Below are positions 1 to 64,000 of a DNA stretch of 64,000 nt, in pieces (the stretch's first letter is position 1; the number at the start of each line of letters is the position of its first letter). This DNA comes from Calditrichia bacterium (lineage in GTDB: Bacteria > Calditrichota > Calditrichia > RBG-13-44-9 > J075). Location: NCBI GenBank assembly GCA_028284905.1, contig JANQQU010000028.1:62001-126000 (forward strand), written 5' to 3'. Below the pieces are notes generated by a model. The model had not been told where the DNA came from and made no database searches. It saw only the letters and a program-made list of their open reading frames with translations. The translations under genes were made by a program, and so were the position numbers.

Positions 1-1
1 C

Positions 2-103
2 TATCCGGCAGAGAATACCGCTAGTGCAACCGTTTCCCGGGAAGTCAACAATATCCGTAATGATCATGCCGGATTAATTGAGCCGTTGATATCAGCGGAA
101 TAG
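2..103 (+). CDS. C-terminal end of an upstream gene (partial)
   Basis: One forward frame is open from the window edge to a TAG at 101-103, giving a 33-residue tail that ends in GLIEPLISAE. The other forward frames do not give a better tail. It stops 19 bases before the sixA start, which fits an upstream operon member. The fragment is too short to identify. It rests only on an open frame and gene spacing. Confidence 0.4.
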   Translation, partial: YPAENTASATVSREVNNIRNDHAGLIEPLISAE

Positions 104-122
104 CGAATAGTGAGAAGATAGA

Positions 123-626
123 ATGAAGAAGCTTTTTCTGATACGTCATGCAAAGTCCAGCTGGAAAGATGCCAGCCTTGCGGATTACGAGCGCCCGTTG
201 AACAAAAGAGGTATGCGGGACGCGCCGTTTATGGGGCAACGTCTCGCCCGGGAAAATGTGTTGCCGGATATTATTCTTTCCAGCCCGGCAAATCGGGCTA
301 TTACTACCGCTGGCATTATCGCCGATGAAATTGGTTATTCGAAAGACAATATTGTTCAGGATGAATCAATCTACCTTGCCACCGATGGTATGCTGCTGGA
401 TATTATCCGGCATATTGATGATCAGCATCAGTCCGCTTTTGTTTTTGGACATAATCCCGGCTTTACAATGATCGCTAATAATCTTTGTAACCACTACATT
501 GATAATCTACCAACCTGCGGTATCTTTGCTATTCAATTTAATATTCATTCATGGAAGGACGTTGGTTTGGGCGAAGGGACTTTCGATTTCTTTGATTACC
601 CGAAAAAGCACATAAAGGATGGATAA
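123..626 (+). CDS. sixA: Phosphohistidine phosphatase SixA
   Basis: This 167-residue protein belongs to the histidine phosphatase superfamily. SixA enzymes remove phosphate from phosphohistidine, for example on Hpt domains or PTS proteins, in the cytoplasm. The catalytic RHA motif is at residues 8-10 (FLIRHAKSSW) and the second catalytic His is H110 in VFGHNPGFT. The length matches the family (about 160). There is no signal peptide. The ATG at 123 follows a purine-rich GAGAAGATAG. A small gene begins one base after its stop and an NtrC-type regulator follows, so the phosphatase may act on a phosphorelay; that link is inference from position. Confidence 0.88.
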   Translation: MKKLFLIRHAKSSWKDASLADYERPLNKRGMRDAPFMGQRLARENVLPDIILSSPANRAITTAGIIADEIGYSKDNIVQDESIYLATDGMLLDIIRHIDDQHQSAFVFGHNPGFTMIANNLCNHYIDNLPTCGIFAIQFNIHSWKDVGLGEGTFDFFDYPKKHIKDG

Positions 627-627
627 T

Positions 628-996
628 ATGAGTACGCAACCCATTGATGTTCGGGAGCTGTTAACGGCCATACATACCCAGAAAAATGTTGATGCAGAGC
701 TTTGCCTGGATCATGGCTGTCTCTTAAAAACTGATGACCCGAAACCGTTTGTGAAGGTTGTCAATTATATTATCAATCTGCTGACGCCGCTGGCAAATGA
801 ACAATTGCAGGTGGGGCTTAGTCTGCAAAAAGAGAAATACAGCATCAGTTTTTTGGCCCTCACGGAAACCAATGAATTTCCAACGCTCAGTGAAAAAATC
901 GCCGAGGCTTTATCCATTTATCAGGCAACGGTTGAGCATAATGGTGAGCCGGGAAAATATTTCCAGGTTCTTCTGAAATTTCCGCAATCTCCCTGA
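628..996 (+). CDS. Small protein resembling a degenerate histidine-kinase ATPase domain
   Basis: I do not recognise a named family for this 122-residue soluble protein. Its layout recalls a GHKL/HATPase_c domain: an N-box-like helix at 41-52 (VKVVNYIINLL, with N50), two amphipathic strands at 60-78, and an ending at 104-118 (EHNGEPGKYFQVLLKFP) like the final G-T-x-F strands of a kinase. The DxGxG and GxG nucleotide-binding motifs are absent, so it should not bind ATP normally. The start at 628 is preferred over an ATG at 619 because AAAGGA at 614-619 is correctly spaced. It lies one base after sixA and 83 bases before the response regulator. The domain assignment is inference. Confidence 0.55.
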   Translation: MSTQPIDVRELLTAIHTQKNVDAELCLDHGCLLKTDDPKPFVKVVNYIINLLTPLANEQLQVGLSLQKEKYSISFLALTETNEFPTLSEKIAEALSIYQATVEHNGEPGKYFQVLLKFPQSP

Positions 997-1079
997 TTTT
1001 CACCCCTTCATTGCTTGCATTGAGAAAGATTCGTTTTTAGCTTTCGGGCGACAAAATTTACGGAAAAGGAAGTCGCCTG

Positions 1080-2504
1080 GTGGCAGATGTTAAAGCAAAA
1101 ATTCTTATTGTGGATGATGAAACAAACATCCATTACTCCTTCGAAAAAATTCTCGGAAGCGATTATGATATTGCTTCCGCTCAAACCGCTGAAGACGGCT
1201 TGCTGAAGCTGGAGAAACTTCATCCGGATGTGGTGGTTATGGATATCAAGATGCCGGGGATGAACGGTCTGGAAGCGCTGAAACGCATGCGCGATATTGA
1301 TGGCCGCGTGCCGGTAGTGATGATGACGGCACACGGTTCCATGGACACCGCCATTAAAGCGATGAAATATGGTGCTTTTGAATATCTGCTAAAACCATTT
1401 GATATCGACCGTATGCGGGAAGTTATCCAGAAGGCTTTCCAAAGTAGCCAACTAATGCGCCGGTCTGTTCGTGTCGCCAGCGAAAAAGGTGAGAAAACTG
1501 ATATCAGTGGCGACATGATTGTCGGTACTTCCGAGGCGATGCAGGAAGTGTATAAACTGATCGGGCAGGTTGCTGCACAGGATGTCACCGTATTGATTCG
1601 TGGGGATAGCGGCACTGGGAAAGAGTTAGTGGCGCGGGCGATTTATCATCATAGCCGCCGGGCGAAAGCGCCCTTTTTGGAAGTGAATTGTGCCGCTTTG
1701 CCGGAGAACCTCCTAGAATCCGAATTGTTTGGCTACGAGAAGGGGGCATTTACCGGGGCGACGGAACGGCGGATTGGAAAGTTCGAACAAGTGGACGGCG
1801 GTACTCTTTTTCTGGATGAGATTGGAGAAATGTCTCTAGTGACTCAGGCTAAAATTCTTCGGGTGATCCAATATGGAGAGTTTAACCGGGTAGGGGGGAA
1901 TACAGTTATCCGGAACAATGTACGCCTGCTAGCAGCAACCAACCGGAATCTGGAAGAGATGATCAAGAAAGGGGAATTCCGGGAAGATCTTTACTATCGC
2001 CTCAACGTAATCACTGTTCCCTTGCCGGAGCTGCAGGAGCGCAAGGAAGATATTCCTCAATTAATCGAATACTTTCTCGCTCGCTATGGTAAAGACACTG
2101 GTCGTTCGATTCAGGGCGTGGACAAAAAGGCAATGAAGAAACTGATGGACTACGCCTGGCCGGGCAATGTGCGTCAGCTGGAAAACTGTATCCGCCGGGC
2201 GATGGTTTTGGCAAAAGGGGTTACTATTACTGCGGAAGATCTGGAGTTGGAAGCAGTCTCCGAAGAAGCATTATTACCCCGCCAAAACGAGGATGACGCC
2301 CTGGATGCGATTATCGATCAAATTGTTCAGGGGAGCAGCCAAACCCAGCTCTGGCCGGAAATGGAAAAACGGCTGATCGAAAAGGTGCTGGTGAAAACCC
2401 GTGGAAACCAGGTGCAGGCCGCGCGGGTGCTGGGGATTCATCGCAATACACTGCGCAATCGCATTGACCGGTATGGATTGAATGCACTGATATCCGGAGG
2501 GTGA
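1080..2504 (+). CDS. Sigma-54-dependent response regulator, NtrC/AtoC type
   Basis: A 474-residue transcription activator with the full NtrC layout. The receiver domain (8-120) has acidic residues D12/D13, phosphoacceptor D55 and K105. The AAA+ domain has Walker A GDSGTGKE (175-182), the sigma-54 contact loop GAFTGA (222-227) and Walker B GGTLFLDEIGE (240-250). A Fis-type helix-turn-helix at the C-terminus reads QAARVLGIHRNTLRNRI. When phosphorylated, such proteins open sigma-54 promoter complexes by ATP hydrolysis. The start is GTG, preceded by AAAGGAAG. No intact histidine kinase lies nearby; the neighbours are SixA and the kinase-like small protein. The gene ends beside a strong hairpin repeat. 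Confidence 0.95.
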   Translation: MADVKAKILIVDDETNIHYSFEKILGSDYDIASAQTAEDGLLKLEKLHPDVVVMDIKMPGMNGLEALKRMRDIDGRVPVVMMTAHGSMDTAIKAMKYGAFEYLLKPFDIDRMREVIQKAFQSSQLMRRSVRVASEKGEKTDISGDMIVGTSEAMQEVYKLIGQVAAQDVTVLIRGDSGTGKELVARAIYHHSRRAKAPFLEVNCAALPENLLESELFGYEKGAFTGATERRIGKFEQVDGGTLFLDEIGEMSLVTQAKILRVIQYGEFNRVGGNTVIRNNVRLLAATNRNLEEMIKKGEFREDLYYRLNVITVPLPELQERKEDIPQLIEYFLARYGKDTGRSIQGVDKKAMKKLMDYAWPGNVRQLENCIRRAMVLAKGVTITAEDLELEAVSEEALLPRQNEDDALDAIIDQIVQGSSQTQLWPEMEKRLIEKVLVKTRGNQVQAARVLGIHRNTLRNRIDRYGLNALISGG

Positions 2505-2506
2505 GA

Positions 2507-2575
2507 AAATGGGCAAATGGGCAAGAAATTCTTTTTGCCCATTTGCCCATTTGCCCATTTGCCCATTTTTCAAAC
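2507..2575. repeat. TTGCCCAT-family hairpin repeat, copy 1
   Basis: The arms AAATGGGCAAATGGGCAA (2507-2524) and TTGCCCATTTGCCCATTT (2535-2552) pair perfectly over 18 bp around a 10-base loop. Two further TTGCCCAT units follow, then TTTTTCAAACT. It sits between convergent genes (NtrC regulator and SDR), so it could end transcription both ways. The same sequence family recurs near 23.2, 51.9 and 59.2 kb. Confidence 0.9.
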
Positions 2576-2579
2576 TTGC

Positions 2580-3395
2580 CTAATCTATTATCCGCTTTTG
2601 CAATCCAAGTAAAATGTTCTTATACGCCCGCGGAAAATAACGCACGATACGATCAATCGTTTTTACATCGGCACCAACCATGATCCGGGAATTCTTTCTG
2701 CGAATACCGCGAATGATTTGCCGGGCTGCGCTGGTTGCAGATATCATTGCGACCTTATCAAACTTTTCTGCCACTCTTGCTTTTTCCGCCGGATTACGCT
2801 CCCGGGCATTACGGGCAATATTCGTGCGAATTCCTCCCGGATGCACGCTGCTGACCACCACTGATGTGCCTTTCAATTCCATATGCAACGATTCACTAAA
2901 CCCACGTACTGCAAATTTGCTAATGCTATAAGGCACTTGCCGCCGAACCCCGAGCAAACCAAACATGCTAGAAATGTTCACCAGGCTCGCTTCCGGCCGT
3001 TGAAGCAAATGGGGAAGGAATGCCCGGCTGCTATACAATACGCCCCAAAGATTAATATTCAATAACCACTCAATATCTTCTAGCGTGTTGTCGAGGAAAG
3101 AAATCGTTCCCAGCGCAACCCCGGCATTATTGATGACAATATCTACCTGCCCATGACTGTCCAGAACTTTTTCTGCCCAGGAAAAAACAGCTTCCCGATT
3201 TGCGACATCAACGATATCGCTGGTGCATTCTTTCTGGTTTTGCGGCAGCATTTTCACCGTCTCGGCAAGATTCTCTGCATGAATGTCGGACAGCGCCAGG
3301 ATACAACCCGCTGCTGAAAGCTGAATCGCTAACTCCCGGCCAATACCAGAGCCTGCTCCGGTAATCACCGCTACTTTTTTCGCGAGGTTTTTCAT
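2580..3395 (-). CDS. Short-chain dehydrogenase/reductase
   Basis: A 271-residue classical SDR that uses NAD(P)H to oxidise or reduce an alcohol/carbonyl. The dinucleotide motif TGAGSGIG is at 12-19, the NNAG strand at 89-92, the catalytic Ser at 142-143 (NISSMFG), and the YxxxK pair is Y156/K160. D37 after the second strand (LSDIHA) suggests NAD(H), as acidic residues there usually do. The C-terminal substrate region is basic. It starts 19 bases after the MDR reductase gene, so the two probably form an operon. The substrate cannot be told from sequence. Confidence 0.9.
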   Translation of the reverse strand: MKNLAKKVAVITGAGSGIGRELAIQLSAAGCILALSDIHAENLAETVKMLPQNQKECTSDIVDVANREAVFSWAEKVLDSHGQVDIVINNAGVALGTISFLDNTLEDIEWLLNINLWGVLYSSRAFLPHLLQRPEASLVNISSMFGLLGVRRQVPYSISKFAVRGFSESLHMELKGTSVVVSSVHPGGIRTNIARNARERNPAEKARVAEKFDKVAMISATSAARQIIRGIRRKNSRIMVGADVKTIDRIVRYFPRAYKNILLGLQKRIID

Positions 3396-3414
3396 CTTTT
3401 TATTCGTTTTTGAA

Positions 3415-4422
3415 TTAATCTACCTGAATCATCAGCTTACCAGTGTTGCCACCATCGAACAGCATCAGCAGCGTTTCCGGAAAAGTTTCGATGCCGGAGA
3501 CGATGTGTTCTTTCACAGTCAGTTCTCCGCTGGCAATCCAACCGGCGATTTCCTGCATGGCAGTCTTATAACGGCCGGCATAATCGAATACGATGAAACC
3601 TTCCATCCGCGCGCGGTTGATCAAGAGGGAAAGGTAGTTGGATGGACCTTTGATCGGCGTGGTATTGTTGTATTGGGAGATCGCTCCGCAAATCGGAATG
3701 CGGGCGCTGCGGTTGATGCGGGTGAGGACAGTGTCGAGGATATCTCCGCCAACATTATCGAAATAGACATCAATGCCGTTCGGGCAGGCTGCTTTTAATG
3801 ATTTACGGAGATCATCAGATTTATAATCGATGGCGGCATCAAAACGGAGGGTTTCGGTGAGCATGTTACATTTTTCCGGACCACCGGCGATGCCTACCAC
3901 TTTGCAACCCTTGATGCGTGCAATTTGCCCGACGACAGAACCAACGGCACCTGCCGCACCGGAAACCACTACAGTTTCTCCTTCTTTTGGCTGACCAACA
4001 TCTAACAGGCCAAAATATGCAGTCATACCAGGCATTCCTAATGCCCCGAGGTAGAGCGAAAGTGGCGCTAGTTTCGGATCGACAGCCATTAATCCTGCAC
4101 CGTCGGAAACCGCGTGGCTTTGCACGCCGAGACTTCCAACGACATACATCCCTTCGCTAAATTTTGTGTGGCGAGAGGCAATCACCTTTCCAACAGCACC
4201 GGCACGCATTACTGCGCCGATTTCGACCGGAGCGATGTAGGAACGGGCATCGTTCATCCAGCCGCGCATCGCCGGATCAAGGGAGATGAATTTTGCTTGA
4301 ACCAGTAATTCTCCATCCTGTAAATTGGGCACTGCATCTTCGCGATATTCCCAGTCGGTTTTCTTCGGACGTCCTATCGGTCGGGCAGCGAGGCGGAATT
4401 GTTTGTTGATTAGTTGGGTCAT
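3415..4422 (-). CDS. Medium-chain NADP-dependent oxidoreductase (CurA/YncB, leukotriene B4 dehydrogenase type)
   Basis: A 335-residue zinc-independent MDR enzyme of the group that reduces alpha,beta-unsaturated ketones and aldehydes with NADPH. Signs are an N-terminal GroES-like fold with SLDPAMRGWM, the family marker GALGMPGMTAYFGL, and the nucleotide motif VSGAAGAVGSVVGQIAR. The frame is open for 59 more codons upstream, but that stretch runs into a repeat. The ATG at 4422 has AGAAAGG upstream and gives the usual family length. It is the first gene of a two-gene unit with the SDR, suggesting both act on carbonyl compounds. Confidence 0.9.
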   Translation of the reverse strand: MTQLINKQFRLAARPIGRPKKTDWEYREDAVPNLQDGELLVQAKFISLDPAMRGWMNDARSYIAPVEIGAVMRAGAVGKVIASRHTKFSEGMYVVGSLGVQSHAVSDGAGLMAVDPKLAPLSLYLGALGMPGMTAYFGLLDVGQPKEGETVVVSGAAGAVGSVVGQIARIKGCKVVGIAGGPEKCNMLTETLRFDAAIDYKSDDLRKSLKAACPNGIDVYFDNVGGDILDTVLTRINRSARIPICGAISQYNNTTPIKGPSNYLSLLINRARMEGFIVFDYAGRYKTAMQEIAGWIASGELTVKEHIVSGIETFPETLLMLFDGGNTGKLMIQVD

Positions 4423-4774
4423 AGGTAAAGCCTTTCTAAATAGAGGATAAGGTTTTTTGTCGTAAGAAATAATTGAGATCTGAAGGCTGGATAAACTTCG
4501 TTGGCGCTTTTGGAGAGGATGGCTCCGTTCGCGGGGCTCACTAATGGTTCCACTCACTGCGTTCATTAATTGTTGGCCTTCGGCAGGAAAACTTGTCATC
4601 CATCAGCGACCAGCGGGAGCGCAGCCATTAGTGACCGTAGGGAACGGAACCATTAGCGACCAACGGGAGCGGAGCCATGAGTGAGCCCCGCGAACGGAAC
4701 CATTTTCCCTGGAAAAAGTAATTCCTGAGAATATTATCATTTCCCCCAGAAACTAAAAATCTCTCAAAATCCCA
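4423..4774. other. 352-base gap between oxidoreductase and Yip1-like genes
   Basis: Contains the inverted repeat described separately (4521-4702) and short AT-rich flanks. The two neighbours are on the same strand, so the promoter for the reductase operon should lie in the part nearest 4423. No convincing promoter motif or gene was seen. Confidence 0.6.
4521..4702. repeat. Inverted repeat with internal direct repeats
   Basis: GGCTCCGTTCGCGGGGCTCA at 4521-4540, continuing to 4551, is the reverse complement, with about three mismatches over 31 bases, of 4671-4701. Between them are near-direct copies of CAGCGACCAGCGGGAGC and CATTAGCGACCAACGGGAGC. No transposase is present. It resembles a miniature or palindromic intergenic element; no named family recognised. 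Confidence 0.75.
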
Positions 4775-5278
4775 TCAAAAAATAATCCAATAAATCAGCA
4801 TATACGGAATAAATCCAATTGCACAAACAGCCACTGCTCGTTCCGTCGATTCATAATCGAGCGCCTGACGGACGGCGATGACCATAGCTATCAGCATCCA
4901 TACTGCAGCAATGGCATGGGTCAGCCAGCCGAGTAAGGGGAGGATACCGAGTATCCGGATAATTCCCGGTGCGCTGGCAAAACCGAGTGTGCGCAGCAGC
5001 TCTCCGATATTCGATTCTGTGTTAGGCCCTTTCAGAATGCTGGTGCCGATAAAATAGGTAATACCTGCCCAAATCAGCCAGCCGATAAAATAGGCGAATA
5101 CATTCTTAAACATTGCGCCAAAGCTGAAAAGTCCTTCCTGGCCTGCCGCACCAGCGATACTGGAAAGGGCAACGACAATCATTGCCTGCGTCAGGGCATT
5201 TGGATCGGCTTCGACTTCTTCATAAAGATTCTTATCGAGCAGCGAGGCTCGCACCATGCGTTGTAGTAAGTTTTCCAT
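4775..5278 (-). CDS. Yip1-family membrane protein
   Basis: A 167-residue inner-membrane protein with about four or five hydrophobic helices after a short cytoplasmic N-terminus (MENLLQRMVRASLLDKNLYE). The pattern of early helix, IGWLIWAGITYFIG, a central GFASAPGIIRILG turn and a final AIGFIPYMLIYWII helix matches bacterial Yip1-domain proteins. Their function is unknown, probably membrane organisation. It is divergent from the APC permease, with promoters presumably in the 117-base gap. Confidence 0.75.
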   Translation of the reverse strand: MENLLQRMVRASLLDKNLYEEVEADPNALTQAMIVVALSSIAGAAGQEGLFSFGAMFKNVFAYFIGWLIWAGITYFIGTSILKGPNTESNIGELLRTLGFASAPGIIRILGILPLLGWLTHAIAAVWMLIAMVIAVRQALDYESTERAVAVCAIGFIPYMLIYWIIF

Positions 5279-5395
5279 GGAAAAGTTTACCGATTTGCGA
5301 ATAAAAAAACAAATCGATAATTTTGGAAATTACGATTTCCACTTGCTGCAAGATTGCGCCAATTCAATCGGACATTCCAGAAAAGGATCCATTCC

Positions 5396-6706
5396 ATGAC
5401 GCAACTCCAGAAAAAACTCAATCGTTTCGACCTGACCCTGATTGCCATTGGCTCCGTTATCGGCTCCGGCATATTTTTGACACCTTCCGGTATTGCCCAG
5501 CAAATTCCATCACCGTTGTTGATTATGATTGTCTGGGTAATTGGCGGCATTGTCGCACTGACCGGCGCGCTCACCTTTGCCGAATTGGGCGTAATGATGC
5601 CGAAAGCAGGAGGCGTCTACGCATTCCTGAAAGAGGCTTACGGAGGACTGTGGGGATTCCTTTACGGCTGGGCTTATTTCCTCGTGGTCAATTCCGGTGG
5701 ACTGGCAGCACTCAGTCTTGCATTTGCTACCTATTTCAGTGTTTTTGTGCCGCTATCGCCTGCCGGTTTAAAGGCAGCAGCAGTCATCGGTCTGGTTGTG
5801 TTAACTATAGTGAATTACTTCGGGATTCGCTCCGGAGGCATCTTTGCGGACATCTTTACCTTGTTGAAAATCGCCGGGATTATCGTGGTGATTCTGGTGG
5901 GATTCTTTGCCGGCAGTACGGAAAATCTCGACTTTTCCTATCTGATTCCCGCGGAGCAGGGCGATTTCTGGGGACCGCTGGCATTGGCGATGGTTGGGGT
6001 GCTCTGGTCCTTCGGTGGCTGGCAGCATGCAACTTACGTCGGCAGTGAGGTGAAGTCGCCGAATAAAACCTTGCCCTTCGCCTTAATCGCTGGGACGATT
6101 GTTGTAACGATTATTTATCTGACTGTTAATATCGCCTATATGATGCTTCTCCCGGTATCGGAAATTGCAGCGACTGATAAAGTTGCCGCCGATGCTGTGC
6201 GTACCGTCTGGGGAGAAGGCGGGGCTACATTTGTTGCGCTGGCAATCTTTATCTCCGTCTTCGGCACTGCCGGCATTTATACCATGACGGCACCGCGTAT
6301 TTATTATGCGATGGCGGTCGATAAAGTCTTTTTCCAGAAAGCAGGGGAGGTGCATCCGAAATACAATGCGCCGGTATACGCGATCATTTTTCAAACCGTT
6401 TGGGCGATTGTGTTGATCTTTAACGGCACCTTTTATGAGTTGATCACTTATGTTGCTTTCACCGACTGGATCTTCTTCGCCATGGCGGGATTCAGTGTGA
6501 TCCTGTTTCGGAAAAACCGGCCGGATGCGCCCCGCGCTTACAAAACGATTGGCTACCCATTTACCCCGTTGGTCTTTGTGGCAATCTCCACCTGGTTTGT
6601 GCTGAACACTTTGGTAAATGCGCCGTATGAGTCTCTAGCCGGCCTGGCTTTTCTGGCTGCTGGTGTACCGGTTTATTATTTCTGGAAGCGGATGGGGGAG
6701 AGATGA
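5396..6706 (+). CDS. APC-superfamily amino acid permease
   Basis: A 436-residue transporter with about twelve membrane helices. The first helix carries the APC substrate motif GSVIGSGIFLTPSGIA, with the broken helix around GSGIF that binds the amino-acid backbone. Helix 6 includes FGGWQHATYVGSEVKSPNKT, typical of the LAT/CAT group. It imports or exchanges amino acids across the inner membrane; the substrate is undefined. ATG 5396 is chosen over an upstream TTG because AGAAAAGGA precedes it at good spacing. Confidence 0.9.
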   Translation: MTQLQKKLNRFDLTLIAIGSVIGSGIFLTPSGIAQQIPSPLLIMIVWVIGGIVALTGALTFAELGVMMPKAGGVYAFLKEAYGGLWGFLYGWAYFLVVNSGGLAALSLAFATYFSVFVPLSPAGLKAAAVIGLVVLTIVNYFGIRSGGIFADIFTLLKIAGIIVVILVGFFAGSTENLDFSYLIPAEQGDFWGPLALAMVGVLWSFGGWQHATYVGSEVKSPNKTLPFALIAGTIVVTIIYLTVNIAYMMLLPVSEIAATDKVAADAVRTVWGEGGATFVALAIFISVFGTAGIYTMTAPRIYYAMAVDKVFFQKAGEVHPKYNAPVYAIIFQTVWAIVLIFNGTFYELITYVAFTDWIFFAMAGFSVILFRKNRPDAPRAYKTIGYPFTPLVFVAISTWFVLNTLVNAPYESLAGLAFLAAGVPVYYFWKRMGER

Positions 6707-6709
6707 GGG

Positions 6710-6730
6710 GGAGAAAGTCTCCAACTTTTT
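6710..6730 (+). terminator. Weak intrinsic terminator after the APC permease
   Basis: A 5-bp stem GGAGA/TCTCC (6710-6714 and 6718-6722) with a 3-base loop is followed by AACTTTTTGG. It lies right after the permease stop. The stem is short, so the call is tentative. Confidence 0.4.
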
Positions 6731-6835
6731 GGCTTTTCAGGAGTCTTTTATATGGATAGAAGATTAAGAATCTCTTGTTCCCTCACAAAGTGATTCCTTG
6801 GGAAAAAGTCCTCTTTGGGAATACAATTATGCACA

Positions 6836-6946
6836 AAACTCCAGTTTTGTGTGACAGGTGTAGCAAGCGCGAAACAGAGTTTCGCTTCTAATTGCGTTGC
6901 CAAACTGGAGTTTAGCAACGAGAGGAGACCGGAGTTTGGAACGAGT
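6836..6946. repeat. Gene-flanking repeat, copy upstream of the serine hydrolase
   Basis: Contains GCGAAACAGAGTTTCGC (6869-6885), itself a palindrome, followed by CTAATTGCGTTGCCAAACTGG. The same palindrome and a similar continuation occur at 8145-8180 downstream of the serine hydrolase. The left edge has another palindromic piece, AAAACTCCAGTTTT. Confidence 0.75.
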
Positions 6947-7073
6947 GCATGCATTAATTTTTAATTAGGCTGTAAAACAAAAAATTTTGCTATTAATAAT
7001 TTAAGTTTGGCGTTTTAGCGCCGTAGATATTAGATTAACGGAAATTTTGAAAAGATTGAAAAAAAGCTCATTT

Positions 7074-7991
7074 ATGAGAGAATACAATTTTAAATACATT
7101 TTTTGCTTCCTGCTCTTATTCTCTGTACTGATTGTTCCCAAAAATTCATCCCCGTTTAGTTTGCCTGTTTCGGTAAATGGCGAGATTTGGTCGCCTTTGG
7201 AAAAAGCTGTTGATGACACGCTTCAGACGCAGTTAAAAGCAGCCTTATCCCAGAAAAAGCTCTGGCAACGGCTACAGGGGATGGAACGAATGGCCGTCGG
7301 TGTCGTCGATCTTACTGACCCGATGAACCCTCGTTATGCAGCAATTAATGGCGATAAGATGATGTATGCCGCCAGCTTGCCGAAAATAGCAGTACTCCTC
7401 GCGGCAGAGCAGGCCATCGAGGATGGACGACTGGAAGAAAGTCCGGAGATCACTGAAGACCTGGCAAACATGATTCGCTACTCCAGCAATCCTGCCGCCA
7501 GCCGTTTGATCGATTTTCTCGGACTGGACAGCATCGCAGATGTCTTGCGCGATCCGCAATATCGTTTCTACGATCAGGAGGGGGGAGGAGGCTTATGGGT
7601 TGGCCGGAAGTACGCCCGGAAGAGTGAACGCAATCCTGAGCCCTTACAGGGGCTCTCTCATGCCGCTACCGTCCGGCAAGTCTGTCGCTTCTACTATATG
7701 CTCGCCACCGGCCGCCTGGTTAGCGAAGCCCGCAGCCGCCAGATGCTCGAAATGATGTCAAATCCCGGTATTAACCACAAATTCGTCGGTGCTTTGAAGG
7801 AGCTTGCACCCAATGCCCATATTTTCCGGAAATCCGGCACCTGGCGCAATTGGCACTCCGACTCTGCTTTAATCTGGGAGGAAAATGGTCCACGACGCTA
7901 TATTGTGGTGGGTTTAGTGGAATCCTCTACTGGCGGCAAAATCCTCAGCGAAATTATTCCGCTGGTTGATCGGGTGATGCTGCAGCGCTGA
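7074..7991 (+). CDS. Exported serine hydrolase of the class A beta-lactamase fold
   Basis: A protein of about 305 residues with an N-terminal hydrophobic segment (YIFCFLLLFSVLIVP) that serves as signal peptide or anchor. It shows the penicilloyl-serine transferase motifs in order: SxxK in AASLPKIAVL, SxN in YSSNPAASRL and KSG in FRKSGTWRN. It probably acts in the periplasm on peptidoglycan or related amides. A clear class A omega-loop ExxLN was not seen, so real beta-lactam resistance is not implied. Start is ATG 7074; a TTG at 7047 in frame is an alternative. Related repeats stand on both sides of the gene. Confidence 0.82.
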   Translation: MREYNFKYIFCFLLLFSVLIVPKNSSPFSLPVSVNGEIWSPLEKAVDDTLQTQLKAALSQKKLWQRLQGMERMAVGVVDLTDPMNPRYAAINGDKMMYAASLPKIAVLLAAEQAIEDGRLEESPEITEDLANMIRYSSNPAASRLIDFLGLDSIADVLRDPQYRFYDQEGGGGLWVGRKYARKSERNPEPLQGLSHAATVRQVCRFYYMLATGRLVSEARSRQMLEMMSNPGINHKFVGALKELAPNAHIFRKSGTWRNWHSDSALIWEENGPRRYIVVGLVESSTGGKILSEIIPLVDRVMLQR

Positions 7992-8000
7992 TAAAAAGAA

Positions 8001-8074
8001 ATGTCGAATATTGAATGTCCAATATCGAATGTCGAAGTGAGAGATTTTGCTTGGACATTGAATATTGGATATTT
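8001..8074. repeat. ATGTCCAATAT-type inverted repeat
   Basis: The left arm at 8016-8038 (ATGTCCAATATCGAATGTCG) and right arm at 8050-8074 (CTTGGACATTGAATATTGGA) are near reverse complements with an AT-rich loop. Each arm contains repeated pieces such as GAATATTG. A degenerate relative lies at 20065-20111. Confidence 0.65.
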
Positions 8075-8144
8075 TGCATTGATTATTTAGCACTCCCAAT
8101 TTCCATCAATCCTGATAATGAAACTCAACGAAGTTTTTAGCTAC

Positions 8145-8222
8145 GCGAAACAGAGTTTCGCCGCTAATAGGGTTACCAAACGAAGTTTGGTAACCAGTAG
8201 ATCAGATTTGAGTTTGGTAACC
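8145..8222. repeat. Gene-flanking repeat, copy downstream of the serine hydrolase
   Basis: GCGAAACAGAGTTTCGC (8145-8161) repeats 6869-6885 exactly and is followed by CGCTAATAGGGTTACCAAAC, a variant of the same continuation. GGTTACCAAAC is then mirrored by GTTTGGTAACC, forming a second hairpin, and GAGTTTGGTAACC occurs once more. Confidence 0.75.
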
Positions 8223-8285
8223 GGATGATGCAGGCGATGTTGCTAAACTAAATCCAGTCTTATATGCCGAAGGCATTACACAGCA

Positions 8286-8311
8286 AAACCCGGGGTCACC
8301 ACCCCGGGTTT
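8286..8311. terminator. Strong hairpin downstream of the TolB-like gene
   Basis: Perfect 11-bp stem AAACCCGGGGT / ACCCCGGGTTT with a 4-base loop. It lies about 60 bases past the stop of the reverse-strand gene at 8372. No long T-run follows on either strand, so termination or mRNA end protection is inferred from position. Confidence 0.6.
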
Positions 8312-8323
8312 CTCAGATAAGGT

Positions 8324-8354
8324 AGAGCCTGGAGAGAAGATCATCCCAGGCTCT
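8324..8354. terminator. Second hairpin downstream of the TolB-like gene
   Basis: AGAGCCTGG (8324-8332) pairs with CCAGGCTCT (8346-8354) around a 13-base loop, 18 bases after the gene's stop. Together with the next hairpin it probably defines the 3' end of the transcript. Confidence 0.5.
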
Positions 8355-8371
8355 GATAGTGTGTAAATCCC

Positions 8372-11300
8372 CTAGAAATCCCCACCCAGCGAAATATACC
8401 AAATCGGCTTACTGGAACCGGCAAGGTCATACTGCCAGGCCATATCGATCCGCACCAGGAAGTAGAGGAAGAAGATCCGTGCACCAATACCATATCCACT
8501 GATCAAATCCTTAAAGGCTCGCTCACCATTCTCGTTAATGTGTGTGCCACGCCACTTCGAGTTGCTATACCAGTTCTCACCGGGATCGAAGGCGGTTCCG
8601 ATGTCGTAGAAGATCGCTCCACGAATGTTAAAGAAACGAATCGGCGGGAAGCCCAATCCGAGGAACTGAATCAACGGGAAGCGGAATTCCATATTGCTGA
8701 GGAGATAACGGCTACCTTCTCCTTCATAATAATAGGCACCACGTAGCGGCGTCACAAAGCTGGAGAAGAAGACATCATCAATGTTGTCGGTACGTAATCT
8801 GCCACGGGATTTGTAATTGATCCAGTTGTCGATACCACCGAGGAAGAATCGCTGCGGGTTTTCACCGAAACTGGCCGCACCACTCAAACGGAAGGCAAAA
8901 CTATACTCGCGATTCAGCTTGATATATTTCCGGTAATCGGCAAAAACGGTGCGGAAATCGAGACCATCGTCGTTGTATTTCGGACTGGCCAGGAAGTTTA
9001 AGGCATAGCGGCTACCGTCGATCGGTCCGGTGTAGCCCCACTGTGTGTTGTCATGAACATACGCCACCGAGGGGAGTAGCGTCGAAACTTTTTGATCCGG
9101 CACATTAACCGTGAGATTTTCGAGCAGAATGTTGTACCAAACCAGGCTAAATTCCATCCGATTGAATTTACTGAATGGATACTGGGCAAGAAAGTTGAAA
9201 CCGTAGTTACGATAGCGCTGGAAGTCAAATCCATTCCGGCTAAAGAAATAAGCCTGATGATAGCCACCAAAGCCATAAGTCATTCGCTTCTTTTGATAGA
9301 GATACAATAAGCTCAGACCACTATTCTTCAAGTCGGAGAGTAAATTAACATCGAGCAGAATCTTGTGATCACCCAAAAGATCACTAAATAAGAAGCTGGT
9401 ATATCCGGCAAAGCCGAAGAAGGTATTGTAACCTGCAGAACCGGTAACGATATCAGGGCTAAACTTCAGCTTGTATTTGCGGATTTTGAAATCGCCATTC
9501 TCATCGCGGAAATAATTTTCGCTGAGTGCGACGGTCTTCTGTTCATCTTCTTTTTTGCTCCGAAGCCGCTGAGTGCTGAAGACGAAGTTACTGTAGTCGG
9601 CTGGAGAATCGCCGGCAAGTTTCTTCTTGTCTTCCATCTCTTTCTTCTCTTTGGCATCCGGTTGCCAGTCGCGGGCATATATCGGTAATTTTTCCTGTAA
9701 AGTTTCGTCCCGGAACCGGGTATTCTTTACTTCCTTCGGTTCCATTTCCAGGGGATTGTTGAGTACGAATATATCGAAGCCACCCTGGTTGAGTGCGGAA
9801 AAGGTCAGTTTGTTTGCATTACGATCCCAGGTCATATGCACAACGCCGGTAATGATATTGGTAATCGGATAGGACTCGCCAGTATCATGCTGGTAAAGAT
9901 AGATATTCTTTATACCGCTTTGGTTAGAGATATAAGCGATTCTGCTGCCATCCGGGGAAAAAATCGGATTTTCTTCTTCCCAGGGAGTGTCTGTAATACG
10001 CTCAATCTTCCGGGATTCAACATCCATGGTGTAGATATCGCGACCTTCATAATCAAAGGCATGCATTTCGAAATCAGCCGGCACTTTCGAGGGATCGATT
10101 TGATCCCGGCGGTCGCTGGTAAATACGAGCGTTTTACCATCTGATGACCAGGAAGGATAGTCATCGGAGAAATAATCGTCGGTCAGGCGGGTCAACTCTT
10201 CTGTTTTCAAGTTGAACATGAAGAGGTCACTCTTGCCATGTTTAACGCCGACAAAGGCCACGCGCTCACCATCCGGCGCCCAGGCGACGGTATAAACACC
10301 TTCCAGATCCGGAATGAATTGTTCTACATCGCCGGACTTAATATCGACAATACTCAGTGCGTCTTTCGGGCCGCTCTTTGCAGCGAAAATCAGACGTTTA
10401 CCATCCGGGCTAAAACTCATACCGGGGCGGAGCAGGTGAATCTCTTCCAGATGCTCGGTGCGGTCACCACGAACCAGTGTTTTGATCATCCGGCCGTCTA
10501 CAGCGGACATCAGGAAAAGGTTGATGTAACCATCCTCATCAGCGATGAAAGCAACTTTATCGCCATTGGGAGAAATTGTCGGGGCATAGTTGTAACTGTT
10601 GGTTGCCTGCCGGTGGCGGGTAAGCGCCTTGGCAAACTCAACCGGTTCCTGGCGATCTTCTACATCCGGCCAGTATTCTTTTTTCAGCTGGCGATGCCAC
10701 TTCTCCGTCAATTCCTGGGAATCTAATCCTAAAGCGGATTTCAACACGCGGTCGAAAACAACCTTGCCGCGGGTTTTATGGAGAATTTCGGTGATCTTTT
10801 GGCGGCCGTAAGTCTCGGCAATATATTTGAGCAGGTTACAACCACCCTGATAGGGGAGACGAAAAGCAAGGGTTTGCACATTGGGCATATAGCCGTTCAA
10901 GACAGCATCGCGGACAATCATGTCATGATCGGTTTCCCAACCGACGGATTGAAACTCCGCCAAACCTTCCGAAAACCATAGTGGGGGCTGAGTAACTTCC
11001 CCGGCAACCAGCGATTGCACCGATCCACCATAAAGCAAATCATTCATTACCGCATGGACCAATTCATGGTGCAGGGTGTGGCGAAATGCCTTGTAATCAC
11101 CTTCAAATGGTAGGGTAATTCTATTTTTGAATAGTTCCGTAACACCTTTGGTGAATTCACTCAGATAGACATCAATGATGTTTGTTTGCCGCCAGTCATG
11201 ATGAGAATTATATACAATCCAGGCGATGCGGTCACGAATTTCAAAATTGAAATCACGCTTCAACTGAACATAGGCGGTTTCCGCGACGGCAACGGTAAAT

Positions 11301-11473
11301 TCGGCGATCTCTTCGCCACCATCATAAAAGTAGACGTCAAAATGCTCGGATTGAATGTAACGCCATTTGAAATTTTTATAGCGAACTTTATTCTTGCCAA
11401 AACCAAAAAGGTTGCTGCTAGCCGCTAAAATGAGAAAAATGAAAAAAACTGAAAAGTACTTGAACAATTTCAT
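8372..11473 (-). CDS. Peptidase-MA / TolB-propeller / outer-membrane barrel fusion protein
   Basis: A 1033-residue exported protein. After a signal peptide (about 1-24) there is a peptidase-MA-like metalloprotease domain with HELVH at 136-140 and third ligand E169 in WFSEGLAEF. Residues of roughly 285-570 form TolB/WD40-like beta-propeller repeats (SPNGDKVAFIAD, SPDGKRLIFAA, APDGERVAFVG, SSDGKTLVFTS, SPDGSRIAYIS). The C-terminal 350 residues look like a surface-antigen (BamA-type) beta-barrel and end in aromatic GGDF, as barrel proteins do. It should sit in the outer membrane with the protease and propeller in the periplasm. The protein is monocistronic. The substrate is unknown. Confidence 0.88.
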   Translation of the reverse strand: MKLFKYFSVFFIFLILAASSNLFGFGKNKVRYKNFKWRYIQSEHFDVYFYDGGEEIAEFTVAVAETAYVQLKRDFNFEIRDRIAWIVYNSHHDWRQTNIIDVYLSEFTKGVTELFKNRITLPFEGDYKAFRHTLHHELVHAVMNDLLYGGSVQSLVAGEVTQPPLWFSEGLAEFQSVGWETDHDMIVRDAVLNGYMPNVQTLAFRLPYQGGCNLLKYIAETYGRQKITEILHKTRGKVVFDRVLKSALGLDSQELTEKWHRQLKKEYWPDVEDRQEPVEFAKALTRHRQATNSYNYAPTISPNGDKVAFIADEDGYINLFLMSAVDGRMIKTLVRGDRTEHLEEIHLLRPGMSFSPDGKRLIFAAKSGPKDALSIVDIKSGDVEQFIPDLEGVYTVAWAPDGERVAFVGVKHGKSDLFMFNLKTEELTRLTDDYFSDDYPSWSSDGKTLVFTSDRRDQIDPSKVPADFEMHAFDYEGRDIYTMDVESRKIERITDTPWEEENPIFSPDGSRIAYISNQSGIKNIYLYQHDTGESYPITNIITGVVHMTWDRNANKLTFSALNQGGFDIFVLNNPLEMEPKEVKNTRFRDETLQEKLPIYARDWQPDAKEKKEMEDKKKLAGDSPADYSNFVFSTQRLRSKKEDEQKTVALSENYFRDENGDFKIRKYKLKFSPDIVTGSAGYNTFFGFAGYTSFLFSDLLGDHKILLDVNLLSDLKNSGLSLLYLYQKKRMTYGFGGYHQAYFFSRNGFDFQRYRNYGFNFLAQYPFSKFNRMEFSLVWYNILLENLTVNVPDQKVSTLLPSVAYVHDNTQWGYTGPIDGSRYALNFLASPKYNDDGLDFRTVFADYRKYIKLNREYSFAFRLSGAASFGENPQRFFLGGIDNWINYKSRGRLRTDNIDDVFFSSFVTPLRGAYYYEGEGSRYLLSNMEFRFPLIQFLGLGFPPIRFFNIRGAIFYDIGTAFDPGENWYSNSKWRGTHINENGERAFKDLISGYGIGARIFFLYFLVRIDMAWQYDLAGSSKPIWYISLGGDF

Positions 11474-11886
11474 TACTTCCTCCGGGGAATGTTACAATGA
11501 TTCTGCTCGATCAAGATATCGTTTTAATATATAGGAGAATGTAAGCAAGAAAACAAGTAATGAAATACCCAAAAGGTGGCATAATTCAGTATTTAAAACA
11601 TTTTGGGCGCTTGGTTTGGGGTAGACCGGGAAAAAATTGTAGGTATATAAAAAGGGCCGCGAAAAACGCCGTTTGAAATTAGCATTTATCGAAAAAAACA
11701 GGAATTTCAGGCACTGCTTTGTTTTTAGCGGAAAGATCAATAAAATCTGACACTTTTGCCAATGAGCAAGTGAGTAGATGAGCAAAAACGCAAACTTGTT
11801 TAAATTGCTACTATTTGCTCATTTGTAAGTTGTTTGATTTTAACGGGTTGAAGTGTTCCTAACGCATGAGAGTTGGAGTCCTGTAT
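11474..11886. other. 413-base divergent intergenic region
   Basis: Separates the divergent TolB-like and penicillin-acylase genes and must contain both promoters. It is AT-rich and holds a GAGCAAAT-type repeat (11759-11831). A 97-codon reverse frame here lacks a ribosome site and protein-like composition and is not called. Confidence 0.5.
11759..11831. repeat. GAGCAAAT-variant repeat
   Basis: Left part AATGAGCAAGTGAGTAGATG followed by AGCAAA, and right part TTTGCTCATTTG, form an imperfect inverted repeat. It is the GAGC form of the TTGCCCAT/ATGGGCAA elements; the two forms occur fused at 59224-59310. Confidence 0.6.
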
Positions 11887-14331
11887 ATGAAATGGGTAAA
11901 ATTTATAATTTCCGCATCAATTACCCTGGCTTTATTCTACCTGCTAAATTTTCCGGTGATAGAAAAGACGCCGTTTGCAATTGGTGATTTCGCCAATCCC
12001 TACAGTGGATTTTGGCAGAACGGAGAAATGATCGAAGAACAGTTGGATGATCGGGAGATTCCCGGTTTGCAGGAATCGGTGATTGTTCAATGGGATAATC
12101 GCGGGGTACCCCATGTCTTTGCCCGCAATGCGCACGACCTCTATTTTGTGCAGGGATATTTGACTGCCCGGGATCGTCTCTGGCAGATGGATATTATTAC
12201 CCGCGCCGGGGCCGGACGCGTCGCGGAAGTGATTCCCGAACGGGTAGAATTTGATCGCTATCGCCGCCGCACCGGTATGCTCTATGCCGCGGAAATGGCG
12301 GTAAAAGCGGCAATGGCAGATGAAACATCCCGCCTGGCGATGGAAGCATTGAGTGACGGCGTTAATGCCTGGATCGATCAATTGACGCCGGCAAAATATC
12401 CGCTGGAATTTAAGGTTTTGAATTATGCGCCGGAGGCATGGTCTCCGTTGAAATCCGCATTATTATTGAAATACATGTCCTGGAATTTGTCTGCACGCAA
12501 CAATGAAGTGCTTTGGTCGCGCACCCGCACAGCGCTTGGCGATAGCGTAATGAGCGAGCTGTTCTTTCGGAAACCATTAAATATGAAAACAATTATTCCC
12601 GCTGATAACGCCTGGGATTTTAAACCGGTGGAAGCCCCGAAAGCACCGGATTCGCTGTTCTCGGCAACCATGCTCGCTTTTGAAAATATGCTCCAGCCGG
12701 CACCGGACCTCGGTAGTAACAACTGGGTTGTGGACGGCAGCAAGACCCTTAGCGGCTATCCCATCCTCAGTAATGATCCGCATCTGGGATTAAACCTGCC
12801 CTCTATTTGGTACGAAATGCAGTTGGTTTCTCCGGAGATGAACGTTTATGGCGTCACCTTGCCGGGCGCGCCGGGAGTAATTATTGGTTTTAATGAAAAT
12901 ATCGCCTGGGGCGTTACGAATGCCGGGGTGGATGTTATGGATTGGTATCAAATGCATTTTCATCCGGAAGATCCCTGGAAGTATCGTTTTGGCGAGGAAT
13001 GGCGAGAAGCAACGCCGCGGATTGAAGAAGTGCATGTGCGCGGTGAAGCAACGATCATCGATACCATTGCGATGACGCACCTTGGGCCTGTCGCTTATCG
13101 CGCGAACGAAGAGTCTTACACCGATGCGATTCCATCCGGGATGGCTTTGCGCTGGGTTGCTCACGATCCTTCTCTGGAGGTAAAAGCATTCTGGTTACTC
13201 AATCGCGCCGTTGGTTATAATGATTTTGTCGAGGCGCTTTCCTTTTACGATTGCCCGGCGCAGAATTTTGTTTTTGCCTCCCGCCATGGCGATATCGCCA
13301 TGCATCATAATGGCAAGATTCCCCTGCGCTGGAAACACCAGGGCCGCTTTATCAGCGATGGCAGCAACCCGGCTTATGAGTGGCAGGGATATATTCCTAA
13401 AGCGCATATTCCATACTCGAAAAATCCCGCCCGCGGTTTTCTGGGATCGGCCAATCAAAATCCGGTAACCGGCAACTATCCTTACCAGATGTATGGTTTC
13501 TATGCGACTTTTGAACGGGGGGCACGCATCCATGAACGACTGGAGGAAATGAACAACATTACGCCGGAAGATATGATGGCGCTGCAGAATGACAATCTCA
13601 ATCTGCATGCCCGCTCCGCCCTTCCGGCCATGCTCGCTTCCTTGCAGGATGAAGAGCTGTCTCTCTTCGAGTATCGGAATCTGGAATTGCTGCAGGGGTG
13701 GGATTATGAAAGCCATCGGGATTCCATCGCGCCGATCATATTCAAATACTGGTGGGATAATTTCGAGAAACTTATCTGGGAAGATGAATTCTCTCATCCG
13801 GAGTTTGGGCAATTGAAATTTCCCCGAAAAGATGTAACCATCGGTCTGCTGTTGAATGAGCCGGACAGTCGCTACTTCGATAACATTCTTACCGAAGATT
13901 ATCCGGAAACGCTCGCGGATATACTATTGCTTTCTTTCCAGCGGGCTGATCTGGAACTTTCCGAAGAGCTGGGGCAGTTTAGTGAGGACTGGCGCTGGGG
14001 AAAGAGCCGTGGTACTGACATCACTCATCTTGCCCGGATTCCCGGGATGAGTCGCCTGGCGCTGAATACTAACGGCAACCGCGGTATAGTCAACGCAACT
14101 GGCAAAACGCAGGGGCCTTCCTGGCGTATGGTCGTTGCACTGGGGCCGGAAGTAAAAGCCTGGGGGATTTATCCCGGCGGACAATCCGGAAATCCCGGCT
14201 CATCGAATTACGATGCCTTTATCGATGATTGGGTAGAAGGACAATACTACGAATTGATCTACCTGAAATCCCCCGCGGAAACCCATCCCGACGTTGTTGC
14301 CAAAACGATTCTGAAAGGAGGCGGAAAATGA
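11887..14331 (+). CDS. Penicillin acylase family protein (Ntn hydrolase)
   Basis: An 814-residue proenzyme of the penicillin/AHL acylase family. A leading hydrophobic helix (FIISASITLALFYLL) exports or anchors it. The family matures by self-cleavage before a catalytic Ser, here S277 in LGSNNWVVDGSK. The alpha part has WDNRGVPHVFARN and GYLTARDRLWQMD, the beta part SNDPHLGLNLPSIWYEM. Such enzymes hydrolyse amide bonds of penicillins, homoserine lactones or N-acyl amino acids; the substrate is undetermined. ATG 11887 is preferred over 11866 because TTGGAG is correctly placed. It overlaps the next gene by four bases. Confidence 0.92.
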   Translation: MKWVKFIISASITLALFYLLNFPVIEKTPFAIGDFANPYSGFWQNGEMIEEQLDDREIPGLQESVIVQWDNRGVPHVFARNAHDLYFVQGYLTARDRLWQMDIITRAGAGRVAEVIPERVEFDRYRRRTGMLYAAEMAVKAAMADETSRLAMEALSDGVNAWIDQLTPAKYPLEFKVLNYAPEAWSPLKSALLLKYMSWNLSARNNEVLWSRTRTALGDSVMSELFFRKPLNMKTIIPADNAWDFKPVEAPKAPDSLFSATMLAFENMLQPAPDLGSNNWVVDGSKTLSGYPILSNDPHLGLNLPSIWYEMQLVSPEMNVYGVTLPGAPGVIIGFNENIAWGVTNAGVDVMDWYQMHFHPEDPWKYRFGEEWREATPRIEEVHVRGEATIIDTIAMTHLGPVAYRANEESYTDAIPSGMALRWVAHDPSLEVKAFWLLNRAVGYNDFVEALSFYDCPAQNFVFASRHGDIAMHHNGKIPLRWKHQGRFISDGSNPAYEWQGYIPKAHIPYSKNPARGFLGSANQNPVTGNYPYQMYGFYATFERGARIHERLEEMNNITPEDMMALQNDNLNLHARSALPAMLASLQDEELSLFEYRNLELLQGWDYESHRDSIAPIIFKYWWDNFEKLIWEDEFSHPEFGQLKFPRKDVTIGLLLNEPDSRYFDNILTEDYPETLADILLLSFQRADLELSEELGQFSEDWRWGKSRGTDITHLARIPGMSRLALNTNGNRGIVNATGKTQGPSWRMVVALGPEVKAWGIYPGGQSGNPGSSNYDAFIDDWVEGQYYELIYLKSPAETHPDVVAKTILKGGGK

Positions 14332-14699
14332 TTGTATTGCTCCTGATCGTGTTAATCTTCGCCCTGCAATTCTTTACGCCATACTGGTGGTGGGTTATCG
14401 TAGTGCCACTTATCTACGGATTGCTGATCGCCAGGAGCGGCTGGCGGGCATTTGGGGCCGGATTTCTCTCCGGTGGACTGGCCTGGTTATTGATGAGCGT
14501 TTATACGGCGAAAAATGGCGGTGTGTTGGTACTTGGCCGGGTAAACAATATGCTCAATCTCCCTCCGGACTCTTTCGTGATGTTTCTGGTTTGTGCCGGT
14601 CTCGGTTTGCTTTGCGGCGGGTTTGGGGCATTAACCGGTTATCTCTTAAAGGATTTGTTCCGAAATTCTGATGATGCCAGCGAGGTTTCACTTGGCTGA
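14328..14699 (+). CDS. Small membrane protein in the acylase-cytochrome operon
   Basis: A 123-residue protein with about three or four membrane helices: a first helix MIVLLLIVLIFALQFFTPYW, a Gly-rich RAFGAGFLSGGLAWLL, and a last helix FVMFLVCAGLGLLCGGFGAL. The last two are separated by a loop with LPPDSF. The start overlaps the acylase stop (ATGA) and has the strong ribosome site AAAGGAGG, so it is certainly co-translated. I do not recognise a family. Confidence 0.75.
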   Translation: MIVLLLIVLIFALQFFTPYWWWVIVVPLIYGLLIARSGWRAFGAGFLSGGLAWLLMSVYTAKNGGVLVLGRVNNMLNLPPDSFVMFLVCAGLGLLCGGFGALTGYLLKDLFRNSDDASEVSLG

Positions 14700-16119
14700 T
14701 AAGTTGTTTGTAAAAGTAGCAAGTATAAGAAGTTATGTCATAGTTGTACTTATATGCTTTCTAGCCTTTTGCAGTTGTGAATCACCAGATGGCATGCCGC
14801 AAAGAATTGCCCTGGATGGCTACTTTGATCCCGATACCCAAAGCTATGCGTTTGTTATACCGAACCTAAAGCCGGTTAGTGGTGTTGCCGGACTAAGTGC
14901 AAAAGATTGCGCTGTCTGCCATCAAACTATTTACAAGGAATGGCAAAATACCACCCACGCCAGCGCCTTGCGGGATATTCAGTTTCAGTCGGAAATCACC
15001 AAACCGGATTCCCCGAAATGGCTTTGCCTGAATTGCCACACACCACTTCAGAATCAACGAGAGCGCATTATTACTCACCTACAGGATAATGATGTCTTTA
15101 AGCCGGTATCTGTTGCAAATCCCCATTACGATCCAGCTTTGGAACAAGAAGCAATTACTTGTGCAACCTGCCATATTCGCATGGATGAGGACAGCGGTGA
15201 AAGTTACATCATCGGTCCAAATGGCAGTGGAAATTCGCCGCACCCGGTTCGGCAGGATCGGTCATTTTTGCGAAATATGTGTCAGCGCTGCCATAATCCA
15301 CAGGGGGAAGGATTAACCCCGAATCTCATCTGTTGGTTTTATACAACTGACGAGTTGGCGGAGGGACAACCGGATTTGAAGGAAAAATTTGGCAGGGAAA
15401 TGGATTGCGTCGATTGCCATATGCCCGAAAAGCAGCGTCTGGTAGCGGATATCTATACCAATTTGCCGGAGCAGCAAGTGAATCAACATCACTGGACCGG
15501 CAGCGGTATTCCGAAATGGTACGAGGGATATGATTCTTTGTTGTCCCGGGGATACAAGTCGGGACTGGATGTCGCTTTTAATTTTACCGAGGCAACGGAT
15601 GATTCGTTACCCTTAACCGTTTTGCTGACCAACGCGCGGGCTGGTCACTATCTACCTTCCGGTGATCCCGAACGATTTTTACTGGCCGTAGCAAGTTTGC
15701 ACGATGGTGCCGGTAAATTAATCGCGCAGGATAAATATCGTATCGGTCAGGATTGGGTTTGGAATCCCGCCCGGAAAATGGGCGATAATCGTCTGAAGCA
15801 GGGAGAAACCCGGCGCTGGCGTCCAGCTATTCTGGTAGAAAAAGATGATAATAAAACCCTGGAAATAATCGTACTGCATGTACGACTGAACACCAATACG
15901 GCCAAATACATTATTGCCGCGAAAAATGTTGACGAAAAATTGTTTGCGAATGGGCAGCATTATGTCTCAAACGCGATCGATTATTATCCATTCGCCAGCT
16001 TCATCTACAAGGCAACGATTAACTTAGAATCCCGTCAAACAACCATTGCGAGTTCAGAAGAATTAATAGAACTTTCAAAATTAGAAAAAGGCAAATCTCT
16101 GGACGAGAGGCTCTATTAA
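14671..16119 (+). CDS. Five-heme c-type cytochrome lipoprotein, cytochrome c554-like
   Basis: A 482-residue exported protein with five CxxCH heme sites at 80-84, 119-123, 164-168, 204-208 and 246-250. Spacing and the TTHASAL and CHTPLQNQ contexts recall cytochrome c554 domains. The hydrophobic segment before LAFCSC suggests a lipoprotein anchored on the periplasmic side. The C-terminal half (260-480) has no heme and looks beta-rich. It should carry electrons in respiration; partners are not encoded nearby. The ATG at 14671 overlaps the previous gene by 29 bases; a TTG at 14692 with GCGAGG upstream is a plausible alternative start. Confidence 0.87.
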   Translation: MMPARFHLADKLFVKVASIRSYVIVVLICFLAFCSCESPDGMPQRIALDGYFDPDTQSYAFVIPNLKPVSGVAGLSAKDCAVCHQTIYKEWQNTTHASALRDIQFQSEITKPDSPKWLCLNCHTPLQNQRERIITHLQDNDVFKPVSVANPHYDPALEQEAITCATCHIRMDEDSGESYIIGPNGSGNSPHPVRQDRSFLRNMCQRCHNPQGEGLTPNLICWFYTTDELAEGQPDLKEKFGREMDCVDCHMPEKQRLVADIYTNLPEQQVNQHHWTGSGIPKWYEGYDSLLSRGYKSGLDVAFNFTEATDDSLPLTVLLTNARAGHYLPSGDPERFLLAVASLHDGAGKLIAQDKYRIGQDWVWNPARKMGDNRLKQGETRRWRPAILVEKDDNKTLEIIVLHVRLNTNTAKYIIAAKNVDEKLFANGQHYVSNAIDYYPFASFIYKATINLESRQTTIASSEELIELSKLEKGKSLDERLY

Positions 16120-16120
16120 G

Positions 16121-16150
16121 TTCAGAGTTAAGAGTTCAGAGTTCGGAGTT
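16121..16150. repeat. TTCAGAGTT short tandem repeat
   Basis: TTCAGAGTT-AAGAGTTCAGAGTT-CGGAGTT: degenerate tandem copies of a 7-9 base unit, directly after the cytochrome stop codon. No function visible. Confidence 0.6.
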
Positions 16151-16201
16151 GCTCACTTGCCCCTTTGGGGTTTGTTCATCCAAGAAGCGAATGTGTCCAC
16201 A

Positions 16202-16226
16202 CCGGATCATCCCTGGGATGATCCGG
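16202..16226. terminator. Bidirectional hairpin between convergent genes
   Basis: CCGGATCATCCC and GGGATGATCCGG are perfect complements around a central T (outer stem about 10 bp). It lies between the convergent cytochrome and permease genes, followed by GAAAAACATT. A terminator for both directions is inferred. Confidence 0.55.
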
Positions 16227-16251
16227 CATCGAAAAACATTCTCTGGAGAAT

Positions 16252-18663
16252 TTATTCGTAACGCAGACTTTCCACCGGATTGATGAAAGCTGCCCGAATG
16301 GCGTGGTAACTAACTGTTAATAGTGCAATCGTCAGGGCCAGTAATCCGGCGAGGATAAAGACGCCGGGCCCAATATCAATCCGATAGGCAAATTCCGCTA
16401 ACCAACGATTGGCCGTAAAATAGGCGATCGGTATGGCAATAACGAAGGCTATGAGAATCAGGCGGGTAAAGTCTTTTGAGATCAGCATCACCAGGTTCGG
16501 TGTGGTTGCCCCAAGCACTTTTCTGACGCCAATTTCTTTGGTGCGGCGCTCTGCGGTAAAGGATGCCAATCCGAGTAAACCCAGGCAGGCAATAAAAATC
16601 GCCAGCATTGTAAAGTAACGAATGATTTTCCCCAGCTTCTCTTCCTGGGCGTACAGCGTGGCCAAATTCTGATCCATAAACTGGTAGTTTAACGGCCAGT
16701 CGGGAACAAAGCGGTTCCAGGTTGCTTCGATATGGGCGAGGGTTTCGCGTACATTACCAGTGGTCATTTTCACGGCGAATTTACCGCCGCCAAAGCGAAT
16801 GATTAAGGGCTTTAATGGTTCCTGCAAGGGGCGGAAATGGAAATCTTTAACGACGCCAACAACCTGCCCGCTGGTAATTACCGATCCATCTGAATTGACG
16901 TGATCGATCTTTTTGCCGATCGCCTTGTCCTCCCATCCGAGCATAGCAACAGCGGTTTCATTAAGGATGAAACTGGAGGTTGAATCTGCAGAGAACTCCG
17001 GACTAAATGGCCGTCCGTCGAGCATTTCCAGACCGAGCACTTCAACAAAATCATGATTGACCCGCATGGTGCCGAGCCACTGATGTTGATCGCGGGAGAT
17101 GCCTTCCACGATGTAGGCATTTTCCACGCTGTTTTCCGAACCGGGCACGCTGCCGCCAACCGCGGTGACGCCGTGAATGGTTGGAGATTTCATAAGCTCA
17201 TTTTTAAATGGGACGAACTGGTTCCAGATACCGCCATACATATTGAAGAGAACGATTTGTTCCTTGTCGAAACCGAGATCTTTATTCTTCAGGTAATCCA
17301 GTTGATTGTAGATAACCCCTATGCAAATCAGTAATGCAATGGAAATAACAAACTGACTGGTGACCAAAATCTCCCGTAAGCGGGAACTGCCGGCGCCACG
17401 GCTGAGCGCACCCTTTAACACCTCCACGGGGCGAAATGCCGAAAGGAAAAATGCCGGATAGCTGCCAGACATAATGCCGACCAACAGACCGAGGACAAAA
17501 AGTCCTCCTAGCACGAGGGCGTTGTCAAAGTAGTTGACTTGCAGTGCTTTTCCGGTCAGTTGGTTAAACCAGGGCAAGGCGAGTTCGATGAGGATCACCG
17601 CGGTTACCATCGAGACAAAACTCAGCAGCAGCGCTTCTCCGAGAAATTGTTTCATCAACGTCCAGCGGTAAGCGCCGAGCACTTTCCGCATGCCAACTTC
17701 GCGGGCACGTCCTGCCGATCGCGCCGTGGCGAGATTCATGAAGTTGATGCATGCGATGAGGAGAATCAGTCCGGCAATCGCGGAAAAGACATAGATGTAT
17801 GCCATGTTGTTATTCGGCTCGAATTCCAGCTCCAGATGAGAATGAAGGTGAATATCTTCCATCGCTTGCAACGAGAGGGAAACACCGCCTTCCTGCAGAG
17901 AAGTAGGATAATGACGTTGCACAAATTCCGGTAATTGCGCGGCCAGGCGATCCGCGGTTGCTTTATCCGGGAGCAGTAAATAGCTCCAGGCCGCGACCCA
18001 GGCCCAGTTATTGTCGAAGCCCTGCCAGTTGTTCCACATCGCCCGCATCCCTTCGAAGGAAGCGATAAAGTCGAACTTCATATGTGAATTGCTGGGGAGA
18101 TCACGAATAACACCGGTCACTTCAAAATCAGTGCCATTGTTGTAACGAATGGTCTGTCCCATTGGGAGAACATCCCCAAAATATTTACGGGCGGTGCTTT
18201 CGGTGATAATAACATTGTTGGGGCTTTTTAAAGCTGTTTCCGGGTTGCCGAGGAGGAATTCGAAAGTGAAAATATCCAGGATGCTCGCATCGGCAAAGAG
18301 GAATTCTTCTTCCAGGTACCGTTGATCTTCATAGCTGATCATGGGCGTGTTGCCCCAGCCATGCGGATTGTAGATTTTTGCCGCAGCAATAATTTCCGGG
18401 AAATCTGCCATCAATGCCGGTGTAACCGGCCAGGAAACCGTTGCCGTGCTGGAAACGGAATTTCCCATGTTCAGGTGTCCGTTCAGGCGGTAAATATGTG
18501 GGCTGTTTTCATGAAATTTGTCATAACTAAGTTCGTCTTGCACGTAGAGCAGCATGAGCAGGCAGGCCGCAATCCCGATTGCCAATCCGGCGATGTTGAT
18601 CACAGAATAAAACTTGTGTTTGATGAGATTACGAAAGGCCACTTTGATATAGTTCTTAAACAT
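16252..18663 (-). CDS. ABC transporter permease of the FtsX/MacB type
   Basis: An 803-residue inner-membrane protein with a duplicated MacB/FtsX plan. The N-terminal helix (YSVINIAGLAIGIAACLLML) is followed by a periplasmic MacB-type domain, and three helices at about 285-410 have the ARSAGRAREVGMRKVLGA coupling motif. A second helix and periplasmic domain come next, and the last three helices (about 680-800) have ERRTKEIGVRKVLGA. FtsX-type permeases pass force from a cytoplasmic ATPase to the periplasm, for lipoprotein or peptide extrusion. No ATPase gene is adjacent, so the partner lies elsewhere. It starts 92 bases after the PfpI gene. Confidence 0.9.
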   Translation of the reverse strand: MFKNYIKVAFRNLIKHKFYSVINIAGLAIGIAACLLMLLYVQDELSYDKFHENSPHIYRLNGHLNMGNSVSSTATVSWPVTPALMADFPEIIAAAKIYNPHGWGNTPMISYEDQRYLEEEFLFADASILDIFTFEFLLGNPETALKSPNNVIITESTARKYFGDVLPMGQTIRYNNGTDFEVTGVIRDLPSNSHMKFDFIASFEGMRAMWNNWQGFDNNWAWVAAWSYLLLPDKATADRLAAQLPEFVQRHYPTSLQEGGVSLSLQAMEDIHLHSHLELEFEPNNNMAYIYVFSAIAGLILLIACINFMNLATARSAGRAREVGMRKVLGAYRWTLMKQFLGEALLLSFVSMVTAVILIELALPWFNQLTGKALQVNYFDNALVLGGLFVLGLLVGIMSGSYPAFFLSAFRPVEVLKGALSRGAGSSRLREILVTSQFVISIALLICIGVIYNQLDYLKNKDLGFDKEQIVLFNMYGGIWNQFVPFKNELMKSPTIHGVTAVGGSVPGSENSVENAYIVEGISRDQHQWLGTMRVNHDFVEVLGLEMLDGRPFSPEFSADSTSSFILNETAVAMLGWEDKAIGKKIDHVNSDGSVITSGQVVGVVKDFHFRPLQEPLKPLIIRFGGGKFAVKMTTGNVRETLAHIEATWNRFVPDWPLNYQFMDQNLATLYAQEEKLGKIIRYFTMLAIFIACLGLLGLASFTAERRTKEIGVRKVLGATTPNLVMLISKDFTRLILIAFVIAIPIAYFTANRWLAEFAYRIDIGPGVFILAGLLALTIALLTVSYHAIRAAFINPVESLRYE

Positions 18664-18755
18664 AGGCCAATTCTCCTTTGGTTATATCCTTTGCTGCTGC
18701 TACGGCAAAACTACAAACTTGTTGCTTTTCCCCATGGAGGTAACTGCAATTATTT

Positions 18756-19565
18756 CTAATCGTTAGAATCTCTGATCTCCTGCCAGTCATATTCCAGTCC
18801 CCGTGCCAGATGAGCGGCGCGCTCCCGACTGGTCATGCGTTCCACAACGTGTAGGGCGGCATCCATACCGGCAGAAAGGCCACCGGAAGTAATGATCTTC
18901 CCATTGTCGACATAGCGAACATCGCGCACGATAGTGATGTTCGGGGCGGCATTGGCCAGGCCATTAACAAGATGTCGGGTGGTGGTGGCTCGCAGGCCGT
19001 TTAGCAGTCCCGCTTTGGCGAGAATGTAGGCGCCATTACAAACGGAAAGCACAATTTGAGCACTCTCGGATTTTTCCTGCAGCCAACGTTGAACGACAGG
19101 GTCTTCCTGAGTTGCCAAAACATTTCCGCCGGGGATGAGAAGGATATCAGCAGGGGGATGATTCTCCAGGGTATATTGCGGAACCACCTGCATACCATAA
19201 ACCGTGCGAAGTTGATCCGTGGTTTTCGCCACAGAAAAGACATCAAAGTGGGCACCACCAAAGACCTCCCAGGGGCCGGTATAATCGATGATTTGTACGC
19301 CCTCAAAAACCAGCACAGCAACACGCAACGCTTCCTGTTGTTGCTGCTGCTGTCCGGCTGCTGGTTGATTTTGATCGATTGTTTTTAAATCGACATATTG
19401 CATGCCGCATTCGCCACAATAGCCGGGTTCGTCATAAATTGTTTCCAGACAATTATGGCCACAGGGTGGGCAAACGTATTGAATTTTTTCATCCTCCTGG
19501 GCGATAAGCGAGGTGGCGGAAAGAATGAGAAACAGGTAAAAAATGATTATATTAATTTTCTGCAT
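18756..19565 (-). CDS. Exported DJ-1/PfpI domain protein with an N-terminal Cys4 ribbon
   Basis: A 269-residue protein with a signal peptide (about 1-22, ending SLIAQ). Residues 30-58 form a compact Cys motif, CPPCGHNC ... CGECGMQYVD, with C32, C35, C50 and C53, close in layout to the heavy-metal-binding domain of copper pumps. After a Gln-rich linker, residues 82-262 are a GATase1/DJ-1 domain like the N-terminal half of GlxA regulators: DYTGPWEVFGGA (E101), nucleophile C177 in VLSVCNGAYILA, H199, and TSGGLSAGMDAALH. There is no HTH, and the export signal makes a sensor or enzyme in the periplasm likely. The membrane AraC protein two genes upstream carries the same ribbon. Confidence 0.85.
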   Translation of the reverse strand: MQKINIIIFYLFLILSATSLIAQEDEKIQYVCPPCGHNCLETIYDEPGYCGECGMQYVDLKTIDQNQPAAGQQQQQQEALRVAVLVFEGVQIIDYTGPWEVFGGAHFDVFSVAKTTDQLRTVYGMQVVPQYTLENHPPADILLIPGGNVLATQEDPVVQRWLQEKSESAQIVLSVCNGAYILAKAGLLNGLRATTTRHLVNGLANAAPNITIVRDVRYVDNGKIITSGGLSAGMDAALHVVERMTSRERAAHLARGLEYDWQEIRDSND

Positions 19566-19674
19566 GTTGGGCTCCGTTACTAATTATCCGTTATCCGTTT
19601 TGTGGGAGGATAATATCGAATCCCTGGCTGAAAATCGTCCGTTTGGCTTCAGTTGGACGCTTTTCTACATAAAA

Positions 19675-20031
19675 TTAATCTGCTTCTTCTTGTCCTTTCA
19701 GGGCTGGTTCGAATACGCAAAGGAATTTAGTCTCCTCTTCGATGCGTAAGATGTGCGCGTCGCCGATGCCCATGGAATAGCATGTGCCCGGCACCAGCGG
19801 CAGGGTTTTATTCTCGGCAATAATTTCTATTGATGCTTTGCCGGAGATGCAGTAGACAGTTTCGGAGTGATGTTCATAATTAATATGCAATTCCGTGCCA
19901 GCAGCGACAGTCGTTTCGTGCACGGAAAAGGGGAGGCCGTCTTCCGCAAGAAAAAATCGCCGGCTTTTCCAGCCATCGCCTGTCGCTTCCCGCTCGCTGC
20001 CAATTAATTCGCTGACGTGTTTGTATAACAT
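19675..20031 (-). CDS. ectC: L-ectoine synthase-like cupin (orphan EctC)
   Basis: A 118-residue single-domain cupin. It follows the EctC pattern closely: WKSRRFFLAEDGLPFSVHET, then GTELHINYEHHSETVYCISG and VCVFEP-like FLCVFEPALKG. The iron ligands known for ectoine synthase (Glu57, Tyr85, His93) are all present at the same numbers. EctC closes N-gamma-acetyl-diaminobutyrate to ectoine, a compatible solute. The usual C-terminal extension is missing (family about 130). No ectA or ectB lies in the window, so it may act on imported precursor or another substrate. It lies on the same strand between the PfpI and AraC genes. Confidence 0.72.
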   Translation of the reverse strand: MLYKHVSELIGSEREATGDGWKSRRFFLAEDGLPFSVHETTVAAGTELHINYEHHSETVYCISGKASIEIIAENKTLPLVPGTCYSMGIGDAHILRIEEETKFLCVFEPALKGQEEAD

Positions 20032-20064
20032 ATTTGCTCCTTTGTAATTCGTCGGGGTTAGATG

Positions 20065-20111
20065 GATGTTTTGAAATATCCAATGTCCAATAATAAATGT
20101 TCAATTTTCAA
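20065..20111. repeat. Degenerate relative of the ATGTCCAATAT element
   Basis: Contains AAATATCCAATGTCCAATAA and AATGTTCAATTTTCAAG, resembling the repeat at 8001-8074 but with poorer arms. It lies between the cupin and AraC genes. Confidence 0.45.
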
Positions 20112-20131
20112 GGGGAAAATGAAGAAATTGC

Positions 20132-21535
20132 TTAATTGATGCGGGAGCCGTTCAGGGAAGTGTTATTCAGTGAGAATTGTTTCTTGTATTGATTCGGCGT
20201 CATCAACACATGTTTTTTGAAAATTGCGTTGAAAGATGATTTTGAATTGAAGCCGGAATCGTAGGCGATCGCCAGAATGGTCAGATGACGACAGGAGGGG
20301 TCGGCCAGTTTTTCCCGGGCGGTATTAACCCGGTATTCGTTGATGAAGTCATAGAAGTTCTTTTTCAAGCCATGATTTAATACAACAGTTAGATCTTTCG
20401 GTTTGATATCCAGCCTTTCAGCGAGTTTCCCGAGGGTAAGTTCAGTATCCAGATGCGGCCGTTCGCTTTCCATTAATGTGGTTAACTGGTGGCTGTAGCG
20501 AAGAATATCCGGCTCGGAAATATTGCGGGTATACTCTGCCTGCCTGGATTCCCGCTGTGCAGAAATTAAGTTCATTCGTTGGAAATAAAATACTTCAAAA
20601 CTGAAAGCGTACATAAAAATCGCGATTAGCAGCCAGAGCGGGTAATAGGTGTAGTGAGCCATAGCGAGGTCAAAGAAAATAAGATTGATGGCATGAATAA
20701 TCACCCAGCCTGCAAAAAACAGGGCCATAAACATGAGAAATTTTTGCGGCCATAATGCGCCACTTAATAATCCCCGGACTGTTATTTCGGTGTTCGACAA
20801 AAAATTGCGGTAAGCAGCAAAGATGTAAACGAGAGCGAGAAAAATAGCAATGCTCTGCTCCCAATTATAGACAGCGAGCGTTTCCGGCGCAAGATAGACA
20901 GCTTTCTTTTCCGCCGCCGGCATGAGAAACATCGTTGCCTGGTGGATAAAACCTAAAAGAAACGGTAGAAAATGTAAGTATTCTCTGCGTGAAATTTTTC
21001 CGGGCGGATTTACTAATGCACGGGTGTAAAAGTAAATCGCCGGACCGAGCAAAAGAATAAAAGAAATAGGGAGAAAAACCAGCGCGGAACTGTCAGTTAA
21101 AAAATAGCTGAAGCTGGAGAGGCGATTTTGAAAAGGATATAAGGCTAACGTCAGCACTATTAACCCGAGGAAGACATTCGCAAAGCTCTGGCGGGATTTA
21201 AGGAAGAGCAGGAGGGCAAGGAATATTCCCATGAGAAATGCCGGATACATCAGGCGATCATATGCTGTTATATTTTGCTGATTCTGGCGAAAAAAGATCG
21301 AAAAAACATTGGCCATTTTTCCGGAAAAGCCCTCTTTAACCGGTATTAACTGCATACTACAGCTGGGGCAATTGCCGGGAGAATCCATTTCATCAAGGTC
21401 GCTGCGGCATCCGCAGGGCGGGCAGTAATAGTGCTGATGGTTATCTGCTGTCAGCGAAGATTGCGCCTGATGCGTCGGAATAACCGGGACATTGGCGGTT
21501 GTAAATATAAGTAAGAAGATGAAAAAACTCTTCAT
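20132..21535 (-). CDS. Membrane-bound AraC-type regulator with a periplasmic Cys ribbon
   Basis: A 467-residue protein. Signal or first helix at 1-15, then a Cys motif at 38-62 (CPPCGCRSDLDEM ... CPSCSMQLIPV; C38, C41, C56, C59) matching the one in the PfpI protein. About seven membrane helices follow (roughly 85-320), then a cytoplasmic region with an AraC HTH pair at the C-terminus (TILAIAYDSGFNSKSSFNAI and TPNQYKKQ). The likely role is transmembrane sensing with direct DNA binding, as in other membrane AraC regulators of this group. The frame is open 22 codons further upstream, but the start at 21535 puts a signal-like helix first. Confidence 0.82.
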   Translation of the reverse strand: MKSFFIFLLIFTTANVPVIPTHQAQSSLTADNHQHYYCPPCGCRSDLDEMDSPGNCPSCSMQLIPVKEGFSGKMANVFSIFFRQNQQNITAYDRLMYPAFLMGIFLALLLFLKSRQSFANVFLGLIVLTLALYPFQNRLSSFSYFLTDSSALVFLPISFILLLGPAIYFYTRALVNPPGKISRREYLHFLPFLLGFIHQATMFLMPAAEKKAVYLAPETLAVYNWEQSIAIFLALVYIFAAYRNFLSNTEITVRGLLSGALWPQKFLMFMALFFAGWVIIHAINLIFFDLAMAHYTYYPLWLLIAIFMYAFSFEVFYFQRMNLISAQRESRQAEYTRNISEPDILRYSHQLTTLMESERPHLDTELTLGKLAERLDIKPKDLTVVLNHGLKKNFYDFINEYRVNTAREKLADPSCRHLTILAIAYDSGFNSKSSFNAIFKKHVLMTPNQYKKQFSLNNTSLNGSRIN

Positions 21536-21686
21536 GAAATTGGTCCGGAAAAATAATTGTTCGCTGGTTCGCTTTTTGAAAGGTATATACAACCGGCACA
21601 TGCCTACTACAGATTTTCATCGCGCAACACTTTAGTATTACTGAAAAAAATGTATGAGGGTTTCAATAATCGGGGAATTGAGAGAA

Positions 21687-22322
21687 TTAGTTGTTTGCCC
21701 GGGCAAGCATTTCCATAAACTGATGCCGTGGAATTTCCCGGCCACCAAAGCTGGACAGCAACGGGGTAAGCATTTGAATATCGATCCAGGATAATCCTTC
21801 CCGGCGCATAAAATTGACCGTCTCAATTAGAGCAAACTTTGAGGCGTGGCTTTCCCGGTAATACATGCTTTCTCCGGCAAAAAAATTACCAATACGCACC
21901 CCATATAAACCTCCAACGAGCTTACCATCCTGATTATAGGTTTCAAAGCTGTGCGCATAACCGGCCTGATGAAAAGCAATGTACGCCTCGATCATTTCCG
22001 GGATAATCCAGGTGCCGTCGTCTTTACGATTTCTTAATTCTGCACATGCCCGAATAACCTCAGGGAAATTTTCATTTACCCGGAATGTGAAGTTCGCTTT
22101 TTTCAAATGGCGCAGCAGGCGGCGGGGAATATGAAATTCTTCAAAGGGAAGAATCGCCCGCATTGGCGGTGCAAACCAAAGCAGCTGCCCATTATCCATC
22201 GGCCAGGGAAAAATGCCGTTGCGATAGGCTAACAGTAAACTATCTACCTCCAAATCGCCACCAATTGCGAGCAGGCCGCTTTCAGGATCGGCAGATGCCA
22301 GGGGAGGAAATTCGACGATCAT
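21687..22322 (-). CDS. aat: Leucyl/phenylalanyl-tRNA--protein transferase
   Basis: A 211-residue N-end-rule enzyme that adds Leu or Phe from charged tRNA to proteins starting with Arg or Lys, marking them for ClpAP. The family signature is clear: FPPLASADPESGLLAIGGDL, then YRNGIFPWPM and LLWFAPPMRAIL near the N-terminus, with GTWIIPEMIEAYIAFHQAGY and SFETYNQDGKLVGGLYGVRI later. GESMYYRESHASK is intact. It is cytoplasmic. It is the first gene of the reverse-strand group, 151 bases before the AraC gene; a functional link is not evident. Confidence 0.96.
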   Translation of the reverse strand: MIVEFPPLASADPESGLLAIGGDLEVDSLLLAYRNGIFPWPMDNGQLLWFAPPMRAILPFEEFHIPRRLLRHLKKANFTFRVNENFPEVIRACAELRNRKDDGTWIIPEMIEAYIAFHQAGYAHSFETYNQDGKLVGGLYGVRIGNFFAGESMYYRESHASKFALIETVNFMRREGLSWIDIQMLTPLLSSFGGREIPRHQFMEMLARANN

Positions 22323-22610
22323 AATGCCTCGGTTTGACGATTGGAAAAATTAATCTTGTTATAATTGAATGTCCATAATAATACAATTCCGGCATGAATA
22401 TCAACAGCTATTTCCCGCTTTTCGGTTGGACAAACTAATAACGCTTAGTAGGCGTTTTTCGGCTGCAGATTTTGTTGTTTAATGGATTTTCCTTACTTTC
22501 TGCTGGTGGGAATAAACGGAATGATCTTCGGACATGTCAAAACAGGGGTGTTGATTCGGCAAGCGGGGATTCTTCCAGACAAATTACCCATTACAGCTAA
22601 AGGAGGCTTT

Positions 22611-23168
22611 ATGGTTACTATTGCTTCATTATGGTTGCCGATTTTGGTATCGGCGATATTGGTTTGGATTGTCAGTGCATTGGTGTGGATGGTAATGCCA
22701 CATCATAAATCGGATTTCCAGGGATTGCCGGATGAAGAAGGCACCCGAAAAGCACTGGGCAGTCAGAAACTCGCACCGGGACAATACATGCTGCCTTATG
22801 CGAAAACCGATGCGGAATTTAAAGACCCGGCGATGCAGAAAAAATATACAGAAGGCCCGGTCGGGATGATTACGATTATGCCCAATCAGGTACCGTCAAT
22901 GGGGAAAAATGTGGGACTTTCTTTCCTCTTTTACCTGGTCGTGGGAATTTTGGTCGCATATCTTGCCAGCCGTTCCTTGCCGGCAGATGCCTCATATCTC
23001 ACTGTTTTCCGTTTAACCGGCACCGTTGCCTGGTTGGCATACGGATTCGGGACAATTCCGGATGCGATTTGGTTTGGCCGTCCCTGGAAGTTTATCTGGA
23101 AGAACATGGCTGATGCTTTTGTTTATGCTTTGTTGACTGCAGGTACTTTCGGTTGGCTATGGTCCTGA
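22611..23168 (+). CDS. Membrane protein of unknown function
   Basis: A 185-residue protein with one N-terminal helix (LWLPILVSAILVWIVSALVW), a soluble middle segment (residues 27-90) rich in Lys and Pro with APGQYMLPYAK, and three further helices at the end with a FGTIPDAIWFGRPW loop. The ATG at 22611 has the strong ribosome site AAAGGAGG; the upstream in-frame extension is unsupported. The 288-base gap before it includes a TATAAT at 22360. No family name is certain. Confidence 0.75.
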   Translation: MVTIASLWLPILVSAILVWIVSALVWMVMPHHKSDFQGLPDEEGTRKALGSQKLAPGQYMLPYAKTDAEFKDPAMQKKYTEGPVGMITIMPNQVPSMGKNVGLSFLFYLVVGILVAYLASRSLPADASYLTVFRLTGTVAWLAYGFGTIPDAIWFGRPWKFIWKNMADAFVYALLTAGTFGWLWS

Positions 23169-23208
23169 TAATGGCTGATTGTTTATAAACACTAAGAATT
23201 AAAAAATA

Positions 23209-23264
23209 CAAATGGGCAAATATGCAAAACTGTAAATTTGCCCATTTGCCCATTTGCCCATTTG
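23209..23264. repeat. TTGCCCAT-family hairpin repeat, copy 2
   Basis: CAAATGGGCAAATATGCAAA (23209-23228) pairs, with two mismatches, with TTTGCCCATTTGCCCATTTG (23237-23256). One more unit follows. It lies between two plus-strand genes, just before the methyltransferase. Confidence 0.88.
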
Positions 23265-23282
23265 ACTTAAGCCGGAGTAACT

Positions 23283-23924
23283 ATGAGTTGCCGCCAATGT
23301 GAAGGAATCGAAAAGGAATTCAGTGAAAAGTATGTCCGGAAAGAATTGAAAAAGTACCGCAAAAAGGGTGTTTCGAAAACAACTCGTATGCTGCTGGATG
23401 CTTTGCGCAAGGAAGGCGTGAAAGATTTGACGCTGCTGGATATCGGCGGCGGCATCGGGGGTATACAGCACGCGCTGTTGAAAGATGGCGTTGCATCAGC
23501 GGTTAACGTAGATGCCTCCCGGGCATATTCCGAAGCCGCCCGCGAAGAAGCGGAACGGCAGGGGCATGGTAATCGTATCGAATTCTATCATGGGGATTTT
23601 CTGGCGGTCGCTAAAGATATTTCAATGCAGGATATTGTTACCCTGGACCGGGTAATTTGCTGCTTTGATGAAGTAGAAAAGCTCGTCGGCCTCTCAGCGG
23701 AGCGGGCGGGCAAATATTATGGGGTCATTTATCCGCGCGATGTCTGGTGGATAAAAGGGGGTTTTAACAGCGCTAACTTTTTTCTGAAGCTATTCAAACG
23801 GGATTTTCAGGCCTTTATTCATCCCACAAAACTGGTGGAAGGGATTGTCAAAAAAATCGGTCTGGAGCAGCGTATATATTACGCGACCGCCGGTATCTGG
23901 CAAGTCGCTATTTTTTCCCGCTAA
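23283..23924 (+). CDS. Class I SAM-dependent methyltransferase
   Basis: A 213-residue cytoplasmic enzyme with a Rossmann methyltransferase core: SAM-binding motif I TLLDIGGGIGGIQHAL (about 50-65), acidic end of strand 2 VNVDASRAY, and motif around EFYHGDFLAVA. A Cys-containing N-terminus (MSCRQCEGIE) precedes a basic helix. The overall plan recalls Mg-protoporphyrin O-methyltransferase relatives, but no tetrapyrrole genes are close, so the substrate is open. The 3' end overlaps the convergent ankyrin gene by four bases. Confidence 0.85.
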   Translation: MSCRQCEGIEKEFSEKYVRKELKKYRKKGVSKTTRMLLDALRKEGVKDLTLLDIGGGIGGIQHALLKDGVASAVNVDASRAYSEAAREEAERQGHGNRIEFYHGDFLAVAKDISMQDIVTLDRVICCFDEVEKLVGLSAERAGKYYGVIYPRDVWWIKGGFNSANFFLKLFKRDFQAFIHPTKLVEGIVKKIGLEQRIYYATAGIWQVAIFSR

Positions 23925-25066
23925 TTGGAAAATTCGCCACCCATTTCCCGGATAAGCGAAACAATTTCCATTTTCTTACCCATCAGGGCCATATCTCCAA
24001 CGGTAATTTTTTTCCCCTGAAAACGATAACGGCGTTTCAAATCTGTGCCGCCTTCAATAAGCGCGCGGGCTATATCCAGGCGGTTCTTTGCCATGGCATA
24101 GGATACCGGTGGGTATTCGTCCTCCGGCGCATCCGGATTCGCATCATTTTCCAACAGCAGCTTTACCATTGCTAAATCGCCATTATTTACTGCAACTTTT
24201 AGCGGGGACTTAAGCATTTTGCTTTTAATGTTTACATCAGCACCAGCCTTAATAAGCGCTTCGGCGAGGTCCGGTTGATTTGCTTCCAGGGCCAGCAATA
24301 AAGGGTTTTGATTAAATTCATTTGTGGCATGCAAACCATTGCCGCTGGCAATTAATTCTTTCGCTTCCTCAAAACGATCATGTTCTAAAGCAGATAATAA
24401 ACGACCGCCACTGCCGAAGCGCATCTGGGCGAGATAGGGAGAAAGTCCACCAATTGCGGCAAAAATCAGAACAACACCAAATAAGACTGCACTGCTATAA
24501 AAAATTGTTTCTAGTGAGAAAGGGCCAACTTTTGTTTCCCGAAGGATTTGGGTAATCCCTTCCCAAAATTGGTTGAAACTCTCTGCGGTTCCCGGTGCCT
24601 GTAGCGCCGGTGAAGCTACTTTCCAAAAAAGTAAAGGGAAGAAAAGAAAGCCCAGGCCGATCAGTAAGATGAGCAGATCTCGCACATAGAGAGCATAAAA
24701 TCCGTCTATGCGTGCTTCGCCGGAAGGGGAGAGGAGGATGTTAATTGCATCACCGGATTTATAGTATTCAAAGGCATGCACTTTCGGGGAGCGGACCTTG
24801 ATGATTTTATCATTCTCATCTTTATAGGAGAATTCCGGGTAGGTAGCGACGCTGTAAGACCACATGCTTTGGTCCAGCGAATGGGAAGTCGTCGTATTGC
24901 GGGTTTTGTGAACTTCCCGGTGATAGCCTTGAAAAGTGCCCTCCACATTTTTATTCGCATTGCTGAGAAAGCGAAAAGTGCCGGCAAACTCCCAGGCGGC
25001 AAAAATAGTAATGGCGCTGCCGGCGAGTATTAGAATCGCAAAAAATATTTTCAGTAAAGTTGGCAT
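23921..25066 (-). CDS. DUF3592 membrane protein with C-terminal ankyrin repeats
   Basis: A 381-residue protein. The N-terminal helix (LLKIFFAILILAGSAITIFA) and a second helix (LLILLIGLGFLFFPLLFW) enclose an extracytoplasmic DUF3592-like domain (GTFQGYHREVHK ... FEYYKSGDAINILLSPSG). A third helix (ETIFYSSAVLFGVVLIFAA) follows, and about four ankyrin repeats with the marks NPLLLALEANQPDLAEALI, SPLKVAVNNGDLAMVKLLL and DIARALIEGG. The ankyrin part should mediate protein contacts. The start at 25066 is chosen because the first helix begins there. Confidence 0.8.
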   Translation of the reverse strand: MPTLLKIFFAILILAGSAITIFAAWEFAGTFRFLSNANKNVEGTFQGYHREVHKTRNTTTSHSLDQSMWSYSVATYPEFSYKDENDKIIKVRSPKVHAFEYYKSGDAINILLSPSGEARIDGFYALYVRDLLILLIGLGFLFFPLLFWKVASPALQAPGTAESFNQFWEGITQILRETKVGPFSLETIFYSSAVLFGVVLIFAAIGGLSPYLAQMRFGSGGRLLSALEHDRFEEAKELIASGNGLHATNEFNQNPLLLALEANQPDLAEALIKAGADVNIKSKMLKSPLKVAVNNGDLAMVKLLLENDANPDAPEDEYPPVSYAMAKNRLDIARALIEGGTDLKRRYRFQGKKITVGDMALMGKKMEIVSLIREMGGEFSN

Positions 25067-25199
25067 ATGAATTCCCGGGGTTATTGGAATAAGGCCCGGG
25101 AATCTTTCAACTTTTTCGGAAATATTCAAGCGGATTTTTTGAATATTTAGCAGAAAGTTACGAACTTGTACCCAATCTAATGAAAAGCGGATAGATCGA

Positions 25200-26516
25200 A
25201 TGGCAAATAAAAATCTGAAACCGGAACAACTCGATCAAACAGAATATATGCCGCCATTGCGGGAAGCAATTCCGCTCGGGATTCAACATGTATTGGCCAT
25301 GTTTGCCGGAAATGTAACGGTGCCGATCATTATTGCTGCTGCGGCGGGATTAGGAACTGGAGATACGGTATTGCTGATTCAGGCGGCATTATTAGCATCG
25401 GGTATCGCAACTTTGATCCAATGTGTGGGATTTGGTCCGGTGGGGGCCCGTTTGCCGGTGGTGCAAGGGACCAGCTTTTCGTTTATACCGGTGATGCTGC
25501 CGGTGATACAATTGGCCGGGTTGCCAGCTATTTTCGGTGCGACGGTTGTTAGCGGTATATTCCATTTTACGTTGGGAACGGTTATAGGAAAAGTACGAAA
25601 GTTAATTCCGCCATTAGTCAGCGGCATCGTCGTCTTGGCCATTGGTTTGTCGCTATTGCCGGTGGGGATTAAATATGCCGCCGGAGGTGCAAATATGCCT
25701 GCGGATTTTGGCAGCCTCCCGCATTGGATGCTGGCCATTTTTGTAATGATTGTTATACTTGGTTTGAAATTTTATGCGCAAGGATTTTTGGCCCGCAGTA
25801 GTGTGCTGATTGGATTGATTGTCGGTTATTTGCTGGCGTTACCAATGGGCATGGTGAATCTGGCAATTGTCAGCGAAGCAGGCTGGTTTGCCCTGCCGAG
25901 ACCATTTCGCTACGGACTGGTTTTTGATACGACAGCAATCATTGGTATGTGTCTAATAGCTGTCGTCAGTGCGATTGAAACAGTGGGCGATATTTCCGGA
26001 ATTACCCGCGGTGGGGCAGGGAGAGAAGCAACCGATCGGGAAATTACCGGCGGGACTATGGCGGACGGTGTCGGCACTGTTTTCGCCGGATTGCTGGGGG
26101 CCATGCCAAATACAACTTACAGCCAGAACGTTGGTCTTGTAGCGCTTACGGGAATTATGAGTCGGCATGTGGTAACAATTGGGGCGGTTTTCCTGATTCT
26201 GGCCGGATTGATACCAAAGATAGGCGCTATCGTCTCCTCAATACCGAATGCAGTGTTGGGCGGGGCGACAATTATAATGTTTGGAATGGTAGCCAGTGCC
26301 GGATTGAATATTTTAGGGGAAGTGCAGATGGATCGGCGAAACATGGTGATTATCGCCGTTTCGATCGGGGTAGGCTTGGGATTACAGGCGGTGCCGGAAG
26401 CAGTGCAATATTTACCGGAAACCGCCCGGATCTTATTAACTTCCGGATTGCTGCCTGCGGCGTTTCTGGCGATTTTTTTAAATCTGGTATTGCCGTTTGA
26501 GAAGGATCTTGATTAA
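25200..26516 (+). CDS. NCS2 uracil/xanthine permease
   Basis: A 438-residue nucleobase transporter with about fourteen membrane segments. Typical marks are AIPLGIQHVLAMFAGNVTVP near the start, VVQGTSFSFIPVMLP, the substrate-site segment VVSAIETVGDISGITRGG, and GLLGAMPNTTYSQNVGLVAL. It imports a purine or pyrimidine base with protons. The ETVGD form does not settle uracil versus xanthine. It has its own promoter region (25130-25199), divergent from the ankyrin gene, and is convergent with the SGNH gene. Confidence 0.93.
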   Translation: MANKNLKPEQLDQTEYMPPLREAIPLGIQHVLAMFAGNVTVPIIIAAAAGLGTGDTVLLIQAALLASGIATLIQCVGFGPVGARLPVVQGTSFSFIPVMLPVIQLAGLPAIFGATVVSGIFHFTLGTVIGKVRKLIPPLVSGIVVLAIGLSLLPVGIKYAAGGANMPADFGSLPHWMLAIFVMIVILGLKFYAQGFLARSSVLIGLIVGYLLALPMGMVNLAIVSEAGWFALPRPFRYGLVFDTTAIIGMCLIAVVSAIETVGDISGITRGGAGREATDREITGGTMADGVGTVFAGLLGAMPNTTYSQNVGLVALTGIMSRHVVTIGAVFLILAGLIPKIGAIVSSIPNAVLGGATIIMFGMVASAGLNILGEVQMDRRNMVIIAVSIGVGLGLQAVPEAVQYLPETARILLTSGLLPAAFLAIFLNLVLPFEKDLD

Positions 26517-26526
26517 GCGTTAAATA

Positions 26527-27744
26527 TCATTTCATCAATGTCTGTTGAATTACTTGCGCCATCTTCCGGGCAATTAACTCATTTCCCACTGGTGTAACAT
26601 GGCCCCAGGTGTCTATCCAGATAGAGCTGGTTTCATCGTTGAATATATCTCCCAGGTAAAACAATCGATCATATTTTGGAGTGATTGCTGAAATTTTATT
26701 GTACGTAGCCCGGGAGAGACGAATGAGCGTTTCATCCATCTTTAATTGTGAATCGAGTTCGAGAAGTAAGCGCTCTTCTTCAGCAGTAAGCGTTTTTTCG
26801 CCTTCCAGTATATAGGGTTGCCAGAAAAAATAGTAGTCGAATTGATACTCCTTAGCTAATGTCTTCACGATTCGGTAGATGCCAAGGTAGTTTGTTACTA
26901 TCTCATCAGCGAGGCGATCTGGATCCGGAATGACTTTATAGCGATTATTTTTAAACCCTTCCACATTAATCGCAGTGCGAATCCGATGAAATAACTTGTA
27001 AGTATTCGTAGTCCAAAGTAGAGAAGAAAGAGATGGCTTGCGATTATTAAATCGGCTTGCGATATAAGAAAAATTTTGATGTATCGCCGGGCGACCTGTT
27101 TGCCGGGCAGCAAAGAGGTCATTGACACCATCATAAAAAATGACAACCTCCGGGACTTTCCCTGCTTCCAGTAAAAGAAGCAAGCGAATTAACCCTTGCG
27201 TAGATACATACGCATTCTCAGCATAGTTTTCTACATTGAGCGGAAAACCGGTTGCTTCCGGGAGCATTTCTTGTAAGTAGGCGGGAATCGTTTCCCAATC
27301 CGGCGCACCCCAGCCCCATATGGTAGAACCGCCGAATACAAATACCTGCTTTCTCTCTGCAGTACTGTCTGCCCCGGGAGTTTGCCGTTGGCCTTTCGGG
27401 GTAATATTAACTGTTTCGCCGCTAAATGGAGAGCTTCCCCAAACGAGGTAAGGGCGATACTGCTTTTTAAGCGTTGTCCTCATTTCCTGCCAGTATGATT
27501 CTGCCCAGGGCTGTTCCGCGTAATAAGAATGCTCATTGTTGTATGCGATCAGGTCGGTTACCTTCTTTTCACCATTATTAAATAGAGAGCTGTCTAATAA
27601 TGTGAGAGAAACGACGCTAAAAAGTTCTATCAATGCTATTAAAACGATGGTATTAAAGATTACGATGCCTGTTGAATAATAAAATGAGATAAAACGCCTC
27701 CCCAATACACGATCAAAATCAACATCGCTCCAGTTAGCGAACAA
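26527..27744 (-). CDS. Membrane-anchored SGNH-like hydrolase
   Basis: A 405-residue protein with one N-terminal helix (IVIFNTIVLIALIELFSVVS) and an extracytoplasmic SGNH domain. Block I is VFGGSTIWGWG, block III FYDGVNDLF and block V WIDTWGHVTPVGNELIARKM with the catalytic Asp-His. Such proteins remove or transfer acyl groups on glycans or lipids. Its first 85 bases overlap the end of the preceding small membrane gene, suggesting coupling. A deleted relative lies just upstream. No MBOAT partner is adjacent; the nearest is at 43205. Confidence 0.8.
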   Translation of the reverse strand: MFANWSDVDFDRVLGRRFISFYYSTGIVIFNTIVLIALIELFSVVSLTLLDSSLFNNGEKKVTDLIAYNNEHSYYAEQPWAESYWQEMRTTLKKQYRPYLVWGSSPFSGETVNITPKGQRQTPGADSTAERKQVFVFGGSTIWGWGAPDWETIPAYLQEMLPEATGFPLNVENYAENAYVSTQGLIRLLLLLEAGKVPEVVIFYDGVNDLFAARQTGRPAIHQNFSYIASRFNNRKPSLSSLLWTTNTYKLFHRIRTAINVEGFKNNRYKVIPDPDRLADEIVTNYLGIYRIVKTLAKEYQFDYYFFWQPYILEGEKTLTAEEERLLLELDSQLKMDETLIRLSRATYNKISAITPKYDRLFYLGDIFNDETSSIWIDTWGHVTPVGNELIARKMAQVIQQTLMK

Positions 27745-27905
27745 AGGATCTCGCTACTGTTAAATCCGGGTGAGCTATCGAGGCCGAAGCTTTCTGCAAG
27801 TAACCCGGTAAGGAAAAGGATTATTCCAGCAATTGCGAATATGATTTTGAAATGATAGGAATATTTCCCCAAAAAAGTCATTCGATTGTCCATAATCTCA
27901 TTCAA
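27660..27905 (-). CDS. Small two-helix membrane protein
   Basis: An 81-residue protein with two hydrophobic helices (FKIIFAIAGIILFLTGLLAE and LTGAMLILIVYWGGVLSHFI) joined by a SFGLDSSPGFNSSE loop. This loop form is common in small proteins next to SGNH-hydrolase genes. A second possible start is ATG 27893. It overlaps the SGNH gene in another frame. No clear ribosome site was seen, so confidence is moderate. Confidence 0.5.
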   Translation of the reverse strand: MNEIMDNRMTFLGKYSYHFKIIFAIAGIILFLTGLLAESFGLDSSPGFNSSEILCSLTGAMLILIVYWGGVLSHFIIQQAS

Positions 27906-27935
27906 TTATTGAAAAGCGGAGAAGAATTGCTGTAA

Positions 27936-28304
27936 TCAGTTGTTTGCATTTAAATAGCTCGCAATATAATCGGCAATTTTACGGCTTAAATAAGGTCCAT
28001 AATGAGTGTTATCATAGCCGCGGTCGATTTCGGGTAGTCACACCCGGTAAATACTACACATATCACCGAGGGTTGGCTCAACGCCATCAATTAATAACCC
28101 TTTGTAATGACTATCCTGATTATTGCTGATTGAAGGTAAAGATGTTTGCAGTATTATGAACTGTGGTAGCAAGCGCCCGAAAAGTTCTCCATACCTATAG
28201 GATGATGGTTTCACAAACAGGCGTAAAGAAAATTCCGAAAGCAGAAATATTATAAATATGCTGCCGAGGAATATCAGCAAATTGCTAATGATTTTTCTGA
28301 ACAT
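27936..28304 (-). pseudogene. SGNH-type acyl hydrolase gene with internal deletion and in-frame stop
   Basis: Residues 1-88 look like the start of a membrane-anchored SGNH protein: one helix (IISNLLIFLGSIFIIFLLSE), then FSLRLFVKPSS and YKGLLIDGVEPTLGD. Where the catalytic domain should begin there is a TGA (28038-28040). Directly after it, in the same frame, comes a typical SGNH C-terminus, IDRGYDNTHYGPYLSRKIAD, with the block V Asp-x-x-His, ending at TGA 27936-27938. About 200 or more central residues, including the GDS and GxND blocks, are missing. A large in-frame deletion plus a nonsense codon is the simplest reading. Confidence 0.75.
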
Positions 28305-28605
28305 AATTTTAGTGTAGTGTTCTTATCGTAGATGGTGATAGCGGGCGAAAACCTTGAGGTTGCGAATTCATCCCACCTGCTGTATAGCCTGTTTACCCAA
28401 GTTCGGTGTGAAATATGTTGGTTATATTTTTGAATTATGTGCTGAAATTCACGGTCATTCGGAATCAAATTTTTGAAAATGCATTTTATAGGAATTGCCG
28501 CAAAAAATTATTGGACTTCTCGCAAAGTCTTTATAACAGGTCATTGGAAATGCAAAACAGGAAATGTATAAATATGGTGTTATTGTCAACACGCCCTAAG
28601 CAAAA
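28305..28605. other. 301-base gap upstream of the SGNH pseudogene
   Basis: AT-rich, between the cusA stop and the pseudogene, both on the reverse strand. No hairpin, repeat or credible gene was seen; a 64-codon reverse frame here lacks support. Confidence 0.5.
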
Positions 28606-31600
28606 CTATCCCAATTTTCTTTCCCGCAAAGCAGCATATAACACCGGAACCACAAAGAGTGTTATAATCGCCAGTAGCATGCCGCCAAATGACGGTATAG
28701 CCATTGGCACCATAATATCCGATCCCCGGCCTGTGGAAGTTAATACCGGCAGCAGGGCGAGGATTGTTGTGGCAGCTGTCATTAATGCCGGGCGAACGCG
28801 TTTTTCACCGGCAAGAATGGTTGCCTCACGAATTTCCTCAATGGAAGATGGCTGTTTGTTCCGGAAAGTCTGATCAAGATATGTGGCTATAATAACGCCG
28901 TTATCCGAGGCGATGCCAAACAATGCTAAAAAACCGACCCAAACTGCCACGCTAAGATTGATTGGATCTACCTGGAATAGCGTTCGCAAATCACTGCCAA
29001 ATATGGAAAAATTTAAGAACCATTCCTGCCCATAGAGCCAAACCATAATAAAACCACCGGCCCAGGCGACGATTATCCCGGAAAAAACCAATAGCGTGGT
29101 AGAGACAGCATTGAACTGAAAATAGAGAATGAGAAAAATAATGAAGAGCGCCAGGGGAAGGATAACAGCCAGCTTCTTTTCCGAACGCACCTGATTCTCA
29201 TAGCTTCCCGCGAATGTGTAACTGACACCGGCCGGCAATTCAAATTCCCCGTTCTCCATTTTGGCCGAGAGATAAGCCTGCGCCTGTTGAACAACATCTA
29301 CTTCTGCATAACCTGGGCGTTTATCGAAAACCACGTATCCGGTTAGAAAAGTGTCTTCACTTTTGATGACTTGCGGACCACGTACATAATTGATTGTTGC
29401 CAATTGCTTCAGTGGAATCTGCGCACCACCGGGCACCGCAACGTATATTTCTTCCAATGCTTCGATGCTGTTACGTAATTCCCGGGGATAGCGCACCCGC
29501 ACCGGATAACGCTCCCGGCCTTCCACTGTGCTGGTAATTGTTTTCCCACCAACTGCGACTTCAATGACGTTTTGCACTTGTTGCAGCTTAATGCCATATC
29601 GGGCAATGGCATTACGATCGATTTCGATTTCCAGATAGGGCTTCCCAATGATGCGGTCCGCTAATACGGCGGTTGGTTCCACGGACGGCACTTCCTTTAG
29701 AAAACGTTCGATTTCTAAACCGGTTTTTTCGATGGTCTCTAAATCCGGCCCTTTAACTTTCACACCCATAGGCGCCCGCATACCGCTTTGCAGCATCACC
29801 ATCCGGGCAGCGATCGGCTGGAGGCGCGGTGCGGAAGTGCTGCCGGGAATTTTGCCTGCCCGGACAACTTCATCCCAAATGTCATCCGCTTCCTGAATAC
29901 CCTGCCAGGAGGCACGATCCGGATTGATATCCGGATCCAGTGCGCTTCGCCATAAGCGAAAAGGGGCGCCATTTTCATCCGGGATAAGATGCCCGCTTTC
30001 GTTGCGCAGAAATGCACCCTGAATCTTGTATGGTTGGCCATCTGCTGCCGGGAGGGGATCTCCCTGCATATTGCGAAAATAGTCGACAGAATCTGCCCGG
30101 AAGCGAAAACGGAGGCGATTCCCCTGATCATCCGTGAGAAACTGCGATTTGTAATTAATGATTGTCTCGATCATGGAAACTGGTGCAGGGTCCAACGGGG
30201 AATCGGCACGCCCCAATTTCCCTACGGCGGATTCAACTTCGGGGATATCGTTAAAGGCCATATCCTGCTTTTTTATTACGTCCAGCACTTCCCCGATGGA
30301 GGCATGCGGCATTGTTGTTGGCATGTAAAGATAAGCGCCTTCATCCAGCGGCGGCATAAACTCTTTACCCAATCCCGGAAAGGCATGTGCTACACGGGAG
30401 ACCGGTGCTAAAGTTCGAACCGACTGTGGCAGCCAGCCAAAAAATGCATCAAAACCAAGCCAGATAAAGCCACCAAAGAATGTAATCAGTGCAGTTGCAC
30501 TTAAGAAGGCGCGTTTGTGAATTAACGTCCAGCGAAGCAGACGTCCGTAGTTTTTTTGAAATAGCCAAAAGACAGTCAGCAAACCACCGATGAGCATTGC
30601 TACGAAAAGGAAGTTAAGTAATAAGCCCTGTTCCGGCCCAAGGGGCAGCCAGTGATCGGAGAGTATAATAGCAACTACAAACACCAGTAGATAATTGCTA
30701 AGGCGAGGTGCTGCCTGCCGAATTTTTTCCGGGAGATGCTCAGCCAAAAGGTGATACCCGCCGAATAAAATTAAGAGAAAGCCCATCCACCAGGGGAGAT
30801 AAAAGAATGCGATAATGCCAATTATTACTGAGGCCCAGTGCAATATTCGGCGGCTGTTTTTGCTGATGTTGCGCTCGGCAAAAAGTAACTGCGCCATTGC
30901 CGGAATGATCAATATAGCAATTAATACTGCTGCGATAATTGCGAATGTCTTGGTATATGCCAATGGTTTAAACAGCTTTCCTTCCGCTGCCTGCATGGTG
31001 AAAACCGGTAAGAAACTAACGACTGTCGTTGCGACCGCCGTTAATACGGCACTGCCAACTTCACGGGTCGCCCGATAGATAATCATCACCCGGTTCTCTG
31101 TTTCCGGTGCGCGATTGAGATGCTTGAGAATATTTTCGGTGATGACAATCCCCATATCTACCATTGTGCCGATGGCAATGGCGATACCGGAAAGGGCCAC
31201 AATATTCGCGTCGACGCCAAATTGCTTCATGGCGATAAAAGTCATTAATACGCCAAGCGGGAGCAAACCGGAGATGAGAATGGCACTGCGTAAATGCATG
31301 ACCATAAGAATGACGACGATGATGGTGACAAGGATTTCCTCGGCCAAAGCGGTATTGAGGGTTCCGAGAGTTTCATTGATCAGGTGGGTGCGATCATAAA
31401 ACGGGATAATGGTTACCTGACTGATAGTGCCATCCGCCATTGTCTTTTTCGGCAGGCCGGGCGCTATTTCAGCTATCTTGGCTTTCAGGCTTTTAATCGC
31501 TGCCAATGGATTATCGCCATAGCGAACGACGGCAACGCCACCGACAGCTTCGCTACCGCCTTTGTCCAGAGCGCCGCGCCTTAAGGCTGGTCCCAGGGTA

Positions 31601-32472
31601 ACATGGGCAACATTGCGTACGAATACCGGCACATTATCATTCACCTTGATGACAGAGTTTTCGAGATCCTCAAGATTCTTCACAAAGCCAACACCGCGGA
31701 TAATATATTCCACACTATTGACTTCGATGGTGCGAGCCCCGACATCAAGATTGGACATTTTCACTGCGTGGAATACTTCATCGAGAGAAACGTCATAAGC
31801 CCGCATCGCATCCGGATCGACATCTATTTGATATTCCTTCACAAATCCGCCGACGGAAGAGACTTCACTAATACCATCAGCGGAAAGCAGGGAATAGCGC
31901 ACATACCAGTCCTGGATGGAACGCAACTCGTGTGGATCCCACCCACCGGTAGGATTCCCCTGGGGATCGCGTCCTTCCAGGGTATACCAAAAGACCTGTC
32001 CCAATGCGGTGGCATCCGGCCCAAGCATCGGTTTTACACCGGCAGGGAGCGTGCCGGATGGCAAACTGTTCAGTTTTTCCAGAATGCGGGAACGGGACCA
32101 GTAAAAATCGACATCTTCCTTAAAAATAACATAGATACTGGAGAAGCCAAACATCGAGAAGCTGCGAACGGTTTTAATGCCGGGAATCCCCAATAGAGAA
32201 ACTGTCATAGGATAACTGATTTGATCCTCAATATCCTGGGGAGACCTTCCCGGCCATTTAGTGAAAACGATCTGCTGATTTTCGCCAAGATCCGGAATGG
32301 CATCTACCGGCACCGGATCACGCGGAATCATCTCTATATCCCAGTCAAACGGAGCAACCATAATTCCCCAGGTAATAACCCCCGCAGTAAAGAGAATGAC
32401 GACTAGCCGGTTATTCAGGCAAAACCAGATCAGTTTATCTAAAATCGATTTCGGTTCTGTATGCTTTTCCAT
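28606..32472 (-). CDS. cusA: CusA-type heavy-metal efflux RND transporter, enlarged form
   Basis: A 1288-residue inner-membrane proton-driven pump for Cu(I)/Ag(I). Family marks are NPxP-like VDAIPDLGENQQIVFT (56-71), WPGRSPQDIEDQISYPMT (73-90), and the charged TM4 segment GTMVDMGIVITENI (435-448, D439 and E446). The porter domain has MLQSGMRAPMGVKVKG, which includes the Met expected in the copper path. It exceeds the usual length (about 1040) by about 240 residues. About 100 of these, near 540-640, are extra membrane helices in mid-protein, and more lie in a periplasmic insertion. It is last in the cusC-cusB-cusA operon, 12 bases after cusB. Confidence 0.93.
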   Translation of the reverse strand: MEKHTEPKSILDKLIWFCLNNRLVVILFTAGVITWGIMVAPFDWDIEMIPRDPVPVDAIPDLGENQQIVFTKWPGRSPQDIEDQISYPMTVSLLGIPGIKTVRSFSMFGFSSIYVIFKEDVDFYWSRSRILEKLNSLPSGTLPAGVKPMLGPDATALGQVFWYTLEGRDPQGNPTGGWDPHELRSIQDWYVRYSLLSADGISEVSSVGGFVKEYQIDVDPDAMRAYDVSLDEVFHAVKMSNLDVGARTIEVNSVEYIIRGVGFVKNLEDLENSVIKVNDNVPVFVRNVAHVTLGPALRRGALDKGGSEAVGGVAVVRYGDNPLAAIKSLKAKIAEIAPGLPKKTMADGTISQVTIIPFYDRTHLINETLGTLNTALAEEILVTIIVVILMVMHLRSAILISGLLPLGVLMTFIAMKQFGVDANIVALSGIAIAIGTMVDMGIVITENILKHLNRAPETENRVMIIYRATREVGSAVLTAVATTVVSFLPVFTMQAAEGKLFKPLAYTKTFAIIAAVLIAILIIPAMAQLLFAERNISKNSRRILHWASVIIGIIAFFYLPWWMGFLLILFGGYHLLAEHLPEKIRQAAPRLSNYLLVFVVAIILSDHWLPLGPEQGLLLNFLFVAMLIGGLLTVFWLFQKNYGRLLRWTLIHKRAFLSATALITFFGGFIWLGFDAFFGWLPQSVRTLAPVSRVAHAFPGLGKEFMPPLDEGAYLYMPTTMPHASIGEVLDVIKKQDMAFNDIPEVESAVGKLGRADSPLDPAPVSMIETIINYKSQFLTDDQGNRLRFRFRADSVDYFRNMQGDPLPAADGQPYKIQGAFLRNESGHLIPDENGAPFRLWRSALDPDINPDRASWQGIQEADDIWDEVVRAGKIPGSTSAPRLQPIAARMVMLQSGMRAPMGVKVKGPDLETIEKTGLEIERFLKEVPSVEPTAVLADRIIGKPYLEIEIDRNAIARYGIKLQQVQNVIEVAVGGKTITSTVEGRERYPVRVRYPRELRNSIEALEEIYVAVPGGAQIPLKQLATINYVRGPQVIKSEDTFLTGYVVFDKRPGYAEVDVVQQAQAYLSAKMENGEFELPAGVSYTFAGSYENQVRSEKKLAVILPLALFIIFLILYFQFNAVSTTLLVFSGIIVAWAGGFIMVWLYGQEWFLNFSIFGSDLRTLFQVDPINLSVAVWVGFLALFGIASDNGVIIATYLDQTFRNKQPSSIEEIREATILAGEKRVRPALMTAATTILALLPVLTSTGRGSDIMVPMAIPSFGGMLLAIITLFVVPVLYAALRERKLG

Positions 32473-32484
32473 TTTGATCTCTCA

Positions 32485-34437
32485 CTAGTGATTATGACCG
32501 TCGTGATTACTTATCACTTCCGTTTGCTCCCCGCAGCGAAGCATCGAAGCACCAAAGTAAGGATTGGCGAGCAAATCGTTGTTCTGAATCCAGAATGCGC
32601 CGGTATTGTCAAAAGCCATCGGGCAGTAGAAACGATAGACGTTCGTTTCCGAATCGATACCAAATTTTCTTAATAATTCGTAAAGCGATTCCGACAGCGG
32701 CTGAAATGAGTGCCGGGCAGCATCGATGGTTTCTGCAGCCGCTATTTCAGCCGAAGATTTTTCGAAAGAAGCTTGCAAGGAATGCCAATGAGATTGTGCC
32801 TCGCCGGAAAGAGATTGCGCTTCTATTCGATCCAATGATTCCTGAAAACGCTGACCAGCGGAAGCCGCAGCGGAAAGCGCATCTTCACTAAGGCTTTTCT
32901 GGATGGCAAAATAGTTTGCGAGCAGGTCCTGCATGGATTGCTTAAATGCTTCAGGAATATCCGTTAACTCTTTAAATTCACTGCCACTGCCAGGATTCAT
33001 CATGCTTGGTTTGGCACGAATTTGTAAATCGCTATCCAGCTTAAAATTGCCATGTGTAACCACTAATTCATTTTCCTGTAAGCCATCAAACACCACGTAA
33101 TAATCGCCGCTTCGCGGTCCGAGAGTGATCTCCCGGTATTCAAATACACCTTCGCGATCCCGGGAAGCGACATAAACGACGGCACGTTGGCCGGTGCGCA
33201 AAGGTGCTGTTGCCGGAATTACCAATGGCGTGTTCGCAGTTTTTTCGCTGGTTGTGGTGTAACCAAGTGTTTCCGCGCGAACCAGTTTCATGCCGCATAC
33301 GTCGCAGTCGCCGGGATTATCCTTTACAATCTCCGGATGCATCGGGGAGATCCATTTTCCGGAAAGCTGCGGATCCATTACTTTGCCACTGGCTGTCAGG
33401 CGGGATTTTACCACGGCACGAACAAACATTGCCGGTTTTAATTTCCCGGAAGGATTGGTGATGTTTACCCGAACTTTTACGGTGCGGGTCTGCGGATTCA
33501 ATACCGGATCGATGAAAGAAATTATGCCACTAAATACTTCGCCGGGATATGCTTTCGTGCTGAATTCCACCGACTGTCCGTAGCGCAGCCATTCCAGGTC
33601 GGATTCATAGGCATCAAGTAAAATCCACAGTTTCTCCAGATCTGCCAGGGTGTAAATGCGGGTGCCGGTTTGCACATACATGCCTTCGGAAACATTTCGT
33701 TTGATGACCACACCGCTGATCGGCGAATAGATGGTCAGGCGATCGGAATGGGCATTGCGGGATTCTATATTGCGGATTTGCTGCTTGGTTAAGCCGAGCA
33801 AACGTAGCTTCTCCCGGACAGCGGCCAGGGTATTTTCCGCGCTTTCTCTTATACCAGGGGCAGCGTTTTCCGACAGACCGGATAATGCTTTTTTAGCCTG
33901 AAGAAGCTCTTCCTGGGCAGAAATTAACTTGGGACTATAGAGGTCAGCCAGATGATCGCCATTACGAACCGTGGTGCCGGTAAAATCCACATACAACCGG
34001 TCGATTCGGCCCGGCACGTAGGCGGCTATATCTCTCAGGCGGGTTTCATCATATGCGACTTTCCCGTTCATGCGGACTTCTGTCGCAACAAATTTTCGCT
34101 CTACCGGCGCCACCTGAATCGCAGCAAGCTTAATGGCGGCCGGTGATAGTTTCAATTCTCTTTCCCCAAGATCTCCATCATCTTCGTCGCTGACCGGGAT
34201 CAAGTCCATTCCACATATTGGGCATTGACCAAATTGCGGTTGTTGAATTTGCGGATGCATGGAGCAAGTCCAGACACTACTCGTAGCGTCGCTTGTATGA
34301 CCGTGATTATTGGCTGTAGAGCTACTATCGCCGCTAAAGAAATAGCCGCTGGCAAATGCGAGCAGGAGAAGAGCAATTAATATCAGGCGAGTGTCTTTCT
34401 GCCATAGTTTTGCAAATGTGCTTTTTAAGTTACTCAT
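32485..34437 (-). CDS. cusB: CusB-type periplasmic adaptor with two heavy-metal-binding domains
   Basis: A 650-residue membrane-fusion protein linking CusA to the outer-membrane channel. After an N-terminal helix comes a first metal-binding ribbon, CSMHPQIQQPQFGQCPICGM (58-77). The barrel-sandwich and hairpin region follows (AAYVPGRIDRLYVDFTGTTV, then coiled-coil QEELLQAKKALSGLSENAA). A second ribbon, SPMHPEIVKDNPGDCDVCGM, sits in mid-protein around residue 365. The C-terminal region (about 490-640) resembles DUF3347 and ends with a YCPMAFDN motif that may be a third metal site. The start overlaps the cusC stop by four bases. Confidence 0.93.
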   Translation of the reverse strand: MSNLKSTFAKLWQKDTRLILIALLLLAFASGYFFSGDSSSTANNHGHTSDATSSVWTCSMHPQIQQPQFGQCPICGMDLIPVSDEDDGDLGERELKLSPAAIKLAAIQVAPVERKFVATEVRMNGKVAYDETRLRDIAAYVPGRIDRLYVDFTGTTVRNGDHLADLYSPKLISAQEELLQAKKALSGLSENAAPGIRESAENTLAAVREKLRLLGLTKQQIRNIESRNAHSDRLTIYSPISGVVIKRNVSEGMYVQTGTRIYTLADLEKLWILLDAYESDLEWLRYGQSVEFSTKAYPGEVFSGIISFIDPVLNPQTRTVKVRVNITNPSGKLKPAMFVRAVVKSRLTASGKVMDPQLSGKWISPMHPEIVKDNPGDCDVCGMKLVRAETLGYTTTSEKTANTPLVIPATAPLRTGQRAVVYVASRDREGVFEYREITLGPRSGDYYVVFDGLQENELVVTHGNFKLDSDLQIRAKPSMMNPGSGSEFKELTDIPEAFKQSMQDLLANYFAIQKSLSEDALSAAASAGQRFQESLDRIEAQSLSGEAQSHWHSLQASFEKSSAEIAAAETIDAARHSFQPLSESLYELLRKFGIDSETNVYRFYCPMAFDNTGAFWIQNNDLLANPYFGASMLRCGEQTEVISNHDGHNH

Positions 34438-35792
34438 GATTTTTCCTCCAGTATTACGCTACCGGCGGTTAACATTTTCAGTTCGGCAAGTCGTTGATTA
34501 TAATCCGCTTGCGCCCGGGCGAGCATTAGTTCAATTTCCAACAGACTTCTTTGACTGTCGATCAGCTCTAGGAAGTCAATTTCATCCGCTTCAAATGCGG
34601 AGCGAGCGACATTCAATGCCTGATTCGCCCGGGGGAGTAGGGCATCATTATAGAGGGTGATTTTTCGGCGCGCTTCCTGAAATTTGAAGAGTACCATCGC
34701 CAGGCGGGATTGCAATTGATTTTCCCGGTTTCGCTGCTCATTTTCGGCCAGCTGATTTTGCAGAATTGCTTCCCGGATACGGGCATTGTTCTTTCCACGC
34801 CAAAGTGGAATGCTGAGGGAAAGCATTGCTATTACCGGATCTTTACCGTTGTCAATCGCATTGGGAGAAAGGGCATCCCCGGTACTAACATAGTCGATGC
34901 CTAATGTGAAATCCGGTAAGCGTTGCTTTTTCGCCAGATCGATATTGGCTTCGCTGCGATCAATTTGATGACGCCCGGCGATAAGATCGGGATTTTTTTC
35001 CAGCAGTAAACCATTCCAACTGCTGTCAGCAATTTCCACGGTTGCCAGCAAAATTTTTGCAGGTCGCGGCAATGGGGCAGAAGCATGGCGATTTAATATG
35101 GTATTCAACCTGGTCTGCAGCGGAATTTCCATATCCAACAAGTTTTGCCGACGATCATGGAGCTTATCCAATTCCACCTGGATTTTCATCAGGGCTGCAT
35201 ACGATGCATAGCCAGCCCGATATTTCGCGCGGACAACACCTTCCAGAAATGAGAGTAGCTGCGTGTTTTCAGCGAGGATCGCTTTACTGCGCTGCAGATA
35301 AGCGTATTCGTAATAGGCATCATCGATACTGAAAAGTAGCTTCTCCCGTTGTGAATGAAATTTGGCTGCCGCCGCTTCTGCTGCCGCGCCGGCGATTTCT
35401 CCCTTCAGACGAAGTTTGCCGAACCAGGGGAACATTTGTTTTATACCAAATTTATGCTGCTGCGGACCGACCCGGGTTTCTACCTGTCGAATGAAGTACG
35501 CGTAGGAAACCTGGGGATTCGGTAAGGCAGTCGCTTGTGGAATCTTTTCCATTGCCGCCTGCCAGCGATAATAGGCTGCCTTTAGTGCCGGATTATTTAA
35601 GGCTGCATAAATTCTTAAATCGGACAGCGTTGCATTGCTATCGATGGCAGTTTGCACAGCATTATCTGTCCCGGAATATGAAGATTGCGGCATGTTGAGT
35701 GATGCACCATAATCAATAACCGGCTGCCTGGATGCACATCCTGATATCCAGATAGTTAAAACCGTCAGTGTTAAAACCAGACTGGCTTTCAT
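34434..35792 (-). CDS. cusC: CusC-type outer-membrane efflux lipoprotein (TolC family)
   Basis: A 452-residue outer-membrane channel subunit. It has a lipoprotein signal (LTVLTIWISGCAS) and two TolC-type halves with long helices, for example AAAEAAAAKFHSQREKLLFS and LDLLEKNPDLIAGRHQIDRS-like heptads. Proline-rich PQATALPNPQVSYAYF precedes the first strands. ATG 35792 is chosen because TTTGGAGA sits correctly upstream; the frame is open for 19 more codons. It opens the efflux operon after the Cys-rich protein. Confidence 0.9.
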   Translation of the reverse strand: MKASLVLTLTVLTIWISGCASRQPVIDYGASLNMPQSSYSGTDNAVQTAIDSNATLSDLRIYAALNNPALKAAYYRWQAAMEKIPQATALPNPQVSYAYFIRQVETRVGPQQHKFGIKQMFPWFGKLRLKGEIAGAAAEAAAAKFHSQREKLLFSIDDAYYEYAYLQRSKAILAENTQLLSFLEGVVRAKYRAGYASYAALMKIQVELDKLHDRRQNLLDMEIPLQTRLNTILNRHASAPLPRPAKILLATVEIADSSWNGLLLEKNPDLIAGRHQIDRSEANIDLAKKQRLPDFTLGIDYVSTGDALSPNAIDNGKDPVIAMLSLSIPLWRGKNNARIREAILQNQLAENEQRNRENQLQSRLAMVLFKFQEARRKITLYNDALLPRANQALNVARSAFEADEIDFLELIDSQRSLLEIELMLARAQADYNQRLAELKMLTAGSVILEEKS

Positions 35793-35909
35793 GGTTTTCT
35801 CCAAATGTAATTGCAAATTAATCAGTGTGTTGGAGGTAGCGCTCAACACCAGATTGCTTTGCTGGAATTCTCAAATAATTATTGCGAAAAAATATTTGGA
35901 GGAGAGATT

Positions 35910-36386
35910 CTAGTTTAGAAATACATGGAAGAGCAGATAGCGGGGGGGAGGATTGACCTCGATTTCCTGGCAGGAGAAAGCGGTTGCTAAATATGTATGT
36001 TTGTCAATGAATTGTTTGGCAGATGTTTCTAAGAAAGATAAAACCGGTTTAATATCCGTCTGCAAGAAAAGCGGCGTGTTACCATCCAGGTTGTGGCAGT
36101 TGCCAGCGCAATCTAGGTCTGTGATTACAGCTGTACTGATATCCGAAAAGTCCGATTCGCAACTATTGCAGTCGGAGGATTTGGTATCAACAGTGATTGC
36201 CGGGGAAGTATCACAATGGCTGGCTGATTCGTCAGTTGTTTCAGATTCATGACAACTCATCGCTGTTTCATCGGATGTTGTTGCGGCCGCATCACAGCAA
36301 CAGTTGCCAGCACTCAGATTTAACTGGGCGGCAGTCAACAAGAGCATCAGAGTGAGGACAAGCGGTAAATTTCGGAATCTGTTCAC
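35910..36386 (-). CDS. Cys-rich periplasmic protein at the head of the cus operon
   Basis: A 158-residue protein with a signal peptide (LPLVLTLMLLLTAAQLNLSA) followed by a Cys- and acid-rich stretch: GNCCCDAA, MSCHESE, SHCDTS, DCNSCES and DCAGNCHN. About a dozen Cys and several His in 90 residues suggest metal binding. The tail (FSCQEIEVNPPPRYLLFHVF) recalls the PPR ending of CzcI-like proteins that precede heavy-metal RND operons. A role as periplasmic metal buffer or regulator is inference. It is 117 bases upstream of cusC, with a palindrome upstream of its own start. Confidence 0.7.
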   Translation of the reverse strand: MNRFRNLPLVLTLMLLLTAAQLNLSAGNCCCDAAATTSDETAMSCHESETTDESASHCDTSPAITVDTKSSDCNSCESDFSDISTAVITDLDCAGNCHNLDGNTPLFLQTDIKPVLSFLETSAKQFIDKHTYLATAFSCQEIEVNPPPRYLLFHVFLN

Positions 36387-36689
36387 GTTTTAACCTTTAC
36401 TATCGAACTACTAAAATATAGATATAACAGATGTTATAAGTAAATGATTAAAAATTATTGATAGACGCACCAGAGATTTCATTCCTGAAAAATTTAATTG
36501 AAAATAATCATAACTACTGTCTATAAAAGTATAACCTGCTTAAACAAAACAACGTTTTGGACCTTCTTGTTAGTCTTTGTTTTACATAGAGATAAAACGA
36601 TGAGCTAAGTTTGGCATAACAGTTGAAAGTTGTCTGTTCAATGAAGGTGTTTAGAACTAAACCCAAGTCAACCTTTCAAGGAGGTAGTT
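36387..36689. other. 303-base divergent regulatory region
   Basis: Lies between the cus operon and the EEP lipoprotein gene, so it holds both promoters. It is strongly AT-rich and contains the palindrome at 36423-36438 and a smaller inverted repeat CAAAAC-AAC-GTTTTG (36545-36559). Confidence 0.55.
36423..36438. promoter_or_regulatory. Candidate operator for the cus operon
   Basis: TATAACA-GA-TGTTATA is a perfect 7+7 palindrome 36 bases before the Cys-rich gene's start, overlapping likely -10 sequences on that strand. Its AACAnnTGTT core resembles CopY/BlaI-type sites, but the regulator is not in this window. Confidence 0.45.
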
Positions 36690-37847
36690 ATGAAACATTT
36701 AAGATGGTTTTTATGCTGTTTGTTTATCGCGGGCTTTGGATTTCAATCCTGCGAAAAAGACTCGCCTCTCCAAGCGCCGCTAGTTCCGGAAAGTGAATCC
36801 TTTTCGTTAGACAAAGTTCGCGGCAAAGCAAAAGTTCGGGTGATGACCCGGAACGTTTATGTCGGTACAGATGTCGATGTTATTCTGGAAGCCGGCGATC
36901 CTGCCCAGGTCCCTTTCCTGGTCGCTGAAGCATTCCAGATGCTGCAAAGCACTAATTTCTCGGAGCGAGCGATTGCCCTGGCTAAAGAAATTGCCGAATC
37001 GAAGCCGCATCTTGTCGGATTGCAGGAAATTTCCCTGATCCGTATGCAGACGCCGGGTGATTTTGTTTTCGGGGGGACCACACCGGCTGTGGATGTTTAT
37101 GAAGACTTTCTGCAAATTCTTATGGCAGCAATTGCCGAGCAGGGATTGAACTACCAGGTCGCAGGTAGCGTCGAAAACGCAGATGTGGAAATGCCAATGT
37201 TTACAGGAATTGACGGGAACGGCAATCCCACCTTTAGCGATATTCGCCTCACCGACTATGACGTCGTTTTAGTGCGGGGCAATGTTGATTACTATGATGT
37301 TGTCGCTACTAATTATCAGGCAACTCTTCCCATCGTCGATCTCGGTATTGAAATTCCCCGTGGTTATGTCGCTTTGACTGCGAAGATCCATAACCGGGAA
37401 TATCGCTTTGCCAACACTCACCTGGAGCCCGCCGTGGATCAGATAAAAATGGCGCAGGCGCAGGAGCTGATCCAGGCGATGGCGAATGAAACCATGCCAA
37501 TTATTATGGTGGGAGATTTCAATACCCATGCAACCTATGGAGATGTGTATAATTATATCGTAAATGAAGGCTACGAAGATGTATGGCTGCACAAACAAAA
37601 CCAGAACGGCGGTAATGGATACACCGCGCCTCATGACAATGATCTGCGGAACGAAATTGTCATGTTGGATCGTCGCATCGATTTGATTTTTGTTGGGAAT
37701 GTTTCCTTTCCGGAATGCTTACCCTTTGGCAGAGTAAAGGTAAAAGTTGTTGGCGACGAGCTGGAAGATCGTACGCCTTCCGGACTTTGGCCATCTGACC
37801 ACGCCGGGGTAGTGGCAAAATTACATTTAAAAAAACACCACAGATAG
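36690..37847 (+). CDS. Endonuclease/exonuclease/phosphatase-family lipoprotein
   Basis: A 385-residue exported protein with a lipoprotein signal (CLFIAGFGFQSCEKDS). The EEP fold is shown by VRVMTRNVYVGTDVDVIL (49-66), metal ligand E in LVGLQEISLI, TH pair in FANTHLEP, MVGDFNTHAT and the final SDHAGVVAKL. Members hydrolyse phosphodiesters of nucleic acids, inositol phosphates or sphingomyelin; the cell-surface location favours nutrient or lipid phosphodiesters. The ribosome site is AAGGAGG. It stands alone, ahead of a terminator-like hairpin. Confidence 0.87.
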   Translation: MKHLRWFLCCLFIAGFGFQSCEKDSPLQAPLVPESESFSLDKVRGKAKVRVMTRNVYVGTDVDVILEAGDPAQVPFLVAEAFQMLQSTNFSERAIALAKEIAESKPHLVGLQEISLIRMQTPGDFVFGGTTPAVDVYEDFLQILMAAIAEQGLNYQVAGSVENADVEMPMFTGIDGNGNPTFSDIRLTDYDVVLVRGNVDYYDVVATNYQATLPIVDLGIEIPRGYVALTAKIHNREYRFANTHLEPAVDQIKMAQAQELIQAMANETMPIIMVGDFNTHATYGDVYNYIVNEGYEDVWLHKQNQNGGNGYTAPHDNDLRNEIVMLDRRIDLIFVGNVSFPECLPFGRVKVKVVGDELEDRTPSGLWPSDHAGVVAKLHLKKHHR

Positions 37848-38311
37848 TATTCTCCAATTGTTGGAGGGCGAAGGGGCAGAACCAGCCTTTGGTGCTGCCC
37901 CGGAATAATAAGGATTGAGAAACAGGACGATATAAAGGCTAAAAAATAATATCATTTTCCATTCCTGTTGAAAGTTTTCGAGTCTTATTCGTAAAAAAAC
38001 AATCCACTCTCTTGCCACATCTGAAGTAATCGATCTTCCAGACGTAAATTTATTGTAAGTTTATTTATTTAAACTGCTTTATTTTCTGTCTTTCTAATTC
38101 TGTATTTTTAATCACCTTTCCCGCATCTTTGCACACTTTATTTCTATCATTTATCACCCCGGAATCGTTTCTGCAAATATCTGTAGTAACCTGGCGGAGC
38201 TCTGTTTAATTCGCAATTTCTGTATGAAAATTATCACGAACAGATGACGATTCTTAGCATGATAAAGGTGGATAAAACAACGTTTGAAACAGCATTAAAG
38301 AAAGTAAATTT
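37848..38311. other. 464-base region before the glycan locus
   Basis: Begins with the hairpin after the EEP gene and continues as AT-rich sequence that must contain the promoter of the ABC exporter and possibly of the whole glycan operon. No further repeat, gene or clear promoter consensus was seen. Confidence 0.5.
37873..37901 (+). terminator. Hairpin after the EEP lipoprotein gene
   Basis: GGGGCAG pairs with CTGCCCC, extended inward by ACCA/TGGT with small bulges, 25 bases after the stop. A weak A/T tract follows. Probable transcription end. Confidence 0.6.
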
Positions 38312-40087
38312 TTGAAAAATAATTTTATTTATTCTCTGGTTCGTCCCTACCGGTGGTTGGCACTTTTGCTTGTTTTTGTTACTGCTGCAGCATCGCTTTT
38401 TGATGGTTTGTCGATTGGGATGATGATCCCATTATTATCAAGCCTGCAGAACATGACTGAAATAGATCAACTGCCCGGCATTCTGGAATACGTTACCGGA
38501 TTATTCAGTCATTTGCCCCAGGAAGCCCAGATCCAATATACTGGAGGCATATTAATTCTATCCGTTGTGGCAAAAAATTTATTCCTGGGGTTTTCCATGG
38601 CCCTGGGCGTTTGGTTATCCACCCGTATGACCGCAAACATTCGCTGTCAAGCGATTGATATGCTGATGAGTGTCGATGTAAAATTTTTTCAGCATACCAA
38701 GGTCGGTTACCTTACTGAAACGATTTTAGCCAAGACGATGACTGTGGATAATATCTTTAAGTGGATCATCGATATTGGCGTCAGGTTAATCAACTTCATT
38801 GTGTTGACTGTCCTGATATTCATTATTTCCTGGCAACTCACCTTAATAACCTTGCTTTTCAGCGCATTAATCGCCTTAGGAATAAGTTACTACTTAAAAA
38901 TCGTGAGGAACTTTGGTGGAAAATCCGCCCGCAGTAATCGTAAGTTAAGCGCCGCACTTACCGAGAATATACTTGGCATCCGGGTGATTAAGTATTTTTC
39001 CCGGGAAGAAGAACGGGGCGAACGGATGAAGTTGCAGATTAATCACAACCGTCGGGTCCGTTTTCGTTTAAAGTTGGTGAACTCAATGATTCACCTCATC
39101 ACCGAAGGGGTGGGTATTATAGCCCTGGGAATTATCTTCTTCATTAGCTTACAATCTTATCAGTTCAACAGCAAACTGTTGATTACCCAATTATTACCCT
39201 TTATGTATGTGTTGATCCGTCTGATACCGGTCATTCGGGAAATTAATCAATTACGAGGATTTATCGCCGGGAACTGGCCATTTTTAAGTCTTGTCGAGAA
39301 ATTGATTGATGCTTCCGATAAACCGATTATGAAAGATGGCGATAAAACTTTTACCGGCCTTAACAAAAATATCGAATTCCAAAATGTCGATTTCGCCTAT
39401 AGTGACGATGAGAAAATTGTCTTGAAAAATGCCAGTTTTAATTTGCCAAGGGGAAAAACCACGGCAATTGTTGGGCAATCCGGTGCTGGTAAGTCGACCA
39501 TTATTAATCTGTTAATGCGAATGTATGATCCGCAAGCCGGTGAAGTGTTGATTGACGGGACACCGCTAAAAGATTTCAAACGAAGCGCTTTTCGGGAGAA
39601 TGTCGGAATCGTTAGTCAGGATACTTTTATTTTTAATGATACGGTAAAAAATAATATTGCCTTCGGGGCAATAACGCCTCCAACAGATGATGAAATTGAA
39701 CAAGCTGCCAAAAATGCCGGTGCTCATGAGTTCATTAAAGAATTGCCACTGGGATATAATACGATTTTGGGAGACCAGGGATTGATCCTTTCCGGCGGAC
39801 AGCGGCAGCGGATATCAATTGCCCGGGCAATATTAAAAGATCCGGAAATCTTGATCTTGGATGAAGCAACAAGTGCATTGGATAATGTAACGGAAAAACT
39901 TGTATATCAGGCGATCGAATCCTTAAGCGAGAACCGAACCGTTGTGGTTATTGCCCATCGGCTTTCTACGATTCAGCATGCGGATCAAATTATCGTTCTG
40001 AAAGATGGAGAAGTGGTAGAAATCGGAAAAGAAGACGGCCTGATCGCCCGTAAAGGTGAATATTACCGATTGGCGCAATCGATTTAA
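38312..40087 (+). CDS. MsbA/PglK-like ABC exporter
   Basis: A 591-residue half-transporter with six membrane helices (1-320) fused to an ATPase domain. Walker A is GQSGAGKST (about 387-395), the signature LSGGQRQRISIARAI (about 492) and Walker B ILILDEATSALD (about 512), with H-loop VIAHRLST. Heading a glycan locus, it probably flips a lipid-linked oligosaccharide or lipid A-type glycolipid across the inner membrane. The start is TTG with AAAGAAAG upstream. It is followed closely by the first glycosyltransferase. Confidence 0.9.
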   Translation: MKNNFIYSLVRPYRWLALLLVFVTAAASLFDGLSIGMMIPLLSSLQNMTEIDQLPGILEYVTGLFSHLPQEAQIQYTGGILILSVVAKNLFLGFSMALGVWLSTRMTANIRCQAIDMLMSVDVKFFQHTKVGYLTETILAKTMTVDNIFKWIIDIGVRLINFIVLTVLIFIISWQLTLITLLFSALIALGISYYLKIVRNFGGKSARSNRKLSAALTENILGIRVIKYFSREEERGERMKLQINHNRRVRFRLKLVNSMIHLITEGVGIIALGIIFFISLQSYQFNSKLLITQLLPFMYVLIRLIPVIREINQLRGFIAGNWPFLSLVEKLIDASDKPIMKDGDKTFTGLNKNIEFQNVDFAYSDDEKIVLKNASFNLPRGKTTAIVGQSGAGKSTIINLLMRMYDPQAGEVLIDGTPLKDFKRSAFRENVGIVSQDTFIFNDTVKNNIAFGAITPPTDDEIEQAAKNAGAHEFIKELPLGYNTILGDQGLILSGGQRQRISIARAILKDPEILILDEATSALDNVTEKLVYQAIESLSENRTVVVIAHRLSTIQHADQIIVLKDGEVVEIGKEDGLIARKGEYYRLAQSI

Positions 40088-40113
40088 ATACCTGTCACAA
40101 CCTGCCTTTGTAT

Positions 40114-41049
40114 ATGAACAACCTTTCAAAACCTTTGGTCTCTATTATTGTCCCCTTTCTGGAGGCTGACGACGCTTTGTATAGCTGCCTGAAGGCACTG
40201 TCTGAACAGGATTACCCCCGGGAACAATTTGAAGTGCTTCTGATTCATAATGATGCCGAAACGGGCAGTAATTTTCCGGAACCATCCCTCAATGCAAAAT
40301 TGCCCCTGAAAATATTGCATGAACCGCAATCCGGGGTTGCTTTTGCACGGAATCTGGGATTGGAAAATGCAAATGGAGAAATCATTGCATTTACGGATGC
40401 CGATTGTTATCCCCAACAGAATTGGCTGTCGGAAGGCGTTCGGCAACTACAGAATTCTGGTGAATCCGCCATGCTGGCTGGTAAAATTACGATAACAACC
40501 AGGAAAGCGGCCCAGCCGAAAATTGCGGAAATGTTTGAGTTATTATTTGCGTTCGATCAGGAAAAATATATCGAACAGTTCAATTTTGGGGTAACGGCTA
40601 ATTTGTTTAGCAACCGGGAAGTTTTTCGTGTCGTTGGGAATTTTAATACAGAGATGCTCTCCGGTACAGACATGGAGTGGGGGAGAAGGGTATTTGCCGC
40701 TGGCTTCAAACAAGTTTACAGTCCGCAAGTTTGCGTTGCTCATCCGGCAAGATATCGGCTAAAGGAATTGCTCAAAAAACAACGACGAGTGGTGGGAGGT
40801 GTCCACCAGATGCAACTGAGCAAAGGATATCCCTTTACACTTTTTTTAATCCATTTATTGCTCGATTGGCCGGGGCTGAAGGACCTGTTAAATGTTTTTC
40901 AGGATCGGCGTATTAAAGGCATCGCCTGGCGGTTTAAAATTCTGGGTGTATTGCTGCTAATAAAGATGATCCGGCTTACTGAAAGAATTCGTTTGTGGTT
41001 CGGGGGAACCGCCAAATGGTGGGATAATACGGTGGTGCAAAATGATTAA
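40114..41049 (+). CDS. Family 2 glycosyltransferase
   Basis: A 311-residue GT-A enzyme, cytoplasmic or membrane-associated. It has SIIVPFLEADDALYSCLKAL at the start, sugar-nucleotide region GVAFARNLGLENANGEIIAF, the metal-binding DAD in FTDADCYPQQNWL, and acceptor-site SGTDMEWGRRVF. The C-terminal part has a hydrophobic stretch (YPFTLFLIHLLLDWPGL), so it may attach to the membrane. ATG 40114 is preferred over a TTG at 40108. It overlaps the next gene by eight bases. Confidence 0.88.
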   Translation: MNNLSKPLVSIIVPFLEADDALYSCLKALSEQDYPREQFEVLLIHNDAETGSNFPEPSLNAKLPLKILHEPQSGVAFARNLGLENANGEIIAFTDADCYPQQNWLSEGVRQLQNSGESAMLAGKITITTRKAAQPKIAEMFELLFAFDQEKYIEQFNFGVTANLFSNREVFRVVGNFNTEMLSGTDMEWGRRVFAAGFKQVYSPQVCVAHPARYRLKELLKKQRRVVGGVHQMQLSKGYPFTLFLIHLLLDWPGLKDLLNVFQDRRIKGIAWRFKILGVLLLIKMIRLTERIRLWFGGTAKWWDNTVVQND

Positions 41050-42295
41050 GAATGGGGTTATGAATGCAAACCACGTCCTTTATGTAAGTTCTTCCCTGCC
41101 AACCCCGGGGATGGGATCTTCCGTCATTGTTTACCGGCATTTAAAACAACTGTTGAATTGGCGTGTTTCCATCCTTGCGCCACACCAACAGTTGAAATCA
41201 GCTTATAAGCTCCCTGAAAGCTGGGAGATTTATTCCTTACCTAAATCCGAAGCACATTTGCCGGATGGCTGGGAATTATTCATACCAGGAAAAGCCGAAC
41301 AGTATTTAAAGCAGGCCGATGCAAAGGAACTTTTCCACAATCAGCTTCCGGATGTTATTTTAAATGTTTTCGGGAAAAACTCGATTCTCGCTTATAAAAT
41401 AGCCCGAAAGTATAACATCCCTTTAGCTATCATTCTGCATGACCGTTGGGAAATTTGGGTTGGGAAGAAAGTGGTTGAGCGTGCTTTGTTGAAACTGGGA
41501 TTTAGCAGGAAAATTCTCGAATATGCCAGCGTTGTTTGGCCGGTTTCCCGGGAGCTTGGTGCGTTTTACAATATTCGTAATGCGGAGAAAGTTAAGTTGC
41601 TTTATCCGATACCGGAAGGAGTGAAATTTCCTGCGCCAGAATGGAAAGATGGTTACAAAAGTGAGCAAACAATTGTTTATGCCGGATCTTTCCGGCCTTA
41701 TATGCGCGATTATTTCCAGCGGATTGCTGCCATCCTAAAAAAGTTGAATATCAGATTAGTTATCATCTGCAAAGAGAAGGCAGGGCTTAGCGGGGATTTT
41801 AAAAAATTTGATAATGTCACCTTTAAAGATCCTTTTCCATTAAACCAGGATTTGTTGAAATATCTATCCGAAACAGCATCTGCGCTGTTAATTCCGGGCT
41901 GTTTTGAATCCAATGGTAAAAAGTCCGAGGAATTAGACTTTAGCTTTCCCAGCAAATTGGTCGAGTTTGCTAGCCTGGGGCTACCACTATTAATTCATGC
42001 CCCGGCAAATGCATCTGTTGGAAAATGGGCGGCCAATATTGGCTGGACTGGATTTACAAATTCTACAGATCACGCTGCTTTGACATCGTTTTTTCAAATG
42101 CTTATGAATAAAGAAAACTGGATGAAAATGGCCACTGAGTCGGAAAAAATTACCAGAGGGCTTTTTAATGCCAAGTTGATACAGCAACAATTTAGTAAAG
42201 AGTTGGCGGTATGTTGCCTCTCCGGGGAAAAGTTCTCAGAAAAATATGTGTATTCGGAAACAAGGGAGAAACCAGCTTGCGACCATGCTCCCTGA
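41042..42295 (+). CDS. Family 4-like glycosyltransferase
   Basis: A 417-residue GT-B protein. The N-terminal half has VLYVSSSLPTPGMGSSVIVY and ILHDRWEIWVGKKV; the C-terminal half has TIVYAGSFRPYMRDYFQRIA and a nucleotide-sugar site LDFSFPSKLVEFASLGLPLL in place of the usual E-x7-E. It likely transfers a sugar to the growing glycan. A second ATG at 41060 is possible. It overlaps its neighbours on both sides. Confidence 0.78.
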   Translation: MIKNGVMNANHVLYVSSSLPTPGMGSSVIVYRHLKQLLNWRVSILAPHQQLKSAYKLPESWEIYSLPKSEAHLPDGWELFIPGKAEQYLKQADAKELFHNQLPDVILNVFGKNSILAYKIARKYNIPLAIILHDRWEIWVGKKVVERALLKLGFSRKILEYASVVWPVSRELGAFYNIRNAEKVKLLYPIPEGVKFPAPEWKDGYKSEQTIVYAGSFRPYMRDYFQRIAAILKKLNIRLVIICKEKAGLSGDFKKFDNVTFKDPFPLNQDLLKYLSETASALLIPGCFESNGKKSEELDFSFPSKLVEFASLGLPLLIHAPANASVGKWAANIGWTGFTNSTDHAALTSFFQMLMNKENWMKMATESEKITRGLFNAKLIQQQFSKELAVCCLSGEKFSEKYVYSETREKPACDHAP

Positions 42296-43215
42296 TAATT
42301 TGCACTCGAAATCGATCCGCTTCTTTAAGTGAAACACTGGAAAAGATATCATTGCAAAATTATCCCCATGAAAAACTGGAAGTTCTCATTGTAGACAATG
42401 CCTCGGATGATGATACCCGGGAAGTTGTAGAGCATTATCTGGATAATTTCCCTTTTCAAATCAAATATCTTTATGAAGAACAGCTGGGATTATCAACGAC
42501 ACGAAACCGTGGCGTCGCCGAAGCAAATGGTGAAATCGTGGTGTTTCTTGATGATGATGCATTTCCGCGAGATAACGACTGGCTGGAAAATATGGTCAGT
42601 GTATTCGACGATCCGGCTGTCTCCGTTGCCGGAGGTGATCTGGAGCCTGTTTGGCCGGAAGGAAATCGCCCGGCATGGATTCACGATTTACTGCTTTACA
42701 GCCTGGGCATCACTCAGTTTGGTCTGAACGAGCAAAAACAACTTCGATATCCCCTTTACCCATGGGGGGCCAATATTGCTTTTCGTAAGCAGCGAATAGA
42801 AGAGATGAATGGTTTTCCGGAGATGCTCGGCCGGCAGGGAGATCGCCTGCTTTCCGGAGAAGAATCGGCGCTATGCATGTTGCTGGATTTTAACGGCGAA
42901 AAGGTGGTCTATGCGCCGGGGGCAGTTGTAAAACACGTCATAGCCTCGGATCGTCTGAAAGAGAGCTGGTTCGTTAATCGAGCGAAGCAACAGGGAATCA
43001 CCGATGCTATCTTAGAAAAGAACTATCTGCCGCTGATGAATTTCCTGGCCGAGGCAATGCGCCGGGGAGGGGTGTTTCTGATTAGCATGTTTGGCTGGAC
43101 ACTCTCTCGTTTATTTGGCTGGCAGAAAATGCGCCTGTTATTCCACTGCAAATTTGTTCTTTCCAAATTTTATTTTTCTACGCTTTTGGCGCCTGCGAAT
43201 TCAGATGCTCTTTAA
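42277..43215 (+). CDS. Family 2 glycosyltransferase
   Basis: A 312-residue GT-A enzyme with SLIICTRNRSASLSETLEKI, VDNASDDDTREVV, GLSTTRNRGVAEANGEIVVF, metal motif LDDDAFPRDNDWL and acceptor region LSGEESALCMLLDF. The TTG at 42277 has the good ribosome site AAGGGAGAA and overlaps the upstream gene by only 19 bases, whereas the first ATG would overlap by 85. The C-terminal hydrophobic segment may bind the membrane. Confidence 0.85.
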   Translation: MRPCSLIICTRNRSASLSETLEKISLQNYPHEKLEVLIVDNASDDDTREVVEHYLDNFPFQIKYLYEEQLGLSTTRNRGVAEANGEIVVFLDDDAFPRDNDWLENMVSVFDDPAVSVAGGDLEPVWPEGNRPAWIHDLLLYSLGITQFGLNEQKQLRYPLYPWGANIAFRKQRIEEMNGFPEMLGRQGDRLLSGEESALCMLLDFNGEKVVYAPGAVVKHVIASDRLKESWFVNRAKQQGITDAILEKNYLPLMNFLAEAMRRGGVFLISMFGWTLSRLFGWQKMRLLFHCKFVLSKFYFSTLLAPANSDAL

Positions 43216-44650
43216 TTCTCTTACTTTCTTATATTTTTTCCCGTTGGTGGTTGGGTTTTACTTTCTTTTACCCCACCGTTTTCGTTGGGCGTTACTATTA
43301 GCGAGCAGTTATTACTTTTACATGTGCTGGAGAGCCGAATATGTTTTGCTCATCCTTTTCTCGACAATGGTGGATTATTTCACGGCACAAATGATGTATA
43401 AAACTGCTGTTCAGGGGGCTCGGCGGTTTTGGTTAAGCATTAGCATCATTACCAACATGGGCATCCTCTTTGGCTTTAAATACTTCAATTTATTTAATGA
43501 TTCCACCCGGGCCGTTTTTGAATATTACAATATTTTTTATGGAATACCGGAGTTTCAATTATTACTGCCAATTGGAATTTCATTCTATACCCTGCAAACA
43601 ATGGGATACAGTGTCGATGTATATCGCGGGGAGATAAAGCCGGAAAAGCATTTTGGTATCTTTGCATTATATGTCAGCTTTTTTCCGCAACTGGTCGCCG
43701 GACCGATAGAAAGAGCCTCCCGCTTACTGCCGCAGTTTTACAAGCACATTAATTTCGATTTTGAACGGGTACAGAGCGGCCTTCGTTTGATGTTATGGGG
43801 ATTTTTCAAAAAGTTGGTAATTGCCGACCGGCTGGCTGTTTTTGTTAACTCTGTTTATAATAATTCCGGCGATTTTGAAGGCTTACCAATTATTCTCGCC
43901 ACTTATTTTTTTGCTGTTCAGGTCTATTGTGATTTCTCCGGCTATTCCGATATCGCCATTGGCGCAGCCCGGGTGTTGGGAATTGATCTGATGAAAAATT
44001 TTGACCGCCCGTTTGCGGCAAAATCGATCAGCGACTTGTGGCGCCGCTGGCACATCTCTTTGTCTACCTGGTTTCGCGATTACTTTTATATATCCCTGGG
44101 AGGGAATCGGGCCGGCCGCTCACGTTGGTATTTCAACCTGTTTATGGTTTTTCTGATTAGCGGTTTATGGCATGGCGCCGGATGGCACTACCTGGTTTGG
44201 GGAGGAATGCATGGGTTTTATTTAATTTTTGGTATTCTCACCCATTCATTTCGGGAAAATCTGGTAAATAAGCTGCGGCTAAAGGCAGTACCGGCGATAC
44301 ATCATTTTATTCAGGTTTTTACCGTTTTTCATCTGTTTGTTTTCTCACTAATTGTATTTCGGGCAAATTCTCTTCCGGAAGCATGGCTGATGATCGGAAA
44401 AAGTATAAATTTTTCCGGTCCCCAATTACAGCAATGCCTGACCATTATGAACGGATATGAATTTCTAATTGCATTTTTAGCGATTGCCTTTATGGAAGCT
44501 GTTCAGTATTGGCATGCGATATACGGATTAAAAAGTTTCTTCGAGAAATCACCGCTAATCCTCCGCTGGTCAGCTTATTATTCCCTGATTTTCGCCATTT
44601 GGATTCTGGGCGAGTTTAATCAAACCGAGTTTTTTTATTTCCAATTTTGA
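43205..44650 (+). CDS. MBOAT-family O-acyltransferase (AlgI/DltB type)
   Basis: A 481-residue membrane protein with about eleven helices. It carries ADRLAVFVNSVY, the family core DFSGYSDIAIGAARVLGIDL and WRRWHISLSTWFRDYFYISL, and the catalytic His in SGLWHGAGWHYLVWGGMHG. Such enzymes move acyl groups, often acetyl, through the membrane to an SGNH partner. The ATG at 43205 fits homolog length; the upstream extension is read-through of the GT gene. The next gene encodes the likely SGNH partner. Confidence 0.92.
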   Translation: MLFNSLTFLYFFPLVVGFYFLLPHRFRWALLLASSYYFYMCWRAEYVLLILFSTMVDYFTAQMMYKTAVQGARRFWLSISIITNMGILFGFKYFNLFNDSTRAVFEYYNIFYGIPEFQLLLPIGISFYTLQTMGYSVDVYRGEIKPEKHFGIFALYVSFFPQLVAGPIERASRLLPQFYKHINFDFERVQSGLRLMLWGFFKKLVIADRLAVFVNSVYNNSGDFEGLPIILATYFFAVQVYCDFSGYSDIAIGAARVLGIDLMKNFDRPFAAKSISDLWRRWHISLSTWFRDYFYISLGGNRAGRSRWYFNLFMVFLISGLWHGAGWHYLVWGGMHGFYLIFGILTHSFRENLVNKLRLKAVPAIHHFIQVFTVFHLFVFSLIVFRANSLPEAWLMIGKSINFSGPQLQQCLTIMNGYEFLIAFLAIAFMEAVQYWHAIYGLKSFFEKSPLILRWSAYYSLIFAIWILGEFNQTEFFYFQF

Positions 44651-44651
44651 T

Positions 44652-45857
44652 ATGCGCAAAAATTTTATAAAGAGCAGCAGTTTTCTGGGAATCGGAATAA
44701 TACTGTTTTTGCTGTTAACTCAGCTTAAATATACCGTGTCTCCAAGCTATAATAAATGGCAATATAGGGTAGATACAATCCTCTCCCGTGCAGATACTCT
44801 TGAATATCTTTCAGTTGGTAATTCGTTAGGCTATGCGATCGATTTTCAGGAAATATCTCCCCGCGGGTACTCAATTTGGCAACCCGGTAATGATATCTTT
44901 GAAAGTGAATATCAATTAAAAAGCTTGTTGCCGGAATTGCCAGCGTTAAAAACGGTATCTATCGGCCTGTCGTTTATTTCTTTTTATAGAGACAATTCTC
45001 TTTTCCCTCAGGACAGGCTTTTTTTGCCCAGGGAAAATTACCGGCAATTTCTCCGGGAAATACCAACACTCTCCGATGCATTAACGATTACAGACCACGA
45101 TTATTTTGTCGAAATTGACTTGTCCAATGTTCAACAAAACAAGATTAGTGAACTGGGGGGAATGTTAGCAAAACTGCAGGGGATGGCAGAAGATCGCCTC
45201 TATAACCGCCGGAAGTTTTATGACGCATCGCCTGCGTTTAAATGGATTCCCAACGATTTTCACAACTTCTTTCGGGGGAAAATATTGGAACCACTGGCAA
45301 CTCCGGATCACTTCCGTATATTCCTGGAAACAATGATGTTGCCAAACAGTCAGCCTCTGAATAGAGTGCTCCAACTTGACGCTTATGGCAGAAATAACAC
45401 GCCTTTTCGCTATCAGCAACTTTCCCGGGATTCACTCAATAAAAAAACGATTGAAATTACGGTGCCGAAGTTTCGAATTACTCAGGATGTGACATTAAAT
45501 ATTGATCCAGCCGTTAGGGAAAGAGCTTTTGCAGCTATGCAAAGAATTGTTGAATTTCTTCAGGGGGAAGATGTGCAAGTTATAATCTACGTTCCTCCGC
45601 TTTATGCTACTTACAATGCGCATTTCCCGGAAGCGCTTAGAGATCCGATTCGCAATTTTCTTAATGGCCTCAAACAACAATATCAGTTGGCGTATTACGA
45701 CTTTTCCCAGGATAGCCTGATCAGTAATAATCATTTGTATTTCAGGGATGGTATTCACTTAAACTACTATGGTGCACAGGCTTTCTCAAAAAGGTATGCC
45801 CATATCTTTAATCGTCGCCTTACTGCTCAGAATCACCCGGAAAGCGGGCAGAAGTGA
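44652..45857 (+). CDS. SGNH-like partner of the MBOAT acyltransferase
   Basis: A 401-residue protein anchored by one N-terminal helix (SFLGIGIILFLLLTQL). The extracytoplasmic domain has block I-like LSVGNSLGYAIDF and block V DGIHLNYYGAQAFSKRY with the Asp-x-x-His pair, and YVPPLYATYN before it. Block III is not clear. It starts two bases after the MBOAT gene, the usual arrangement for AlgJ/DltD-type pairs, so it probably places the acyl group on the glycan in the periplasm. Confidence 0.78.
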   Translation: MRKNFIKSSSFLGIGIILFLLLTQLKYTVSPSYNKWQYRVDTILSRADTLEYLSVGNSLGYAIDFQEISPRGYSIWQPGNDIFESEYQLKSLLPELPALKTVSIGLSFISFYRDNSLFPQDRLFLPRENYRQFLREIPTLSDALTITDHDYFVEIDLSNVQQNKISELGGMLAKLQGMAEDRLYNRRKFYDASPAFKWIPNDFHNFFRGKILEPLATPDHFRIFLETMMLPNSQPLNRVLQLDAYGRNNTPFRYQQLSRDSLNKKTIEITVPKFRITQDVTLNIDPAVRERAFAAMQRIVEFLQGEDVQVIIYVPPLYATYNAHFPEALRDPIRNFLNGLKQQYQLAYYDFSQDSLISNNHLYFRDGIHLNYYGAQAFSKRYAHIFNRRLTAQNHPESGQK

Positions 45858-46984
45858 TGGTAAAATCCCGGCCGAAAGTAGCTGTCCTTTATCCGGCATT
45901 TATGGCCGGCGGCGCGGAAGCGGTTTGTTTATGGATGCTCGAAGCACTGCAAGATGAATATGATCTAACCGTGCTGACGTATACCAGGCCGGACTGGGCT
46001 TCTTTAAATGAGTTATATGGGACAGATCTTTCCTTGACGGATATCAAAGTCATTACACTCACCCCGGAAAAGTTAACGCCACTACTGAAATATTTTTGGG
46101 GGACTATTTCCCCACTACATCCCTGGCGACAGCATTTCCTGATGCGTTTTTATAAACAAATCCGCAGCGAATATGCTTTAACGGTCAGTGGCTATAATGA
46201 AATGGATTTTGGTAAAGCAGGCATCCAATATGTGCATTCGCCCCAATTCGTTCTTGGGCAAAATCGCCATAAATTGATATCTAATTATTCTGATGAGAAT
46301 ATGAAGCGGAATATAACGCTGACCTGCTCGCAATACATTGCCGACAGTTTCCAGGAAATGCATGGGGTCTCCGCGACAGTACTTTATCCACCCGTCGGTT
46401 CAACCTTCCCGGAAATCCTCTGGGAAGAAAAAGAGATGAGTTTCATTTGTTACGGGAGAATGGCGCCGGAGAAAAAACTGGATCAGGCCGTGGATATTAT
46501 CCGCCGGGTGCGAAAGGCCGGATGGCCGGTAAGCCTGAAGATTATTGGCACCGCTACAAATAAGAAATATGTAAGCCTCTTGGAGGCGCAGGTAAAACGA
46601 CACTCGGATTGGCTCTCGATTCACAAAGATCCCAACCGGGAAAATTACAATCGTTTATTGGCACAATCCCGCTACGCAATTCACCTGCGGGTAGAAGGTT
46701 TCGGCATCGCCATTGCGGAGATGATTAAAGCCGGCTGCATACCGCTGGTGCGAGATTTTGGCGGGCAAACGGAAATTGTCGGTGATATTCCCCAATTAAA
46801 ATTTGGCAGCGATGATGAAGCAGTTGAGAAAATTATTTGCCTACTGGGTGACGAATTGCTTCAGTCTGAGCTGCGAAAAAAATTGGCTACTCGAAAAGCA
46901 TTATTCTCCCAGGAGAAATTTCAAGAACAGTTCCGGGAAACTGTCGCAGGATTCTTTCGCAAAACAGAAACAGTCGCACAGTAA
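45857..46984 (+). CDS. Family 4 glycosyltransferase
   Basis: A 375-residue GT-B enzyme with the first-domain AVLYPAFMAGGAEAVCLWML, the Y-V-H-S-P segment GIQYVHSPQFVLGQNRHK, FICYGRMAPEKKLDQAVDII at the second domain, and the donor site HLRVEGFGIAIAEMIKAGCI. The ATG overlaps the previous stop (TGATG); a GTG one codon earlier is possible. The stop overlaps the next start (TAATG). Confidence 0.9.
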   Translation: MVKSRPKVAVLYPAFMAGGAEAVCLWMLEALQDEYDLTVLTYTRPDWASLNELYGTDLSLTDIKVITLTPEKLTPLLKYFWGTISPLHPWRQHFLMRFYKQIRSEYALTVSGYNEMDFGKAGIQYVHSPQFVLGQNRHKLISNYSDENMKRNITLTCSQYIADSFQEMHGVSATVLYPPVGSTFPEILWEEKEMSFICYGRMAPEKKLDQAVDIIRRVRKAGWPVSLKIIGTATNKKYVSLLEAQVKRHSDWLSIHKDPNRENYNRLLAQSRYAIHLRVEGFGIAIAEMIKAGCIPLVRDFGGQTEIVGDIPQLKFGSDDEAVEKIICLLGDELLQSELRKKLATRKALFSQEKFQEQFRETVAGFFRKTETVAQ

Positions 46985-48171
46985 TGCGTTTATTGATGCC
47001 ATATCGCTTTTTTGCCCGCTCTATGAAAGGGGGCATTGAGCAGTCCTCATTTACGATTCTCCGGGAAATGCTCCCCGCCCTGGAAGCGGCAATTATTATT
47101 GCTGAACCGGAACGGTTGGAAATTATCCGGAAACACCTTGAGGATAAATCCAATGCTATTTATCAGGCTTTTCCCCGAAACCCTTATTCAATTTTCCGAG
47201 GCCGTTTTCAGAATAAAGGGGAAGAGAAGTATTGGGGATACTTTAATCGCAAACAATTGCCGGCTTTGATCGAGAAATATCAGGCCACCCATTGTCTCTA
47301 TTATTTTACCCGCTTTCAGTCGCCACCCAAAATAAAGATCCCGCTGTTTGGGATTATTCGTGATTTATGGTGGCATGGCATGCCAGCATCTGCAGAACTA
47401 AAATCCCGGGAAGATAAAGCCCTGAAAGAATGGCTGGAGGCTGCACAGCAACTTTTTGCGATTTCCGATAAAACAGTGTCAGAGGTGCGGGCACTTTTTC
47501 CGGAAGATGCCGGGAAAATCGTCGCAATTCCCCATGGCACATATATGCCGCAACAATTAGAGAATTTGCCTAACGGGAATGGCAAACCTGACACTACAAT
47601 ATTCTATTACCCTGCGCAATTTAAGGCCAATAAGAATCATATCACTTTATTAAAAGCAGCCCTGCTACTTGCAAAGGATAACCTGGATTTTTCCATCACA
47701 TTAAGCGGACAGGAAAGCGAACAGCTTGTTGGAGATGCGATACTCGCTGATCATCGTATGGAGGAATGCCGTCAGTTTTATCATCAGAATAAAAACCTCC
47801 TCACGAATAGAATTGTTGTCAAAGGATATTGTAGCCGACAGGAAGTTGAAAAGTGCTATAAAAACTGTTCAGCGGTAATATTGCCGACGCTCTACGAAGG
47901 ATTTGGTTTGCCGCTTACCGAAAGTTTGTCGCGGGGAAAGCATGTCATTTGTAATGATTTGGATGTTTTTCAGGAGCAGACAAAACGGTATGACTGTGCC
48001 GAGTTCGTGCACTTCTTTCCCGGAAATAATGTTTCTGCTTTGGCGAAACTGATGCGGGAATTTATTCTGAAGCCTTTCAGCGAAATTCCAGCGCAGGTTC
48101 TTCAGGAAAAGCTTTCACGCTGGACCTGGGAACACACCGCAAAAACATATATCGAAAGAATGCAAAGTTAA
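46984..48171 (+). CDS. Family 4 glycosyltransferase
   Basis: A 395-residue GT-B enzyme. The first domain begins MRLLMPYRFFARSMKGGIEQ; the second has TTIFYYPAQFKANKNHITLL, RIVVKGYCSRQEVEKCYKNC and the donor motif LPTLYEGFGLPLTESLSRGK. It is fused in translation to the previous gene by TAATG. The acceptor and sugar are unknown. Confidence 0.9.
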   Translation: MRLLMPYRFFARSMKGGIEQSSFTILREMLPALEAAIIIAEPERLEIIRKHLEDKSNAIYQAFPRNPYSIFRGRFQNKGEEKYWGYFNRKQLPALIEKYQATHCLYYFTRFQSPPKIKIPLFGIIRDLWWHGMPASAELKSREDKALKEWLEAAQQLFAISDKTVSEVRALFPEDAGKIVAIPHGTYMPQQLENLPNGNGKPDTTIFYYPAQFKANKNHITLLKAALLLAKDNLDFSITLSGQESEQLVGDAILADHRMEECRQFYHQNKNLLTNRIVVKGYCSRQEVEKCYKNCSAVILPTLYEGFGLPLTESLSRGKHVICNDLDVFQEQTKRYDCAEFVHFFPGNNVSALAKLMREFILKPFSEIPAQVLQEKLSRWTWEHTAKTYIERMQS

Positions 48172-48201
48172 TCTGCAGTAAACTTGCTTTTCCAGGAAAA
48201 T

Positions 48202-49134
48202 ATGAATCGAAATATCCCATTTATTTCCATTATTGTGCCGGTTTATAATGGTGCGAAAACATTACCGGCTTGCCTGGATTCTTTAATGGCGTTGGACTAT
48301 CCCCCGGATTGCCGGGAGATTATTGTCGTGGATAATGGTTCCGATGATAATTCAGTTGCAATTGCCCAGAATTACCCGGTTAAGCTGGTAGAAGAACTTG
48401 AAGTGAAAAGTTCCTATGCTGCCCGAAATCGTGGCATAGCGGATGCTCGCGGGGAAATCATTGCGTTTACGGACAGTGATTGTGTTGTTAGTGCTTCCTG
48501 GCTGAAGGATGCGATAAAAGGATTCAAAAAAGATACAATCGGTGCTGTTGCCGGGGAGATCCTGGGATATCGACAGGAAAATTTTATTGAAAAGTGCCTG
48601 ATCGAAATGAAGCATATGAGTGCCCGGGCCAGCTTGATATATCCACCGCTACCGAAAATACAAACAGCAAATGCGTTATATCGCCGCGCAGTATTTGATG
48701 CGATTGGTTTTTTTGATCCCCAACTGCTTTCCGGAGGAGATGCGGACTTTTCCTGGCGAATGCAGTTGGAATCTAATTACAAAATTCACTATCGCCCTAC
48801 AGCTATTGTCTATCATCAGCATGTCAATTCTCTCCGCTCGTTCTGCAGACAAAAAGCGTTTCATGGTTCCGGGGAATTAAATCTGCAATCCAAATATGCC
48901 GATAGTTTATATCGACCGAAGTTCGGTAAAAAGTTTGAACAATCGGGTGCATATTTGCTTTATCGCGCTACGGGTAAATTCGTGATTCATGCTGCAAAAA
49001 GTATTAAAGGAATTGCGCTGTTTAAACCTTATGCCTTTGCGGCAGAATGGTTGAATTTTTTAGGAGATGTAAGCTTGCTTTGGGGCGTTTGGCGGGAGAG
49101 AACACTGCTAAAGCAAACACCGGTTGTAAAATAA
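48202..49134 (+). CDS. Family 2 glycosyltransferase
   Basis: A 310-residue GT-A enzyme: ISIIVPVYNGAKTLPACLDS, VDNGSDDNSVAIA, SSYAARNRGIADARGEIIAF, metal motif FTDSDCVVSASWL and LSGGDADFSWRM. The C-terminal part has SFCRQKAFHGSGELNLQSKY. ATG 48202 follows CCAGGAAAA and is preferred over a TTG at 48184. It is similar in plan to the first GT2 of the locus. Confidence 0.88.
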   Translation: MNRNIPFISIIVPVYNGAKTLPACLDSLMALDYPPDCREIIVVDNGSDDNSVAIAQNYPVKLVEELEVKSSYAARNRGIADARGEIIAFTDSDCVVSASWLKDAIKGFKKDTIGAVAGEILGYRQENFIEKCLIEMKHMSARASLIYPPLPKIQTANALYRRAVFDAIGFFDPQLLSGGDADFSWRMQLESNYKIHYRPTAIVYHQHVNSLRSFCRQKAFHGSGELNLQSKYADSLYRPKFGKKFEQSGAYLLYRATGKFVIHAAKSIKGIALFKPYAFAAEWLNFLGDVSLLWGVWRERTLLKQTPVVK

Positions 49135-49179
49135 ATACATGCGAATCTCTAATGAAAAAACTCAACTCTAAACGGTTGT

Positions 49180-50001
49180 ATGATAACTATTGAACCGATG
49201 GGGGGCTTATGTAATCGTATGCGGACACTTGATGCCGCATTGGCCCTGGGCCGAAGGCTTGATAGAAAGGTGCAGGTCATTTGGTATCAGCATGCCGGGT
49301 TGAATTGCCGTTTTGATTATCTGTTTGAAAAAATCCCCGGTATTTCCCGGATCTGGCAAATACCTGTAAAACCGGGTATTTGGCGGCTTCGCAATCTTAG
49401 CCATCAATATTTTCAGCGATACTATGATTATTATGCAAATCCGGGGAATATCTGGGATGCGATTCGCCAGGACTATGATTTTAAGAACCTGGGGAATTAC
49501 CGAAAAATATATATCGCTTCCTGGAGCCGGTTTTATTCGCCACCTGTTCTCTTCCAGGAATTCCGCCCTGTCGCTTCCTTACGGAAAAGGATCGATGAGT
49601 ATCAAACCATTAGTGAGATGGTCGGAATACATATCCGCCGTACCGATCATAAAAAAGCGATTGCGGAAAGCCCCACAGAAAAATTTCTGGAAATAATGCA
49701 CCGGGAAATTAGCGAGAACCCATCAGTGAATTTTTTTCTGGCAACGGACGACCCGGCTGAAGAAACACTTCTTAAAGACGCTTTTCCCGGGCGGATCCAT
49801 ACCCACCCGAAAGAGACAGTTGAGCGTAATTCCCCGCAAGGGATTAAGGACGCATTGATCGATCTCTATTGCCTCGCCAGCTGTCGAAAACTGATTGGCT
49901 GCCATGCCAGCGCATTTTCCATGACTGCCTGGCAGCTTTCCGGTATTCCGCATCTCATGGTCCGGGCGCAAAACGCAACAACGCCATCTCTGAATGATTA
50001 A
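49180..50001 (+). CDS. Fucosyltransferase-like enzyme with an HxRRxD motif
   Basis: A 273-residue protein. MITIEPMGGLCNRMRTLDAA at the start is the GGLGNR-like acceptor/donor segment, and VGIHIRRTDHKKAI contains HIRRTD, the GDP-fucose motif shared by NodZ, FUT8 and alpha-1,2-fucosyltransferases. FFLATDDPAEETLL and DALIDLYCLASCRKLIGCHA complete the GT-B-like second half. Fucose transfer is the best guess; related sugars are possible. Confidence 0.75.
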   Translation: MITIEPMGGLCNRMRTLDAALALGRRLDRKVQVIWYQHAGLNCRFDYLFEKIPGISRIWQIPVKPGIWRLRNLSHQYFQRYYDYYANPGNIWDAIRQDYDFKNLGNYRKIYIASWSRFYSPPVLFQEFRPVASLRKRIDEYQTISEMVGIHIRRTDHKKAIAESPTEKFLEIMHREISENPSVNFFLATDDPAEETLLKDAFPGRIHTHPKETVERNSPQGIKDALIDLYCLASCRKLIGCHASAFSMTAWQLSGIPHLMVRAQNATTPSLND

Positions 50002-50024
50002 TCGGATTTTACTTTAACCTGAGG

Positions 50025-51161
50025 ATGTTTAAAATCAAGAAACGAATTCTATACTGGACGCAGCTGTTTTATCCTTACGTCGGTGGGGTAGAGGTGCTCG
50101 GTACTCGATTTATACCGACATTGGAAAAGCGTGGATTCGAATTTATCGTGGTTACTTCCCATGGAAGCCTGGACCTGCCTGATGAAGACGAACATAATGG
50201 TATTAAAATTTTTCGCCTGCCGTTTCAAACTGCCCTTCGAGAGAAAAATTTTGAAGATATGATTATTGCCCGCAGGCGATTACAACAGATCAAGCAAACA
50301 TTTAAACCGGATATTGTTCATTTTAATTTTACCGATCCTAGTATCTTTTTCCATTGGCAAACGCAGGCAGCACATCCGGCAAAAACCATTGTCTCGATTC
50401 GCCTGGCAGTACCTTCTGCACCGGCAAGCGAACAGTCGCTGCTGGGACAAACATTCCGTAATGCGGATTGGATTACCACCAATTCCCGGGCCATGCTGGC
50501 CGATGTTCGTCAGGCAGTGCCGGAGACAGTGGATTATTCCTCGACGATTTATAATGGCCTGGAGCAGCCAAAAATTTCCCCCGATCCTGTTTCTTATCAA
50601 CCGTTGCACTTATTAGCTATCGGAAGAGTGGTGCCGGAAAAAGGGTTCGATGTCGCTCTGGCAGCGATGCCTGAAATTCTCGCAAAACGACCGGATGCCC
50701 GTCTGACCATCGCCGGGGATGGGCCGGAAAAAGCACAACTGGAAAAACAGGTAGAAACCCTGGGGGTACAGTCTGCAGTGAATTTTACCGGATGGGTGAC
50801 GCCGGAGAAAGTGTATGAATTGATCAATGGTGCATCGCTGGTTGTCGTGCCTTCCCGTTGGCGGGAAGCTTTCGGCTTGGTGGCATTACAGGCATCGCAA
50901 ATGGCCAGGCCAGTCGTGGCCACCGAGGTTGGTGGATTACCGGAAGTGGTTGCAAATGGTCAAACCGGCCTCATTGTCGCAAAAGAAAACCCTACTGAAT
51001 TGGCAAAAGCGGTGTTGCATTTGGCCGATTCACCGGAACAATCCGCAAAGATGGGTATTGCTGGCCGGGAGCGTGCTAAGGAGATGTTTAACTGGGACAA
51101 ACACATTGATGAATACGAGCAGCTCTATCAACGCTTGCTCAGATCAGCGGAGGTTGATTAA
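50025..51161 (+). CDS. Family 4 glycosyltransferase
   Basis: A 378-residue GT-B enzyme with WTQLFYPYVGGVEVLGTRFI, the second-domain LLAIGRVVPEKGFDVALAAM, LTIAGDGPEKAQLEKQV and donor motif PSRWREAFGLVALQASQMAR (E-x7-E type), then ATEVGGLPEVVANGQTGLIV. It overlaps the next gene by one base. Transfer of a hexose is likely. Confidence 0.93.
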   Translation: MFKIKKRILYWTQLFYPYVGGVEVLGTRFIPTLEKRGFEFIVVTSHGSLDLPDEDEHNGIKIFRLPFQTALREKNFEDMIIARRRLQQIKQTFKPDIVHFNFTDPSIFFHWQTQAAHPAKTIVSIRLAVPSAPASEQSLLGQTFRNADWITTNSRAMLADVRQAVPETVDYSSTIYNGLEQPKISPDPVSYQPLHLLAIGRVVPEKGFDVALAAMPEILAKRPDARLTIAGDGPEKAQLEKQVETLGVQSAVNFTGWVTPEKVYELINGASLVVVPSRWREAFGLVALQASQMARPVVATEVGGLPEVVANGQTGLIVAKENPTELAKAVLHLADSPEQSAKMGIAGRERAKEMFNWDKHIDEYEQLYQRLLRSAEVD

Positions 51162-51859
51162 TGGGAAAACCTTTGATTTCCTGCATTATGCCGGTTTATA
51201 ATGGCGAAAAATATCTGGCCGAAGCATTGGAAAGTATTTTCGCCCAGACGATCGTTCCGGAAGAGATCATCGTTGCAGACGATTGTTCGCAGGATGGCAC
51301 AGCTGCTGTTCTGGAAAAATACCGGGAAAGAATTACCGTTATTCGGCTGGAAAAGAATCTTGGCCCGCCATCGGCGAGAAATTCAGCCATCCGCGCCTCC
51401 CGGGGCGAATTTCTGACTTTTCTCGATGCTGATGATCTCTGGCATCCGGAAAAAACGGAAATTCAGTTAACAAGATTTCGGGAAGTTCCCAGCCTGAGTA
51501 TGTGCCAATCATATGCTAAAAATTTCTGGAGCCCGGAGCTTACCGAGGATGAAAGGGGATCTCGCCATCCCCGTTTATTGCAGCCCTGGCCGGGAAATAT
51601 TTTGCAATCGATGATGATCCGGCGCGTTGCTTTCGATAAAGTTGGCTGGTTGGATCCGGCTCTGCTCACCAATGATGATGGTGATTGGTTCCTGCGGGCA
51701 AAAGATACCGGCATCGAACGGGAAATGCTTACCGACGTGTTGGTGCATCGGCGCTTGCATTTGCATAACCTTACCCGCATTTATGCAGATGATTCCCGGG
51801 AAAGTTTACTGAAAAGGGTAAAAGAATTGGTTGATCGGCAGCGGGATAATAAGCGCTGA
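51161..51859 (+). CDS. Family 2 glycosyltransferase, paralog A
   Basis: A 232-residue compact GT-A enzyme: LISCIMPVYNGEKYLAEALE, SIFAQTIVPEEIIVADDCSQ, metal motif LDADDLWHPEKTE, and DGDWFLRAKDTGI. The ending HRRLHLHNLTR then LVDRQRDNKR is shared with the GT2s at 53553 and 55506, so the three are recent paralogs. All lie next to the PqqD/HprK/nucleotidyltransferase genes. Confidence 0.88.
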   Translation: MGKPLISCIMPVYNGEKYLAEALESIFAQTIVPEEIIVADDCSQDGTAAVLEKYRERITVIRLEKNLGPPSARNSAIRASRGEFLTFLDADDLWHPEKTEIQLTRFREVPSLSMCQSYAKNFWSPELTEDERGSRHPRLLQPWPGNILQSMMIRRVAFDKVGWLDPALLTNDDGDWFLRAKDTGIEREMLTDVLVHRRLHLHNLTRIYADDSRESLLKRVKELVDRQRDNKR

Positions 51860-51891
51860 TAATATCAATAACAATGTGCAATTAGGCGTGG

Positions 51892-51938
51892 TTGCCCATT
51901 TGCCCATTTATAATTTTTGCAAATGGGCAAATGGGCAA
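51892..51938. repeat. TTGCCCAT-family hairpin repeat, copy 3
   Basis: TTGCCCATTTGCCCATTT (51892-51909) and AAATGGGCAAATGGGCAA (51921-51938) form a perfect 18-bp stem with an 11-base loop. The arms are identical to those of copy 1 in reversed order. It separates the glycosyltransferase run from the PqqD-like gene. Confidence 0.92.
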
Positions 51939-51998
51939 ATAGTGCGGAGAAATGTCTTCTACATTATGAATTAACAACAATACTAAGGAGTTTTAATC

Positions 51999-52451
51999 AT
52001 GACAGGAATGAGTCGTTTTATGGTAAATGAAGCAGAGGTTGCTGCGAAGGTGATGGATGGTGAAGCGATATTGATCGATCTTTCTTCAGGGAAATACTAC
52101 AGTATGGATCTTGTTGGTGGATTTGTCTGGTCTTTGCTCTCATCACAGCATAGCGTGGAGGAAACCATCGCGGCGGTGACTGCTCACTATGAAGTTGCTG
52201 AGGAGCGGGCGGCAACCGATGTGAAAAAATTACTGGATGAATTACAAAAAGAAAAATTGATCGTCGCCTCAAATGCCGAATCAGCTGCTGTGGCAGCACC
52301 GGCAGCACCAGCCGAGAAAAGTGAATACACCGAACCGAAGCTTTATACATATGAAGATATGGGAGACCTCCTTGCCCTGGATCCACCGATGCCCGGGTTG
52401 ACTGAAGTTCCCTGGGAAGGTGCGGATAATAAAACCGAAGAGGGAAAATAG
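51999..52451 (+). CDS. PqqD-like (RRE) protein with a substrate-like C-terminal tail
   Basis: A 150-residue protein. Residues 8-92 are a PqqD-type winged-helix domain, which in peptide-modifying pathways binds leader peptides: EAILIDLSSGKYYSMDLVGG, then FVWSLLSSQHSVEETIAAV and AATDVKKLLDELQKEKLI. An Ala/Pro linker (AAVAAPAAPAEKS) joins a 42-residue tail with YTEPKLYTYEDMGDLLALDP. That YxxPxLxxY-DM-LL-LDP pattern looks like a conserved peptide, similar in style to RiPP leaders. The ribosome site is AAGGAG. The HprK-like gene overlaps its stop by one base. Confidence 0.85.
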   Translation: MTGMSRFMVNEAEVAAKVMDGEAILIDLSSGKYYSMDLVGGFVWSLLSSQHSVEETIAAVTAHYEVAEERAATDVKKLLDELQKEKLIVASNAESAAVAAPAAPAEKSEYTEPKLYTYEDMGDLLALDPPMPGLTEVPWEGADNKTEEGK

Positions 52452-53542
52452 TGTCCTCCTATCAAGCCCTTTTCAATGCAATGAATCAGGCATACTACCG
52501 GGCGGAAGCATCTGTCGACGGCCCGGCAATTGTAACTGATTATATATTTGCCGGACATCCGGTGAGGATGTATAATGTTGCCGAATCGCTCAGTGAACGT
52601 ATGCAACGGGCTTTTTCCTATCTTGAAAAATCAATCCATGATCAATCACCTTCTGGTCTGATCATCAGACAATGGGACGAAGAGGCTACCGGCGTTTCCC
52701 TGCCCGAACAAGCAAGAACGCTTAATGAAGGCTGGGCATTCGAATACGAAGATGGCATACTTTGTGGTTCAGCGGACGGAAGGTATGCGATGTTCCGGGA
52801 AGCGCAGACTGTGGCTCTCCTGGATCGTGTCGAAAAAGCATTCGTCGCCTGGCATCAATCTGCCCGGCAGATGCCAATCCATCAACAGTCTAAACCGCAT
52901 AACCAGCTGCTGGCGATGTGGTATGGTGATCGGGGCATTCAGGTATTGCATGGTGGTATGGTCGCAAAGGACGCAGGGGCGGTTTTATTTGCCGGACCGA
53001 GCCGCGCCGGAAAGACTACATCCAGCCTGGTTTGCGCCCAGAACGGCTTTTCTTTTCTTGGGGAAGATTTTGTCGGGCTATCCCGGACAAAAACGGAGAG
53101 TTTTATCGGTCATAGCCTGTTTCATTCTGTTCGACTAACGCCAGAGCATCTGCGGCGATTTCCCCAAATGGCCAAATATGCACAGCCGGATATTTCCCCG
53201 CTCGATGCGAAAAAATTGATCTTTTTTTCGGATGCCTATTCCGGCAAAACAACCCTCTCAGCACCGGTAAAATTAATCCTCTTTCCCCGGGTGACGAACG
53301 CAGAGGAGATTTCCTTTGAGCCGATAAGTAAGGGAAAAGCCTTGTTAAGGTTTGCCTACAGCTGTTTACGTATTCCTTCGCGAACGAAAGGGAATGGTAT
53401 GGATATTTTAGCGGATGTAATTAAAAGCACCCCAACTTTTTGGCTGAATCTGGGCCGTCATCCGGAAGATATTCCCGGTGCTGTAGAAAATATATTATCT
53501 GAATTATATCCTCAGCAGGAAAAGCGAAATAAAGTTGGTTAG
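52451..53542 (+). CDS. HprK-related kinase
   Basis: A 363-residue protein whose C-terminal half matches HPr-kinase-like P-loop proteins: Walker A AGPSRAGKTTSS (181-192) followed by GFSFLGEDFVGLSR with the acidic pair E205/D206. The N-terminal half (1-170) is not that of true HprK. Related kinases in lasso-peptide clusters phosphorylate a Ser of the precursor. Here the tail of the PqqD protein, a glycan or a separate peptide may be the target; this is inference. The GTG start overlaps the PqqD stop (TAGTG). Confidence 0.83.
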   Translation: MSSYQALFNAMNQAYYRAEASVDGPAIVTDYIFAGHPVRMYNVAESLSERMQRAFSYLEKSIHDQSPSGLIIRQWDEEATGVSLPEQARTLNEGWAFEYEDGILCGSADGRYAMFREAQTVALLDRVEKAFVAWHQSARQMPIHQQSKPHNQLLAMWYGDRGIQVLHGGMVAKDAGAVLFAGPSRAGKTTSSLVCAQNGFSFLGEDFVGLSRTKTESFIGHSLFHSVRLTPEHLRRFPQMAKYAQPDISPLDAKKLIFFSDAYSGKTTLSAPVKLILFPRVTNAEEISFEPISKGKALLRFAYSCLRIPSRTKGNGMDILADVIKSTPTFWLNLGRHPEDIPGAVENILSELYPQQEKRNKVG

Positions 53543-53552
53543 TCGTAATAAA

Positions 53553-54287
53553 ATGAAAAAGAACATTCTGCAAAATGAGACCTTTCCACCAGCACTGATC
53601 AGTTGCATTATTCCGGTCTTCAACTGCGAAAAATACCTGGCAGAAGCATTGGAAAGCGTTTTTGCCCAGACTTATTCTCCGCTGGAGGTGATCGTTGTTG
53701 ATGATGGCTCAACGGATGATACTTGCGAAATCATTGCTGCTTTTGCCAGTTGGTTAAAATATTTTCGGCAGCAAAATGCCGGCCCAGCCGCCGCCCGTAA
53801 CAGGGGAATTAAACTGGCGAAAGGGCGCTTTATCGCTTTCCTTGATGCGGATGACTATTGGCATCCGGAAAAATTATCCCGGCAAATGGAAGCTTTTCAG
53901 GCAAATCCTGATCTGGAAGTATGTGTATCCCACATCCAAAATTTTCAAAGTGACGAGCTGAAGGGAAACACAGAACATGAATTAGCGTCCCGTCATTTCC
54001 GGCCATTTCCCGGGAATGTATGTCCAACGCTGCTGGCTAAAAGAGAAGCGTTCGAGAAAACAGGCCTGTTCGATGAAACGCTGCGGACCGGTGAGGATTT
54101 GGATTGGTTTTTAAGAGCCAAAGATGCCGGCATCGTTAAGGAGATGCTTTCCGATGTACTCTTATATCGTCGCCTGCATAAGAATAATTTAACGAAGCGA
54201 TGTGCAAACGAGACCCGCGACAATTTAATGCGTCATCTAAAAAAATTGGTAGACCGGCATAAGCAGGAGAAAAATTCTTTTGAATAA
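53553..54287 (+). CDS. Family 2 glycosyltransferase, paralog B
   Basis: A 244-residue GT-A enzyme: LISCIIPVFNCEKYLAEALE, SVFAQTYSPLEVIVVDDGST, metal motif LDADDYWHPEKLS, DLDWFLRAKDAGI and the shared ending YRRLHKNNLTKRC then LVDRHKQEK. ATG 53553 is used; a TTG at 53535 is an in-frame alternative that overlaps the kinase gene by eight bases. It lies directly after the HprK-like gene. Confidence 0.87.
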   Translation: MKKNILQNETFPPALISCIIPVFNCEKYLAEALESVFAQTYSPLEVIVVDDGSTDDTCEIIAAFASWLKYFRQQNAGPAAARNRGIKLAKGRFIAFLDADDYWHPEKLSRQMEAFQANPDLEVCVSHIQNFQSDELKGNTEHELASRHFRPFPGNVCPTLLAKREAFEKTGLFDETLRTGEDLDWFLRAKDAGIVKEMLSDVLLYRRLHKNNLTKRCANETRDNLMRHLKKLVDRHKQEKNSFE

Positions 54288-54325
54288 TTTCCGAATAGCC
54301 GGTATATCGGGCGGAAGGCCTTAGC

Positions 54326-55396
54326 ATGCCGCTTCAAAAATTAAAAACATTACTCAAGCCGACAACATTATTACCGGCTGGCCGGGGACAAAGCGGCCAA
54401 TTTAACCGAAAGCTTTCCGGGCCATTGCTAATGCTCTCGGCGAATCCTCCAATCTTTCATCTGATGGATTGGGGAATGCGGGATAAAGTGCCGGCGGTAC
54501 GGCGATTATTCAGATATTTAAAAAAGCGGCGCGCTTATTTTCTTTACACCTGTTCCTGGTTCAAGGAACGTCCTGAACAAGTCGCCTGGGTAAAGAAAGG
54601 TTTTCAGCGTCATACCCGGCAATTTCCTCTGCATCGCTTTATTGTACTTTGTGCAACAGAAAATCAACAGAAAGTGTTTTCTGAAAGCGGTATCGAAGCA
54701 ATTTATTGCAATCAGAACTGTTTCTCGGATGAAAGCATTTATCATCCGTTGCCGGAGGCAGAGAAAATATATAATGCTGTATACGATGCCCGCATGTCGC
54801 CATTTAAACGCCATTGCCTTGCCGGAAAAGTATCACAACTGGCATTGATAACCAACATTCATGATGGCAAAATTGACCCCAATTATGCCCGGGAGACAAA
54901 AGCCTGCCTGAAAAACGCCCACTGGTTCAATAATCCGTTTACTGATGAGTTTTACAAATTAAAGCCATCTGAAGTAAACCGGGCAATCAATCAGTGTAAA
55001 GTGGGATTATGCTTGTCCGCGGAAGAGGGGGCGATGTATGGCAGTATTCAATATTTGCTGGCAGGGCTGCCGATTGTCTCGACAAAGAGCCGGGGAGGGC
55101 GCGATGTCTTTTTCGACGATGACTACGTGCGAATTGTGGAAGACCACCCGGAAGCAGTTGCGGCAGGGGTAGTGGAGATGGCTAAATGCAGGATATCGCC
55201 GGTAGAGATTCGCAGGCGTACTTTAACTAAAATGCAAGTCCATCGCCATCGGCTGATCGAGCTGGTAAATTGTATTTATCGGGAAGAAAATGTCCGGAGA
55301 GATTTTGCGAGTGAATGGCCGCATGTTGCTTGCAATTACTTTGTCGATTATTCCCAAACGGTGCCGGAAATAATTGCACGGATTGGGAATGCCTAG
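54326..55396 (+). CDS. Putative GT-B glycosyltransferase
   Basis: A 356-residue protein with no hydrophobic segments. Its C-terminal half has a GT4/GT1-like donor region: VGLCLSAEEGAMYGSIQYLL, AGLPIVSTKSRGGRDVFFDD and RIVEDHPEAVAAGV. The N-terminal half (FLYTCSWFKERPEQVAWVKK) shows weaker resemblance. It lies between two GT2 paralogs, so a role in the same glycan is likely. The exact family is not certain. Confidence 0.7.
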   Translation: MPLQKLKTLLKPTTLLPAGRGQSGQFNRKLSGPLLMLSANPPIFHLMDWGMRDKVPAVRRLFRYLKKRRAYFLYTCSWFKERPEQVAWVKKGFQRHTRQFPLHRFIVLCATENQQKVFSESGIEAIYCNQNCFSDESIYHPLPEAEKIYNAVYDARMSPFKRHCLAGKVSQLALITNIHDGKIDPNYARETKACLKNAHWFNNPFTDEFYKLKPSEVNRAINQCKVGLCLSAEEGAMYGSIQYLLAGLPIVSTKSRGGRDVFFDDDYVRIVEDHPEAVAAGVVEMAKCRISPVEIRRRTLTKMQVHRHRLIELVNCIYREENVRRDFASEWPHVACNYFVDYSQTVPEIIARIGNA

Positions 55397-55505
55397 GGTG
55401 TGAATAATGTTTATTCGCCTGACGTCGCCGTTGGCGGTGTCTGGCTAATTTGTGAAATGCCTTCGGCATAGAAGAAAGAATAACGAAAAATGAACAGGTG
55501 ATTTT

Positions 55506-56201
55506 ATGGAACAACCGCTTATCAGTTGTATTATCCCGACGTTTAATAGCGGAAAATATTTAGCAGCTACCCTTAAAAGTATTCTCGCCCAAACGTATCG
55601 GCCTATCGAAATTATTGTTGCGGATGACGGTTCCAGCGATGACACAAAGTCTGTGGCAGAAGCGTTTGGCGATGCGATTCAATTCCATCGTCAGGAAACA
55701 AAAGGGCCGGCAGCGACGCGTAATTTTGGCCTTTCCCGGGCAAAGGGAGAATTTGTTGCATTTTTAGATGGCGATGATCTTTGGCATGAAGAAAAATTGA
55801 CCCGCCAAATGAATCGTTTCCGGGAAAATCCGGATCTGGATATCTCGGTGACGCACGCCAAACTGTTTTGGCCGGAGTCGCTTGCCGGGGAAAAAGCACA
55901 GTATGCCGATCATCCTCGGGCAAAAGGAATTCCCGGATACGCAACGACGACCCTGCTTGCCCGGCGAAGCGTTTTCGATGAAATTGGTATTTTCGATACC
56001 CAATTCTGGTTTGGAGATGCTACCGATTGGTTTATGCGGGCAAACGAATCCGGATTGACCATGGAGCTGCTGCCGGATGTGCTCACCTATCATCGCATGC
56101 ACGAAAGCAATCTCACTCGCAGACGTAAAGAAGACAGCCGGGAAGAGTTCCTGAAAATTGTGAAGCAGTCCCTGGATCGTCGCCGGAAAAAAGTAGACTG
56201 A
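55506..56201 (+). CDS. Family 2 glycosyltransferase, paralog C
   Basis: A 231-residue GT-A enzyme: LISCIIPTFNSGKYLAATLK, SILAQTYRPIEIIVADDGSS, metal motif LDGDDLWHEEKLT (DGD instead of DAD), ATDWFMRANESGL and the ending YHRMHESNLTRRRK then LDRRRKK. It is the third member of the paralog set. The 109-base gap before it contains a small ATGCC-TTC-GGCAT hairpin. Confidence 0.88.
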   Translation: MEQPLISCIIPTFNSGKYLAATLKSILAQTYRPIEIIVADDGSSDDTKSVAEAFGDAIQFHRQETKGPAATRNFGLSRAKGEFVAFLDGDDLWHEEKLTRQMNRFRENPDLDISVTHAKLFWPESLAGEKAQYADHPRAKGIPGYATTTLLARRSVFDEIGIFDTQFWFGDATDWFMRANESGLTMELLPDVLTYHRMHESNLTRRRKEDSREEFLKIVKQSLDRRRKKVD

Positions 56202-56232
56202 GTGCTATGATTGCAAAGATCGCTGCAACTTC

Positions 56233-57291
56233 ATGAAGATCGCCCATTTCATTATCACCCGATTTTGTTACCGTGCCTGGGATACTTTTAGCCATATTAA
56301 CGGTCCAACATTTAATGATCGATCCGATCCGCTCCGCCCGGAAAACCTCGAATTCCGACTGAAGTTACTGGAAATGATTGCTGCGCCGGCGATTCTCAAT
56401 CAAACAAATCATAACTTTCGCTGGCTAATCATTGTCGACCGGGAATTACCCAGCCACTACAGAGCTAAATTACAGCGGATAATTCAAGCCAAAGATAGCG
56501 CTTTTCTTTATACCTATACAGTCGGAGATCAGTTGGAATGCCTGGACTGGCTGGCGCCATATATCGAGGATAATACAGATGCAGTGGTTACCACCCTTCA
56601 TGATGATGACGATGCAATTCCACTCGATTTTGTAGAAAAATTACAGGGGCATTTATTGAGCGAAGCAGCGCTGGAACAATCCACAGATTATAAAATCCTC
56701 GGTTGTAAGCAGATTGTTCAGTGGGATCTAATCACGTCCAGCGAATACCCGCTCGGTTGGAAATCCGATTGGCACCGCGGCAGCTCTGTTGCATCCTGTG
56801 GTTTTTCCATGTATTGTAAATATCCCCAATATAATTTTAGCATTTTGGGAATGCGCCATCCGTATGCGGAACATTACTTTAATACTGCAAGCGCGCAGAG
56901 CAATGAACACATCGCGCAATACCGGAAAAAATTCTTGAATATAGAAAAACCAGTATCAGAAAAGATAATGGACAACAGGTTCCATGATTTGAGCAGCGAG
57001 GTCGGGCCGGTATTAATGTCTAACCATTTCGGAAATGATCAAATTTGGCGATTGATCGAAAATAAATCCGGGAGGGAGCCGGTTAATGAAACAGATACCT
57101 TTTCCAGTTTTTCTATTAATTGGGAAATGGCCAGAAAGCAATCTCACTTATTTAGTATTCGCAATACTAAACGGCAATTATTCGGAAGAATATTTTCCGG
57201 GTTTGGCATGAGAATTTTTAATCCATCCCATGGTATTTTGCAGCAGCTAAAAGATCTTTTCGGTAAAGTCCGTTGGTTGGTATTCTCCTAA
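56233..57291 (+). CDS. Putative rhamnosyltransferase-like glycosyltransferase
   Basis: A 352-residue cytoplasmic protein. HFIITRFCYRAWDTFSHING near the start, NFRWLIIVDRELPSHYRAKL and the acidic VVTTLHDDDDAIPLDFVEKL match the putative rhamnosyltransferase family (Rhamno_transf). The DDDD stretch should coordinate metal and nucleotide. The sugar is inferred only from the family name. Confidence 0.75.
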   Translation: MKIAHFIITRFCYRAWDTFSHINGPTFNDRSDPLRPENLEFRLKLLEMIAAPAILNQTNHNFRWLIIVDRELPSHYRAKLQRIIQAKDSAFLYTYTVGDQLECLDWLAPYIEDNTDAVVTTLHDDDDAIPLDFVEKLQGHLLSEAALEQSTDYKILGCKQIVQWDLITSSEYPLGWKSDWHRGSSVASCGFSMYCKYPQYNFSILGMRHPYAEHYFNTASAQSNEHIAQYRKKFLNIEKPVSEKIMDNRFHDLSSEVGPVLMSNHFGNDQIWRLIENKSGREPVNETDTFSSFSINWEMARKQSHLFSIRNTKRQLFGRIFSGFGMRIFNPSHGILQQLKDLFGKVRWLVFS

Positions 57292-57322
57292 TTAATTAAA
57301 AGGTTCACTTCAGGTCTAACAT

Positions 57323-58516
57323 ATGCAATTCTCTAAAAAAGATAACCCTACATTTGCTTTGTTTTCTCTTTTACTGCCTTCCAATACTGAAACTTTGCTT
57401 TTACAGTCCTGCCTGTTGAATGGAGAAGCCTTAACGGTCGCCTGGGAGAAATTTCAGGGAAATTCGAACTTGCCGATAGAGTTTTTCAAACATGAAAAAC
57501 AGGGACTAAAAAGGCTGCTGCCGCTATTATACAAAAATTTACTGGCACATAACCTGAAATTGGATAAGAAATTCCAGACGGTGCTCCGTACTGCCCGGGT
57601 TCGGGAAGAACTTAGAAGCAAAACCTTTTTGGATGTCTTTCGGAAAACTCTGCACTCTTTAAAAAATAGCAATTTTCCGTATACGCTCTTAAAAGGCACC
57701 CTTCTGGCGGAAACTGTTTATAGTGATTGGTCGCTACGGCACTGCCATGATGTGGATATACTCGTCGCCCGCTCCCATCTGGTTGCAGCAGAGAGGGCTT
57801 TGAAAAAAGCCGGGTTCGAACGGCCGGAAGGAGCAAGGCCAATCAGTAATTATGATGTTACTGTATGCCATCCTTCTAATCTGCCGGTAGAGATTCATAG
57901 TGACCTATTCCCGGTTCATTTCTATCAGCCACCAATGCATGATTTATTGGAAAGAAGACAAACTGAGAATATCCTCGGTGTTGAATTACCAGTTTTTACA
58001 CCAACAGATAACCTCTTCCATGTGATCGGTCATGCTGCTTGTTCGAGAAGCCGGGAGACCCTACGGTGGGTCTGCGATGCTCATATGCTTATAGATAAAC
58101 ATCAGATCGATTGGGATTTGTTTCTGAGTATAATACTGCAAAGCAAGATGTGTATTCCATTTAGTATATTTCTCAATTATCTCAAAGAGGAATTTGCAGC
58201 ACCAATACCGGAAAAAGTATTAAAACAGGTTGGATTTACTGCAGCTTGTGCCGGCCGAGCGGAGTTGGAAGCAGCATTTACCTGTCTACGCATGGGGAGA
58301 AACGGTACTGTGCGAAATTTACTCTACCATACCAGTGATGAAGTATTACGTAAACAACTGATCCAGTGGCTGATGTTCCCATCAATGGAATGCCTCCGCT
58401 GGAGTTACGATATCGAAAAGCGTTGGGCAACCCCCTTTTACTATTTTTACCGGCCATTCAAATTTATTAGCGATTCCGTTCCCAAAATGCCCGGATTTAA
58501 AGTTTCACATGGATGA
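57323..58516 (+). CDS. Nucleotidyltransferase family protein (NTP_transf_5 type)
   Basis: A 397-residue protein with an N-terminal helical domain (LLPLLYKNLLAHNLKLDKKF) and a minimal nucleotidyltransferase core: LLKGTLLAE (122-130) and the metal pair in HCHDVDILVARS (D143, D145). The C-terminal part is helical with VIGHAACSRSRETLRWVCDA. This family often accompanies PqqD-like and HprK-like genes in lasso-peptide and glycan clusters. The substrate is unknown. A paralog begins at 63258. It overlaps the sulfotransferase gene by eight bases. Confidence 0.82.
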   Translation: MQFSKKDNPTFALFSLLLPSNTETLLLQSCLLNGEALTVAWEKFQGNSNLPIEFFKHEKQGLKRLLPLLYKNLLAHNLKLDKKFQTVLRTARVREELRSKTFLDVFRKTLHSLKNSNFPYTLLKGTLLAETVYSDWSLRHCHDVDILVARSHLVAAERALKKAGFERPEGARPISNYDVTVCHPSNLPVEIHSDLFPVHFYQPPMHDLLERRQTENILGVELPVFTPTDNLFHVIGHAACSRSRETLRWVCDAHMLIDKHQIDWDLFLSIILQSKMCIPFSIFLNYLKEEFAAPIPEKVLKQVGFTAACAGRAELEAAFTCLRMGRNGTVRNLLYHTSDEVLRKQLIQWLMFPSMECLRWSYDIEKRWATPFYYFYRPFKFISDSVPKMPGFKVSHG

Positions 58517-59228
58517 TAATACCTGGATAATCACCGGCATTCCCCGAAGCGGCACATCATTGCTTGCTTCGCTGATATGCACTGTACCGAACTGTTATTG
58601 TGCGAATGAAATCTATTATAATGTCAAGACTTTAAAACGGGACTTAATACGCTTACGCAAACGGCTTGCTCGGGGCAGAGCAGTACCAAATAAATGGCTG
58701 GGTGATACTGTGGCGACAGATACAATGACTGCAGGCTTGCAGACAGGGAAACGCAAAGTTGCCGGCGTATTTGATGCTCATTGCCTGGTTGCCAGCAAAG
58801 TGAATGTGCCTTACCTGTTTGCTTTGGAAAATTTGCTGATGGAGGGATTTCGGATTGCCGCATTAGTGCGCAATCCGCTTTATACCATTGCTTCCTGGAA
58901 TTTGCCGACAACGTATGTCCCGGAAGCGCATCCTACCAAAGGGCGATATGTGGGCTGGCACTACCATGGTAGCAATAAATATGAGCAACAGGCCGAACTT
59001 TGGAATCGCCTGGCTGCTATTTTACTGAATTACCCGCCAGAAATTTTGTTGCGCTATGAAGATCTGGTAGAAAGGCCGGAAAAATTCCTGACAAAAATCA
59101 CCCGCCAAAAAACTGAGCTGACAGCATTGTCATCAAAAAATGATGAAGAACGTTACCAGCATATTCCAGCAATTCGGGAAGCGATAGAAAAATACGCGCC
59201 CTTACGCCGGGAATTTGGTTATAAATGA
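58509..59228 (+). CDS. Sulfotransferase-family protein
   Basis: A 239-residue protein with the PAPS 5'-phosphosulfate loop ITGIPRSGTSLLASLI (8-23) and a 3'-phosphate segment LVRNPLYTIASW. ALVRNPLYT plus LLRYEDLVERPEKFL are typical of bacterial sulfotransferases that sulfate glycans, lipids or peptides. Its stop lies inside the first unit of a repeat element. It overlaps the nucleotidyltransferase gene, which suggests joint expression. Confidence 0.82.
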   Translation: MDDNTWIITGIPRSGTSLLASLICTVPNCYCANEIYYNVKTLKRDLIRLRKRLARGRAVPNKWLGDTVATDTMTAGLQTGKRKVAGVFDAHCLVASKVNVPYLFALENLLMEGFRIAALVRNPLYTIASWNLPTTYVPEAHPTKGRYVGWHYHGSNKYEQQAELWNRLAAILLNYPPEILLRYEDLVERPEKFLTKITRQKTELTALSSKNDEERYQHIPAIREAIEKYAPLRREFGYK

Positions 59229-59305
59229 GCAAATGAGCAGATGAGCAATTTTATCGCCTGCTCATTTGTATATTTGCCCATTTGCCCATTTGCCCATTTT
59301 CAAAC
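59224..59305. repeat. Hybrid GAGC / TTGCCCAT repeat, copy 4
   Basis: AATGAGCAAATGAGCAGATG then AGCAA at the left pairs partly with TGCTCATTTG. The element continues as TTTGCCCATTTGCCCATTTG and CCCATTTTCAAACT. The 3' end repeats the CCCATTTTTCAAACT edge of copy 1. The sulfotransferase stop codon (59226-59228) falls in the first unit. Confidence 0.85.
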
Positions 59306-59314
59306 TCCCTTCAC

Positions 59315-59935
59315 ATGTCCAAAAACCCATCTCCGAAAATATTCTGCATCGGCTTTCATAAAACCGGAACTATGTCGCTGGAAAAAGCCCTGACGATCTT
59401 AGGCTACCGGGTAACCGGACCGAATGGCTTCAATGATCCGGAAATAGCCGAAAATGCCCGGAAAATGGTGAACGAATTAGTGCCGCAATATGATGCCTTC
59501 CAGGATAATCCCTGGCCGCTCTTTTATAAGGAGATGGATGAGCAATATCCTGGTAGTAAGTTTATCCTGACGCTGCGTCCCACCGATGAATGGCTGGCCA
59601 GCGCCGTGCATTTTTTTGGTGCAGAGAGTACCCCAATGCGCGAATGGATCTACGGTGCCGGTTCGCCATTAGGAAATGAATCAACATATACCAAACGCTT
59701 TGAAACTCACAATAAAACAGTGCTTCAATACTTTAAGGAACGTCCGGATGATCTATTGATTTTGCGAATTACCGCTGGAGATGGCTGGGAAAAGCTATGC
59801 CCGTTTTTAGATAAAGAAATCCCTGAGGTGCCATTTCCGCATATCAATAAAGCAACAAATGTTTCCCGTCGAATTATCGCAGTATCCTTTTTAAAACGAG
59901 TATTCGGAATGAAATCTAACAGAAAGGATTCATGA
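59315..59935 (+). CDS. Sulfotransferase-family protein (P-loop, Sulfotransfer_4 type)
   Basis: A 206-residue protein with IFCIGFHKTGTMSLEKALTI (9-28), the PAPS loop of this subfamily, and FILTLRPTDEWLASAVHFF as the 3'-phosphate region. ERPDDLLILRITAGDGWEKL is also characteristic. It differs from the first sulfotransferase, so two distinct sulfation steps are possible. The start at 59315 is used; an in-frame extension would run into the repeat. It overlaps the next gene by four bases. Confidence 0.8.
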   Translation: MSKNPSPKIFCIGFHKTGTMSLEKALTILGYRVTGPNGFNDPEIAENARKMVNELVPQYDAFQDNPWPLFYKEMDEQYPGSKFILTLRPTDEWLASAVHFFGAESTPMREWIYGAGSPLGNESTYTKRFETHNKTVLQYFKERPDDLLILRITAGDGWEKLCPFLDKEIPEVPFPHINKATNVSRRIIAVSFLKRVFGMKSNRKDS

Positions 59936-61146
59936 TGATATCACTAAAAGAATTACGGGATTTACCCGCCGGGTATTACTTGCTGGGAATTTTCGCCGGA
60001 GTTTCGACCATTGTGAGTGCAATCGCAGCACTTTCTACTTCTCAGGATTTTACATCAATCATCTGGATTCCCCTGAAAGCAATGTTGCAGGGAGAAAATA
60101 TATTTGACATGGCGATTCGGGAGGCGCCGTCTGAAAGTATCCTTGCACTGATGTCCGGCAAGATGGGGGAATTTGTCGCCCATTATTTACCTTCCAGCCA
60201 AATATTCCTTTTCCCATTTGGTTACATGTCCCACAACCTGGCGGTTAAGGTCTGGTTGGTTGCCAATCTTTTTGCCACCTTTGTTTTCTTTTGGGCGGTT
60301 TACCAGGGCGTTAAGGTGAAAATTTCTCTGCGTCATTATATCCTCCTCGCTTTGATTCTTGTCAGCAGTGGTCCTTTTCGGGCCATGATTGCCAATGGAC
60401 AAAATTCCATTGTGGCACTGGCTTTTTTAGCGCTGGCAATCCATTTCAATCGCGATAAACGGATTTGGCTGAGCGGTATCTGTCTGGCACTCAGCCTGAT
60501 GAAATATCACCTGGTCCTGCCATTTATTTTCGTTCATTTTTTACTCAACCGTTCGTGGCGACCAATAATCATCTGCGGCCTGATTCATCTTGCCGGGCAT
60601 AGTTGGGTGGCTTACTTAATTGACGCTTCACCCTTTGAGATTATTTCCCAGGTGATTACCCTGAGTGGTCGATTGGCCGACAGGCATTTTTGGTTTGATA
60701 TCTGGTCGGTAAACCGCTGGATTGCCAAACATATTGATTTGGTAACCCTGTTGCAATTCCTGGCGTTGTTTATTTTCCTTTCCGTAACCACCTATCTTGG
60801 GTATCTGCGTTGGAAAATACGTGATTATTATGATGAGCTTGCCTGGCTGGGCGTCGCCAGTGTATTTGTGCTGTTCGGCTGGTATCATCGAATTTACGAC
60901 GCGGTATGCTTGTTTTATTTAATGATCTGGATGGCAACGTTGAAAGGCTATTTAGCGCAGCGGTTGCGCATTACTGTCGGGCTCGGGGTTTTATTCTACC
61001 TCTTTCCGCTCTTCCGCTACGAATTGCTGAAGGGCTTATTGCCCAATCAGCTGGTCTGGCTGATTGCCATTCCGTTCTTTTATATGATCCTGTATGATTC
61101 ACTGCAATTAATCACCCGCAGGACCGAGGAGCTTTACCGGCCCTGA
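59932..61146 (+). CDS. GT87-like membrane glycosyltransferase
   Basis: A 404-residue inner-membrane protein with about ten helices. QGENIFDMAIREAP, SQIFLFPFGYMSHNLAVKVW, ANGQNSIVALAFLALAIHFN and the LMKYHLVLPFIFVH segment match the GT87 (DUF2029) family, which uses lipid-linked sugars on the outer face of the membrane. The ribosome site is AGAAAGGA; ATGA overlap with the sulfotransferase. It is the last plus-strand gene of the main run and overlaps the convergent GT39-like gene by 39 bases. Confidence 0.82.
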   Translation: MMISLKELRDLPAGYYLLGIFAGVSTIVSAIAALSTSQDFTSIIWIPLKAMLQGENIFDMAIREAPSESILALMSGKMGEFVAHYLPSSQIFLFPFGYMSHNLAVKVWLVANLFATFVFFWAVYQGVKVKISLRHYILLALILVSSGPFRAMIANGQNSIVALAFLALAIHFNRDKRIWLSGICLALSLMKYHLVLPFIFVHFLLNRSWRPIIICGLIHLAGHSWVAYLIDASPFEIISQVITLSGRLADRHFWFDIWSVNRWIAKHIDLVTLLQFLALFIFLSVTTYLGYLRWKIRDYYDELAWLGVASVFVLFGWYHRIYDAVCLFYLMIWMATLKGYLAQRLRITVGLGVLFYLFPLFRYELLKGLLPNQLVWLIAIPFFYMILYDSLQLITRRTEELYRP

Positions 61147-63054
61147 CGACCAAAACAGCTCAACCCTTTTCCCCTTAATTTCCAATTCTGTTTCCCGGCG
61201 ATACAGGGAGACAATCACTTCCGGAAGAAAGTCCCTGTGTGGTGCCTGCAGGGACTTTTTCTGTGAATCATTCTTTACCGCCACATGCCGCAAGCGAAAC
61301 TCCTCCCCAATACTTTCCTCCAAATATTTCCATAGCGGATACTCACCAGCATTGCCAATCATATAAAGGCCAATCTCTTTAAATTGATTGTTTTTAATGA
61401 ATTCTGAAGCCGCTTCGTAATGTGGCCGCAGGTCCGGCATATTGCATAAATATTGCTCGATGCGCGGTGTCGTCAAAATGCTATATTTCCCTGAAAGTGG
61501 ACGAATGGTATTACTGAATACCCAGGGCAGGGAAGCGAAGAGCAGAAACAGTACAGACACATTAGCGAGGCCTTTCCGGCGCAGTTGTCCCAAAACGACC
61601 CCGGCAAGGGGAGAAAATAGAACAAACATCGGTAGATGAAGCCGTGGATGCCAGGGTTGCCAGCGGAACATCAAGCAGAAAAAGAGGAACTGACAAACGA
61701 TGATTAACCAAAATTGAAAAAGCAGGGGAGCGGAATGGCGCCGGCGAATTATTACCAGGGAGATTCCCAAAATTGACAGTAAATGCAGGAAGTTACCAGC
61801 ATGGTCTTCATGCCGTAGGGACAGCCAAAGATCTTCTGCCCAATAACTGCTTTCGTAGGGCAAAACGCTGGGAATCGCAAAATGAGTATTATCATAGGTA
61901 ATCGCCGGATGATTGACGGAAATTCCCATCCACTCATGGATTTGTAGAACAGCATTTTCCTGCAGCTTGTTTATCGTTGGAAAAGGCGTAGCACCATGAA
62001 GGGCAAGATTTCGGAGAACATTGGACACTAATAACCGGGGGCCGTAATCCCGATTCGGATAGCGCTGAATTTTTCCCAGGGGGAAGCCATTATAATCTAT
62101 ATTGCGAAGATATGCACCGCTATTTAGAGAGAGCACAATCAAAATGCCGAAAAGTAAAGGGCGTCGAACTTGCCATTTCTGCCTTCGATATTCGGCGATA
62201 AACAACCAGAGCAACAATGGTGCGACAGCCAGGTAAGCGGTTCCTTTGGTTAACAGGGCCAATCCGCTGGAGGCGGCTATAAAAATCAATCCTTTTTTAG
62301 TCAGTTCTGTCTTCAGGGCGAGGATGATGAAATAAGTCAGACAAACTAACCAGAATGCAGTAACAAAGTCGTTTTGTGTACTGGTCGATTGCAGAATGCC
62401 CATCGGAATAGTTAAAGAAAAGGCGGCAGCATAAATTTGCCCGCGATAGCCTACGCCAAGCAGGCGGGCAATTAGTGACACACCAAGGGCCGAACCGACC
62501 ATACTAAACCATTGAACCAGATTAGCGAAGCGATCACTGTTACTTAGTAATTGAAAATGGGAAATGGCAAATTCTGCCCAGGGACCGAGAAACAATTGCC
62601 GGGTATTATGGGTAGGATAATTGGCCACGGAATGATTTTGAAGCCAATGCATCACCCTGGGAAGGTGGTAAGTCATGGAATCCCAGGTGTTAGGTGCGGC
62701 AATCCAGGCAATCAGGCCACTTATCATAACGATGCCTGACAAAAATGCAAGAACGAACTTCTCAAAAACAGTAAATGGAATTTTATTCCTCATCACCGGA
62801 TTCTGTCCGCTGACCTTCCTTAGCCAAAATACCAAGGCACCCAAAAAAGCTGCACTCCAAAAAATTTGCAGAAAAGTGTCATTAAAAATCCGAAACAAAC
62901 TGAGCGTCTCAGTAGAAATTACTACCAAAACACCCCATGCGACCGCCGCCTGTAAAAAGACTTCCCGCCGGCTTGCAATTTGGGGAGATAGGGAGGAGTG
63001 AGAGAAACCGCGGAAAAGCAGATAAAAAACCGCGAGCGGTAAAAGTATTGTCAT
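61108..63054 (-). CDS. GT39/ArnT-like membrane glycosyltransferase
   Basis: A 648-residue GT-C protein with about eleven to thirteen helices. AAPNTWDSMTYHLPRVMHWL after helix two carries the Asp of the first external loop, as in PMT-type enzymes, and TNDF-like TSTQNDFVTAFWLVCLTYFI plus LLTKGTAYLAVAPLLLWLFI follow. The C-terminal 150 residues form an extracytoplasmic domain. Such enzymes transfer a polyprenyl-linked sugar to lipid, glycan or protein. It is the only reverse-strand gene in the glycan locus. Confidence 0.8.
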   Translation of the reverse strand: MTILLPLAVFYLLFRGFSHSSLSPQIASRREVFLQAAVAWGVLVVISTETLSLFRIFNDTFLQIFWSAAFLGALVFWLRKVSGQNPVMRNKIPFTVFEKFVLAFLSGIVMISGLIAWIAAPNTWDSMTYHLPRVMHWLQNHSVANYPTHNTRQLFLGPWAEFAISHFQLLSNSDRFANLVQWFSMVGSALGVSLIARLLGVGYRGQIYAAAFSLTIPMGILQSTSTQNDFVTAFWLVCLTYFIILALKTELTKKGLIFIAASSGLALLTKGTAYLAVAPLLLWLFIAEYRRQKWQVRRPLLFGILIVLSLNSGAYLRNIDYNGFPLGKIQRYPNRDYGPRLLVSNVLRNLALHGATPFPTINKLQENAVLQIHEWMGISVNHPAITYDNTHFAIPSVLPYESSYWAEDLWLSLRHEDHAGNFLHLLSILGISLVIIRRRHSAPLLFQFWLIIVCQFLFFCLMFRWQPWHPRLHLPMFVLFSPLAGVVLGQLRRKGLANVSVLFLLFASLPWVFSNTIRPLSGKYSILTTPRIEQYLCNMPDLRPHYEAASEFIKNNQFKEIGLYMIGNAGEYPLWKYLEESIGEEFRLRHVAVKNDSQKKSLQAPHRDFLPEVIVSLYRRETELEIKGKRVELFWSSGPVKLLGPAGD

Positions 63055-63257
63055 GAAAATCTTTCTTACAATCGGAATTGTGATGTAAACAGTACTGCAG
63101 TCAGCGGAAATTGGTTAATTATTTTTGACTGTGGCTATGCAGACGCAATTCGTCCACATAGAAATGCCTCGCTCAAAAATACATTTTAGATGGCCAGAGT
63201 TTCGCCGGAAGATCACAAAATCATCGCTTCATTCTAAAATAACTTACAGGAAATGAT

Positions 63258-64000
63258 ATGCCCCGGAACATGGTTTGGCGAGCGACGTCAGCTCAGGAAC
63301 AGCTTTTAAAAGCTGCATTGTTTCGTGGAGAAACAGCCATTCAAGCCTGGGAAAACTGGCAGGAAAATGCAGACTTAAAATCTCTGGATGAGGGTAGTGC
63401 TCGCCTGCTGCCTTTGCTTTATAAGAACCTATCACGGCAAGGTGTTCAACATGCCTTAATGACAGAATTTAAGCAATTGTATGATCGCACCTGGATGAAA
63501 AATCAATACGCGGTGTATCAACTGGCAAATTTGTTGAAAGCTTTCCAGAGCGCCGGTATCGAAGCGTTGCTACTAAAAGGGATGGCATTAACTTTATTCT
63601 ACTATCAGGATTTTGGCGTTCGTTCGATGAATGACTATGATTTGGTGGTAAAAGCAAATCAGGTTCCGGAAGCCCTTCAGATTTTGAATGAACAGGGATG
63701 GGAGGCTGAAGATGAAAATCCCCTGCAAAAAATGTCTGTGGTTCACGCCAGTGCATTCCGAAATGCAAAGGGGCAACATCTTGATCTCCATTGGCATATT
63801 ATGCATGAATGCTGCACACCTTCAGCGAATGATCTTTTTTGGCAAAACGCTATCCGAAAAGAAATTCGGGGAGTGCCGGTATGGATTTTAAACCCGGCCC
63901 ATCAGTTGTTGCATGTCTGCGTCCATGGTGCGAAATGGGATGCTATTCCCCCGATACGCTGGGTGGCAGATGCCATGGCGGTGTTGCAGGTGGCTGACAA
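63258..64000 (+). CDS. Nucleotidyltransferase family protein, second paralog (3' end outside window)
   Basis: The frame is open from ATG 63258 (ribosome site AGGAAA) to the window edge, 247 codons. It resembles the 57323 protein: the N-terminal ARLLPLLYKNLSRQG, then LLLKGMALTLFYYQDFG and metal motif MNDYDLVV (D126, D128), and HQLLHVCVHGAKWDAIPPIR near the end. The rest lies beyond the window. It is divergent from the GT39-like gene, so it has its own promoter in 63055-63257. Confidence 0.8.
   Translation, partial: MPRNMVWRATSAQEQLLKAALFRGETAIQAWENWQENADLKSLDEGSARLLPLLYKNLSRQGVQHALMTEFKQLYDRTWMKNQYAVYQLANLLKAFQSAGIEALLLKGMALTLFYYQDFGVRSMNDYDLVVKANQVPEALQILNEQGWEAEDENPLQKMSVVHASAFRNAKGQHLDLHWHIMHECCTPSANDLFWQNAIRKEIRGVPVWILNPAHQLLHVCVHGAKWDAIPPIRWVADAMAVLQVAD

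Follow-up and report, generated by a model that had tools for sequence, protein, structure and literature searches.

The tailed PqqD gene and its neighbourhood

The window analysed here, a stretch of 64,000 nucleotides from a Calditrichia bacterium, carries at 51999..52451 an open reading frame for a 150-aa tailed PqqD/RRE protein, the sole PqqD in the 8.55-Mb source genome; this gene, its parts and the neighbouring genes described below lie on the + strand. In a profile search, PF05402 (PqqD) matches residues 22-88 with E=6e-17 and 62 bits against a curated cut-off of 23.4, and the domain as a whole (residues 10-89, 52026..52265) is modelled by AF2 with pLDDT 85-93. The best solved folds that Foldseek returned for this model were those of TbiB1 with its leader (5v1v and 5v1u; TM(target) 0.84-0.91, E=5e-6), and both the profile score and the winged-helix-type fold place the protein in the RRE/PqqD family. 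A variable Ala/Pro-rich linker follows (roughly residues 90-108, 52266..52322), and after it comes the tail, EYTEPKLYTYEDMGDLLALDPPMPGLTEVPWEGADNKTEEGK, which occupies residues 109-150 and, with the stop codon, positions 52323-52451. The first-pass annotation had described this succession of PqqD domain, Ala/Pro linker and 42-residue tail, and the open reading frame and the PF05402 match bear it out. We divide the tail into part A, EYTEPKLYTY, a leader-like strand (52323..52352); part B, EDMGDLLALDP (52353..52385); part C, PMPGLTEVPWEGA (52386..52424); and a variable C-terminus with the stop (52425..52451).

The pqqD stop overlaps by one base the gene of an HprK-like kinase (52451..53542), recognised through weak HprK matches in Pfam and NCBIfam. 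Its H167, K188 and D206 are conserved in the nine kinases compared, with Glu-Asp at residues 205-206, the catalytic pair, in the window protein as against Asp-Asp in the other eight (the H-K-D-D set). Family 2 glycosyltransferases (PF00535) lie directly upstream of pqqD (51161..51859) and directly downstream of the kinase (53535..54287), and this is also the most frequent neighbour family (25/110). Beyond them are an NTP_transf_5 nucleotidyltransferase, a PsmN/LppN-type partner that is a recurrent neighbour in other loci (57323..58516; PF14907, E=6e-37), and two sulfotransferases at 58509-59228 and 59282-59935 (PF13469, PF17784; 58509..59935 together). An MsbA-type ABC exporter, whose link to PqqD is putative, stands at the start of the cluster (38312..40087; PF00664, PF00005). 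With glycosyltransferases of families 2, 4 and 87, an MBOAT, the sulfotransferases, the exporter and NTP_transf_5, the cluster is of glycan type, and the LPP gene trio of RRE, HprK-like kinase (by weak profile matches) and NTP_transf_5 is all present in it. A family 2 glycosyltransferase of ~230 aa, often in several copies, and sulfotransferases recur beside tailed pqqD genes elsewhere (L004, L007, L049-L055).

Another relative of the window PqqD was detected in one of 40 genomes of the phylum, and that relative is tailless. Because the source genome has a single PqqD and these 40 genomes a lone tailless relative, the PqqD/kinase gene set of the window looks acquired. Sixty bp upstream of pqqD, at 51892-51938, lies an 18-bp perfect inverted repeat based on TTGCCCAT. 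The 18-mer occurs in 11 copies at four places in the window (also 2507-2568, 23210-23263 and 59274-59299), against 0.01 expected, and the element is a dispersed palindromic repeat.

Conservation and distribution of the tail

In an alignment of 20 sequences, mean pair identity stood at 0.35 for the PqqD domain and 0.11 for the linker; tail part A reached 0.41, part B 0.70 and part C 0.48, and the C-terminal residues 0.13. The DMxDLLxLDP segment of part B is the best-conserved stretch of the whole protein in relatives from Cyanobacteriota and Chloroflexota, and four of the six invariant columns fall in the tail. D120, D128 and P129 in part B and W139 in part C are invariant among 28 sequences of less than 70% identity. 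The first-pass annotation had proposed weighing the tail against the linker in homologs, and had held that a tail absent or variable in orthologs would speak against its idea. The tail is instead present and kept, with an identity in parts A, B and C above that of the linker and even above that of the PqqD domain, and the objection falls away. A match to [YWF]xxPx[LVIFA] in a single tail proves nothing, as 13% of shuffled tails match it by chance; it is through cross-phylum conservation and the invariant D120, D128, P129 and W139 that the tail motif is beyond chance.

The tails fall into two classes, a commoner one reading DPIHEVDxxGWP (IHEVDExGWP in part C) and a second reading DPPMPGxxExPW, to which the window tail belongs along with those of L037 and L045. 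We had considered the end of the window tail a degenerate copy of the commoner class, an idea that was dropped once these two relatives were found.

A Crinalium plasmid gene aligns with the window protein from end to end, including its tail FEKPMLEKFTDMEDLLLLDPIHEVDVEAGWP, and stands in an operon of PqqD, NTP transferase and HprK. It was the sole match in a search with a consensus tail; the window tail as sole query against plasmids returned nothing meaningful. A contig profile search with a two-row alignment gave two relatives, from which the family was extended. With the resulting tail profile, matches came up in 21 of the 292 cyanobacterial genomes searched and in 7 of the 301 from Chloroflexota; those matches that were translated proved to be PqqD proteins without exception. 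The tail-profile surveys of the cyanobacterial, Chloroflexota and later genome sets showed no tail standing free of a PqqD frame; no second tail copy was found in the source genome and no relative in the viral contigs searched. The tailed family occurs in at least three phyla. In a gut-cyanobacterial branch with genomes of 1.6-2.1 Mb the YxxP motif is largely gone. Two Chloroflexota genomes (G592 and G599; loci L063 and L064) each hold two differently tailed PqqDs within ~15 kb of each other.

The tail and the leader groove

Part A carries the motif [Y/F]xxPxL..Y at residues 110-118. The first-pass annotation had likened the whole tail pattern to RiPP leaders; the likeness holds for the YxxPxL part, whereas DM..LL.LDP matches no described leader motif that we found. 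LppB has been crystallised with its leader; in that structure the leader's Tyr-16 occupies a hydrophobic pocket and makes a hydrogen bond to LppB D70, and the next positions are filled by Pro-13 and Val-11 (PMC13381572). LppB D70 aligns with Asp74 of the window protein (52218..52220; HMMER alignment to chain 9x8z), and Asp74 covaries with residue 110 of the tail. Across 40 tailed PqqDs, residue 74 is Asp in 7 of the 8 proteins that have Tyr110 and in none of the 32 others (p=4e-7), which mostly carry Phe or belong to the diverged gut-cyanobacterial branch. The association persists after filtering by identity (p=3.6e-6 below 80%, 3e-4 below 50%), and column 74 ranks first among 83 domain columns for association with residue 110, the runner-up reaching 1.4e-3. 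Tyr110 and Asp74 occur jointly in about four separate lineages of a weakly resolved domain tree built without column 74. Separate precursors obey the same rule by eye, with Tyr and Asp in L093 and Trp and Gln in L069. Since the covariation mirrors the contact between the leader Tyr and LppB D70, it is very probable that the aromatic residue of the tail lies in the pocket that takes the leader's Tyr, either in its own chain or in a second copy, covariation being unable to tell cis binding from an exchange between two copies. We infer that binding is in cis.

Structure prediction points the same way. In the AF2 model of the window protein, made from an input of just three sequences (window, L006 and L007), pLDDT is 62 in the linker (residues 91-100), rises to 81-86 at residues 101-120, which include a strand at 116-118, and is mostly below 50 in the distal part; a helix is placed at 121-125. 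The L007 protein gave 41-45 in the linker, 78 and 72 in the tail and then less than 50, with a strand at 122-124 and a helix at 127-131, so that the order of strand and helix is alike in the two modelled proteins. The proximal half of the tail is thus predicted to be placed confidently on the domain and the distal half to be free. Judged by pLDDT and secondary structure, the docking on the PqqD domain that the first-pass annotation had suggested checking by prediction is accordingly suggested for part A, through a confident strand, and not for the distal part, where pLDDT is mostly below 50. As to whether the protein carries its own substrate or a bound leader analogue, the YxxPxL motif, the Y110-D74 covariation and the jump in AF2 confidence from linker to tail together give an analogue good support; a substrate is possible and not favoured.

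An ordered part A would also be expected if the tail did no more than complete the fold, as a structural extension with no leader-like role. We regard this as highly improbable, for PqqDs with no tail, such as TbiB1 and LppB, fold regardless, the contact residue of the tail matches that of a leader, and parts B and C stay conserved while mostly unpacked against the domain.

Kinase partner, precursor search and proposed role

Because the family had been gathered with the tail profile, a search that started from the kinase served as the sole tail-blind test. Among 447 genomes a close kinase turned up in 11, six of the 146 from Cyanobacteriota and five of the 301 from Chloroflexota, and each of the 11 has a tailed PqqD. 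Two tail-positive Chloroflexota genomes (G040 and G421) gave no detectable close kinase, possibly through draft gaps. PqqDs next to distant, lasso-type kinases stop at most 10 residues past the domain. The tail therefore tracks one clade of HprK-like kinases. In three species (L022/L115, L113 and L114) PqqD, tail, a weak PqqD-like segment and HprK form a single chain of ~620-660 aa; a tail that is internal in this way must work internally, and its release is not required. In the gut-cyanobacterial branch (L075 627-2616, L059-L061) an HprK-like kinase with a fused C-terminal PqqD domain adjoins the tailed PqqD.

These arrangements bear on the idea that the tail binds in trans, in the groove of another PqqD domain (that of a second copy or, in some lineages, of a kinase-fused PqqD), and so assembles a complex. 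The gut-cyanobacterial kinases do bring a C-terminal PqqD domain of their own, and the long fusions include a second, weakly matching PqqD-like segment. However, a PqqD domain is missing from the window kinase, the genome encodes one PqqD only, and the tail covaries with the domain to which it is itself fused, which would fit a homodimer and not a hetero-complex; we consider docking in trans very doubtful.

Nor did a separate precursor come to light. Within ~10 kb on each side of the tailed gene in 24 loci (the window and 23 others, with crude gene calling), no YxxP precursor in trans was convincing, and the sole small-ORF family widely common to these loci was the tailed PqqD itself. No LPP-type precursor with YxxPxVLxHQxIxFETxxS was found near tailed PqqD genes, and S26, the SpI-type peptidase, is absent among the 25 commonest neighbour families and the scanned window genes. 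Two loci with a tailless PqqD beside a distant, lasso-type kinase hold obvious separate precursors with a [Y/W]xxP leader, MKSMSKKNWQAPVVEAL... in L069, where lasso cyclase and B2 are also present, and MKYEQPLLLEHGALRDVTGTG... in L093. Queries for the lasso B2 protease and C cyclase taken from L069 matched no gene in 23 tailed loci, and neither was seen among the scanned window genes; the window PqqD also falls below the NCBIfam lasso_PqqD cut-offs (NF033536, 64 bits against 80; NF033530, 47.3 against 70).

Precursors may be encoded away from their RRE, and an auto-inhibitory gate, in which the tail plugs the groove and gives way only to a true precursor encoded at another site, would agree with the tail docking predicted from AF2 and covariation. 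Part A would suffice for such a gate by itself, yet conservation is highest in parts B and C; the 24 loci show no YxxP precursor within ~10 kb, and this tail was the only one found in the source genome. A gate is, in our judgement, improbable.

We suggest instead, at about even confidence, that the protein is an RRE with a built-in leader which fills its own groove and displays parts B and C as a docking or pseudosubstrate motif for the kinase. This reading is put forward for a tail that is conserved, co-occurs with one kinase clade, covaries with the groove and has no recognisable trans precursor nearby, and whose docking on the domain is predicted by computation. Part A (residues 110-118) would take the place that the leader of a separate precursor takes elsewhere, in the leader groove of the same protein, and would thereby fix parts B and C (DMxDLLxLDP, then DPIHEVDxxGWP or DPPMPGxxExPW) at a set position on the surface. 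Being the most conserved segments and yet mostly unpacked on the domain, parts B and C probably contact a partner, which we infer to be the HprK-like kinase encoded next door; the conserved D-P...W motif would be shown to it permanently. The RRE would then have come to serve the kinase, NTP transferase and glycosyltransferases as their dedicated adaptor subunit and would no longer catch free precursors. Against this reading count the loss of most of the YxxP motif in the gut-cyanobacterial branch and the two tail-positive Chloroflexota genomes in which no close kinase was detected. Given the loci, the final phosphorylation target of the kinase is possibly a sugar or glycan.

The tail could, on the other hand, be a precursor in cis and a true substrate, whose B/C core would receive a phosphate and then a nucleotide or a sugar while on the RRE, the protein serving as glycan carrier or primer. 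In favour of this, a displayed segment comes after the leader-like part A, a separate precursor was not found, residue 119 is Thr or Ser in 19 of 28 sequences, and the adjoining kinase, NTP transferase and glycosyltransferases make up a set that elsewhere phosphorylates and hexosylates lasso peptides (PMC9266682). However, no Ser, Thr or Tyr is ever invariant in the tail; residue 119 is Glu in the window protein and something other than Thr or Ser in 9 of the 28 sequences, which ruled it out as an obvious phosphosite. The core-like part is invariant where a core would vary, and the tail is internal in the three fusions. LppK takes only Ser at its site, S3T and S3Y not being accepted (PMC13381572), and the HprK-type kinases studied from such clusters modify Ser (PMC9266682; PMC13381572). 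Since the tail has no invariant Ser, Thr or Tyr, we prefer a docking or pseudosubstrate role to that of substrate, and find a cis-precursor rather unlikely. A permanently leader-bound RRE-leader chimera, whose tail accepts phosphate and then sugars and so acts as a glycan primer that stays on the protein without ever being released, seems to us unlikely.

RREs are defined by their binding of leaders supplied in trans. If the built-in leader with a displayed docking motif is correct, the family would show how a module for RiPP recognition can be turned into a permanent subunit of larger machinery, and tailed PqqDs may explain the PqqD/HprK/NTP-transferase sets in precursor-free glycan loci, which genome-mining tools would score as RiPP clusters. 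Borosins (OphMA) are likewise RiPP-type peptides naturally fused to their own machinery; that fusion is to a methyltransferase, however, the modified core is released and an RRE is absent. We found no description of the tail sequences, or of a leader 'fused to the RRE', in the literature searched, most subscription journals being outside the search.

The tailed PqqD is nearest to the LPP and paeninodin sets in fold, partners and leader motif, yet is without their defining separate precursor; it also lacks the lasso protease and cyclase. The closest solved folds and sequences, the TbiB1 and TfuB1 RREs with leaders (5v1v, 5v1u, 6jx3), are tailless chains of 91-99 residues whose leader is supplied in trans. 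Paeninodin and pseudomycoidin lasso clusters (PadeB1/PadeK, PsmK/PsmN) share the PqqD-type B1, HprK-like kinase, NTP transferase and [Y/W]xxP leader and, in some, sulfotransferases, but their B1 stops at the domain (as in L069) and their precursor is separate, whereas the tailed loci have no B2 or C homologue among the neighbours. LPP clusters (LppB/LppK/LppN, PMC13381572) resemble the tailed loci in their discrete RRE, HprK-like kinase, NTP transferase, MsbA-type exporter and glycosyltransferase-rich surroundings, and also in a YxxPx[V/L] leader motif and the contact of LppB D70 with the leader Tyr, mirrored by D74-Y110. They differ in that LPP precursors are separate proteins of 35-200 aa, cleaved by an SpI-type peptidase and phosphorylated at Ser3, whereas in the window the leader-like segment belongs to the RRE itself and precursor and SpI genes were not recognised. 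The 18 residues from Y110 to D128 equal the spacing from Tyr-16 to Ser3 in LPP, possibly by chance in a tail with four invariant residues. Where LPP has a phospho-Ser at core position +3, the window protein at the equivalent spacing carries the invariant Asp, D128.
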